DNA of 64,000 nucleotides from Ehretia macrophylla (lineage: Eukaryota > Streptophyta > Magnoliopsida > Boraginales > Ehretiaceae), in the NCBI GenBank assembly GCA_037974665.1, contig CM075767.1:7217501-7281500 (forward strand), written 5' to 3'. The translations under genes were made by a program, and so were the position numbers. Shown here one piece after another: positions 1-64,000 of this stretch (positions are counted from its first letter, which is position 1; each line of letters begins with the position of its first letter). Under the pieces are notes generated by a model. It made no database searches. It had not been told where the DNA came from and saw only the letters and a program-made list of their open reading frames with translations.

Positions 1-1245
1 AATAAAGAAGCACCACTAGTGCAAGCATTGATTTTAGCTCCATGGTTTCTTAGGGTAGTTTCATATGAAAGCATATATTACAACAGCAAAACACAAGGAG
101 CTCTCCTGGACATTATAGAAGCAGAATGTCGACTTTCTGCATTCGTTCTTCAATTTCACAGGTGTCTAGTGCATGTCGTAATCTTCGTCAAAATCAAATC
201 AAATTACGTCTTGTCTCACTAGTCGAGTCAATTATATCAATTTGGTGCCACCACTCATTCTGGTTGACAATTATCTCCTTAGTTAGCTTTGTATAAACGG
301 CATCTTATATTAGCGCCTCCTTCCAATTCATTTTAGACCTTCCTTCATAGATAGAGGACGCCTCAACAATAATATCATAATATCTCAAATACATATGAAG
401 AATCTGACGAATTGAAGCTGGTTGTTAGCTACCTAACGTCACCATCCTCATTTAACTAGGCTTGTGACCAAATAATACCAGGAATAGAATCCCTCAGACA
501 CAGACGAAGCTGATCTTCATTAGTTTTTCTCTAGTATTGTACGTAAACAACATATCTCCATTAAAACCCCATCTTCTGCATCTCCTCTCTGAAACAAAGC
601 CAGATATATACAAGTTCCAGTTAATGGGAGATACCTAATGTGAAGCCCTCTCAACTGACTGCATCACACCTCGTTCATTTTCCATCATCTCTGTAATATT
701 CCACAAATCAAATCAGAAAGCAAATATCATATAAACACCACCATAGCACACTATATTCACCATAGTTACCTGACAAGCCACAAATGCAGAAGCATGGTAC
801 AGTAGCGCACCCAAAGCAGGCTAAGCTATATCTACCAGTCCCTCAACATATCAACTAGGCGTGTTCATCTTCTGCGTGTCATCTTTCACGTGTGCGTTGC
901 ACCTTATAAGATCTCGAACTATTCTATCTGTCACGTCCCCAAGTTCAGCAAGGCCAAATCCAAGGACGTGATGTCGCGCGCCTATAAAAATTTATCCTCT
1001 TTAGCCTTCAAGGCTCAAATACCACAGAACCAGAAATTATATCTCGCAAAATATAAACCATTAGAACATCTAAGGCCTTGATAAATTAATGTGACACTTT
1101 AACTGTTTAACAAAAGTCCATAATCACGCAACTGGTACTAAGCTAGAACGTAACTCACAAAATTTTAGGCAAGGAACAATAACTATACAGCACGCTAAGC
1201 ACATAAATGCACGAAACCAATGGTTAATTGATATATAATACCAAA
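1..1245 (-). other. Left flank, decayed coding-like sequence
   Basis: This stretch lies outside the tandem repeat that begins at about 1,246. The minus strand has short coding-like runs in shifting frames, for example around 540-600 and 230-340, broken by many stops, so no gene model is supportable. It lies downstream, on the minus strand, of the unrecognised exon at 1,441-1,795 and could hold the remaining exons of that gene. I do not recognise a family, and an old transposon remnant is equally possible. Confidence 0.25.
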
Positions 1246-1440
1246 GAGAGACACCAAAGTTAGTGAGCAATATGTAAGGAAGAGGAAAATGAACTAGCAT
1301 GTTTCCTTGTTTCTCAATTAAAAAGTAAACAAGTTTGGCATGTTATTATATCTGAAGTAGTCCTTTTAGTCGTACATAAAATCCTTCCTTCAATCACATG
1401 TCAGAAGATTATATAGTACTCTTGCTTTTGAATTATTTAC

Positions 1441-1795
1441 CTCCAGAGCTTGCGTTCCAACTTGAATGTGGGTTAACATCATTGATAAATGATAACTTTA
1501 ATCTCTTGTTTCTTTCGCTCATTTGCACAATATGCCATTTCATACCATCAGCCTGCCTGTTCACCTGAAGCACTACGCAAGCTTGCAGCAAACCTGCATC
1601 TCCTACCCCCACGATCAAATCAACCTTCGGAATTTTAACCAAACCATATCTCTCCAACAACTCTCTTCATGATCTCCATCCTGATATGCACTCATAAAGC
1701 ATTCTCGAGCCTGCAACTTGTCCACAACAATCTCTTGCTTTCAAGTATAATGGTACTGGCTCTTCCATCTTCCTCTTTCCTCTATCTAGGAACAT
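1441..1795 (-). pseudogene. Unrecognised exon, copy 1 (H1)
   Basis: This is the same exon as in H2 and H3, with a donor-like GTAAAT after 1,441. A TGA at 1,668-1,670 replaces a Trp codon found in the other two copies, so this copy is broken. It lies about 390 bp downstream of the TAF1B stop and is read in the same direction. I do not recognise the family. Confidence 0.45.
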
Positions 1796-2180
1796 TTATC
1801 CAATACTCCAAGTCCAATCACAGTGTACTACCTGAGTGATTGTTCCTTTTCCTATCATTAGTTTTGCTAGCCTGTCACAGCACTGTGTTTCTGTGGAAAG
1901 AATTTTGGCAATCAAAAATATCAATGGCTAGAATAAGAAAGATAAGCACTAGGGTATTAAACTTGATTAATGTCGATGTGCATGTCGTAAAACTGCAGGC
2001 TGCTAAAAGACATCTTACTCTACGAATTCATGTGAGAAATCATACAGAAGACTTGAATCTCTATAATAATATAAACTTCTATTTTCAAAATAATTATCGT
2101 CTATGACAAATAGAACCTTTTCCATGTGGAGATATTCTCAGAGAAATTACAAATTTAATTTTGAGAATCTCGCAAACCAT

Positions 2181-4316
2181 TTACAGCATTTCGTTCGGCA
2201 TTGCTCGGATGTCACAATAACTATTAGGATGCTTCATAACCAAGTAACAATTCCTTCTCTCTTCCAGCTGCTGCAATCTTCTCTCAAAAGTCAACACTCC
2301 AATGTGCATCGTCCTAACATCAACTTGGGTGACCCTTGCACAAGATCTAAGTAAAATGTAGTAATCAGCATGGACAGCATATATATACACCCCTTCTTTC
2401 TTCTTCCTGGGATAGTAAACATACTCATTCTTCTTAACATTAATTCTTGGTGGAATATAACAAAACTTGTTCTCTTTCATATTACGTCTCAGCGAGCTTA
2501 TCGCTCTATCTCTATAACAGTCAACTGGAAGCTTCCCTTTACGTGCTGTATCTTGGTCCCTCTGGGAAGAGTTACTTTCATTCACAAAAGATGGTAAAGA
2601 GCAATCTCCATGAGGGGCACCATCCTCATACATGCTATCGCAAGTAAACCCACTATCCTGAAACTTTTTGTTTTGCTTTAGTACATGTTTAGCATCCTGT
2701 CTTGATCTCTTCTTGTGCAAGCCATTGACTTCTAAGGATCTGATTCCTTCTTTTTCTGATGGCTCAGAACCCTAAAATCAGCATCGCATGAGATGATTAA
2801 ACTTAAGTTAGTTTCAAGCGTATTATTTATATATATATATATATTTAACTAGAGTGTATCTGATGTTGACATCAATTTATACTAAACCACCTATAAATAT
2901 TGGTTATTTGGAATATCCAAAAACCATTTAGGATAACAAAGGAATAAGGAAATAGTACTATAATTTTCCGGAAAACAAAGTTATGGGGAAGAACTATTTT
3001 GAATCAAAACCCTTTCATAGCCTTGAAAAGCAAAGCTTAAGTCCTAAGTACAAATGCAGGAAGGATTATAAAGGAATAAAGAAGCAACTGGTTATGCTAG
3101 TGAGCCAAATTCAAAGACGAAACTTGCCAACCAATTTATTTCAAGGAATGACTTGAAGTGTCAATCACTAATTTTCTCTTTATCCTTTACCTTTTGCCAT
3201 TCATTTTTGGGTGTTGGGGGGAGGAGGAAGGGCAACTAAAATTTTGCCAAAAGTACCTTCTGGTTCTGATAAAAATTCCACAAGTCCTCTATTGTGTTTT
3301 GTTCTTCAAAATCCTCAAAAGATGGTTGTAATCCGGCGAAAACAATATCCTTACAGTTTTGAAGATATGATGACAAGTCTTTAGAACAGTCTGATAATCA
3401 GAAGCAAGCAATGTTACACTTCAAACAAGAGTATCCAAGCAATAAAGCAAACAAACAAACATATACTAGAATTATAGTTTTCGATGATCACCAAAAGTAT
3501 CATGGACCTCACTGAGCTTATTGTATTTTGCTTCAAGAATCTGTAGAAGCTCTACAACATCTAGTCCAGGATCCTCAATTTCCTTTGGTCTTTTCTCAGG
3601 CACCGAATCATCTGAAGACATGCCTTCTGAAGCATATTCAATATCAACTTTGAAAGTACCTTGTCTCTTTCCATTCAAGTTGGCCAGGTAAAATGAACTA
3701 CTAGAACTAGATAAGGTTGATTCTCATTTTCCATAACCATTAATGCCGTAAAGTATCCTTATTGCTACAATCAATATAGACATCACACAAACACGGGATG
3801 GAAGCCTAAACTCGTTAGCTGATAAATACAACTCTGGAGGCATAGACCATTCATAGATATGGGATGCCTGAGGGAGAATTTTCAAAACAGGAAGAGATAG
3901 TTCCTGCAAATAGCGGGAAGCTATACTATTGAAGTTCACTGGAGGCAAATTCAAACAAATTTTCTGCGCTATACAAGCCGCCATGGATTCCAATTTTTGC
4001 AAAGATCCTACTTGAGTAGGTCTGAACATGAGACTGGCACTGATGGGACATGCAGCAGAAGGAGGTCTTAGTTGTTTCTCAATTTCAACCAAAGCAGCAA
4101 AATATGGAATCTTTCCTTCATGGGTAGCCTTTAAAATATCTGTTGAAAGAATTGTTTCTCTTGAAACATGACAAATAAGAAAAGAGAAAGCTAAAGAATA
4201 AGATAATGGTATTGCACTTCTCAGAGATCTAAACCAGATCATTATTGCTCATTGACCAAGTACATTATGTAGTTCTTCACCTCATCTAACAATATGTTTT
4301 AGTTCATCCACATGCC
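2181..4316 (-). pseudogene. TAF1B: TAF1B-like exons 2-4, copy 1 (H1), broken
   Basis: Exon 2 is 3,492-4,316, exon 3 is 3,257-3,390 and exon 4 is 2,181-2,771; all splice sites are still AG/GT. Exon 4 is fully open here (FCYIPPRINVKK, HADYYILLRS, MHIGVLTFERRL), the only copy for which this is true. Exon 2 has TGA at 4,282-4,284 (shared with copy 2) and TGA at 3,724-3,726 (a Trp codon in the other copies). R1 lies immediately upstream, so there is no exon 1. Most stops across the three copies fit C-to-T or G-to-A changes, as expected of methylated, silent DNA; the Glu-to-stop change in copy 2 is a transversion. Confidence 0.87.
2826..2846. repeat. (AT)n microsatellite in TAF1B intron 3, copy 1
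   Basis: This short AT run lies in the intron between exons 3 and 4. Equivalent runs lie at about 9,652-9,664 in H2 and about 16,476-16,509 in H3. The H3 tract is the longest and accounts for most of the extra length of H3. Confidence 0.8.
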
Positions 4317-4675
4317 CTGTTATAGACATGTACATTAGGCCAAAAATACCATTGAACAAATGGTGCATAGAACAATACATTGTAACACACAATAAAATAG
4401 ATCACTCCTCAAAATCTAATATGTTTGGTTGTAACATCAAATCTACAAGTGATGGTAAATACATCAATAAGTGCACTCTGATTTATTTGATGACAATTTA
4501 CAGATTCAGAGGACAACTTATGTCTTTGAAGTATTGAAAACCCTAAGATTCATAAAAAGAGTAACAAGCATTACTTTGAATTTGATTATTACTAGTATCA
4601 TGTGAAAGCTACATCGTCCCATGAAAGTGCCACTAACAATGTATGTCAAAGAGCAGTCACTTTTGAAAAATACTC

Positions 4676-7600
4676 TGAAACACTAGATTCGTTCTAGCAA
4701 AACGTCATTGATACAAGGAAAACTTTAAATATTACAACTCTAGAATGCTAGAGAAGAAGTATACAATACTAGCTTTGTATTGATTGAGGTGTGTTTATTG
4801 AGCTTGGAAAGCTATCTATTTATAGGAGCTCTTAGGACTAAAGATTTTCTAAACTTCCTATGTGGAATAAAACAAACTAAATGGTACTATTCATAACAAA
4901 ACAATATTATTCATAACATAAGAAAAAATATGAAGGTTTTTTTGTTCTTCTTCTTGGGTTTGATTTTGTCAATCTTTTTCATCAACTCATTTGAATCATG
5001 TTTCACATCGATCCCACTTGAGAAAAACTCGCCATCGAGTTAATTTCTAGATATAAAGAACCTTCATGTGGATAGTAATCATATAAGTCAGCAACATTGA
5101 ATGTTGATGAAATTTCCCAATCATCCGGAAGATCAACCACATAAGCATTGTCATTGATCTTCTTTAAAATTTGGTAGGGACCATACTTCTTCGGATTCAG
5201 CTTATTGTAGGTACCCACTGGAATTCTTTCTTTCCTCAAGTAGACCATGACCATATCCCCTTTTTTAAATACCTTAACCTTTTTATGCTTATCAACTGCA
5301 GCCTTGTATTTGGCATTTGAGGCTTCCAATTTCTGTTTCACCTCTTCTTGAATAGACTGCACTTGTTCCGCCATTTTATTTCCTGCAATGCTCTTATCAG
5401 AGAATTTCGGCAGTTTAACCAAATCTAGAGCATGTTTTGGTACCTTCTTGTAGACAATGAAAAATGGTAATACTCCAGTTGAGCTGTGGATTGCACTATT
5501 ATAGGCAAACTCAGCTTGTGCAAGTGCAAAGTCCCATTGTCTCGACTTATCTTGGCAAATACAACGAATCAAATTTTCCAAGGTTCTGTTGGTTGCCTCG
5601 GTTTGACCATCAGTTTGAGGATGAGCTGTGCTGCTGAACTTCAAACTTGCATTAAAGTGCTTCCATAATGTGAGCCAAAAGTAAGATAGAAATTTAGAAT
5701 CTCTATCAGAAGTGATGGATTTTGGGACTCCATGGAGTCGCACAATCTCTTGGAAGAATAGTCTTGCAATGTGCACTGCATCTGAAGTCTTCCTGCAAGG
5801 GATGAAATGCGCCATCTTTGAAAATCTATCCACGACCACAAATATAGAGTCTACTCCTCTTTGGGTTCTTGGCAATCCCAAGACAAAATCCATAGACCAA
5901 TCTTCCCAAATATCTTCTCGTATAGGCAACGACATATAGTGTCCCGTGTTTTGTGTCTCGCCTTTTGCAGTTTGACAAGTTGGGCATTGTCTCACGAACT
6001 TGCCCACATCTCTTTTGATTTGTGGCCAGAAATACCTTTCATCCACACTTGCAATAGTCTTATCTCGTCCAAGATGTCCATCGAGTCCTCCTCCATACAA
6101 GTCTTGAATGATTTTCTCCCTTAAGGATGTCCTCGGGATGCAAAGTCTGTTACCTTTGAATAGGTAATCATCATGGACGTAGAAGTCTCCAGTTGGTTGC
6201 TTTGACAAGTGTTTATGCCAAACTTCATTAAAATCTTCATCATCTGGGTAGAGAGATCCTTCAGACATTCAAACCCTCCAACTTCACCACTTAAAGTAAC
6301 CAGCAAAGTTGCCCTTCTACTCAAGGCATCGGCAACACGGTTGGAAGCTCCTGATTTATGTTTAATAACATAAGGAAATTGCTCCATATACGAAGCCCAC
6401 CTTGCATGCATCTTGTTCAAATATTTTTGACTCTTGAAATGCTTCAAGGCTTCATGATCAGAATATATTACAAATTGATGTGGAATTAAGTAATACTCCC
6501 AATGTCGTAAAGTTTGAAGCACAATATATAACTCCTGCTCATAGGTTGACCATTTTTGACGTGCCTCACTAAGCTTTTCACTGTAGAATGCAACAGGTCT
6601 GCCTTCTTGAGATAATACTTCCCCAATACCAATTCCACTTGCATCACATTCCACTTCAAAAACTTTATCAAAATTCGGCAACACCAAGACAGTTGCAGTT
6701 GTCAACTTTTCTTTGATTTGTGCAAAACTTTTGTCAGTAGCCTCGTTCCACTAGAATTTCCCTTTCTTTAAGCAATCAGTGATAGGAGCAACGATACTGC
6801 TAAAATTCTTGATGAACCTCCTGTAAAATGTGGCTAAGTCATGAAAGCTTCTGAATTCAGTGATTGTCTTTGGAGTCGGCCAGTCTCTGATTGCTCGAAC
6901 TTTCTCATCATCAACTTGGATTCCTTTAGCACTTACAATGAAGCCCAAGAAAACTAAGCGATTTGTCATAAAGCTGCATTTTTTTAAGTTAACAAATAGC
7001 TTGCTGTCTTGAAGTACTTTCATAATCTGACACAGGTAGTCCACATGGATTCCTCCTCATATGTTAGTGATCTGCGATGTCGAACAAAACCATGTTGATA
7101 AGGATGTTGTGGTAGATTTCTAGCTCGTGGTTGTGCTTTGTTGATTCCTCGGTAGTTTAGGAGCTCTTCATCAGATTAATCTTCATAGGCTGGTTGCCTA
7201 TGACGAATTGCAAGGTCGTGTTGATTGATAGGTTGACCACGAGCATTTTCTCTGGCACGATTGATCCCACCATCGTCACGAGCCCTGTTGGCGTTTAGGC
7301 TTAAGTTGGAAAGGATGTCGCAAATCTCTCGGAGTTCACGGATCACATTTTCTTCTTGAGCTTGTATCGCCGCCCAAAGGGCCTCCATTCTTCGATCACT
7401 GTTAATAAGATAGCCGTCTTCGCCTCTGCTATGGCTGCTACCAGCAATGTTGATGTCGACGTTGCCACTATCTCCACCGCCATTGTTGTTCTTGGACGCC
7501 ATCTTCTCCGGCTTATAGGTTTGAAATTTAATCGGTCGAGTTTTTTGATGCACAGGATCCACTATACGTGGCAAGTGCAGAGCATACGACTTAATCGACC

Positions 7601-8064
7601 AATCAAGCTTTCTGATGCACAGGGTCCACTATTAGTGGCAAGTGCAGAGCATACAGCTCAATTACAACTACAACCCTCTAAACTAGGACTCTTGAACTTG
7701 GCTTCGGTGCCAACTGATGCAGAACGAAACGAAACACTAGATTCGTTCTAGCAAAACGTCCTTGATACAAGGAAAACTTTAAATGTTACAACTTTAGAAT
7801 GCTAGAGAGGAAGTATACAATACTAGCTTTGTATTGATTGAGGTGTGCTTAATGAGCATGGGGAGCTATCTATTTATAGAAGCTCTTAGGCCTTAAAATT
7901 TGCTAAACTTCCTATGTGGGATAAAACAAACTAAATGATACTATTCGTAACAAAACAATACTATTCATAACATAAGAAAAAATATGAAGGTTTATTTGTT
8001 CTTCTTCTTGTGTTTGATTTTGTCAATCTTTTTCATCAACTCCTTTGAATCATGTTCCGTATCA
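4676..8064 (-). mobile_element. Ty3/gypsy element R1, broken, between H1 and H2
   Basis: This is a short (3,389 bp) LTR retrotransposon fossil read on the minus strand. Its parts are LTRs at 4,676-5,010 and 7,730-8,064 (335 bp each, TG...CA at the outer edges), a gag-like remnant at about 7,176-7,574, reverse transcriptase remnant 6,751-7,044, RNase H about 6,300-6,705 and integrase about 5,003-6,268. The integrase carries an HHCC-type zinc finger (CPTCQ) and the core motif [10 protein letters not shown]. The leader next to the 5' LTR has a 67-bp direct repeat (about 7,546-7,660). It is internally reduced, with several breaks, and is not functional. The LTRs differ at about 25 of 335 positions, which suggests a few million years at usual plant rates. 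No matching target-site duplication flanks it. Confidence 0.9.
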
Positions 8065-8261
8065 GAGAGATACCAAAGTTAGTGAGCAATATGTAAGGAA
8101 GAAGAAAATGGACTATAGCATGTTTCCTTGTTTCTCAATGAAAAAGTAAACAAGTTTGGCATGTTATTATATATGAAGTAGTCCTTTTAGTCGTACATAA
8201 AATCCTTCCTTCAATCACATGTTAAAAGATTATATAGTACTCTTGCTTTTGAATTATTTAC

Positions 8262-8616
8262 CTCCAGAGCTTGCGTTCCAACTTGAATGTAGGCTAACAT
8301 CATTGATAAATGATAACTTTAATCTCTTGTTTCTTTCGCTCATTTGCACAATATTCCATTTCATACCATCAGCCTGCCTGTTCACCTGAAGCACTACGCA
8401 AGCTTGCAGCAAACTTGCATCTCCTACCTCCATGATCAAATCAACCTTCGGAATTTTAACCAAACCATATCTCTCCAACAACTCTCTCCATGATCTCCAT
8501 CCTGATATGCACTCATAAAGCATTCTCGAGCCTACAACTTGTCCACAATAATCTCTTGCTTTCAAGTGTAATGGTACTGGCTCTTCCATCTTCCTCTTTC
8601 CTCTATCTAGGAACAT
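8262..8616 (-). CDS. Unrecognised exon, copy 2 (H2), partial gene
   Basis: This is an open reading frame of about 118 codons from an ATG at 8,616 to a splice-donor-like GTAAAT after 8,262. The start is basic (MFLDRGKRKMEE), followed by LYECISGWRSWRELLERYG, LLQACVVLQVNRQADGMKW and NIVQMSERNKRLKLSFIND. It is downstream of TAF1B on the same strand. It is open in two of three copies, which suggests an exon of a second gene caught in the duplication; its other exons would lie left of 1,245 in copy 1 only. An acceptor-like AG next to the ATG means the start is not certain. No function is proposed. Confidence 0.45.
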
Positions 8617-9003
8617 TTATCCAATACTCCAAGTCCAATCACAGTGTACTACCTGAATGATTGTTCCTTTTCCGATCATTAGTAATTTTGCTAGCCTGTC
8701 ACAACGTTGGGTTTTTGTGGAAAGAATTTTGCAATAAAAAATATCAATGGCAAGAATAAGAAGGATAAGCACTAGGGTATTAAACTTGATTAATGTTGAT
8801 GTGCATGTTGTAAAACTGCAGGCTGCTAAAAGCCATCTTACTCTACGAATGCATGTGAGAAATCATACAGAAGACTTCAATCTATATTAAAATATAAACT
8901 TCTATTTTCAAAATAATTATCGTCTATGAAAAATAGAACCTTTTCTATGTGGAGATATTCTCAGAGAAGTTACAAATCTAATTTTGAGAATCTCGCAAAC
9001 CAT

Positions 9004-11137
9004 TTACAGCATTTCGCTCGGCATCACTCGGCTGTCACAATAACTATCAGGAGGTTTCATACCCAAGCAACAATTCTTTCTCTCTTCCAGCTGTTGCAAT
9101 CTTCTCTCAAAAGTCAACACTCCAATGTGCATCGTCCTAACATCAACTTGGGTGACCCTTACACAAGATCGACGTAAAATGTAGTAATCAGCATGGACAT
9201 CATATATATACACCCCATCTTTCTTCTTCCTGGGATAGTAAATATACTAATTCTTCTTAACATTAATCCTTGGTGGAATGTAACAAAACTTGTTCTCTTT
9301 CATATTACGTCTCAGCGAGCCTATCGCTCTATCTCTATACCAGCCCACTGGAAGCTTCCCTTTACGTGATGTATCTTGGTCCCTCTGGGAAGAGTTACTT
9401 TCATCCACAAGAAATGGTAAAGAGCAATCTCCATGAGGGGCACCTTCCTCATGCATGCTATCGCAAGTAAACCCACTATCCTGAAACTGTTTGTTTTGCT
9501 TTAGTACACATTTAGCATCTTCTCTTGATCTCTTCTTGTGCAAGCCATTGACTTCTAAGGATCTGATTCCTTCTTTTTCTGATGGCTCAGAACCCTAAAA
9601 TTAGCATCGCATGAGATGATTAAACTTAAGTTAGTTTCAAGCGTATTACTTTTATATATATATATTTAACTAGAGTATATCTGATATTGACATCAATTTA
9701 TACTAAACCACCTATAAATATTGGTTATTTGGAATATCCAAAAACCATTTATGATAACAAAGGAATAAGGAAATAGTACTGTAATTTTTCGGAAAACAAA
9801 GTTATGGGGAAGAACTATTTTGAATCAAAACCCTTTCATAGCCTTGAAAAGCAAAGCTTAAGTCCTAAGTACAAATGCAGGAAGGATTATAAAGGAATAA
9901 AGAAGCAACTTGTTATGCTAGTGAGCCAAATTCAAAGATGAAACTTGCCAATCAATTTATTTCAAGGAATGACTTGAAGTGTCAATCACTAATTTTCTCT
10001 TTATCCTTTACCTTTTGCCATTCATTTTTGGGTGTTGGGGGGAGGAGGAAGGGCAACTAAAATTTTGCCAAAACTACCTTCTGGTTCTGATAAAAATTCC
10101 ATAAGTCCTCTATTGTGTTTTGTTCTTCAAAATCCTCAAAAGATGGTTGTAATCCGGCGAAAACAATATCCTTACAGTTTTGAAGATATGATGACAAGTC
10201 TTTAGAACAGTCTGACAATCAGAAGCAAGCAATGTTACACTTCAAACAAGAGTATACAAGAAATAAAGCAAATAAACAAACATATACTAGAATTATAGTT
10301 TTCGATGATCACCAAAAGTATCATGGACCTCACTGAGCTTATTGTATTTTGCTTCAAGAATCTGTAGAAGCTCTGCAGCATCTAGTCCAGGATCCTCAAT
10401 TTCCTTTGGTCTTTTCTCAGGCACCGAATCATCTGAAGACATGCCTTCTGAAGCATATTCAATATCAACTTTGAAAGTACCTTGTCTCTTTCCATTCAAG
10501 TTGGCCAGGTAAAATGAACTACTAGAACTAGATAAGGTTGATTCCCATTTTCCATAACCATTAATGCCGTAAAGTATCCTTATTGCTACAATCAATATAG
10601 ACATCACATAAACACGGGATGGAAGCCTAAACTCGTTAGCTGATAAATACAACTCTGGAGGCATAGACCATTCATAGATATGGGATGCCTGAGGGAGAAT
10701 TTTCAAAACAGGAAGAGATAGTTCCTGCAAATAGCGGGAAGCTATACTATTGAAGTTCACTGGAGGCAAATTCAAACAAATTTTCTGCGCTATACAAGCC
10801 ACCATGGATTCCAATTTTTACAAAGATCCAACTTGAGTAGGTTTGAACATGAGACTGGCACTGATGGGACATGCAGCAGAAGGAGGTCTTAGTTGTTTCT
10901 CAATTTCAACCAAAGCAGCAAAATATGGAATCTTTCCTTCATGGGTAGCCTTTAAAATATCTGTTGAAAGAATTGTTTCTCTTGCAACATGACAAATAAG
11001 AAAAGAGAAAGCTAAAGAATAAGATAATGGTATTGCGCTTCTCAGAGATCTAAACCAGATCATTATTGCTCGTTGACCAAGTACATTATGTAGTTCTTCA
11101 CCTCATCTAACAATATGTTTTAGTTCATCCACTTGCC
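9004..11137 (-). pseudogene. TAF1B: TAF1B-like exons 2-4, copy 2 (H2), broken
   Basis: This is the same three-exon block as copy 3: exon 2 is 10,313-11,137 (825 nt), exon 3 is 10,078-10,211 (134 nt) and exon 4 is 9,004-9,594 (591 nt). Exon lengths and splice sites are preserved. It lacks exon 1; instead, R2 lies directly upstream. Stops: TGA at 11,103-11,105 (shared with copy 1, Cys in copy 3), TAA at 10,818-10,820 (Gln elsewhere) and TAG at 9,247-9,249 (Glu elsewhere). With no promoter, no exon 1 and three stops it cannot make the factor. Confidence 0.87.
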
Positions 11138-11496
11138 CTGTTATAGACATGTACATTAGGCCAAAAATATCATTGAACAAATGGTGCATAGAACAATACA
11201 TTGTAACACACAATAAAATAGATCACTCCTCAAAATCTAATATGCTTGGTTGTAACATCAAATCTACAAGTTATGGTAAATACATCAATAAGTGCACTCT
11301 GATTTATTTGATGACAATTTACAGATTCAGAGGACAACTTATGTCTTTGAAGTATTGAAAACCCTAAGATTCATAAAAAGAGTAACAAACATTACTTTGA
11401 ATTTGATTATTACTAGTATCATGTGAAAGCTACATCGTCCCATGAAAGTGCCACTAACAATGTATGTCAAAGAGCAGTCACTTTTGAAAAATACTC

Positions 11497-14400
11497 TGAA
11501 ACACTAGATTCGTTCTAGCAAAACGTCCTCGATACAAGGAAAACTTTAAATATTACAACTCTAGAATGCTAGAGAAGAAGTATACAATACTAGCTTTGTA
11601 TTGATTGAGGTGTGTTTAATGAGCTTGGGGAGCTATCTATTTATAGGAGCTCTTAGGCCTTAAAATTTGCTAAACTTCCTATGTAGGATAAAACAAACTA
11701 AATGATACTATTCATAACAAAACAATACTATTCATAACATAAGAAAAAATATGAAGGTTTATTTGTTCTTCTTCTTGGGTTTGATTTTGTCAATCTTTTT
11801 CATCAACTCTTTTGAATCATGTTCCGCATCAATCTTCTTCACTTGAGAAAAACTCGCCCTCGAGTTAATTTCCGGATATAAAGAACCTTCATGTGGATAG
11901 TAATCATATAAATCAGCAACATTGAAGGTTGATGAAATTTCCAATCTTCCGGGAGATCAACCACATAAGCATTGTCATTGATCTTCTTCAAAATTTGGTA
12001 GGGACCATAGTTCTTCGGATTCAGCTTGTTATAGGTACCCATTTGAATTCTTTCTTTCCTCAAGTAGACCATGACCATATCCCCTTTTTTAAATACCTTC
12101 ACCCTTTTATACTTATCAGTTGCAGCCTTGTATTTGGCATTTGAGGCTTCCAATTTCTGTTTCACCTCTTCTTGAATAGACTGCACTTGTTCCGCCATTT
12201 TATTTCCTGCAATGCTCTTATCAGAGAATTTCAGCAGTTTAACCAAATCTAGAGCATGTTTTGGTATCTTCTTGTAGACAATGAAAAATGGTGATACTCC
12301 AGTTGAGCTGTGGATTGCACTATTATAGGCAAACTCAGCTTGTGCAAGTGCAAAGTCCCATTGTCTCGACTTATCTTGGCAAATACAACGAATCAAAATT
12401 TCCAAGGTTCTGTTGGTTGCCTCGGTTTGACCATCAGTTTGAGGATGAGCTGTGCTGCTGAACTTCAAACTTGCATTAAAGTGCTTCCATAATATGAGCC
12501 AAAAGTAAGATAGAAATTTAGAATCTCTATCAGAAGTGATGGATTTTGGGACTCCATGGAGTCGCACAATCTCTTGGAAGAATAGTCTTATAATGTGCAC
12601 TGCATCTGAAGTCTTCCTACAAGGGATGAAATGCGCCATCTTTGAAAATCTATCCACGACCACAAATATAGAGTCTACTCCTCTTTGGGTTCTTGGCAAT
12701 CCCAAGACGAAATCCATAGACCAATCTTCCCAAATATCTTCTCGTATGGGCAACGACATATAGTGTCCCGTGTTTTGTGTCTCGCCTTTTGCAGTTTGAC
12801 AAATTGGACATTGTCTCACGAACTTGCCCACATCTCTTTTGATTTGTGGCCAGAAATACCTTTCATCCACACTTGCAATAGTCTTATCTCGTCCAAGATG
12901 TCCATCGAGTCCTCCTCCATACAAGTCTTGAATGATTTTCTCCCTTAAGGATGTCCTCGGGATGCAAAGTCTGTTACCTTTGAATAGGTAATCATCATGG
13001 ACGTGGAAGTCTCCAGTTGGTTGCTTTGACAAATGTTTATGCCAAACTTCATTAAAATCTTCATCCTCTGGGTAGAGATCCTTCAGACATTCAAACGCTA
13101 CAACTTCGCCACTTAAAGTAACCAGCAAAGTTGCCCTTCTACTCAAGGCATCGGCAACACGGTTGGAAGCTCCTGATTTATGTTTAATAACATAAGGAAA
13201 TTGCTCCATATATGAAGCCTACCTTGTATGCATCTTGTTCAAATGTTTTTGACTCTTGAAATGCTTCAAGGTCTCATGATCAAAATATATTACAAATTAA
13301 CGTAGAATTAAGTAATACTCCCAATGTCGTAAAGTTTGAAGCACAGCATATAACTCCTGCTCATAGGTTGACCACTTTTGATGTGCCTCGCTAAGCTTTT
13401 CACTGTAGAATGCAACAGGTCTGCCTTCTTGAGATAATATTGCCCCAATTCCAATTCCACTTGCATCACATTCCACTTCAAAAACTTTATCGAAATTTGG
13501 CAACACCAAGACAGGTGCAGTTGTCAACTTTTCTTTGAATTGTGCAAAACTTTTGTCAGCAGCCTTGCTCCACTAGAATTTTCCTTTCTTTAAGCAATCA
13601 GTGATAGGAGCAATGATACTACTAAAATTCTTGATGAACCTCCTGTAAAATATGGCTAAGTCATGAAAGCTTCTGACTTCAGTGATTGTCTTTGGAGTCG
13701 GCCAGTCTCTGATTGCTCGAACTTTCTCATCATCAACATGGATTCCTTCAGCACTTACAATGAAGCCCAAGAAAACTAAGCGATTTGTCATAAAGCTGCA
13801 TTTTTTTAAGTTAACAAATAGCTTGCTGTCTTGAAGGACTTTCATAATCTGACACATGTAGTCCACATGGATTCCTCCTCATATGTTAGTGGTCTGCGAT
13901 GTCGAGCAAAACCATGTTGATAAGGATGTTGTGGTTGATTTCTAGCTCGTGGTTGTGCTTTGTTGATTCCTCGGTAGTTTAGGAGCTCTTCATCCGATTA
14001 ATCTTCATAGGCTGGTTGCCTATGACAAATTGTAAGGTCATATTGATTGATAGGTTGACCACGAGCATTTTCTCTGGCACGATTGATCCCACCATCGTCA
14101 CGAGCCCTTTTGGCGTTTAGGCTTAGGTTGGAAAGGATGTCGCAAATCTCTCGAAGTTCACGGGTCACATTTTTTTCTTGAGCTTGTATCGCCGCCCAAA
14201 GGGCCTCCATTCTTCAATCACCGTCAATAAGATGGCCGCCTTCGCCTCTGCTATGGCTGCTACCAGCAATGTTGATGTCGACGTTGCCACTATCTCCACC
14301 GCCATTGTTGTTCTTGGACGCCATCTTCTCCGGCTTATAGGTTTGTAATTTAATCGGTCAAGTTTTCTGATGCACAGGATCCACTATACGTGGCAAGTGC

Positions 14401-14887
14401 AGAGCATACGACTCAATCGACCAATCAAGCTTTCTGATGCACAGGGTCCACTATTAGTGGCAAGTGCAGAGCATACAGCTCAATTACAACTACAACCCTC
14501 TAAACTAGGACTCTTGAACTTGGCTTTGGTGCCAACTGACGCAGAACGAAAGCGAAACACTAGATTCGTTCTAGCAAAACGTCATTGATACAAGGAAAAC
14601 TTTAAATGTTACAAATTTAGAATGCTAGAGAGGAAGTATACAATACTAGCTTTGTATTGATTGAGGTGTGCTTAATGAGCATGGGGAGCTATCTATTTAT
14701 AGAAGCTCTTAGGCCTTAAAATTTGCAAAACTTCCTATGTGGGATAAAACAAACTAAATGGTACTATTCATAACAAAACAATACTATTCATAACATAAGA
14801 AAAAATATGAAGGTTTATTTGTTCTTCTTCTTGGGTTTGATTTTGTCAATCTTTTTCATCAACTCCTTTGAATTATGTTCCGCATCA
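11497..14887 (-). mobile_element. Ty3/gypsy element R2, broken, between H2 and H3
   Basis: R2 (3,391 bp) is a near-identical sister of R1 with the same parts in the same order: LTRs 11,497-11,831 and 14,553-14,887, gag-like remnant about 13,998-14,330, reverse transcriptase 13,573-13,866, RNase H about 13,130-13,527 and integrase about 11,839-13,000. A purine-rich tract (aagtgaagaagat) precedes the 3' LTR. Several breaks are present. The LTRs differ at about 15 positions, and several of these are the same left/right differences as in R1, so R1 and R2 descend from one inserted element by segmental duplication. Like R1, it has no target-site duplication. Confidence 0.9.
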
Positions 14888-15084
14888 GAGAGACACCAAA
14901 GTTAGTGAGCAATATGTAAGGAAAAGGAAAATGGACTATAGCATGTTTCCTTGTTTCTCAATGAAAAAGTAAACAAGTTTGGCATGTTATTATATATGAA
15001 GTAGTCCTTTTAGTCGTACATAAAATCCTTCCTTCAACCACATGTTAGAAGATTATATAGTACTCTTGATTTTGAATTATTTAC

Positions 15085-15439
15085 CTCCAGAGCTTGCGTT
15101 CCAACTTGAATGTAGGCTAACATCATTGATAAATGATAACTTTAATCTCTTGTTTCTTTCGCTCATTTGCACAATATTCCATTTCATACTATCAGCCTGC
15201 CTGTTCACCTGAAGCACTACGCAAGCTTGCAGCAAACTTGCATCTCCTACCTCCACGATCAAATCAACCTTCGGAATTTTAACCAAACCATATATCTCCA
15301 ACAACTCTCTCCATGATCTCCATCCTGATATGCACTCATAAAGCATTCTCGAGCTTGCAACTTGTCCACAATAATCTCTTGCTTTCAAGTGTAATGGTAC
15401 TGGCTCTTCCATCTTCCTCTTTCCTCTATCTAGGAACAT
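15085..15439 (-). CDS. Unrecognised exon, copy 3 (H3), partial gene
   Basis: This is the third copy of the exon described at 8,262-8,616, open throughout, with a few amino-acid differences (for example LLEIYG for LLERYG, QADSMKW for QADGMKW). It is cut off from any further exons because R2 lies immediately downstream at 14,887. Confidence 0.45.
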
Positions 15440-15826
15440 TTATCCAATACTCCAAGTCCAATCATAGTGTACTACTTGAATGATTGTTCCTTTTCCGATC
15501 ATTAGTAATTTTGCTAGTCTGTCACAACGTTGGGTTTCTGTGGAAAGAATTTTGCAATAAAAAATATGAATGGCAAGAATAAGAAAGATAAGCACTAGGG
15601 TATTAAACTTGATTAATGTTGATGTGCATGTTGTAAAACTGCAGGCTGCTAAAAGCCATCTTACTCTACGAATGCATGTGAGAAATCATACAGAAGACTT
15701 GAATCTATATTAAAATATAAACTTCTATTTTCAAAATAATTATCGTCTATGAAAAATAGAACCTTTTCTATGTGGAGATATTCTCAGAGAAGTTACAAAT
15801 CTAATTTTGAGAATCTCGCAAACCAT

Positions 15827-16471
15827 TTACAGCATTTCGCTCGGTATCACTCGGTTGTCACAATAACTATCAGGAGGTTTCATACCCAAGCAACAATTCC
15901 TTCTCTCTTCCAGCTGCTGCAATCTTCTCTCAAAAGTCAACACTCCAATGTGCATCGTCCTAACATCAACTTGGGTGACCCTTGCACAAGATCGACGTAA
16001 AATGTAGTAATCAGCATGGACAGCATATATATACACCCCTTCTTTCTTCTTCCTGGGATAGTAAATATACTCATTCTTCTTAACATTAATCCTTGGTGGA
16101 ATATAACAAAACTTGTTCTCTTTCATATTACGTCTCAGTGAGCTTATCGCTCTATCTCTATACCAGCCCACTGGAAGCTTCCCTTTACGTGTTGTATCTT
16201 GGTCCCTCTGGGAAGAGTTACTTTCATCCACAAGAGATGGTAAAGAGCAATCTCCATGAGGGGCGCCTTCCTCATGCATGCTATCACAAGTAAACCCACT
16301 ATCCTAAAACTATTTGTTTTGCTTTAGTACATGTTTAGCATATTCTCTTGATCTCTTCTTGTGCAAGCCATTGACTTCTAAGGATCTGATTCCTTCTTTT
16401 TCTGATGGCTCAGAACCCTAAAATCAGCATTGCATGAGATGATTAAACTTAAGTTAGTTTCAAGCGTATTG

Positions 16472-16510
<39 letters not shown>

Positions 16511-17976
16511 CTAGAGTGTATCTGATGTTGACATCAATTTATACTAAACCACCTATAAATATTGGTTATTTGGAATATCCAAAAACCATTTAGGATAACA
16601 AAGGAATAAGGAAATAGTACTGTAATTTTCCGGAAAACAAAGGTATGGGGAAGAACTATTTTGAATCAAAACCCTTTCATGGCCTTGAAAAGCAAAGCTT
16701 AAGTCCTAAGTACAAATGCAGGAAGGATTATAAAGGAATAAAGAAGCAACTGGTTATGCTAGTGAGCCAAATTCAAAGATGAAACTTGCCAATCAATTTA
16801 TTTCGAGGAATGACTTGAAGTGTCAATCACTAATTTTCTCTTTATCCTTTACCTTTTGCCATTCATTTTTGGGTGTTGGGGGGGAGGAAGGGCAACTAAA
16901 ATTTTGCCAAAAGTACCTTCTGGTTCTGATAAAAATTCCACAAGTTCTCTATTGTGTTTTGTTCTTCAAAATCCTCAAAAGATGGTTGCATTCCGGCGAA
17001 AACAATATCCTTACAGTTTTGAAGATATGATGACAAGTCTTTAGAACAGTCTGGCAATTAGAAGCAAGCAATGTTACAATTCAAACAAGAGTATACAAGA
17101 AATAAAGCAAACAAACAAACATATACTAGAATTATAGTTTTCGATGATCACAAAAAGTTTCATGGACCTCACTGAGCTTATTGTAATTCACTTCAAGAAT
17201 CTGTAGAAGCTCTGCAACATCTAATCCAGGATCCTCAATTTCCTTTGGCCTATTCTCAGGCACCGAATCATATGAAGACATGTCTTCTGAAGCATATTCA
17301 ATATCAACTTTGAAAGTACCTTGTCTCTTTCTATTCAAGTTGGCTAGGTAAAATGAACTACTAGAACTAGATAAGGTTGATTCCCATTTTCCATAACCAT
17401 TAATGCCGTAAAGTATCCTTATTGCTACAATCAATATAGACATCACACAAACACGGGATGGAAGCCTAAACTCGTTAGCTGATAAATACAACTCTGGAGG
17501 CATAGACCATTCATAGATATGGGATGCCTAAGGGAGAATTTTCAAAACAGGAAGAGAGAGTTCCTGCAAATAGCGGGAAGCTATACTATTGAAGTTCACT
17601 GGAGGCAAATTCAAACAAATTTTATGCGCTATACAGGCCGCCATGGATTCCAATTTCTGCAAAGATCCAACTTGAGTAGGTCTGAACATGAGACTGGCAC
17701 TGATGGAACATGCAGCAGAAGGAGGTCCTAGTTGTTTCTCAATTTCAACCAAAGCAGCAAAATATGGAATCTTTCCTTCATGGGTATCCTTTAAAATATC
17801 TTTTGAAAGAATTGCTTCACTTGCAACATGACAAATAAGAAAAGAGAAAGCTAAAGAATAAGATAATGGTATTGCGCTTCTCAGAGATCTAAAATAGATC
17901 ATTATTGCTCGTTGACCAAGTACATTATGTGGTTCTTCACCGCATCTAGCAGTATGTTTTAGTTCATCCACTTGCC
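15827..17976 (-). pseudogene. TAF1B: TAF1B-like exons 2-4, copy 3 (H3), broken
   Basis: This copy is contiguous with exon 1 and so is the ancestral position. Exon 2 is 17,152-17,976, exon 3 is 16,917-17,050 and exon 4 is 15,827-16,417, with AG acceptors and GT donors in matching phases. Exon 2 carries the cyclin-fold-like core of the family (PLSYSLAFSFLICH, KIPYFAALVEIEKQL, LPPVNFNSIASRYL, MPPELYLSANEFRLPSRVCV). Exon 4 carries the C-terminal block FCYIPPRINVKK, HADYYILRRS and MHIGVLTFERRL, then a stop at 15,827. Breaks: TAG at 17,528-17,530 (a Gln codon in the other copies) and two TAG codons at 16,304-16,306 and 16,310-16,312. It keeps a Cys codon where copies 1 and 2 share a stop. Confidence 0.85.
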
Positions 17977-18335
17977 CTGTTATAGACATGTACATTAGGC
18001 CAAAAATACCATTGAACAAATGGTGTATAGAACAATACATTGTAACACACAATAAAATAGATCACTCCTCAAAATCTAATATGCTTGGTTGTAACATCAA
18101 ATCTACAAGTGATGATAAATACATCAATAAGTGCACTCTGATTTATTTGATGACAATTTACAGATTCAGAGGACAACTTATGTCTTTGAAGTATTGAAAA
18201 CCCTAAGATTCATAAAAAGAGTAACAAGCATAACTTTGAATTTGATTATTACTAGTATCATGTGAAAGCTACATCGTCCCATGAAAGTGCCACTAACAAT
18301 GTATGTCAAAGAGCAATCACTTTTGAAAAATACTT

Positions 18336-18633
18336 TGAAACAAATAATAACTAAAAAACAGAATGAATAAATGTGTTAAATCAAGAATCGGAAAGTGAAA
18401 AACCAAAAAGGGGTATCATGATTATGACTTAATTACTTCAGAATATGCCGAAGTATTGAGAGGAAGACGAAAGTAGTAAAGAACTTAATTATCCATTACT
18501 TAGAAAGCATAAACCCCAAAGTACAATTTAGACATGGTAAATCCCTCTGGCACCATATAGCAACACAACATATGACCAAGCACATTTAGTTCTGTACTAT
18601 ACACACATAAGTGGAATCAAGTGCATATAAAAT
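18336..18633 (-). other. TAF1B intron 1, single-copy part
   Basis: This is the AT-rich intron between exon 1 and the H3 boundary. It carries the native continuation of the H segment, tactttgaaacaaataat, which shows what stood at the right edge of H before R elements were joined there in the other copies. Confidence 0.6.
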
Positions 18634-19193
18634 CTTGATATTTAGTCTGTGATTTATGAAGGACCTGATCAGCCCACTCATCAGCCATAACCCTTGTGTA
18701 AGCCAAAAACCTCAACCAGATAGGTCCAACAAGGCCAATAATGATCGGGCTTGCACCAAAATTCTCAACCAAAGCCTTACACTGCATTTGGATCATAATA
18801 TGAAATCCCGTCACGTACCTCAACTTGATCACCGAATAATAATCTTCATAACTCAAATTCATTGGAGATGATCCGAAGTCACTTGGACCCATTGGCCCAA
18901 ATCCATCACCCACATTAACATCATCATCATGCATGGTTTTGCACGAATCAAATTGCCGATACTGTGAGAGCTTGACATGATAGATGGGCTCGGCTGGAGT
19001 AACAAGGGCCGGATGGACAAGGCGGGAACGACCACTGTACATACCACCATCACGAATATTACACAAGTCGTCCACGTCAATGGCTGCAGCAATGATATCA
19101 TCAGCTTGTGAGTTGCAAGTAGGACAGTAAAAAGTAGCCATCACTACTATCATCAAAGCCAATATTACCACAAACTTGGCATGTCGACTCCAT
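18634..19193 (-). pseudogene. TAF1B: TAF1B/Rrn7-like exon 1 (zinc ribbon), disrupted
   Basis: This is the N-terminal exon of the RNA polymerase I initiation factor TAF1B/Rrn7 (Arabidopsis MEE12 family), a nuclear TFIIB-like protein of the rDNA promoter complex. The ATG is at 19,191-19,193. It opens with CQVCG followed by YCPTC, the CX2C...CX2C Rrn7 zinc ribbon, then the family stretch LVENFGASPIIIGLVGPIWL and WADQVLHKS near the end. Two defects are seen. The frame that carries CQVCG and the frame that carries YCPTC differ by one base across a run of five T (minus strand, 19,129-19,133) where four would keep frame. The expected splice donor after 18,634 reads AT instead of GT, while the phase predicted from exon 2 (one base left over) fits exactly here. 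The T run could be a sequencing error; the donor change is less easily explained that way. Confidence 0.8.
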
Positions 19194-20470
19194 TCTCTTT
19201 AATCATTACCTTCAATGAACGCATATATGGATGAATGATGATCCAATCTCTGCAAGAAGACAAGTTATAGTCAGAGAGGAATGGAATTAAAAAGATGGAT
19301 ATACAATAGTTGGAAAGCTCTACCAATCTATGAATTGTAATTGTTTTCAAATTCCTTTTATGGGTTTAAAAGATTCAACACAATGCGAAGGACCATTCTG
19401 ATCCGAATTAAAGAAAAGATAGCCACTCAAATTTATTTACTTTGTTTATATTCAGACAAAGATAAACTACATCTAATCACTTTTGGCACATTTGAAGAAG
19501 TATATGATTAAGAAAAAGCTGGAAGAGATAGCATTAAATGGAATGGAAATTTTGATTAAATATGTTAAATGCGTGAAGCTTCCACATATGCACTGAATTT
19601 GAAGAATAAAAGAGAAGTTGTTATCGTACATCTAAGTTTAATTTATAGTACAAACCCTTATCCTCTCAGCTCCAGCCTATCTCTAATTAGAGAATACAGA
19701 ACATGATCTCTATAACCTTCAAAACATTAATAAAACACCAAAAGTTGCCGGTAAAACTTCAAAGATCTATCTTGCAAAAGACATTCTACCTGGATCCTCA
19801 AGCCTACAAGCAACAGATTTGCGTCATAAATTTAAGAATAATTGTCCTGAACCTCAAATACTCTATATTAAGATAGTTAACCCGAATTATCACTTAATCT
19901 CATAACAATAACTTATCTACCGCACACTTATTATCTCTTACACTAACACCAAAGTGGGACATCACCTTTAGCCACAGAATTTAGCGATGGATAACTTCCT
20001 GGTCCACGGCTCTATGACTGGAATTTATCAGTTGCCTCTGAGGTAAGTAGCCAATCATCATTTTTCAGTTTTGACTCATTTCTCTTATAATAGAAAAAAC
20101 TCACTAAAGATAATTTCCTTCGCGAGTGCGTTCACCCACTTCACCAAATACGGATAGACCGAATCTGTAACCTTCATTAGCAGATTCATTTTTTGTGGTT
20201 TTCCAGAGCCAAGAATATCCGTCTTTCTGCTAAACCCTTTTAATCCAGTTCATACGATGTCTTTTCCGGCTCTCGGTACTATATTGACAATCTCACAAAG
20301 GTGTTCCTTACTTTGACAGAGTACAAATATTTAAATTGGACGAATAAGTTCAAGAGATAAGAGAATTAAGAATACCCAAAAGCGAAGAGTTTGAACCAAG
20401 ATTTCTGGATGAAGTGGTGGGATATTAGCCAGAAACTTCTCTTTCTTCAATGGAGGGTAAAGGTCAATTT
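19194..20470 (-). promoter_or_regulatory. Likely TAF1B 5' leader, leader intron and promoter side
   Basis: A good acceptor (cttgcag) lies at 19,250-19,256, giving a short leader of about 56 nt before the ATG at 19,193. Candidate leader donors upstream on the minus strand are at about 19,785 (ccag before gtagaa) and about 20,390 (tttgg before gtattc). The sequence around 20,400-20,460 looks like a first leader exon. No other coding sequence is visible. Transcript ends cannot be fixed from sequence alone. Confidence 0.25.
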
Positions 20471-21240
20471 TATTGTATCACTTTGGGAATTCCAACAATT
20501 TGTTTAATTGATACATGACACACATACACAAAGGGCACACAGCACACGCTCATACACATGACGTTTGAATGGCCTTGTATCCATTCGGGTTAATTTCCGT
20601 TTATATTTTTAACGTTTGAGGTCGGTGACACTTAATACTCACGATCATCACTATCACCGTACACCACCACCGTACCCAAATCCCAAAACCAAAAATTTTA
20701 ACCAATAAAATCTCACTAATTCAATTAATGTTGTCGCATTTATACAAAATTCATTCGAGGTTTAACAGTTATGCTATTCAAAGCAAACTAATCACTTGAT
20801 ATTGGGTCACCTATATATATATATATATACACATCATGTATAAGTCCGCGAAATTGCAAGAAAAGTACAAAAATCCTCACCGTTCCCACTCTCTCTCTGG
20901 GGTCTCTCTCCCTGCAGCAGCTCTCTCTCTCTCTCTCTCCCGCTCTTTCCTCCTCTTGTACTATTATAACTTCACCTCTTTTTAACCCTTTATATTTTTA
21001 AAATTTGTGTTTAGACCCCTTTAGTTTATGTGCTGAACGTTCTAACCCCAACTTTTGAAAATATTGTCTCCACTAACAGGATTCTTTTTTGCTAGCCCCC
21101 ACTGATACTGTGTTTCACTACGGGATTTGTATAATTTTGACCAATAATTTTAAAAGAAATTACTTTTAAAGAGATATTTAGACCAAAAAGAAAAGAAAGA
21201 GAAACTTATTATTGGTTACTGTAATTTTTTAGGCACCACC
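20471..21240. other. Intergenic, with CT-rich tract
   Basis: No gene is visible. The stretch contains a short (AT)n run at about 20,811-20,830 and a CT/TC microsatellite at about 20,890-20,945, a type often seen near plant promoters. The rest is AT-rich spacer. Confidence 0.5.
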
Positions 21241-21530
21241 CATGTTAAGAATCATGAGTTTCCATCTTAAAATCAATTGGTGACAAGTGGAGTGACCCAA
21301 TATCTTATATGGCGGATTTGGAGTTGGTAATTTTTTGATATGGGACAAGTGTTATATTCTAACACTCCCCCTCACGTGTGACCCTTACCATGTTAAGAAT
21401 CCTGAGGTTCCATCTTAAAACCAATTGGTGACAAGTGAAGTGACCCAAGATCTTATATGGCGGATTTGGAGTTGGTGATTTTCTGATGTGGGACAAGTGT
21501 TATATTCTAACACTCCCCCTCACGTGTGAC
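21241..21530. repeat. 148-bp tandem duplication with LTR-like motifs
   Basis: Two head-to-tail units start at 21,241 and 21,389 (catgttaagaatc...), each ending near taacactccccctcacgtg. They differ at roughly ten positions. The motif ctccccctcacgtg and the terminal ttccaaca near 21,600 resemble the edges of small plant LTR or TRIM-type elements, but no full element can be delimited. Confidence 0.7.
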
Positions 21531-21599
21531 CTGATTTGAGAGGAGTTACACGTGAAAGAGTTTCTGATTTTTCGATGTGGGAAGAATGTATATTCCAAC

Positions 21600-22424
21600 A
21601 ACCCACAAGACTTTTAACCATTGCAAGGGAAAATAATATTTGATTTGGAAGCACACACTCAACTTAGAATTATAATTTTTTCAATAACTCCTCTTAGATG
21701 TGTCCAATTTTATTATTTTGTTGGATTAATTACGTGGTTAGTTCTCAATATTTTTTGTCGTTGTTAAATTTAGTCCCTATTGTTCAAAAGTGATAATATT
21801 TGTCCCTATTATTTTTAAAAGTTAGTCAAATTAGTACACATCATAACAAACTTGGTTAATTTAAATGGAAAAGGTGTGAAATGCCCAAATTAGCCATTGT
21901 TTAAACACGTGAATTAGTCTCCAATGTTGCTATTGTTTTTTATTTCTAAAAATCTAATTTTAGTCCTCGAGCTTTGGCAAAAGACCCAATCTCGTCCCCC
22001 AGCTTTGTGCAACACTTAAATTTGTCCCTTGAGGCTTAAGTTGACAGACATTAGCGTAAAAATAACGGTCAAAGGTTTGATCAACTGAAATGACTATTAT
22101 GCCCGTAAATATTTTATATTAAATCATGAAGAAACTTTTACCCATCCTAATTACTCGTTCAGATTGAGTGATTGAAAAATATTATACATCACAAAAACTA
22201 CAACTATAAAATCTGTTTATCCATCTCAAACATAAACAACATAAATTAATTTACCCAAAAAAAATAAAAAGTCATGATTTATCACTCTGTTTCACATTAA
22301 AACAAAACAAACAAATGATTTATTTATTTTTCACTGGTACCTTCTCTCCTAATTACTCGAAAACTAAATTGGCCTCTATCTATCTACTCAAACACACGTG
22401 TATCTCCTACTTTCATGTAATGCG
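21600..22424. other. AT-rich spacer with probable non-autonomous element debris
   Basis: This holds phrases common in plant repeats (ttagtccctattgtt, tttagtcctcgagcttt) and no open frame. I cannot fix ends or family. Confidence 0.3.
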
Positions 22425-22429
22425 CATTG

Positions 22430-25400
22430 TGTGACGCCCGAGATTTAGCCATGCATTTAATTACTGTTGCATCCCTTGTTTGCGCATTTACTTCTGTGCC
22501 TTACTAACTGACTTTTGTGACTACTATTCACTCCGTTTTTAAACTGCCTTCTATTAGTTAATTAGCATTTTTATTAAATCATATTAATTGTAAAAGTAGT
22601 GGTAAAAATGTACAATTGAACTAAAGGCGTTAGGAGGGCTCGTTTAGAAAATGATTTTTGTAGTTGAGTGAATAGTATTACGTAACATAACTTAGAGATT
22701 TAATTAGTTAGCCTATGTTTTACACTTTAGGCTCGTTTCTAAGCTATCTACGCACTTTTTAGGAGTCCACTTAAGCCCTACCATGACCCCACCTCAACTA
22801 AACTTCACCATATAAACAAATAAGCACCAAAACACAAAACAAAAAGAAAAAAATTGGGTAGAAATACTGTAGTAGGGCCGAGAGCAGCTAGGAGAGGAGA
22901 AAAACTGATTTTTGCTCTTCAACTCTTCGATTCAAGCCACTCCAAGCCTAGAGCAACTAGATTAGGGTGTGTGCAAGCTTCCTAGAGGCTCCTACGCGCA
23001 TTGGTAAGGGATTTCACGGCTTGTTTTTGCATTTCTAAATAGTTGCCAATTTTTTGATTTGTTGAAAATGTGATCAAATGCTATTGTATGAGTTATCTAT
23101 GCTAATATACCATCTATATGAATGCTAGAGAACACATTTGAGCCGTTGTTTCGCTTTTTAAACGGTTAGAATCGTTAATTTGAAATTTTGGGTGAATAAT
23201 GACGTTTTTCTAGGGTTTTGCGTAATTGCTTGAATTAGCTTGATTCAATGCTTCTAATAGATGCCTTAGGTGCTAGTGAAGGTAACCTAATAGCCCCGTG
23301 CACTTGCATTGTCCTTAAATCACTTAAAATGGAAAATAGCCGACTTTAATTTGGGGCTTCCGGGGTTAATGCGAATCCGGGTGGATTCGGGCTTCAATTC
23401 TATATAGTGATGCTTCGAAGGAAGGTCTGGGTTGTGTATTGATGCAGAATGGCAGGGTTATTACTTATGCTTCCAGGAAACTGAAGCCTTATGAACTCAA
23501 CTATCCGACTCATGATCTTGAGCTTGCAGCTATCATTCTTGCATTAAAGAAATGGCGTCATTATCTCTGGGGCAACAAATTTGAAATCTTTACAGATCAT
23601 AAAAGCTTGAAATATCTATTTTCACAGAAAGAGTTGAACATGAGGCAGAGGCGTTGGCTGGAATTACTTGAGGACTATAACTACACTATTAACTATCTTC
23701 CGGGAAAGGCCAATATTGTTGCTGATGCTTTGAGCCGAAAGGCTACTGTTGCTAGCTTGATTATCAAGAATTGGGAATTCATGGAAGAATTGTGCTCATG
23801 GAAGCCTAGTACTTCAAATTCTGGTATCCAATTCGCAAGTTTGCAGATTCAATCTCTGTTATTATCCAGGATTCGAGAAGCTCAACAGGCTGATCTTCAA
23901 TTGTTGAAAGTCTTAGAGAATTCTAAAGGGGGAGAGTCAGATTTCAAACTACACGACGATGGTATTCTTAAATTCAAGGGTAGAATCTGTATTTCGAATG
24001 ATCTAACTCTAAAGAAGGATATTCTTGCTGAGGCACACAGTTCTAGATATACTATCCATCCAAGCAGTACGAAAATGTATAAAGATTTAAAGCAGAATTT
24101 CTGGTGGAATAATATGACGAGACAAATTGCTGACTATGTTGCTCGATGCCTTACTTGTTAGAAAGTTAAAGCAGAACATCAGAGACCTGCAGGGTTGTTG
24201 CAGCCTTTGGCTATTCCAGTTTGGAAATGGGATCATATTACTATGGATTTCGTATCAGATTTACCGAGGTCTTCGAGGGGTAATGACTCAGTCTGGGTTA
24301 TTGTGGATAGACTGACCAACACTTCTCACTTCATCGCTAAAAAGAAGTCTGATTCTCTTGACAAGCTGGTAGAGTTGTATATTGAGAATGTTGTCCGACT
24401 TCATGGAATTCCAAAGAGTATCGTGTCAGATAGAGATCCCAGATTCACATCTCAGTTCTAGCAGAAGATTCAGAAAGCTTTGGGCATGACTTTGAGTTTC
24501 AATACAGCTTATTATCCTCAGACAGATGGTCAATCCGAGAGAACTATCTTAATCCTCGAGGATATGTTGCGGGCTTGTATTCTGGACTTCGGTAAGAGTT
24601 GGGAGAAGTATTTCCCACTAGCAGAGTTCGCCTATAACAATAGTTATCAAGCTACTATTGGTATGGCACCTTATGAGGCATTGTATGGGCGTAAATGTCG
24701 GTCTCCTCTCTACTGGGATGATGTTGGTGAAATGAAGACTATCGACCCTACTCTCTTACCTGAAATGAACAAAATGATTGATCATGTGCAGCTTATCAGG
24801 AAAAGAATGCTTACAGCACAGAGCCGGCAAAAGAGTTATGCAGATAGACGACGTCGTGATTTGAAATTTGCTGTGGGGGATCGAGTATATGAATGCTAGA
24901 GAACACATTTGAGCCGTTGTTTCGCTTTTTAAACGGTTAGAATCGTTAATTTGAAATTTTGGGTGAATAGTGACGTTTTTCTAGGGTTTTGCGTAATTGC
25001 TCGAATTAGCTTGATTCAATGCTTCTAATAGATGCCTTAGGTGCTAGTGAAGGTAACCTAATAGCCCCGTGCACTTGCATTGTCCTTAAATCACTTAAAA
25101 TGGAAAATAGCCGACTTTAATTTGGGGCTTCCGGGGTTAATGCGAATCCGGGTGGATTCGGGCTTCAATTCTAGTATCCTTAGGCTACCTAGGTGCTATA
25201 GATGCCTTGATATCCCTTGTTTGAAGCCCGGACAATGTACGTGTAGTTTAAAGCCATAAGAGGGAATTTGGGGCTTTCGGGGTAATCGCGGGCATTTGAA
25301 TGAGTTAGAGGGTTGAGAGGGTACCTTGAGGGTTAGTTAGAAGGTTGGGAGAGTTCCCTTTGAAAATGAAATCATTAACTTTGGTTTGGAAGAGAAATAG

Positions 25401-26691
25401 TTTGTAAAATAAAGGGGTTTAAGTGCAATTTCGGTTGTCTCACATTTCTAAACCCACGGCATGACTTCTTGAGTGTTTATATGTGATATTAAGTTGAATT
25501 GGAGCTTTTGGTATAATTCTATGGTTATTTTGTAAATGTCCCTTTGTAAAACTGCTTATTAGCTTATATAATTGCTTCTATGCTAATTGCCTCGAGGTCA
25601 ACCTACTTTGTTGATCCTCATATGTGTTAATGCTTATATTATTGCTATTAACTTGCCATCGTTAAGTGCATTGCATAGTGGTTGCGCAACCATAGTGTCA
25701 GGGGCGGATGTGTTGAATATCGGCTGGGCGGCAGAAGGCTTGCCGGTGGATATTCAAACTCCATGCCCTAGTCCCTCATTCGCCTGGTCCGGAGATTGCC
25801 AGGGGATGTTGGGTCGTAGGATTCGGGGTACATCCGGAGTACACCCACTAGAGTGATTGGGGTTATGCCGGCTTATCGTGATCGTGCTCGTGGTTCGTGG
25901 ATCGTGATTGAAGACCTGTGAAGATTGGTGTATAGGGGATTGTGTGAAATGTATCCTTTTAAATGTGTGGTTATTTAAGTTATCATTGTTTCTTTAATTG
26001 TCTAAGTGTTATTGTTGTATAATTGTATTATATGTTGCATTGCACGCCCCGGGACTATATCCCTCACTGGGCAACAGTGGTTGCTCATACCTCGATATCT
26101 GTTTCAGGAGACGCTGAGGGTGATCCCCAGCTTGTTGAGTTAGTTGAGGAAGAAGAAGTTCAGATTGAGCCTTTACCTTAGTTGCTGTGCCTGATAGCTT
26201 GAGGTGGTTAATGAATTTGCTGCTATGTGGAAAGTTCAACTAATTGTTTTATGTACTATTTTGTGGCCTAAGGGCTATGTATATGTTTGTTGTGCAAGTT
26301 GAAGGATAGTAGATTGTGGTGTAGAATTGGAAGCCATGTCTTGTAATAACTTTTATTCTTGCCTTTATTTCCTTGCATGCTTGGGAGTGGATGGTTAATG
26401 TAGAATGCATTATCCTTTAAGTTGTTTTATTGATTTCCTAGAATGTCATGATTATAAAACTATGCTGACAACAAGTTCTCGCATGCTTGTGTGTTTTGGA
26501 GCTATTGTGTACCATAAGGCTCGGATGACCTTATAGCTTTGTTGTTTAATTAAGAAAAGCTTGTATTGTATTGTTGGGACTTTGTTTAAGTGTTTACAGG
26601 TTTTTGGAATGTCCACGGTACAGGGGAGACTCTGTCCGTGTGTCGGGTCCGGACTTAACCTTTAGCTTGGGGGTTGGGTCGGGGCGTGACA
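22430..26691 (+). mobile_element. Ty3/gypsy (Tekay/Del-like) element, truncated, with TSD
   Basis: The edges are TGTGACGCCC at 22,430 and GGGGCGTGACA ending at 26,691, flanked by the 5-bp target-site duplication CATTG (22,425-22,429 and 26,692-26,696). The parts are a 5' LTR portion 22,430-23,402, a pol remnant 23,403-24,885 and a 3' LTR portion 24,886-26,691. The pol part shows RNase H ([17 protein letters not shown]) and integrase (WDHITMDFVSDLP, YPQTDGQSER), typical of chromoviruses of the Tekay/Del group. The two LTR portions share 288 bp (23,115-23,402 and 24,886-25,173) with about two differences, so the insertion is young, well under a million years at usual rates. The element is broken, with a few breaks, and lacks gag and reverse transcriptase. 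Confidence 0.88.
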
Positions 26692-26696
26692 CATTG

Positions 26697-27151
26697 CGTA
26701 GGTTAGGCCAACCACGGGAGGTGAAGTAACTCCCAACCTCTCACCTACAAAAGTGAAGACAGTATTGATTGTTATGTCAATCAACCACTGCCATAGAGCC
26801 AGTGTCAGATATTCTAGTTCGTTCTACAAAGTCCTTAGTTTAGTTTGGTTTTATATATAGTTCAGGTTATTCTGGTTGACAGTGATGAGAACAAGGTGGT
26901 GAAGAAATTGAAGTGGATGACGATGAAAGTGAAGAGAAAGATGACTAAACAAATTATTGAATGATACAAAATGTACAAATAATAGTTAAATCACTTACCA
27001 TTAATCTCTCTTTCATAACTATCGTGACCGAAGATCCTAACTATAAATATTATCGGGCCTTTGAGCCAAAAGACTAGAAACTCTTTGGATTTGACAGAAA
27101 TAGCCTTCGCAAACTCTATCCAACTGTCAATAAAGTAATACCTATCATCTA
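26697..27151. other. Spacer between gypsy and CACTA elements
   Basis: No gene or clear element is seen. A short frame encoding an acidic run (about 26,890-26,945) is not supported as a gene. Confidence 0.4.
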
Positions 27152-28737
27152 TTTCACTACAAGAAATCAACACTATAATTTGGCAGAAATAAAATTGTCG
27201 ATAATAAAGATTAGATGGTCTACTTTTCACAGCGATTTTTTAAGCCGTTGTCTTCTATGATTACTATCACCGGTCATCATGGATTGTCAAGCTTGTTGAT
27301 CTGGTACCTTTTTTTTTGTCAAATTGATCAAATACTACCCGCGAATCATATGCACATAGCTTTGGTAACAATTTGGTAAAATAACCGTTTTTTAGGCTAG
27401 AAAAACCAAATAAACGGCTTTAGTACACAGCTTTTACCGTCGATTTTTTATACTGCCAACAAAATTAATTTAGGTTTACTTTAGTCTACATATTTTTATC
27501 AGCGGCCAAAAATCATAAGGAGTTTTTTTTTTATTGGTCAAGAATAAGCAGCTTGAAAGCAACACAAATTCAAAGAAGAAATGAGGATCTTCCAACATAT
27601 ATCACTATATCAAAGGTTAGATTTTTAAACTTTAATTCATTGTGTTCGTAGTTGGATTCCATTACTTCATAAGCAACACGTTAGATAAAAAGCTCCTAAG
27701 ATGTTTGATAAAATGCTTAAATCGATCTTAATAGGGTAGTCCATTGCACTATAGTTTTATTTTATTTTAATAAATCTAGAATCTGATAGTGAAGCAAATA
27801 AATACATTATAGCTTACGGTTTGATGTAAAGATTGTTATAGTTGTTCTACTTGCTAATGTTTAAATGTTAGAATTTCCAGATTTGCTACTGTAAAGCTGT
27901 TTACTTTGAGTGATTGACTCTTGGTGGTGATTCTATATAAAGAGAAAGATACAAGCTGTAAATATGATCTTCTTAACATAGAAATTTACTATAAATGCTA
28001 ATAAAAATAGCACAAACCAATACTATGAATAAACAACATCACATATCATATTTTCATTGTTATGTATCATTAGTGAATAGGAAATTATGCTAAAAAGTGA
28101 CAATATGGCACCATATAGTCATATAGAAGTTGGTATGGCTATACAATATACATCTGCTCGCTAAATGAAAATTGTGTCTATTACTTCTTTCCCTCTTTCT
28201 GGTCTTGATCTATTTAAAGCCCATTTGTCTGCACATCAAAATACACTGGAACTCCCTATAATTTCATTTCAAACCATGGATAATACATGTAGTAGTAGTA
28301 CAAGAAAGTTTGTAAAACTAAAAAATAAAAATCTTGGCTTCAAGTAATAAATTCTAATTTGTCCTTTTATTATTTATTTATTGAAGAATCATTACTTAAA
28401 GGTGACACTTGAAGAAGGTGAAGTCATTCACTTTATTACTAATAAGTCAAATAGATTACATAGGTTGAACTTTGAAAAGGGGCATACCCCTCTGAGCTAA
28501 TAAAATAGTTAGAGGCATACTCAGTCTGAATTGCCAATATAGCATTAAGCTAATGCAATATCGTTTTCTTCTCATTTCTTTAAGAAAATCTTTGTTTTCT
28601 GTATAGTGGAGCTGAATGTTTAAATTGTTTATACATGTTATTGTATTACTCAAATTTTCCTACTTTAGATTTTTGTTTTTGCTCATTTGGTCTCTTATGG
28701 ATAACTTAGCTGGGTTGTGTAGGTATTTTATGACACA

Positions 28738-29837
28738 ATGGACAAAACTTGGATTCAAAAACCTAGGAATACTATTGAATATAGACAAGGGGTTATGGAA
28801 TCATTGATTTTGCTTTTGAGAAAGTGTCACGTGATGGGACGATATTATGTCCTTGTAAGGATTGAGTTAATTGTATTCAAAAGACATGTGATGATGTCAT
28901 ACAACATTTGATGTTTAGAGGTTTTTTGATTGGGTACACTAAGTGGCTTTATCACGGGGAGCCAATTACCTCTGGAGTTAGAACACATGCCGATGTTCAA
29001 CAAGCACCAGTCGACATGCCTACTGATATGCACCATCTACTGCACGGTGCATTTGGAATTCATGACTTAAATGTGCAATCAACTGACAAAAATTATGATG
29101 AACATGATGAGAATCACAAGGAAATGTTAGATGATGATACATACATTGCTAGTTAGAATGAAGAACATTCTGAATTTTACAAATACCTTGAAGATGCCAA
29201 TCAAAGCCTTTATCCTGGATGCGATAGTTTCTCAATATTATCCTTTATTGTGAAACTTTTGTAGATAAAATGCAGAAACAAATGGTCTGATAATTCAATG
29301 GATAAGCTTCTACAGTTACTTAAAGCTGCATTTCCATATGTAAGAATGACTTCTACATTCAAAGAAGCGAAAAAGATGATTAATGCTTTAAGCTTAAGCT
29401 ATGAAAAAATTAATATATACCTGAATAACTGCTTATTGTATTGGGGTGAAAGGGCCAATGAAGATTCATGTAGTGTTTGCAATGCCTCTCGGTGGAAATT
29501 GAATGGGGGTAAAAATACTCAACAAGATCGTCGCAATATAAGGAACAAAAAGAAAGTACTCGTCAAAGTATTGCGTTACTTTCCATTAATTCCAAGGCTT
29601 TAGAGATTATGCGTGTCATCCATAGCATTCCCTTCTATGAGGTGGCATAGCGAATGTTGTCAAAAAGATGTAATATTAAGGTATCCAGCAGACTCATTAG
29701 CATGGACATCATTTGACGAGCGTTATCCAGATTTTGCAGTTGATCCTTGTAATATCTGGCTTGGTATAGCATCTAATGGTTTTAGTCCATTCAGAATAAT
29801 GAGTAACACATACAATATTTGGCCAGTTATTTGTTGA
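28738..29837 (+). pseudogene. TNP2-like CACTA transposase, truncated pseudogene
   Basis: The frame starts MDKTWIQKPRNTIEYRQGV, the transposase-associated domain, and continues after a one-base loss near 28,800 (FAFEKVSRDG, LCPCKD). A TGA at 28,863-28,865 follows, then HLMFRGFLIGYTKWLYHGEP. Downstream come the TNP2 core blocks: LLKAAFPYV and EAKKMINALSLSYEKI (29,298 on), CSVCNASRWK, YFPLIPRL, then SMRWH, RYPADSLAW, YPDFAVDP, LGIASNGFSPF and WPVI (to about 29,830). Homology stops there, where the family would go on for several hundred residues, so the catalytic C-terminal part is missing or replaced. Confidence 0.85.
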
Positions 29838-32189
29838 TTTTGCAGGACAACCTGGTCAATGAACTTATTCAGCCCATTTAGCAGGTTTTACCTTACCAAC
29901 TACTCTTAATTCATCTTTCAATTGCTTTTAGGGATGAAAGTGGTACAGTTTAAATTCAAAACCGACAAGTAGCTGACCAATAATAAACACGATAACAAAA
30001 TTGATAGGGTATTTTGTAAGGTTTAGTTTTTATAAATGGTAACCGATAGATTACCCTATAAGTGTTGGTATTATACACTAGAGAACATCGGAACTCAAAA
30101 TCTAATTATTAATTTATTAAGGATATGTACTTATATGATATAGATGTATTATAGTGTCTATAATTAAGTTAATTTGTTTTATTGTCATCAAAGTATATAG
30201 TTACAACTATGGGTTGTCGTGAGTTTTTGGATACTTGACGATTATGATCAAAATTTATCTATTATTTAAAATGTAATATTAAGGAATACTTGTTGTTATG
30301 GAAACTATATAAAAAAAAGTATTCTACCCTCAAGGTTTCGTTCCTGACTTACCTTGTACATCATTGGGGTGAGGCTCTGTACGAAGGATTTTACTAGTTG
30401 GTGGTTGGGTTTCACTGAATAATCCGGTGGTAGGCTCTGCCAGTTGGGTCTCCCTTGTCATAAAAAAATCAAATTATCTCACACAAAAAAATGCAGCTGA
30501 AAAAAGTTCAAATTGCCGCCTTACTTTTGGAGATGAGTGTTCACAATTTTTTTTTTAATAAAAATGAGGTCAAACCAATAAAAAAAGAAAGAAACTCAAA
30601 TTATCAAACAAAAAAAAATTACACCAAAAAACTTCTTGATTTGCTGCTACCATTTTAGAGTCTTGCCAATTAGTATTTCTTTGATTTTGTCAAATGCCAA
30701 TTACTCTTCATCACTTGCAAAATTCTTGCACACACGAAACAAACTTTTCTCTCTGCAATCAGCCACTATATATCTTTGAACATACCCCTTTTTATTTACC
30801 ATCACTTACACAACTCTATCATTATCTCCCTTTATTGCAGTGAGCTATTATGATATAAACTCCACAGCTTCAACATCAGGTATGGATTTTTCTATTGCCT
30901 TATATCTTTATTACTTTCTCTTAATGAATCATGCTTTTTCAATTCCATGTCAATCTTTTGAAATAAAAGTTATAAGTTATTTTAAGGTGTTCAATCTATT
31001 GTATGCATTGTTTTTTAATCTGAGTTTTTTTTAAAATAGATGTTCTTTTGGGAAGACTATTTCGCAAGATCTCTGTTATACATCTTTATGCCTACTGTTA
31101 TACTCGTAAAATTAATTTCTGTTGTAATTCATCTTTGTCCATCTGTGTGCTAGGGTCTGAATAAGATTTGAAGATTGGTTGGTCTGTGTATTCATGGAAA
31201 AAATAAATATATCCTAATTCTCATTAGTTGAGATTTTATTGTTTTGACTGTGTAGCATCAAGGGGGAAATATTGTAATTAAACCCTTCATTGGTCAACAA
31301 AACTTCATCAATTTGTTGTGGTGGATCGTTGAGTGGTATTGTTAGATATTTGATAGTTTTATGCTTTCAATCTTTTTCTTTCCTTAATGGCTTATCTTAC
31401 ATGTAGTTCTTGGAGAAAGGTTCTTTGGTACCTCCATGAGAACTTGTAGCTCTAGTGTCTGGTAAGTGATTCTCCAGATGTTGATGATTGGCTTGGGTTT
31501 TATTACTTATGCATTATTGTTCTTGCATTTCTATATTTGCCTCTTTTTGACATTTAGGGTGATGTCTAGTGCATATTGTGGTTTGTGGGTTGCGGATCAG
31601 GTTTCCAATAGCTTAGCTTCAAAACCATATATTTATATAACCTTAGATATGAACACATCTATCCAAAAATTGATTGTCACAACACAGAGTGCCGATTCTT
31701 TTGGCTTTGTTCTACCATAATCTTAATTTCTTACAAATTCATATAGTTCCTCAATCTTAATCTCTTCTGATCACATATATATATCGGTGTCAAGCAACGT
31801 TCGGTGTCTGAGCTCGTGTTGCTAAAAAATTGACTGTTATGAATATCAATCATAATATTCTTAAACATAATTGATTTTTTTGATAACAGTATACTGTTAG
31901 GAGAGGTAAATAAGTTCATCTTTGTCCATTGTGTGTCATCGCAATTGTTATAGTTTAGTTCCTCTCGAAACTCAGAAAATATGAGAAGATCCAAAAGAAC
32001 TTTGCACGCCATCTAAAAAACCAGCCTTCGTGATGAGATAGAGTGTACCAATGGAGGTTCCCAAAATGATGATGCACACGAAGACACTACCATGGAGTCT
32101 GGTAAAAATATCTACCGTGGCTCAATTCATTTCTATGCATATTTTAGAAGTTCCTAATTTATTCAACTTATACAGAATTTGTTTTTTCG
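29838..32189. other. CACTA interior without recognisable gene
   Basis: This is AT-rich sequence between the two transposase remnants. A segment from about 29,928 (gggatgaaagtgg) to about 30,060 resembles the end of a hAT-type non-autonomous element, which may have interrupted the TNP2 gene. Around 30,320-30,470 is a GC-richer stretch ending in an A run, possibly SINE-like but without clear Pol III boxes. No supported coding sequence is seen. Confidence 0.3.
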
Positions 32190-33690
32190 CAGAAATTTCA
32201 GAAAGTTCCCAACCACGAAAAAAAAAGGGTCCAACGAAATGTGTTACCATACGGTCATTACCGAATGACATGATAATTCCTATTGTATGTAACAAGTACA
32301 AACAACCTATGATTGGATATATGTGCCAACTACATGCAAAAATACCATGATAGAACTAGTTGAGGTAGGTCATTTCTTATTTATTTCTAGTTAAAGTTGT
32401 TACTTTTATTTTGGTTTATTAAAATTACTATCATCTTTGTGTTAGGGAAAGTTTTCCTTTAATACTTCAAAAAGTGGGATGGCCAGAAGTGTTCTCCAAT
32501 CCATTAATAAAAAATGGAAGGAACACAAAGGGGAACTTAAGTCTGAATATTTTGATCCAACACTATCAGATAAGGAGAATGTTAAGAAGAAGACTCGCGA
32601 TTTGCCTATAAATCAGTGAAAATACTTGGTTCATTATTTCATGTTAGAGAAAGAAAAGGTAAAAAATGCATTTATGTCAAAGTTAAGTATTTCATGCAAG
32701 CATACAGATATAGATATATAAATTTTTTGAATTCATGGGTTTCACTTTTTTTGGAAAAATTGTAGAAACGTGCAAAAGCAGGGGAAAAGGCTCGTGCTTG
32801 CCTAACGGTAAATCAAACTTCTAGGAGAAAAGGGTTTCATAGGCTGCTCAATGAACTGATACTTTATTTCCACTTATAAATTCTTGGACATATGTCTTAT
32901 AAAATTTTCTGTAACTTCTAATGAGTTTAATTTTTCATATGTTGCATAACATGTGCTTTGCAAGAGGAAAAAGCTGGAGCTCCTGTTTGTCCGTTAGAAT
33001 TCTATGAAGCATCACACAAAAAGAAATCAAGCGGCATTGATGATGGAGCATCGAAAAAATTAGTATGTTATACAATACACTTTTAACTTTTATTAATCAA
33101 TATATTACAACACTCAATGAGTAATTGATTATAACTTTCATTATAGGAAATTGTTAGAACAACAATTAAGGAGATGGTTGAAGAATCAAATGGCTCTCTA
33201 TTAGAGACTAATTTTAAAGTGCAAAGAGAAGCATTTGTGAAAGTGTTAGGTAAAGAACATCCGGGACGTGTCAGAGGTCTAGGCTTGGGACCTACCCTAC
33301 CTTAAGTTTTTGGCTTTGGTAACACACGTCGAGTTGAGAAGTCTACTAAAGTTCCTGAGTTAAAAAAAAACATGTTGAACAAATGAAGAATGAGATGCTG
33401 AAAAAGGACGAAAAGATTAAGAAATAGAGGAAATAAATAAGAAGAATATAACAAAAGTGGAAGAAGAGATAAATCGTATGAGACGATTGTTTGACATTTA
33501 TATACTTCCAAATCCGTCTCAGGTATCTCTTTACTCTAAATAATTACTTTTTTGAAGAAATTTCTATAATTTTCTCAAATATTAATATGCACTTTATTAT
33601 TTCCTTTATTACAGGCCTTTGATATTACAAGTGTGAATCCAAAAGCTGATTCAAGTCAAGATGCTAATCCTTCTTCAACTTAATATCAAT
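32190..33690 (+). pseudogene. Transposase_24 (Ptta/TNPA-like) CACTA gene, decayed
   Basis: Several separated exon-like pieces match the plant Transposase_24 family (Ptta/En/Spm second gene, a DNA-binding accessory factor). The first is KKKGPTKCVTIRSLPND with VCNKYKQPMIG (about 32,218-32,350). The next is SINKKWKEHKGELKSEYFDP (32,495-32,610), then KRAKAGEKARACLT (about 32,766). Later come PLEFYEASHKKKSSG (about 32,990-33,060) and VLGKEHPGRVRGLGLGPTLP (about 33,244-33,303). The order and spacing suit a spliced gene downstream of TNP2. Stops inside the matching frames show it is no longer functional. Confidence 0.75.
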
Positions 33691-34643
33691 AGCGCTGATA
33701 ATTGAGAATTATCGTTGTGTTTTTTATTAGTATCTTTTGAATGTGAACAATTTATTTTATGATAATTTTGAAATGATTTTTGGTATGAATTGATGGTATA
33801 AATGGTTGATCAATTTTAATTTGCTTGTTTTTGTTATAACTATCTCAATACGTGTCACTTTACAATAGAAATTTAATGTAATTGAACAATTCAATAACAT
33901 CTATATATAATACACACTATTAATGCTTGCTATTACAAATGTTACTGTAAAGTTCTATGGGAAATTTGTCATCTTTAACGTGTTTAAAAAAAAAAAAAGG
34001 TGAAATGGTGCAACTGTGAAATTATGCTATATTTATAATTGGCGAAATGCAAAGAATCCCGTTATAATTCAAAAAGATATATCGACGCTTCTTTTGTAAT
34101 TGTCGGTATATTTACAAAGATATCATGGTATTTTTCCATAATCGTTGAAAAATCTACAACATAAATGTTGACGGTTTAGTTGACATTTTATTAAACTATC
34201 GCTATATATGAAAAATCAATATCGACGTTGAAGAGAAACCGTTGTTAACATTACAACAATCGTCGGCAGTTTACACGACGGTTTAGCAAACCACGACTAT
34301 ACATGTAAAGTCAATACCAACATTACGCGAGGTCATCATCAAAGATGCAATGGCTACGTCGAAGCTTTTTTGAACCGCCATCAAAGATGCAAAAGCTACA
34401 TCGACGCTATTAAGAATCGTCATCGTAGCTTTACTGATCAAAGATGACGGTTTGCCTCAATCGTCGCCAAAATTTGTACACACCAGTGCTTGTCCAATCC
34501 GCCAACATAGCCATAAGACGACCACTCCCAAAACGATGCTTATTCAGCGGTTTTGAAACTGTCGAGAATAGCAAAGGCGACAATTTAAATCGTCGACAAA
34601 TACGAAAAAACTGCCATCATAGCCTGCTTTCGTTGTTGTGTTT

Positions 34644-36230
34644 TTTTCAATGTCACCCTTCGTGACACACTGTCACACTCCAATGTGGATGTTGCGTTAT
34701 GTGCTCACGGTATTTATCAAAAACCTGAGTTGACATACTCCATAACAATAATATATGCACTCTCAATTTATCAAACAAAGCAAAGTCCAAGTTTAATTTA
34801 ATTAATTGTAATTGACATAAATCTAGGAAAAATCACTTCAAATTTATGTAAAAAAACAAACTTTATTTAAATGTTAAAAAAACCTAAAGTTAATAATAAA
34901 ATGCACCATTACTTGTTTTGCAATTTCTTACACATATATATATACACATACATATGTACCTTTACCAACCTTTACAATGCTTTATGGGTCACTACATTTC
35001 AGAGAATTACATTGACATCAGAACTCTGAAGGAAAGGTCTTGAATCTAAAAAATGAACAAGAAGATGAAAAAGTACAACAGGATAAAACCATACTATGTC
35101 CATATGGTAACTGGTTACTAAGAGTCTGCACATTAAATTAACTTAGACGTGGGACAAAGATAACTTAGAAAAATAGTGTTCGTGTATGTGTGTTTGTCAT
35201 ATAAAAGAGAAAAGTAGGGAAAAGGTTTATTTGGGATGAATTCGGTGGGGGAAAAGAAGAGAGAGAAGAAAATGGGAAAAAGGAAGATAGAGAATAAGAG
35301 AGAGATTTGACTAAATTAAAAGGAGTGGGAGAAAGAAATGAAAGAAAGGGAATTCTAGGTGAAAATATATTATTTTTTCTACTATATATATATTAATTTA
35401 TTTATTAATTATTGGGTTTCAGGTTTTGGTTTTTTTTAACGTTAAAAATCAAAACCTATTGGTTTACCCATCGGTTATTACTTATAAAACCAAAAACCTA
35501 ATGGATTTTCCATCGATTTTTATTATCAGGTTTTTATCGGGCAGATACCCGTCAGTTTCGAATAGAGCGAATACCCGTTGCCATCTCTATTCTTGAAAAT
35601 TCTCAATAATCATTCCAGAATAAGAAAAATATTTAGTAGTATGTGAGCAAAAAGTACAATATATATGATAATATTAAAATCATATAAGTTTATTACCTTA
35701 TTAACATCAATATAACTTCTTATACTTATATATAAATGATATGTGACTATACATCATCAAAATACACCAATATTTACATAACTTACAGATGGACTTTGTT
35801 GGTTTGGTTTTATACACATCACATAACAGAAAAATATAATATATAACTCAAATAAACAAAATAAGACAAATTAATAATAATAGAAAATAATTAATAAACA
35901 AAACAAATCAATAAAGTAATAGAACAAATTAATAAAAAATAATAGATTAAATACCTTTGACCATCGGTGTACATGTATGTGCACATCGATGTTCGTGGCG
36001 TCGGGGGACGTATGTGAGCCATAATATGTGTGTGTGTATGTTTATGAGTCACGGTATGTGTGTGTGTGTATTTATGAATGATCCCCAGTGTGCGTGTACG
36101 TGTGTGTGTGTGGGTCGTACTATGTGTGTAGGGGGTCATTGTATATATATGCCCAAGTCTCTGTGTGTATGTGTGTGTTTTAGGTAAGGTAAGAGACAAG
36201 AGAGATGAGAGAGACCAATTGACTAACCTT
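34644..36230. other. Intergenic spacer with hAT-like fragment
   Basis: AT-rich spacer. Around 35,400-35,595 is a fragment ending in cccgttgccatctcta, the mirror of the common plant hAT-type terminal sequence tagagatggcaacggg, with internal gggcagatacccg. The opposite end was not found. No gene is seen. Confidence 0.35.
36015..36185. repeat. TG-rich imperfect minisatellite
   Basis: Repeated tgtgtgtgtatgtttatga-like phrases with a loose period of about 30-50 bp. They create long spurious frames on both strands, which I do not count as genes. Confidence 0.7.
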
Positions 36231-36234
36231 TTTT

Positions 36235-37200
36235 TAAGGGAAAAATTACTGTTTTGCCCTTAATGAAGGATGTGGATACTAAGGCATCCTAGGCATATTT
36301 TTCAGTTTACATTCAATTTATAAACATAATATGGTAGCCATTAATCCACAAGCGGAATAAACACGTAATCATGCAAAAACACACCACCGAAATTGATATC
36401 TAGTGCTATTTTACATAGTATGCGATTTTTACCTTTTGTGTTGGCTTAAAATCTCAACACACACATGTTAGGTTGCTGGAGAATGGCTGGAATAATTCCT
36501 CCAAGGCATGAGAAGACCTCCAAGGCACGACCCCTACGAATCTTCTCTCCTATTCCATTTTCCTTGCGAATGGCTATGAAAAATTGGTGGAAATTTTTCT
36601 CTCTGCCTTTCTTTTCTCTCTTGGTCGTGTATCCTTGTGTGTGTGTGTTGGTGTGTCATGTAAATGTGTGTAGAGGCAAATATATAGCCAAAAAATAGAG
36701 GAGTGGGGTGTCTAGAGTTTTAGTCTACTAAGGATAGTAATTTTGATTTTCAAAATTGAATTATTTGAAGATAAAATGAATTATCTTCTTAATTCAATTT
36801 GATCAAAAATTATCTTTTCCTAACAACTCAGCCCCACATGCCTACACATACATGCCACATGCTGGAGTGTGCCTGGCATTCGCCGTCAGGACATTCTTTG
36901 CCAGGACAAATATTCTTGTCTCAAGAATGTCTTTTGTCCTAATATCTTAACCTTCTAAATTGAGTTGCATGCTCTCAAATAGGAAACCATACTCCATTAA
37001 CACACAAATTCCAAAATAAGAAAAAGTCAATTAACCATAAAGGAAAATGGCTAGGAGAGGGACTCGAAGACGTAGCTACTGTGACTATAAAATGACCAAA
37101 ATACCCTTGCTAGTCACTAGCAATATTTTGACCATTTTAACCTTAACTCATTCCACTAAAGAGTTAATGTTGCACTCCATGGTAATAATAACCTTCAAAT
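36235..37200 (-). mobile_element. Ty1/copia LTR remnant
   Basis: This resembles, in order and orientation, the 3' LTR at about 45,600-47,553. Shared phrases include ggctagaagagagact / ggctaggagagggact and tagcaatattttaccatttcaacc / tagcaatattttgaccattttaacc. It ends near 37,200, where composition changes abruptly. Old and incomplete; no coding part. Confidence 0.5.
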
Positions 37201-37204
37201 GGAG

Positions 37205-40200
37205 GTATTGTCTGAACATTCAGGAGCTAATACCATTCCAATGCCCCCGTTTGCCATGCATAAACTAAGGCCTGGGAGTTTTAGCTTAAAGAAGGAGAAA
37301 TTCTTGGTCAATACCCCAAACTCCACTCTTTTGAATAAGCAATAAAGTGGATTTTCGGGGGCAGTAACGCCCAAGAAGGAAGTCAGGCCAAGCAAGGTTA
37401 TTTTCCTTCTTACAATCGACTAACTAGGGAATGAAAGATTGGGATGACAGTTTCTCATTTCGAATCTGTAAAATCAGAATTTTGATCAAATCACACATCG
37501 AGGACGTTGAGACTTTGATTAAAAAAAAGATTTTTTGGCTTAATCCGCCTTTACTAAAGATGCCTATTCCATCTGTTCGGTCATCGCTCTCAGCGAAAAC
37601 TACCCGCCTTGAACAAAAAGGGAATGATGAAGTTAGCCTAGCCTCGGTCTCTCTTCTCTTTCGTCTGTTTTGATCTTATTCGATCGTATAGAATGCTACT
37701 ATATAATCTTTTTGCATGGGTGGATAAATGAGGGAATCCCTAAAAGCGGAAGAAGCGAAATGGTAAAGGTCCATTCCCTCAGTTACTTCTTTGCCTTATC
37801 TTACCAATGGTTTTTTACAGCGAAACTAGGGCTGAAGGATCGGAGTTGAAAACTGTTAGACTAACTAGATCGAACCGGGCGAGGAAGTTAGCTCTATAAT
37901 GCATAATAATCCACCAATACCAATAGCGGCCCCTGAGGCACTGAGGCAGGAACCTACCTATGCTTCATTCTTCTGAAGGTAGGAAAAAAGATAAAACTAA
38001 ATAAAATGGATTCTCTTCGCGTATTGCTTATCTTTTTCCGCCCACCAGAGCATCTTCAAACCTCTCCTTACAATCGAGCTGCATTCCTCCTTTGATGACT
38101 CCCAGTAAAGAAAGCCTAAATTTGCCAAACTAATCTCATACAATACAACTATGATCGGGCAATAGTGCATATAAGATTAGACTAAATGTGTGAAGGATAT
38201 GCTTCCTTCAATCAAAGAGGAATCCATGCCGGGTATTCTCGTGATGCTGTCTTCGCTCGAAGACAACATATTCGAGGCTTTTTCTTTTATCCGCAGGGGA
38301 GGGCGCTTTCAGAATATATTTATCTCTCTTATTTGAGAGAGATAAAGAGTTAGGTCTTGGTTCCCCGCCTTCTCCTCGAATGGCTCAACATTATCCTACG
38401 AACATTGATTGCCTTACTAAGCTTTCCGGAAAGTAAGGACTATTTTCACATTGAATCTCAACGGTACTGGCATTTTGTAGACGTGGTTCGGTTATTCATA
38501 TTTGTCTCTATCTATTGGTGGGGAAGTATATGAAGAAAGAAATCAGTGGATTAAAGAATGGGCTCTGCTCGTTCGTCTACGCTCCGACCCAGCAAATAAT
38601 AATTGAAAAATGATGTTTCCCACTTCTACTGGATCTCAAACCATTGGGAAAGAAAAAATAAGGAAATCATTTCATCAAATAGCTGAAAGGCCTTTTTGAC
38701 ATCGAGCTGATACAGTGACCAAGATCTGTTAGCTTCTCTTACCCTACTTCTAAAGATAGATAGAAAAGGTTGGAGATAAATCCTTCCGCATATGCTACTT
38801 TAGGATTCAAAAAAACCTCTTTCGAATCACTCGACAACCCCTCTGCCAAAGAAAATAATAGTAAGCCAGAAAGAAAGGCATTTTATGAAAGTTTCATGGC
38901 TTTAATTTGAGCTACAGACCCTACTCTGGAAACGGGGAGGAATTGTTGGTTCTGGATTCCTTTTTTTGGGTATGCCGCTCCGCAAGTAAAGAGCAAAAGA
39001 ACAAAGTGGTCTGTGGTGATGTCAAAATTTGGATCTAATCCTATGCGCCTTTCTCCTTTTAGTGAAACCAACCTCCCTTAGCTTGTGTTATCATAACAGC
39101 GCCAAATAAATCGCCCATGGTGGTGAGCGTTCAAACAAGATTTAGTGGATACGGGGCCGAGAATCTGTGATCGATCCGAAGAACCTATAGGCCTGTTTAG
39201 CGCGTTTCTAAAGGTAAGCGGTTAGGTTGACAAAGTCAACGCTACTAAGGAACAAAGTAGTCTGTGGTGATATCAGAATTTACACAAAGTGGTCCAATTC
39301 TTGTGTTTAATGTGAAGCATCACACTGATAGCTTCAATAGTTCACTAAAATTTTCTCTTTTGTAGTTTAATCCTAGTGGGTCCCATTTTGCTTATCTTTT
39401 TTATTGGCATAAAAATGGGGTAGATGGACTCTTTTTTTCGTGCCCTTTTACAGGTAGGAAATCGGGCCCTATTGACTTTTTTAATCAAAATGGGACTCCC
39501 CAAAAGTTTGACCTTTTGTTTATCTTTTTTATTTTCCTCCACCACAACTATCTTCTACATAGATGCGGGAGTACCCTCCAGCCTCGGGGCCGCATCTTCT
39601 TCTACTTCTATGGAAGGGCATGCCCCAAGTGGCAGAAGCTAGGGGAAAACCTTTTATTCTGCCCCGTTCACTATTCACTTTCGTTCAAAGCCCTGCTACT
39701 GCTGCTGATTCTCACATTTGTCACTTTGCGCATTCTCTGCCATCAATCTGATTCTGGTTCTCTATTCCATTCCTGTAAATCCTCAGACCATTCAGGAAGT
39801 TCCCATCTGCCTTTCTGACCTGCCTGCATACTTGGTAAGTTTGGATGTTAAAATGGACTAAGGCTTCATCTATTTATTATTTATATTTCTCTTCATTCGT
39901 CTTATTTCACTCACTGATTTCTGACAGTTGCCCCTTGCTTGTTAGGTACGAGACTACACTATTCTTTGAGCATGTGTTAAGCATGGCGCCAGCCTTCATC
40001 CTGAGCTTTTAATAAAATGAACGTTGCTTGCCCTCACTAATAAAAAAACAACAATCCCTCCCCTTCTGTTACTTACTTTTACTCATTTCTTCGGTATACC
40101 TCAATACAAGACAAGCACAGGAAATGATATTCAATCAACGTGCTTCTATTTTTCAGCAGGCTTATTCAAATATCCTAAAAAAGTAGGGGCTATAACTAGT

Positions 40201-43200
40201 TGTAGCTAGCTAGCAAGCTAGCGTTTTCATATCCTCTCTCACCAACTACTGATCATCGCCGTTTGTTATTATCTCACCAACTAGCTAATTAGGTCTAAAT
40301 AACAAGGAAACCAACAAGCTCAAACATAAACAGTTAGTTAGCGAGCTAGCCATCAAGCACATCCGACAAGGATCAAAGGGGATCTCGTTGTTGCATTGCT
40401 TAAGTCGGAACAAGGTGCCATCGGACGTTCAACATGAAGTCTCACAATCAGGCACTCATGCCCGGAAGTTGTCTGGTACTAGGAATCTATTAGTATCTAT
40501 CTGAGGATAAAGAATCAATACAGCGAGCAGTCCACTGATTATTGTAATCTTGGGACTTCCTTCCCTAATCGAATATGAGGCCTACAGGATCCCTACAGCT
40601 AGTAGTTAGAGTCTTCTTAGGTATGTTTGACCTCTTACGAGAACTATACTCGTATTGTATGCGGTGATTTAAAATTCGGGGATTGTTGGCTAGCTCATGA
40701 GAATAGTGACTGGACTTAACAGTTGTTTATCTAGTGACTCCTGAATCATCTATTGGCTAGTCAACAACAACGATTGTACAAGACCCAGAAGTCAGATCCG
40801 CTGAACTTAAGTTGTAACTCCACTTCACTTAAGGCAGAACCCAAGAAAGACTTCTTATCTCACTTACCGAGGATCATAGATTCGACCGCGGAAGCATAAA
40901 ATAGTTCAGCGGACATGTGGAGTTGAAGGTCTCTTTACAAAGTAGCGTAGGTAGATTGATTTTTGTAGGTGACTATCTCTAGTGGTTTAGAATGAGTTTT
41001 GTTACAACTTGAGTTATGAGTACCAATGCTTTCTTTTTTAGGAAGGAAGAAGAAAAAAGACTTAATTAAATAATAGTCTAGTCTAATTGATTTGATGATT
41101 TTATGGATTCCTTTGTCATTTATTTGAATTCCATACATAGACAAAACTACAAATCAAATCAATTAGACACGAGTATGCGAGTGCAGTTACCAGAGCGGTA
41201 TGAGGTTTCTGTCGGGAGCAACAACCCCAATGAAAAGGCAGAATAAATTGGATTGGGGCACGTGGAATCCCGTGTGAATCAGCAAGGACCACCTTGCAAT
41301 TTTCTTTCCTTTTCTCTTGCGGCATTTCCCAAAAAGAATTAGGGAAGCTCCAATAGAAAAATATTGAAAGGGAAAAATACTTCTTGCCCAAACTATTCTT
41401 GGCTTTACAACTGCAGCGCCTATGGTTATTGATGAGCTTTCTTCTATTAAGTAAGACGGATAGGGAATATTTGACTAGGAAGCAAGCAACGTTAGTCCCT
41501 CCATACCAGCTAGCTACAGAACCCCTTTGGACAACTGCTCTGTGCTTGCCGGTATCTTTCGTTCTTCCGGCCAAGACCAATTCCAAGAAAAAAAAACTTG
41601 AGAACTCCTATCACGGGTTTTCTCCAATTCCTTGAGAAACTTATTGAATTTCTGAAATAGAAATAATTGTCTAGTTTGTCGGCCTATCTTCTTTTTAAGT
41701 TGCAGAGCCCTTCTATTCGTTCTTTTTTTGTTCCATTCCTGTGAGTTCAAAAGAGCAATTTCTTCCCGTCGAAAGGAATATTGAAGCAACCTTTCGCATA
41801 GCCCTTTCTTGGCCAATTGAATCAGGAACCGGTGCAGAAGACAAAAGGGACCTAACCGCTACATCTCATGCCCTGAGCTCTTTTTAGGGGTTGCATTTTT
41901 TTTCTTTTGGGAATATTGTTGATATTTCCCGTAAGCACATGAAACTTCCTCTTATTCAATCTTATTGGGCACTAGTTATCGTTTCATATTCAATTCCATT
42001 TTTTTTTCTCACGGTGGAAGGGAAAGAGAAGGTTGTTCGATTGAAGCCTGACCTTTATGATCTAAAATAAGTGCAGAAATGTCCCTTTAAGAAAAGGATC
42101 TTTACAGAAAAAGAGCCCAGAGGTTTAGTCAACCCCGTGGGAGAATGAGGAAAATGTGGGGTCTTCAACTGGGGTAAAGTCTCCTGCTAAGTGGGAAATG
42201 ACTCAAAAGCTACATTCCTTGGTTTTTCCAACGAAACCAAGTCACTCGGAGTTAAAGTTCGATCCATTAGGTTCTTCGATTTGTTCAGACAAGAAATGAC
42301 CCTTATAGAACTCAGAAAAAAAAAGGTAAGATACATCAGCTTCTTCAATCAGTCATCTGGGGGTCTGCTATTTCTTTTTTGGGAGAGTATACCAATATGA
42401 TCTTAATGAGGTATGGGGTGATCATCACCACCTGCACCTCACATCTCAGCACAGTGGAACGTGTAACCCTCAACAAAGAAATGAAAGCATACCCCTTTGC
42501 TCCTTGTCCTCTTACTCTTTTAGCCTACCTTGTGGAGGTCTCTCGGGTATCTCCTGCAGATCCGATTAGTCTCGTGATAAAGATCAGTATTTACCGATCT
42601 TCTACTAAGAAAGGCTCAAATAAAGACTTATCAACCTTCTTCGCTACAATGGTGGAGAGTAGTGGTTCATTTATTGATGTGTTAACCGACTTCAAATATT
42701 CTTTTATCAACCGTCATCTACTTTAGAGATCCCTACTGAAACTTTTTTCAAATAAAAAAGTTCAGCATCTTCCCATGACTATGCGAGTTGACAATAATAC
42801 GCAGCGGTATATGTGAGTCAATATTTTCCTTACTGATCCGAATGAGCAATTTGAATTACTGCAGATTGGTTTCTGGGCTGGACCAAGAGAAGAGGGAACT
42901 TCTATCGATCAAGTTTCAGTTGTTTTTTCTGTTGATCCAGGTAGTGGAGAGTCTTCTTAACCAAAGCAAAAAGGCGCACATCTTTGGTTAAAAATCAGAT
43001 TTTTGATAGGCGCATATTGAAACGCATCTCACTTCTTACCCGCTTTTTGGTTATTTATTTCTTGTCAAAGTTGATGGAAGATTCTTGTGTCTAGGCTTCG
43101 CCGTGTTAGAACATGAAATGCTGTCTTTTAGGTGTGCTATTGATTGGCCTCGGGTGGTAGCCTAATTGAAGAAGTTGAGCTTGTGCCCAAGCCTACCGTG

Positions 43201-43500
43201 CTTTAATTTTCAATAAGGACGTTTAGGCTTTACTAATAAGATAGAATATAAAAGGGCTTTTTCATCAGGGTGGTATCCAATATAGATAATGCTATTGTGG
43301 ACATCCCTAAACCTCTTCTCAATGAACTACAAAAGAACCTAAAAAAACATAAAAGAAGTGAATAGATGTAACAATAAAGCGCAATAGCAATGCAAGAGAT
43401 AGGAGCAAATGCATGGATGATCAACATGGGGGAAACTCGTAAAAAAAAAAAGAACTACCTAAAAAAATTAAACTAGTAATAGAAAAGGAAATGACAGGAA
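37205..43500. other. Candidate mitochondrial-derived insert (NUMT)
   Basis: This 6-kb block differs from its surroundings. It has higher GC, many purine or pyrimidine runs (gaaagaaagg, cccgcctt), no plant transposon signatures and a texture typical of plant mitochondrial intergenic DNA. No complete mitochondrial gene, rRNA or tRNA was recognised. Short frames at about 41,116-41,586 and 41,514-41,816 (minus) are unassigned. A phrase near 38,995 (acaaagtggtctgtggtgat) recurs at about 39,252 with one change. Identification is by style, not by a match to a gene, so confidence is limited. Confidence 0.45.
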
Positions 43501-43588
43501 TGTAAAGAAAGCCGATAAATCATATATATACAACTCTAGGGTGCCTTTTAGCAGCGCTGAGTTTTACGCCCTCAGCCTGGTGCTAATG

Positions 43589-45411
43589 TTAGAGCAAAGT
43601 AGCCTTAAAGTTTCTAGGCACAAATAGTTGAAGAATGATTTCAAAACAGAGTATGAGAGGATCCTTCCAAAAATTTTGCTTCATAATGAGTATGAAGTGA
43701 TCCATCTCAGTCTCACCTTTAAGAGGTGAGAGTTCCCATCCCGGTTTTAAATGTGTATGCGTGTGCTTTAATGTGTCAATGACCAACAAAAATCTCATAA
43801 AGTCAAATCCTACTTGCACTGGCTAACCCAAAAATTATAAGTGGAGAGGTCTAAACTACTAAGGTCAGACAATCTAAGAACCTCTCTATCAACCATGTCC
43901 TTCAAACTTGGGTCAAACCCTAACTCTTCTTGGCCAGGGACTAACAACCTAATGGTCATCTCTTGATGATCAAAGACCACCAACACGTGCCTCATATTAT
44001 TTAGCGAATGACATAGGCTCTAATGATTGGATGAGTATTGTGAGGTCCTAAAAGTGCAAGCTCAGTGTGGGAGGACCATGGAATGAACTCCAAAATAGGG
44101 GAAACATCATCTATAGGGGAAGCAAAATGGCTATCACTAGGGTAGGGAAAGTCAGGCTGAGTATCGTCAATAGAGTCATAAAAAAAGGCTATGGAAGCAC
44201 TCAAATCTTCCTTATATGAATTAGAATCATTTGGATATAATAGTCATTCAAGCTCCTCATTAGGTGTTTTCATAAGAGGAAGGGGTAAAGGTAAATCAAT
44301 AGACTCATCATTACAACAAGAAGGCTCTAAGGAAGTGTGCACACCCAGCTTCCTAAAAAAATGAATCAGAGCTAAATTGAGCTATAACAGTGTCAAGCTC
44401 ATCCTTCAAAGGTGAATGGGGCTCATGTATCAAAAAAGAAAGCAGAGTAGACTCAAAAGACTCTGTATATTCAAGACTAGACACGGGAGATATAAAAACA
44501 TCAATCTGCTCTAAAGTAGGGACAAAGTCAACCTGAGTCATGGCATAATGAAGCTCATCTCTTCTCTCTAAACAAGGGATCACCTTAATGTCTTTCTCAT
44601 CCTCGGTCTCACTTTCTCTTGCTCCATTACTCTCCCTATCACTATGAATCTATTTATCCCTCTATTCGAGGAAACTGTGGGCATCCAATTTGTTTGAAGG
44701 GGAATAAGATTTAAAGTGGGTTATAATAACATCAAACACATCCTTCAAATGTGGTCGAGGCTTAGGGACTAAAGCAGAAAGTACGGTAGAGTTATAAGAC
44801 CTAGCAATATCATCACTAAGAGCACGAGAAGTGAAAACAACCAATCTCTCTAATGTAAAAGCAAGACCAATATGAGTCGTTGTATCAAAAATTGCATCAT
44901 CTTCCTCAAAACAAGGCATGACCCCTTCTTCCTCACACACTTTCTCAATATCACTCTCACTCTCTTTCTTTCTAACACTCTCCCTATTGCCATTAGTTTC
45001 TTTCAACCCAACATTATGTTCAAAGGTAGTCTTAATAAGGTCAAGACTAGATTGGTCTGGGGGGAGGACCACAATTTGAGTCGGGGCATTCATCATATTC
45101 TTCACTTCTCAGACACTCATCTAATTGATTAATGCAACTCTTTAATATTTCTGTAGACAATTTTTGATTTTAGGTAGGCTAATTGAGGGAATGAAGATTC
45201 TGATCATTGGATTCGATTTTCCCTCCAGTGTCTTGGAGAAATTGAAGAATTTGATCCAACTTCTCATCATTTGTGGGTTCAAAAGGAAAAAAGGGTCAAT
45301 CCAAGCCCTATGGTAGGCATTTTGACTAAAGTCACTAGGTGCAGGGGTACCACTATAATCATGAGGATTGTAATCGGGGTAAGGAAAAGAGAAAGATGAT
45401 TTTAAAAACAT
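43589..45411 (-). other. Decayed coding region with internal protein duplication
   Basis: The minus-strand frames are coding-like but broken. From the 5' side they show FPYPDYNPHDYSG, an acidic region, and then two related segments. Segment A (about 44,665-44,940) has VMPCFEEDDAIF, FTLERLVVF and LKDVFDVIITHF. Segment B (about 44,353-44,583) has VIPCLERRDELH, PTLEQIDVF and LKDELDTVIAQF. A third stretch (about 43,810-43,995) has VVFDHQEMTIRLLVPG. The pattern of a Cys, an acidic patch, TLE..VF and LKD..D.II is shared by A and B, pointing to an intragenic duplication. The family was not recognised; an LTR-element gag-like gene is the likeliest source because an LTR lies just upstream. Confidence 0.4.
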
Positions 45412-45599
45412 AGAGGCATATGAAAAGAAGAGGTACCTTGACCCAAAGATAGATTAAGATGGCTTTGCTGAAGGAAAACGGGGTTAGGTTACTTGATTCA
45501 TATTTAAAAATTTCTATGAACATGGCAGAAACAATAATGTAGGATCTTACTGTGATTAAACATATAATAGTAAAACCAAAAACAGTTTACAATTTAATT

Positions 45600-47388
45600 C
45601 CCAATTGAAACAAGGATCTAGGCATACCTCTTGCGAAGAACGATGCAAAAACACCAACCACCTTGATCTACAAGCCTGAGAGATATTGTTTTCACTTCTC
45701 TACTTTGATCTTCTCCTCTATGACCAAAACCTTTCTAAAGTATAATCTAGTTGTAGGACTAGATTTTGCTAAACTAAGAGATATAAACTGGAATTGAATT
45801 TCTTCACAAAGGAAAACCTTACTCAAGAGAGAGAAGAGAAATAGCAGAAGAGATGATGTGTGGAGCATTTTTCAGAGTTAGAGAAGAGGTCTATTTATAG
45901 GCATAAGATCTAGAGAAAATTCCTAAAATTCCGATGTGAGATTTGGTCAAAGAAAAGTCCAAATCTTCTCCACAAGTAATTTCTTATTTTTTCTCCTTCT
46001 CCCTTCTTTTCCTACCCATAGCTGATTTTCCTAAGGTGGGTGGGTCTTACCTCTTGCGTCCAGCCTTGGCTTATGAGCCATAGTCCTGGTATAGCCAGCT
46101 TGCTCCAATTTAATTTAATCCTGACAATAATTAAAAAATAGAAATCCTTTTCCATAAAATAGAAAGTCTATTTTTAAATATCTAATTGTCATTAAATTTA
46201 ATTCTCCTTGATTAATTTCAAAAGTCTAAATCCAAACTACTATTTAAGAATAATCTATTTTTCCAATAGTAGAAGAAATATCTTAAATATCTCAACAGTC
46301 TTCTAGACTTTAATTAATCAATTAATTACATAATCCAATATCTTGACAATTCTCAAAATAGAAACTCCTTCCCAAAATGGAAAGTCTACTTTGATTCTAA
46401 CCATCAAAGGATTATATCCTCTCTCAACATAATATATCTTAATTACGTTTAGATACTTAACAAGGTAGATGGCTAGAAGAGAGACTAAATACACAATTAA
46501 CCTTTCTTCAGGAAATGAATAAAATATTATCACTAGTCCCTTAGCAATATTTTACCATTTCAACCAAGTCTACTCTACTAGAAGGCTTTGGCTACACTCA
46601 AGGATAATTACTGTAAGTACAGGAGTCCGTCAATCTATACATGACACTCTGTCTTTTGACCAACTAAGTATTATATTGACCATAATGCCCCTCTAAACTC
46701 ACTCATAGCCAAAGACAGGTTCCCTTAGTGTACTATCACCTCTTTGACTACATATTGTCTCCTTAGAACCTCTAATCCATAATCTAACCATCCTTCTGAA
46801 GTTATCCACTTATCTAAGGGAGCTACCCTTAAGTGTAACATTCAACACCTTAAGTGTTACTGCGGCCACAGATTCAGGATGATCTAGCGTGGATCATTCT
46901 ACGGGAGTGATTAATGTATATACTCCTTATTGCACATACATGTCCCTTCTAATCAAGTCCTATACGCCCAAACCACAGAGTAGGTGATCTAACTATGAAG
47001 ACTACACCCATAATGGATCAAAGTGCAAGTACTCAACTTCGTCGGTTCATCCACATATGCTCAAGATTAAGAGCTATGGTCTACTTAGAAGCTTGTAGGT
47101 TTATGTGAACTCTTTCTTTGATAGTACGTATTTAGAGTCTACACTTACAGGGTTCGTCTAATACATACACATGCATAAGTGCAATAAGTTTGAAACAAAT
47201 TCATGATCAAGGTAGATCACCATTCTCCAAATAGAACTTATTCCACTATGACTTCTACCATAGTAAAGCGCCCAACTTTACTACTTAGTCATGGACAAAG
47301 TTACTTTGCATATTCAAGTGACCCTGACTTAGACCTTCTGTGCGTAATCATCCTGAACGTAAATTACTCCTTGAAGCAAGGACCTTAT

Positions 47389-47444
<56 letters not shown>

Positions 47445-47553
47445 CTATGTCAATTCACATAAAAAGAAAAATATGCCCATATGAATAATGCAAACCATCC
47501 AGATGTTCAAATGACTAACTGCTAGTGGTCTTTTGGGCATACTAATCCCAACA
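45600..47553 (-). mobile_element. 3' LTR of the Ty1/copia element
   Basis: On the minus strand the LTR begins TGTTGGGATTAG at 47,553, directly after a polypurine tract (aagtgggagta, 47,554-47,566), the classic copia 3' junction. The LTR runs leftwards for roughly 2 kb; its left edge (about 45,500-45,650) could not be fixed. It contains an AC/AT microsatellite. It belongs to the copia body at 59,834-62,520, from which it is separated by nested gypsy DNA. Confidence 0.7.
47393..47444. repeat. (AC)n(AT)n compound microsatellite
   Basis: About 26 bp of AC repeat run directly into about 26 bp of AT repeat, inside the copia LTR. Confidence 0.95.
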
Positions 47554-47974
47554 TACTCCCACTTGTACAAAAGAGCATAGTCTGACCCTCACTGACTTAA
47601 TGTCTACAGAAAATAACTTTCTTCGAAAAAGTCCTTGTAAGAGGATTAGTTAAGAGATATCGCACAGGCAATTCCATCACTAAAACCCTTCTCTAATAGA
47701 ATTCTTGGATTAGTGAAACTTATCTCAGTGAATCTTGTCTTCCCACGATCCTTACTTAAGTGCTTATATTATATTATTTATCTTGGTAGAATAACATACA
47801 AACTTTCGTTCTCCGAAGATACTAGAATGGATGTTTTCCTACTACCAAGTGAGCTTGTCCTGAATTCGACAAAAAATTAGCCACTTGTTCCCTTCTTAAT
47901 ATATGTATCTTGGGCCTATGCTAGTATCTCATTCTAGTAATCTCAAAGGAGATTAACCCCTAGAACATAGCTAA
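47554..47974 (-). mobile_element. Copia pol 3' end next to the LTR
   Basis: This is the short terminal portion of the copia internal region, from the polypurine tract to the point where the nested gypsy DNA begins. Ends in gctaa before the insertion, matched by actaa on the far side at 59,834-59,838, a probable 5-bp target-site duplication with one change. Confidence 0.55.
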
Positions 47975-50893
47975 TGTGACACACGAGACCTAGGGAATGC
48001 ATACATCACTTATTGCATACATTTTGTGCATTTTTTTCACTTAAAAGCTTATTTTTGAATAGTTACTATTCACATGAAATTTCGATTGTTGAATTTTTTT
48101 AATTTTGCATTTTTTCCATGTTACGTGACTTATATGAGGCATGATAAAAAATATAATTATGTGCATAGCATCTTGGGAAGTGTGAAATAAAAATTATTTT
48201 CTCTATCGTATGAATAGTAACCCTTAAAAAAAGCTTTTTAACCATTTTTACACTACTTGACCCATTTGCTTGATCCAAACCCAAAACCAAACCCACAACC
48301 CAAACCCATTAAACTATCCTATACCTACATAACATAAAATAAAAAGCAAAAACCCCCCAAAACACCAAGGCCATTTTCGGCCAAACCAAAGGAAAATAAA
48401 GAAAAATAAATAAAACCTTTAAGCTTCAAATTTGACCTTGAGCTAGCTTGGAGATGTTCTTGAACAACTTTTGAGCCTTCTTCAACCTCCTATAGCCTTA
48501 TTTGGTGAGAATTTTATCTTATTTTTTCATTTACATGTTTTGCCTACAAACTTTAATTTTATGATTCGTTAATATATTGATTGTTTATACTTGTATATGC
48601 TTCAATTAGTCTTATTTAGGGTCATAGAACATTCTTTTATAGTTAGATAACATCTTGGATGGTTAAAAATGGTGGATGGATATTTAAAGAAGATGATGAA
48701 TAGTACTTTTTGGGGGGTTTCGGTTAATTTTATGTTATGAGCTTGAATTGATGGTATCTAAAGGTGCTATGGTGCTAATGAACCTAGGTTGATGATTAAA
48801 TGTGTTTGGATTGAATGGAATTGGAGTAGAGGTGCTAAATTGGCTTAAGTTCAAAAGGAGACGTTTGAACGAAGTGTTGACCGGGCAAGTTTTGAGCGAT
48901 TATATGACCTTAGATATGCTAAGAAGTAAGTGCGGTGCGATTCTAATCTTGATTGGATGATCAGTTTATATAGTTGTAGTTCAAACGTGCTCAGAGGCAA
49001 ATTGGGGTTTTTGGGTAGACGCGCGTTAAAGTGTGTTTTCGTGGGGTTTAGTTGTGCCATAAAGTGACTAGGATTGAGTGGTAAAATCAGATTTCAAGTC
49101 TTGTAGTTCGTTTGGATATGGTAGCTTGTGAAAATTGATGGTCCAATGTTCGTTTGATGTTTGTGGTAGGTGCCATAGGTGTAGGAAAGGCTAATTTGAT
49201 GTTTGAAATGATTAGATTATGGCTAGGATTTGGAAAGAGTTGATTGGGTATAAAGGGGCTTTCTTGGTGGTGTTGGCTATAAATGGGTGATGATGCTTTG
49301 GATAGCTTAGTTGTGGTCCGAAAGTGAATGTGAAGTAGATAGAATGCTTTTAGTGTGTTTCCATGATTATATGACAAGTTTTGGAGTTATGGGGTATAAA
49401 GGGGTTTAAAGGTGGAAATGGTTAAAGTTAAATGTTCATAGGTTAAAAAGAGTTCCTAGAGTATTATTTGGATGATTGAATGATTATAATGTGGTTTACA
49501 TGAGTTTGGTTAGTATAAGCTTGAATTAGGCTATAGGATTACTTGGGGTCTAATGTTAGACTTGGGTTAAAGTGTGATTTCACATGGTTGAGAGATGTCG
49601 TAAGATGTTTGGGAGTGATTAGTGTGGTTGAATTTGGGATTTGATGCCTTAGGTGTTAGTGTGTTACATGTATGAGACTTTAATGTTACTATCTAATGTC
49701 TTGTTGATTACTTGTTATTAGGTGTTTAATTATGTTGTATTCATTTCTAAATTTATGAATCTTATGTGATTTGCTAGCTTTGGTGCAAAGGGAGTGGATA
49801 CGAGTGTTCATGGCTTTCGAGGTGAGGGATGCATTTATATTTGCATTTATAATTATTGTTTAGCTTATGTAATTCAATGTTTAAGTAAGGTATGGTGCTA
49901 TAATGAATGGATGATATGTACTATAGTGTTTTCTAAGTGTATATACATGTACTTTAGCCCTAATATGATTTGTTAGATAAAGTTGCATATAGTTACATAA
50001 AAAAAATGAATTGAATAGTTGTTAATAAAGTTATAGTCTAGTCGAAGTATGTTAACTAATTGTTATTGCTTGAATTGAATGTGGCTAAATGCTACTTGAT
50101 TGAATTAAGGAAAAGTGTGAATAATATGCTATTGTATGATTTAGATGAAATTAAGTGAGTTAAGGTACTAATTGGATTAGCTTAGGAAAGTGAAATGCAG
50201 GTCTGCTTAACTTATAATGAATGATTATAGTTGAATTTCCGATATATTGTCTAATTATCATGCTTGTGTTGTTATGTGTCCGTTTATGTATTATTGTATT
50301 ATATGGTTAGCTCGCAGTTTCTCATGTTACCTTGTAAATTCTCGTGGGCTCTCGTGTTACCTTGTGAATTCTCACGTTCGTGTCAGGTTGCGCAACCTTT
50401 TGGGCATGATTGGTCGTTCAACTCCGGGCAGTGTGAGGCTGTCAGTCTAGCTCGACTACCATAGTTCACAATCCCTCTCTCTAGGGCATAATCTTCTACT
50501 TCAGAGGTTTGGCCACCTCATTGGGGCATAAAGATCTACCCTGGGAGAGTAGAGTCGTATATCTTGTTCGTGCTCGTGGTCGATAATTCTCGCTAGGGCA
50601 TAATCGTCTACCTCAGAGGGTTGTTCAACTCGTTGGGGCATAAAGATCTACGTCGGGAGAGTTACTTGTTATTACATCTCTTTCTAGGTGATAGCTAGTC
50701 CGTATACTCGAATGTATTCCTCGTTACTTACGTGTTACCTCGTCTCGTGTGTTTAGGTGTTATTTAGACTCGTATGCCTGTGTGCCAACTAGTCGGGTGT
50801 GCTTGTGTGATATCCAGATTCGTATGCTTGCGTGTTTCCTAGTATTGCAACCTGGTGTATTACTTAGTTTACTGCTTTCATTGTTTGTATAAC
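47975..50893 (+). mobile_element. Gypsy-type LTR sequence, plus orientation
   Basis: It begins TGTGACACACGAG at 47,975 after gctaa. It is non-coding and contains long-LTR landmarks such as ggttgcgcaacc (about 50,387) and repeated gggcataa.gatctac phrases (50,480-50,660). It is distantly related, in inverse orientation, to the sequence at 50,894-53,642 (both start TGTGAC followed by tgcatacat). Its right end meets that sequence near 50,894. Old. Confidence 0.6.
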
Positions 50894-53865
50894 TATACTC
50901 AGTGAGGGAGGGAAAACAGTAAACCAGGGGTGCTTCGAAAACCATTTCGTGCAATGCAACAAAGATAAGAACACAAGTAACACAGTATAATAAGTTAACT
51001 GAATAAGCATTAAACACATTTAAAAAAGATACGGTTCATCTTCCTTGTCTTCAATCTCGAACCACGAATCTCAATCCTTGCTAACAAGTGCCAGTAAATC
51101 CCCTTATTCCTCCAATGGGGTACTCCGGATGTACCCCAATCCTACGACCAATTTCACCTGAGGTAGGTCTGTATGCCCCAACGAGGTGAACCACGCCGCT
51201 GAGGTAGATGAGTATCATCAGCGAGAGAGGAAATAGGCACCATGGTAGCCGAGCTAAACCGACAGCCCATTGCTGCCTGGAGTTTCTCAATACTACCATG
51301 TTCGAAAAGGTTGCGCAACCCCGAATAACGAATCACAAATCATTAGATACCAAGACCGAATCAAGTGGGGAGGTAGCAAAGTAGGCTAGCTTCACCCCAT
51401 ATATAACATATAACACATTTGATAATCAAACAAAGCAATTATAACAATATAAACAATTACTTCTGCAACTAACTCAAGTAATTCACAAGATATGCATCAA
51501 AATACTATTCCAATACTTACTAAATAGATCATATTCTTTGCACAAAACAAAGGGTTCCAAATCTACTTTATTAAATGATCCAGTAAAAACACGATTCAAG
51601 TAACTTGGTTAAATCATGAATCTTTGAACAAGTAAATAAACTAAATGCACAATAGGATGAAGTCCCTCTCCTTTACCAAGCTCAAGATGCAAAATGATTT
51701 CTACTCACTTCCAATTACCTTGAATTAACTCAAATACGCAATTCTAGCTTGATCATATAAATGTAATATGACTTACTTTACTTGACATTCATGAGTTACA
51801 AGTAATTCTTATCAACTAATAAACATTAACAAGCATGGACATAATATTTTCAATTCAATAGATGGCAAGTAATTAATTACAATTACAAGACACTCAACTA
51901 TTCTCTACTCAATTATTATATAACTAGATGACATGATTAGAGACATTCAACAATAGCATCACATCAAGCATATTCAATCCACCCTTAGTAAAATAATCAT
52001 GTAACTCAACTCATAACACCTTACCCAAAGGATAAACATTCTATACAAACAAACTTAATACTTAAAAACAGAATCTAACTATAAATATGACCAAAGAATC
52101 ATTATCATGCTTATTCGCCCAATTTACCATTTACAACTCAATCAATAGACAATATAGCAATTATAATAACTCAAATAGCTAATTATGCAATAAGCTCAAC
52201 TAATTCACATAAATTCCAACAAAACTCTTTTCAAATGTTTACAATTTAGGTTCTAAACTTCACACAAGATAACAAACTTCAAATCTAACTTCACTAATCT
52301 TATATAGCCACTTTAGTTCTCAACACACGTACATGCCCCGTCCACCTTATTTTAGCCATCTAACATGTATTCCTAATCTCTACAACAAGTATAGCCCAAC
52401 AAGCAAGCTAAAGCTAAGAACAAAGGTTATAACCCCATTTTTCCCCTTGAAACTCAACAAGCCAAAACTAGTTTTCATCAAGGTTTAGTTAATCAAAGCA
52501 TCTAACTATTCTCTACTACATTTATGGCACCATAACCAAGCATTAAGCTAGTTCTAAAGGCTCTACTTGCATCAATTCTAACGTGCGCAAACAAAGGGCC
52601 ATGAAAATCAGCGTTCTCGGAATTCGATAAATTTTTAACTACCCAACACCACATATCTAGTATTAGATTAAAGTTTGGAGCAATATTTTTTGGGTCTACG
52701 AGAGTAGTGCCAATTCAAGACTTTACAAAAATGATTTCATACATACACTTCATAAACACATGGAACAACCATATAAGTGCCTTCTCCTAGTCCTAGAGGC
52801 ATGATATAAAGCTTCAAAATGAATAATAGCAAGCATATATAACAATATCAATTTTGAACATAAACTACAATAGCAAATAAAATGCAATTTTTTATAAATC
52901 CCTCACCAAAACCAAGTAAAGCAAGCAATGATGAAGCTTTGTGATGGATTAGCACACCCTAAACAAGGTTGATGAGATCCAAAGAGCAAAATTTTTAAGA
53001 AAAGTACTATTCCCGTAATAAGGATTTTTGGGTAATTTTAGGCCTTTTTGGCTTATTTTGAGCATTTTTTGCGTTTATTGTGTTTTGTTTAGTATATATA
53101 TGTGTAGGATAATTATATGGGTTGATGAGTTAGATATTGGGTTTGGGTTGTGGGTTTAAATGGGTTTTGGGCTTGGTTTTAGTTAATAAAATGCATTACA
53201 AACTATTTATAACCCAAAGATAATACATAGTTTTTACTATTCATGTGATATCAAAACATTTTTGTAAATCACCCAACAAATATGCAATGAATATAATTTT
53301 TGTGAATGTAGCCTAATTATAAGTTAAGTAATAATAGAAAAATATGAAATCCGGGAAATAAGATAATAAAAATTTTAGTCCGGGCTCAATTTAATAGAAA
53401 ACTCTTTAAATACATGTTTTACTAAAAGTCTTTTATGAAAATAGTTTAAATGCACATTGATCATTTTCTAAAATAAATTAATTCACCATTTTATTGTTAG
53501 AAGTCAATTAAACATGAAATTTCACATAAAATGTCAAATAAGCATTTAATTGCATGTTATGACAAGTAAGCACTTAAACAAGTAGATTCACAATTTATAT
53601 GCACATGAATGATAAATGTATGCACTGGGAGTCGGGCGTCACAGTAAATGTTAAATAGTAGTTAAAATATTTTATTTAAATTAATAGTATTAGTGTTCTC
53701 TTTTCTTTTTTTCTTTTTAAGACAATAAGAGAAATAAAAGAAAATGAAACTACTAGTTAAATCTTAAACGCTAAAATAAACACATTCACACATAAAAAAC
53801 TTAAACTGAACCAATTTATATGCAATTAAGTATACTATGCTACATGTTGGGTCTGGGCCGTCACA
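50894..53865 (-). repeat. 2,972-bp direct repeat, left copy (3' LTR-like)
   Basis: This matches 56,652-59,623 over its full length with several percent divergence. On the minus strand it starts TGTGACGGCC at 53,865, directly after a purine tract (aagaaggggagag, 53,866-53,878), so this edge behaves as a 3' LTR start. About 223 bp further in, a second LTR-like start TGTGACGCCCGACT occurs at 53,642, indicating an older insertion inside the repeat. Non-coding. Confidence 0.8.
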
Positions 53866-55996
53866 CTCTCCCCTTCTTAAAAAAATTGCGTCCTTGCAAT
53901 TTCTTATACCTAAGAGAATCTTCAACAACTGTAGCAGTTCTAACCAGTCTTGATTCCAAAGAAGCCTAGTACAAATACTCTTTGTAGTATCACCAAAAGT
54001 TCAATAAGAATACCAGAGAACTCCGCCGATGAAATCCCAAGCAAGGTAGCCAAATAAAGGCTCCTATGAAAATACCAGTTAGAGAATACCAAGAAAATGC
54101 CAAGGAAAAACCCGTATATGATTACTAGAGATGAAACTAGACAAAACCCAATAGCAATTTCCACATACATATTTTTCTGAGAAAAACCAAACAGAAATAC
54201 CAAGGAAATCCCATAAGTAAGTCCAGATTGTAAGATTCAGTAAGAGTCTGTACCAAGGACACCAACTGAACACCTGTACATGTGAACTCTTCCAAATACA
54301 AATACCGGACAAGAACTCCATATTTGATGTTAAATAAAATTCCATCTGAGATGGCCAGGTGCTATTACTGATGGAACTACCATTAAAGAATACTGCAATC
54401 AAATAGCCCCGACAGAAATGCCAAAGTGAATACCTTTCCAAAAGTTCAACCGTATATATATAATTTCCCCGTAGATCACAAGTCATATACACATATGTAG
54501 ATGAATGATTCTAGATGCCTTATTCTTAGAGATATTAATGCAACCCCATAGAAGTATCAATCACAGCGACAAAGATGGGTTCATTCTTATCTTTACTTGC
54601 TCTATGACGCTCTCCTATCGACGTCTGTCTAACTGCCCCCTCTTCTCTTGCTGGATCACTTTTCTGGAAAATCCATTGCTGACTATTCGACTATAGGAGG
54701 TGAGATCACTTACCAATTCAAAGGGTAATATGTATGCATGCATTCAAAATCATATAAAATATACATGTATTAACACATACACAATTTATTATATGTAATG
54801 CTCTCGTAGCAGGTATTTATCATATAGTCACAGTTAGTGTTTAAATGAAACTATTATGCAACATTAGTTACACTAGGATGTATTATCACCCACTTTTACT
54901 TGACAGGTTATCTTAACATAAATGGCAATGTGCTTGTAAAATTAAATCGTACACATTACTGCTAGTAAACAAAAGAAGTTTCTCACTAAGAATCAACGAA
55001 ATATACACATAATCATACACTAGCACATATCACATATTCTTTCACCTATTGCACAATTAGATCTCATAGATTTACACCTAGACACATAACTATATACATT
55101 ACACTTCTTTTCACGGTTTACACAAGTATGACACATATATGTACATATTTTTCATTTAAAACCTACAAGTCTCACATATATACACATACATTCAAGATTA
55201 ACTCTTCCTAGCATGTAAATCTAGTTCAAATGTTATACTTCATCCACCATGTTAAACTAAACATTTATATGTAACATAAGATTCCTAAATCAATTCTAGA
55301 CAACTAAATGTCAACCTAATCATTCAAACAAGATTAAACCAAAAGATTACTTACATAATTTGAATAACTAGGTAAATATGCATATAAGCTCAAATATCAC
55401 TTAATCAACATGCAATCAACATTTTTTCTAACTTTAAACCATCAAATAATGCACAAAGATATTTTTTCTGTCATTTAGCTTGAGGACCATAAGAGAGTAA
55501 CTAAAGTAAACTTGTTCTTTTTAACCTAAACAAGACATAAGCATATATACGACCAGTAATTAGATAGACATATAACACATATAAACAAAACATTTACACT
55601 CAAGACACATTGTTCACATAGTTACATACGATGTGTTCAATTTACAAGGCAATCCATGCATTTCATTAACTCACGTATTCATGCAATAGACTCTATCACT
55701 CTCATGCTATTGTGCTACTCACTTAGACAACCACAAGCCTAGACAAATAAACAGCCACGCAACCTTATATTCATACCAAGCCACCTAAACCATAAACTAA
55801 ATACAAATATATAAAGCTCACATTAAGACACAACTCTATACATTCTGAACACTTAACACATTAACATACTTAGCACACAAGTCATGTATAATACTCTATC
55901 CATGTAACACACTTTACAAGCACACGATCAAAGGCCACTACCCAATAGGCCGAAGATCATTTCCCGGTTGACAGCTAACTAAGCTCTGATACCACC
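53866..55996 (-). mobile_element. LTR-element interior without coding capacity (LARD-like)
   Basis: This is bounded on the minus strand by a primer binding site TGGTATCAGAGC (55,983-55,994, complementary to the initiator tRNA-Met end) and by a polypurine tract at 53,866-53,878. No gag or pol domain is recognisable. Between about 53,990 and 54,430 the phrase aatacc/aatgcc followed by aa or ag recurs roughly ten times, suggesting a degenerate short-period repeat. The structure suits a large non-autonomous LTR derivative or a very decayed interior. Confidence 0.6.
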
Positions 55997-56651
55997 TGTA
56001 ACACCCTGATCCCTCACAGGACTGGAGCCCCGATCCAATACCCGAGGTCATGAAAAATAAGGGAAGACCAACAGAGTCTTCCCTGTTTATAGGACAATCC
56101 AAAACCTGTACAAGCAGTTATAACCTCAAAACCAAAGTCCAACCTTCTCCGTAATTCCCAACTACAACTAACATCGCATACAACCAACTCCTCAAGGCCA
56201 TCCGAGCCTTGGAACCCAACATTGAAGACATACAAGCATGCAAAGTCAAATCTATTGAATTTCTGTGTTTTAGAACCGCTTATCATATCACTCTGATATT
56301 ATCAATTTAACCTACTTATAATTTAAGTCCAACCAATCAACTAACCTCCACTGGTCACACAAGCATGAAACATTGACAATAAAGCAAAATTAGAGTTATT
56401 ACATGCCATTACAATCCAAACTGTACATCAAAAGATTAACTATTACAATCTTCCAAGGTAGTAAATAAATACAAACAAGACAAAAATGTTGCAAAATTGA
56501 ACATATACATGACATCACATTCTTCATACAAGCCATCCAACCCCGGTAAGCAACAAGTCTAGGCATTTGACCAAATTGAACCTCTTCTTCTTAATCTCTG
56601 AAGGACCCGAACCTGAGATGATTAGAAAGAAGGGTGAGTATACAACATATG
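55997..56651 (-). mobile_element. End of 5' LTR next to the primer binding site
   Basis: On the minus strand this runs from the 2,972-bp repeat to a terminal GGGTGTTACA at 55,997, two bases before the primer binding site. The end is an inverted partner of TGTAACACCCCGATCC at the other extreme of the nested block (59,833), suggesting both belong to one LTR family with palindromic ends. Confidence 0.55.
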
Positions 56652-59623
56652 TATACTCAGTGAGATAGGAGAAATAGTAAACCAGGGGTATTTCGAAAAT
56701 CATTTCGTGCAATGCAACAAAGATAAGAACACAAGTAACACAAAATAACAAGTTAACTGAAGAAGCATTAAACACATTTAAAAAGGATACGGTTCATCTT
56801 CCTTGTCTTCAATCTCGAACCACGAATCTCGATCCTTGCTAACAAGTGCCGACAAAGCCCCTTATTCCTCCAATGGGGTACTCCAAATGTACCCCGATCT
56901 TACGACCCATTTCTCCTAATGCAGGTCTGTATCCCCCAACGAGGTGAACCACGTCTCTGGAGTAGAGGAGTATGCCTCAACGAAAAAGGGAATAGGCACC
57001 ATGGTAGCCAAGCTAGACCGACAACCTGATGTTGCCTAGAGTTTCTCGACACTACCATGTCCAAAAAAGTTGCGCAACCTCGAATAACGAATCACAAATC
57101 ATGAGATACCAAGACCGAAACAAGTGGGGAAGTAGCCAAGTAGGCTAGCCTCACCCTATATATAACATATAACACATTTGATAATCAAATAAAGTAATTA
57201 TAACAATATAAACAATTACTTCTGCAACTAACTCAAGTAATTCACAAGATATGTATCAAAATACTATTCCAATACTTACTAAATAGATCATATTCTTCAC
57301 ACAAGACAAATGGTTCCAAATCTACTTTACTAAATGACCAAGTAAAAACACGACTCAAGTAACGTGGTTAAGTCATAAAATCTTTGAACAAATAAGTAAA
57401 CTAAATGCACAACAGGACGAAGCCCCTTACCCTTACCAAGCTCAAGATGCAAAAATGGCTTATAGTCACTTCCAATCACCTTGAATTTGCTCAAATACGC
57501 AATCCTAGCTTGATCATATAAATGTAATATGACTTACTTTACTTGACATTCATGAGTTACAAGTGATTTTTATCAGCTAATAAGCATTACCAAGCATGGA
57601 CATAATATTTTCAATTCAATAGATGGCAAGTAATTAATTACAATTATAAGACACCCAACTCTTCTCTACTCAATTATTATATAACTAGATGACATACTTG
57701 GAGACATTCAACAATAGCATCACATCAAGTTATAAGCATATTCAATCCACCCTTAGCAAAATAATCATGTAACTCAACTTATAAGACTTCACCCAAAGGA
57801 TAAACATTCTATACAAACACACTTGATACTTAAACATAATCTAACTATAAACATGACCTAAGAATTATTATCATGCTTATTCATCCAATTTGCCATTTAC
57901 AACTCAATCAATAGACAATATAGCAATTATAATAACTCAAATAGCTAATCATGCAATAAGCTCAACTAATTCACATAAATTCCAACAAAACTCTTTTCAA
58001 ATGCTTACAATTTAGGTACTAAACTTCACACAAGATAACTAACTTCACTAATCTCATATAGCCACTTTAGTTCTTAACACACGCACACGCCACATCCACT
58101 TATTTTAGCCATCTAACATGTATTTCTAATCTCTACAACAAGTATAGCACAACAAGCAATCTAAAGCTAAGAACAAATGCTATAACCCCATTTTCCCCCT
58201 TTAAGCTCAACAAGCCAAAACTAGTTTTCATCAAGGTTTAGTTAATCAAATCATCTAACTATTCTCTACTACATTTATGACACCTATACCAAGCATTAAA
58301 CTAGTTTTAAAGGCTCTATTTGTATCAATTCTAACGTACGCATACAAAGGGCCATGAAAATTAACGTTCTCGGAATTCGATAAATTTTAACATGGAGCCA
58401 TTTTAGCAACCCAACAACATATATCTAGCGTTAGATTAAGGTTTGGAGCAATATTTCATGCGTCTGCTTGAATAGTGCCAATTCAAGACTTTACAAAAAT
58501 AATTTAATACATACACTTCATAAACACATGGAACAACCATATAAGTGTCTTCTCCTAGTCCTATAGGCATGATATCAAGCTTCAAAATGAATAATAGCAA
58601 GCATATATAACAATATCAATTTTGAACATAAACTATAATAGCAAATAAAATATAATTTTTTGTGAAATCCCTCACCAAAACCAAGTAGAGCAAGCAAGGA
58701 TGAAGCTTTGTGATGGATTAGCACACCCTAAACAAGCTTAAAGATATCTAAAGAGCAAAATTTCCAAGAAAAGCAATATTCCCATAATAAGGGTTTTTGG
58801 CTGATTTTAGGCATTTTTTGGCTTATTTAGAGCATTTTTTTGGTATAATAGTGTTTTGTTTAGTATATATATGTGTAGGATGATTATATGGGTTGATGGG
58901 TTAAATATTGGGTTTGGGTTGTGGGTTTAAATGGGTTTTGGACTTGGTTTTAGTTAATAAAATGCATTACAAACTATTTCTAACCCAAAGATAATATATA
59001 GTTTTTACTATTCATGTGATATCAAAACTTTTTTGTAAATCACCCAACAAATATGCAATGAATATAATTTTTGTGAACGTATACTAATTATAAGTTAAGT
59101 AATAATAGAGAACTATGAAATCCGGGAAATAAAATAATAAATTTTTTAGTATGAGCTCAATTTAATAGAAAACTCTTTAAATGCAAGTTTTACTAAAAGC
59201 CTTTTATAAAAATAGTTTAAATGTACATTGATCATTTCCTAAAATAAATTAATTCACCATTTTACTGTTAGAAGTCAATTAAACATGAAATTTTAAATAA
59301 AATGTCAAATAAGCATTTAATAGCATGTTATGACAAGTAAGCACTTAAACAAGTAAATGCACAATTTACATGTACATGAATGATAAATGTATGCACTGGA
59401 AGTCAGGCGTCACAATAAATGTTAAATAGTAGTTAAAATATTTTATTCGAATTAATAGTATTAGTGTTCCTTTTTAAAGAAAATAAGAGAAATAAAAGAA
59501 AGTGAAACTATTAGTTAAATCTTAAATGCTAAAATAAACACATTCACACATATAAAACTTAACTGGCACCAATTTATATGCAATTAAGCATACTATGCTA
59601 CATGTTGGGTCTGGGCCGTCACA
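56652..59623 (-). repeat. 2,972-bp direct repeat, right copy (5' LTR-like)
   Basis: This is the partner of 50,894-53,865, same orientation and length. Both the outer start TGTGACGGCC and the inner start TGTGACGCC (about 59,411) are present, so the inner insertion predates the duplication that made the pair. Non-coding; only short chance frames. Confidence 0.8.
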
Positions 59624-59833
59624 CGAGTATCCTTAGCATATTGAAGGAGGTTGTGGTTTCAGAGGATGTGAATGATTGAGGATGCTGCATTTTGATTTTT
59701 GTGGGTTTATTTACTGTGTGCAGGTTATGGATTGTCCTAGAAACAGGGGAATCTCCATCCGTTTTCCCTAATTTTTCGTGACTTGAGTATTGGGACCGGA
59801 AACTCCAGTCTCGAGAGGGATCGGGGTGTTACA
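59624..59833 (+). mobile_element. Terminal gypsy LTR piece ending GGGGTGTTACA
   Basis: This 210-bp piece includes gaaacaggggaatctccatc and ends ggatcggggtgttaca, a typical plant gypsy LTR end in plus orientation. It is followed by actaa, matching gctaa left of 47,975. It is the right edge of the nested block. Confidence 0.6.
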
Positions 59834-61402
59834 ACTAATATATAGTAGGTCCATTATATAAAATATTTAAGAAGTCAATCAAACTTCTAAGGATGTATAT
59901 TTAAAAAATTTATCTATTTCCTTTTTTCAAAGTACAACATCTATCATAGCCTCACTCAAAGTCAAATGACTTCGACTACTCATTTGAAGATGTTCTTGCC
60001 CTTTGTAATGGATTTTGTCTGGTTCAAAATGTTGTCAAGATTCCGATTAAGGAATGTGACCTTGACATCTATCAGCCAAGTCTCTACATTTAGCAATGGC
60101 TAAGAGATCTTCTTATGAACTACAGTAGGGCTACTAGTGTGAAAGTCTCTACATGACTGATACTCTCATAAGAGTGTATCATTTTCATCACTAGTTTTAC
60201 TGTCCTTGTCCATTAATCTCTTTCTTGCATTCTTGTTACATACTAAGGGTTCTATCCTTGTCTAAGTATAACTACAAAATTATAGACAAAAGGAATCCAA
60301 ACCTTTCAATAACAACCGAGTCATTGTTTTATCGTTCTTAGTGGATAAGGCAAACTTGCATGGAAAGTGTCCTGAGAGACTTTCTAAATTAGTTTGATTG
60401 TTTCCTTAGTCTCCCACTACGATGAGGCTCTATGGTACTTTAAGGAAATTTTCGTTTTATACACTGATGCAGGTAAGGTGGAAGTTTCGAAAACTTCTGC
60501 TTTTATAACTTCTGAACATAATCCCTCATAAATGGATCATACCATCATTCTCCAAGTTTCTTAGCAAAAGACTTATTAGTACCATTTGCTTCTTAGAATG
60601 ATGGAAATTCCACTTTTGTTCTTCTAGAATGATTCATTGAAACTACACATCTTGAACTTACAACCTCAGCCAGGAAGCTAAGTAGTTCAGCACTCAAGCC
60701 AAACGCCCTACATGTGAATATGCCTTATACTAGGCTTTCCAACCCAATTACTTGTCTTAAAGAATCTTAAGTATTGATCTTGAAGGCACTTGTTGTCAAG
60801 ATCCATGTGGCTGTTTCAATAATACTCAATCCTAATATGAGTGGAGTTTTTCAACTCAACATGGATTTACTCATATCTAATGAGTGTGATTTTGTTTCTT
60901 AGATATACTATTCTTTGAGGAATGGCAGGTGCAACCTACTAAGACACATGATCTGTTGTACATGATTACTAACTGAACTTACCCAAAAGGACTATTTCTT
61001 CTTGTTCTGGTGTGCTCATGGATCCACCACATACACCAATGTGCACCAATTCAAACCTTCTTTATCTTATGCCTTATGAAAGAATATGACCTTTCGGTCA
61101 ATCTTCATTTCAAACTAGATTTATATTGAGCATGTGATTTGAGATCTAATGAGCCCAATGGCTCATCCTCAATCCAGACTCTGAACCCATCTAGGTTCAT
61201 ATAACCTTAATCATATGTCTCACAATTACTGGTTTAGGGTGAAAAAAATCTATCTAAAAGAGATTAGAGAATTTCAGAATAATTGCATGTTGGAAATAGA
61301 AATAAGACAAAAAAATCATGCACACTTCCAGACTTTGAATAAAACTTTCATTAAATGAATAAAATACTTGAAAGTTATCAAAACAATACTTTAAAATAAT
61401 TA
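59834..61402 (-). mobile_element. Copia pol remnant (reverse transcriptase region)
   Basis: Minus-strand remnant of Ty1/copia pol. Around 60,040-60,090 the phrase DVKVTFLNRNLD corresponds to the conserved DVKTAFLNG start of the copia reverse transcriptase. The rest is decayed, with many breaks, and no long frame remains. It is continuous with the protease and gag remnants to its right and was separated from its 3' LTR by the nested block. Confidence 0.6.
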
Positions 61403-62520
61403 TCAAAATTTAAAACTGTAAATAGTTTGGAACATGATAAGATTGTCTTTGAAACAAATCTCTAAGTAACAAGATTGTCCTCCAACAGCATCCACCCAAG
61501 CCATCATTCTTAAGCCTACTTCCAGAGTGATTCTCTCTTTACTTAGTCTCATCGTTATCCGAAACTCCTGCACAACAATGCAGTCACTGTTAGTGGTTCT
61601 TGATTCTACTATCCATGATTCTGTAGAATCAACCACTACACTAGTTTCAACAATATAAGTAAAGTCTGTACGTTTATTTTTCTTAGCTAAGTACTTAAGG
61701 CAGTTTTGCTTCCAATGGCCTTTCTAACCACATTCAAAGCACTTCCCCTTGGGCTTCCCTGTACCTTTTTTGTGTTTCTACTGATGCCTTGGCCCATTAT
61801 CAACTTAGCCATTCCCCTTCTTATTTATCTGCTTCCCTTATTCCAGGACTTCTTCCCTTTCGGGTTTCGTCCAAAAGTGGATGCCATGGCCATATGGGCT
61901 TGACCTTTGGGCTTCATGATTGCCTCGGCTGCCTGAAGTTCCTTCATAAGCTCAGTAAGCCCTATGTCCATCTTGCTCATATTGTAATTGAGCTTGAATT
62001 GGGCAAAGAATTCAGGTAGTGTCTCGAGAATCATATCGACCTTGCTGCCATTATCAATTTGGGCCCCCAAGACTTCTACAAGGTTGAAATTGTCCATCAT
62101 CTTGAGAACATGTTCTCTGACGACGTACCTTCTGCCATCTTGGCCGTCATGATTTCCCTCAAAGCAACCTATTTAGCAGGCCTATTCTCATCTGAGAATA
62201 TCTCAGATAACGAGTTCATGATTTCTTTAGCAGTGTCTTTCTTCTCGTGTTGTACAAGCAGCACGTCAGACATAGAGCCTAGCATATAGCACTTGGCCAT
62301 GTCATCTGCCCCATGCCATTTATCATGACCCTCTTTCTCAACATCAATAGAGTTATCCTTTAGTGTAGGACATGGCTCAGTCAGAACATACTTGTACCCA
62401 TCAACTGTGAGTACTATGTCCAACTTCCTCTTCCAATCATTAAAATTCGGACCAGTCAACTTGTCATTAGACAGAATGGCCGACAAGGGATTGAAAGAAC
62501 CAGTCATTTTAATCTGGATA
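61403..62520 (-). mobile_element. Copia gag and protease remnant
   Basis: On the minus strand the gag part begins MTGSFNPLSAIL at about 62,507, with NDKLTGPNFNDWKRKLDIVL, the UBN2/Retrotran_gag_2 type of copia gag. It continues with LPEFFAQFKLNYN, a lysine-rich region, and a zinc knuckle (CFECG and GHWKQNC, about 61,690-61,745). The protease-side sequence STESWIVES (about 61,590-61,636) matches the copia phrase around its Asp active site. Several breaks are present; not functional. Confidence 0.8.
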
Positions 62521-64000
62521 TGCAATATAATTAGGAATGAACAATTTATGTATGACAAGCATATGTGAATAGCATGCATAGGAATATAACATTAGGAACA
62601 CATGAATGCATATGCACAAACATAAATGACCCTTTAAACTATGACTAGTACCCTTAGTGATTACTCCACCATTAATCAATTTGGCTTCTCAAGACCCGAG
62701 AGCACTTACTCCGAAGGGAGGTTATTACCTATCTTGAGTCGAGTGTAAGAATCATTCCTTATAGGACTTTCCTAGATAACTTAGACTAGAGCCTCCAAAG
62801 GGAGGTTACCCCAATCCTTATTATCTATAAGATGTCCTATAGCTCAAAACTCCATCGAAGGATGGTCGTTCTACTAACATCTTTAATGTGAATTCTCAAT
62901 TTGAGATTATACTGCTAAATCCAAACAATGCCTCCCTCCGAAGGAAGGTTAATGACACTATCTTTTAGCATAATCCAGATATGGAAAGTCGTGAGATTTC
63001 CTAGTTCCCTCTCCTACTCGATTATTTAAAACAAGGGTTTCTAATTATGTGATTTTTGCTTAATACTTAATTCTAGTTTTTTCCAAATTTTCCAGATTAA
63101 AATCCATAATCAATTTTTTCGGAAAAAAACTTCTAAGTATACTTCAAATCACATAGTCCTAATCTGGGTTGTCATCTTTAGCTTAGGTTTGGCTTTCATG
63201 GCTCTTTTAGTCAAGTCTAGGTTTCTAAGGAAAAATAATAGTCATGTAGTTTTTCTTTAACCAATTTCTAGTTAATTTTTAGATTATAGTATTACTAGTC
63301 TAATTTCCAATATTAATAATCATCTTGACCAAAAGCTCTAACAATTACAACAACAGAAATGCTTGTAATTCATTCACATATATATTATTTATTGTCAGTA
63401 TAATTTATAATTATGTACAAAACATAACTTACTACAAATTGTTTCTCTAGCATTTTAGACAAATAATATATATATATAATACATATTTGAAACAAAAATT
63501 AAGCTATGTCACATAATTTCATAAACTTCCATTTCAAATAATATAATGCCATACAATTAGAACACATAAATTATGTTAAACCACATAATTTCACAAAGTT
63601 GTATTTATGGCATTAAAAAATAATACAATGCTTATATAATAATAAATTATGCAAGAAAACATAATCTCTCATTATTGCATTTATATCATTAATAAAAAGA
63701 TAAGACTTTCCATATTTAAACTATGCAAAACAACACAAATAATTAAAAACTGAAAAAATAAAAAAATTTCCAATGGGGACCACACCATGCGCATGGCCGC
63801 ACGTGGCCCACGTGCGGATCCTTACGCAGGCGGACCCCCTTCCTATTATTATTATTTTTTTTTTTTTGTGTTTTTTGGTTTAATGAGGATTAACTTATTT
63901 TGGGTAAGTTTTCAATCCTCTTACAAAACTAAATTTGCAATAAATATGAAATTTAAATTCTAGGAATCTTACCATAAAATTTCAGGTAAACCTATTTCAT
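62521..64000 (-). mobile_element. Copia untranslated leader, 5' LTR beyond the window
   Basis: This is the region upstream of gag, without a coding frame. Four copies of a motif like ctccgaagggaggtt lie at about 62,709, 62,792, 62,852 and 62,934 (spacing about 60-83 bp). The rest is AT-rich, with a GC-rich island at about 63,770-63,840 (gcacgtggcccacgtgcgg, an imperfect palindrome). No LTR edge or primer binding site is found before the window ends. Confidence 0.5.

Follow-up and report, generated by a model that had tools for sequence, protein, structure and literature searches.

Three decayed copies of TAF1B/Rrn7 exons 2-4 in Ehretia macrophylla, probably multiplied by unequal crossing over around one gypsy insertion

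Introduction

How does part of a gene come to stand three times in a row with a retrotransposon at each joint, and can any of the copies still work? Both questions are raised by the window analyzed here, a stretch of 64,000 nucleotides of Ehretia macrophylla DNA (contig 4, 7217501-7281500). The gene is of the TAF1B/Rrn7 type, known in Arabidopsis as MEE12 or CCG; loss of it there is described as lethal to the zygote, and an action of the protein with Pol II has been reported (PMC7865254).

Structure of the array

Self-BLAST of positions 1-24000 together with the 20 kb to the left identified three direct-repeat copies of exons 2-4 of a minus-strand TAF1B/Rrn7 (MEE12) gene, separated by two gypsy copies:

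about 1246-4682, minus strand: copy 1 (c1), exon 2-4 segment, by self-BLAST
3492-4316, 3257-3390 and 2181-2771, minus strand: exons 2, 3 and 4 of c1
4677-8064, minus strand: gypsy copy G1, 3388 bp
about 8065-11503, minus strand: copy 2 (c2), exon 2-4 segment, by self-BLAST
10313-11137, 10078-10211 and 9004-9594, minus strand: exons 2, 3 and 4 of c2
11498-14887, minus strand: gypsy copy G2, 3390 bp
about 14888-18342, minus strand: copy 3 (c3), exon 2-4 segment, by self-BLAST
17152-17976, 16917-17050 and 15827-16417, minus strand: exons 2, 3 and 4 of c3
18634-19193, minus strand: exon 1 of the contig-4 TAF1B/MEE12 gene, with the zinc ribbon and the putative start of the N-terminal cyclin fold

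The span of exon 1 is based on alignment with a second locus on contig 18, a splice check and the genome search, with the ATG end set by hand. Exons 2, 3 and 4 measure 825, 134 and 591 nt in all three copies. The initial annotation had described a TAF1B/Rrn7-like gene amplified in part, with exons 2-4 present three times at equal exon lengths and one gypsy element of about 3.39 kb between neighbouring copies; self-BLAST, exon measurement and the lengths of the two elements bear this description out. Pairwise identity between the copies was 96.9% (c1-c2), 96.1% (c1-c3) and 97.0% (c2-c3). Because the introns are kept in the copies, an origin by retroposition was rejected.

Exon 1 is adjoined only by the rightmost copy, c3; c1 and c2 have neither exon 1 nor its zinc ribbon. 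The earlier statement that only this copy connects to exon 1 therefore holds by position but fails for the message, because the splice donor of exon 1 has been lost (the homologous positions, 18633-18632, read AT here vs GT on contig 18) and the exon is frameshifted, so that not even c3 would be expected to give a message in which exons 1 and 2 are normally joined. The frameshift was seen in alignment with the contig-18 exon 1 as one extra base in the zinc ribbon near 19129-19134, a position placed by hand.

Gene identity and a second locus on contig 18

Homologous exons were found on the plus strand of contig 18 (84394082-84397804), with 77-79% DNA identity to the contig-4 locus over three main pieces, and were aligned exon by exon. 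We assign the gene to TAF1B/Rrn7 because exons 1 and 2 of the contig-18 locus pass the Pfam cut-offs of Zn_ribbon_RRN7 (35.3 bits, cut-off 27.1) and Rrn7_cyclin_C (34.6 bits, cut-off 22.4), respectively; Rrn7_cyclin_N scored 14.9 bits on the exon 1 piece against a cut-off of 24.1. The contig-4 copies of exon 2 are 68-69% identical to that of contig 18, and the frameshifted zinc ribbon on contig 4 matches its contig-18 counterpart over 24 of 36 residues (E 0.0013). No Pfam family matched the window ORF over exon 1 or exon 4 of c1 at E up to 0.01. A PDB search with exon 2 gave no match at E up to 1, and Rfam gave none within the window.

Searches of the whole genome (1.58 Gb, 20 contigs) with exon 2, the exon-1 body, exon 4 and the zinc ribbon returned matches on contigs 4 and 18 alone, the exon-1 body matching once on each. 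The gene had been taken for a single-copy one, a view that the second locus contradicts. A segmental duplication shared with contig 18 was rejected: when the 90 kb around the contig-18 gene were compared with 84 kb here by tblastx at an E limit of 1e-10, 372 rows resulted, and among the 1-kb cells with a best score >80, which were the ones listed, only the gene itself appeared.

Exons 2-4 are open on contig 18, but exon 1 there carries an in-frame TAA at codon 37, just behind the zinc ribbon; the remainder is open through the end of exon 4. The contig-18 locus should be the working gene, and its TAA (contig 18, 84394190-84394192) could be polymorphic, a base error or the result of a recent loss, could lie in an unrecognised intron, or could be bypassed by a downstream start. 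In both TAF1B/MEE12 loci, exon 1 is broken at or just behind the zinc ribbon. There is a slim chance that the plant makes TAF1B from a downstream ATG and without the zinc ribbon, in which case the polymerase-contacting part would be lost.

Decay of the array copies

Each of the three copies contains three in-frame stops in exons 2-4, located by hand from the exon coordinates:

4284-4282, 4251-4249 and 3726-3724, minus strand: stops of c1
11105-11103, 10820-10818 and 9249-9247, minus strand: stops of c2
17530-17528, 16312-16310 and 16306-16304, minus strand: stops of c3

The stop at codon 11 (11105-11103 in c2) is common to c1 and c2 alone and lies where c2 resembles c1. None of the stops occurs in all three copies, and the gene may therefore have been intact at the first duplication. 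Each of the three copies retains the AG/GT splice signals of exons 2-4; together with the equal exon lengths, this is rather slight decay for a pseudogene.

Between copies, dN/dS was 0.80 (c1-c2), 0.63 (c1-c3) and 0.82 (c2-c3), which did not differ from 1 (Fisher p 0.57, 0.15 and 0.60, respectively). Against the contig-18 locus, dN/dS of any array copy was 0.32-0.36 (Fisher test for c3 alone, p 5e-15). The dS of 0.060 between c1 and c3 is about a tenth of that between contigs 4 and 18 (0.54-0.58). We read the locus as a dead paralogue because constraint was long-lasting and then became undetectable after the array had formed. The open frame and splice signals of a functional gene do not occur together here: stops interrupt all three copies, exon 1 is frameshifted and its donor is lost. 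All three copies thus look dead from their sequence, and the contig-4 member is more decayed than that on contig 18. The earlier label of an essential gene does not suit the contig-4 locus, where exon 1 and every copy are broken.

One gypsy insertion and its joints

The following parts of the gypsy copies were recognized:

6121-6705, minus strand: RNase H ORF of G1 (RT_RNaseH, 101.8 bits, cut-off 24.8, on 6124-6705)
5003-6268, minus strand: integrase ORF of G1, with zinc-binding H2C2 and rve core domains on 5006-6268
11498-11831: left LTR of G2, without about 17 outer bp; the right LTR of G2 ends at 14887

RNase H lies upstream of integrase in G1, which is the gypsy domain order. Relatives of the LTR are common in the genome: of 597 candidates 40 were scored and all 40 matched, at least three of the 40 being the array's own. 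Three family members that were fetched have TG..CA LTRs that are 98.9-99.7% alike, and all three are flanked by 5-bp target duplications (ATAAG, CATCC and AACTA, by eye from the printed edges). The array copies resemble Ty3/gypsy elements in the order of RNase H and integrase, but differ in an interior deletion of about 2.1 kb and in the absence of about 17 bp from one outer LTR end.

G1 and G2 are 96.4% alike without gaps. Both are trimmed at the same point of the outer LTR end, with ~17 bp missing, and both have the same interior deletion, of 2134 bp relative to two of the three full-length family members and of 2135-2136 bp relative to the third. Among 40 scored matches (381 candidates), the deletion joint (near 7047 in G1) was spanned by G1 and G2 alone. 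Because they share the LTR trim and the private deletion, G1 and G2 are one insertion that was duplicated, and independent insertion at each joint was rejected. The two LTRs of an array copy differ by 7.5% in one copy and 4.2% in the other; being unequal, this divergence is a poor date for the insertion.

Comparison of the junctions located two short sequences:

1246-1250, unstranded: GAGAG, empty target site at the outer edge of c1
18337-18342, also 4677-4682 and 11498-11503, unstranded: GAAACA, duplication joint

In both gypsy copies GAGAG (8065-8069 and 14888-14892) comes directly after the intact end of the LTR, and the exon segment's 3' flank comes next. At its outer edge, c1 reads A-GAGAG-ACACC uninterrupted, without an LTR. 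At their trimmed ends, the LTRs and intron 1 join through GAAACA, 6 bp common to both, which intron 1 also carries independently at 18337-18342. Outside the array, the 20 kb to the left, positions 1-1244 and positions 18344-64000 contain no further match to the element. With no copy at either outer edge, recombination between gypsy copies on the two sides of exons 2-4 was rejected as the origin. The empty outer site and the GAAACA joint therefore suggest that an element lying 3' of one template was tied to an insertion-free intron 1. The insertion-free partner at this first joint would be either a separate template or a tandem copy.

The initial annotation had also proposed the array as a source of antisense or siRNA-type transcripts. 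The gene copies and the gypsy copies all lie in one orientation, minus, as direct repeats, and no inverted pair of at least 200 nt (seed 20) was found in 1-24000, so that an inverted-repeat source of siRNA was rejected. Because the RNase H and integrase frames are on the strand of the gene, read-through from the LTR would be sense, and because copies and element all face the same way, the layout gives no particular ground for expecting antisense RNA. The dead array might still give siRNA, although its sequence offers nothing in favour of this.

A mosaic middle copy

The middle copy is a mosaic, c1-like in its gene-5' part and c3-like in its gene-3' part, with the switch at 9453-9463 in exon 4. 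There were 131 informative sites at which c1 or c3 is the odd one. On the gene-5' side of the switch (9463), c3 is odd at 50 sites and c1 at 18; on the gene-3' side (9453), the corresponding numbers are 13 and 50. The maximum chi-square for the best single split was 36.7, a value reached in 0 of 2000 permutations. Divergence follows the same pattern, being lowest between c1 and c2 on the 5' side (1.85%, vs 3.36 and 3.42% for the other pairs) and between c2 and c3 on the 3' side (2.30%, vs 4.69 and 4.98%).

A hybrid middle unit with its best split at one place matches the prediction of unequal crossing over, and the minority sites (18 on one side, 13 on the other) would fit changes that c1 and c3 acquired separately afterwards. 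As in tandem arrays grown by crossing over, the repeats are direct and in register, share a joint and have a middle copy that is a hybrid of the outer ones. Here, however, a transposon end and microhomology mark the original joint, in place of homologous elements to either side.

Origin of the array

It is very probable that the locus is an array of a dead paralogue, grown from one element by unequal crossing over, and this core is shared by the account in which duplication came first. In the history that we favour, a single gypsy element would have inserted about 0.9 kb 3' of the stop codon, and its outer LTR end, minus ~17 bp, would have been joined through the GAAACA microhomology to intron 1 of an insertion-free template, giving exon 1 - E2-4 - gypsy - E2-4. 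The first and last E2-4 segments would then have aligned in a shifted register, with a crossover within exon 4, an exchange that would have gained one unit of gypsy plus E2-4 and made the middle copy a hybrid. All copies have decayed. That an inserted template was end-joined to an empty one, and that the steps came in this order, is what we infer from the joints and divergences; the order of events in the first step, taken alone, we hold with moderate confidence.

A serious, if less likely, possibility is that a tandem duplication of the entire gene, or of a longer segment, came first, that the gypsy element then inserted into the inner 3' flank, and that a deletion from the LTR end to intron 1 dropped the spacer and the second exon 1 before the same unequal crossover. 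Such a course would explain the empty outer site without exchange between alleles, and the six-base joint suits a deletion as well as a duplication, at the cost of one extra event. Duplication first also predicts LTRs younger than the copies, yet the LTR-LTR values (4.2 and 7.5%) are not below the 3.9% between c1 and c3, and we prefer end joining for this reason. This age argument fails if transposons mutate faster. An observation against the favoured history is that G1 and G2 diverge by 3.5-3.6%, more than c1-c2 (1.85%) and c2-c3 (2.30%), which would be expected to be of equal age. We ascribe the excess to a probably faster mutation of the transposon; the preponderance of transitions among the G1-G2 interior differences (71, against 22 transversions) would fit this if the transposon is methylated.

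Assemblers tend to switch haplotypes in long identical runs. The third unit could be an artefact of joining two haplotypes that each have two units, which would mimic an unequal crossover: units that differ by 1.9-3.6% could be alleles if the plant outcrosses, and a false join in exon 4 would yield the same mosaic. We regard this as unlikely, since the switch falls amid closely spaced differences (9442, 9445, 9453, 9463, 9483, 9489) and not in a long identical run, and since long reads usually exceed the 6.8-kb unit in length. Least likely, and very improbable, is a functional array, in which the exon cassettes would be used alternatively from exon 1 or would encode truncated C-terminal-domain proteins. 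In its favour, exons 2-4 have retained their lengths and splice sites in all three copies, and Arabidopsis has a protein, MEE12CTD, that consists of the C-terminal part alone (PMC7865254). Set against this are the three stops per copy, mostly different between copies, the frameshift and lost donor of exon 1, and a between-copy dN/dS that is indistinguishable from 1.

Implications

The amplification, which the initial annotation had called unusual, is in our judgement ordinary: a dead paralogue enlarged through transposon-associated end joining and unequal crossing over. The mechanism is already known, and the locus is a well-preserved but ordinary case of pseudogene-array growth. Its value is that of a worked example whose steps can be followed in the sequence: the transposon joint is one-sided and has microhomology, the outer site is empty, and the middle unit is a hybrid. 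The locus also poses a risk for annotation, as three TAF1B genes may be called where probably none works. The sole point of wider interest is whether the contig-18 locus yields a full protein.

Other features of the window

Comparison of window positions 1-24000 and the 20 kb to their left with themselves revealed a 144-bp tandem pair (94% alike, spaced 148 bp) at 21240-21531. In the same comparison, 22430-23402 had an inverted relative, 75% identical, approximately 40 kb leftward. A fragment of another gypsy-type element, carrying RNase H and integrase zinc-binding domains, was identified at 23439-24161 on the plus strand. Among the open frames listed for 24000-64000, none of at least 220 aa was found except one starting at 23439, and a search of the entire 64-kb window against Rfam returned zero matches.

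TAF1B on contig 18

The sole further TAF1B locus found besides the window array was on contig 18 of the same genome. Its frame is open in exons 2-4, and codon 37 of its exon 1 is an in-frame TAA (contig 18, 84394190-84394192; positions 2190-2192 of the contig-18 stretch L007). Taken together with the damaged window locus, this stop codon indicates that both TAF1B loci are broken near the zinc ribbon.
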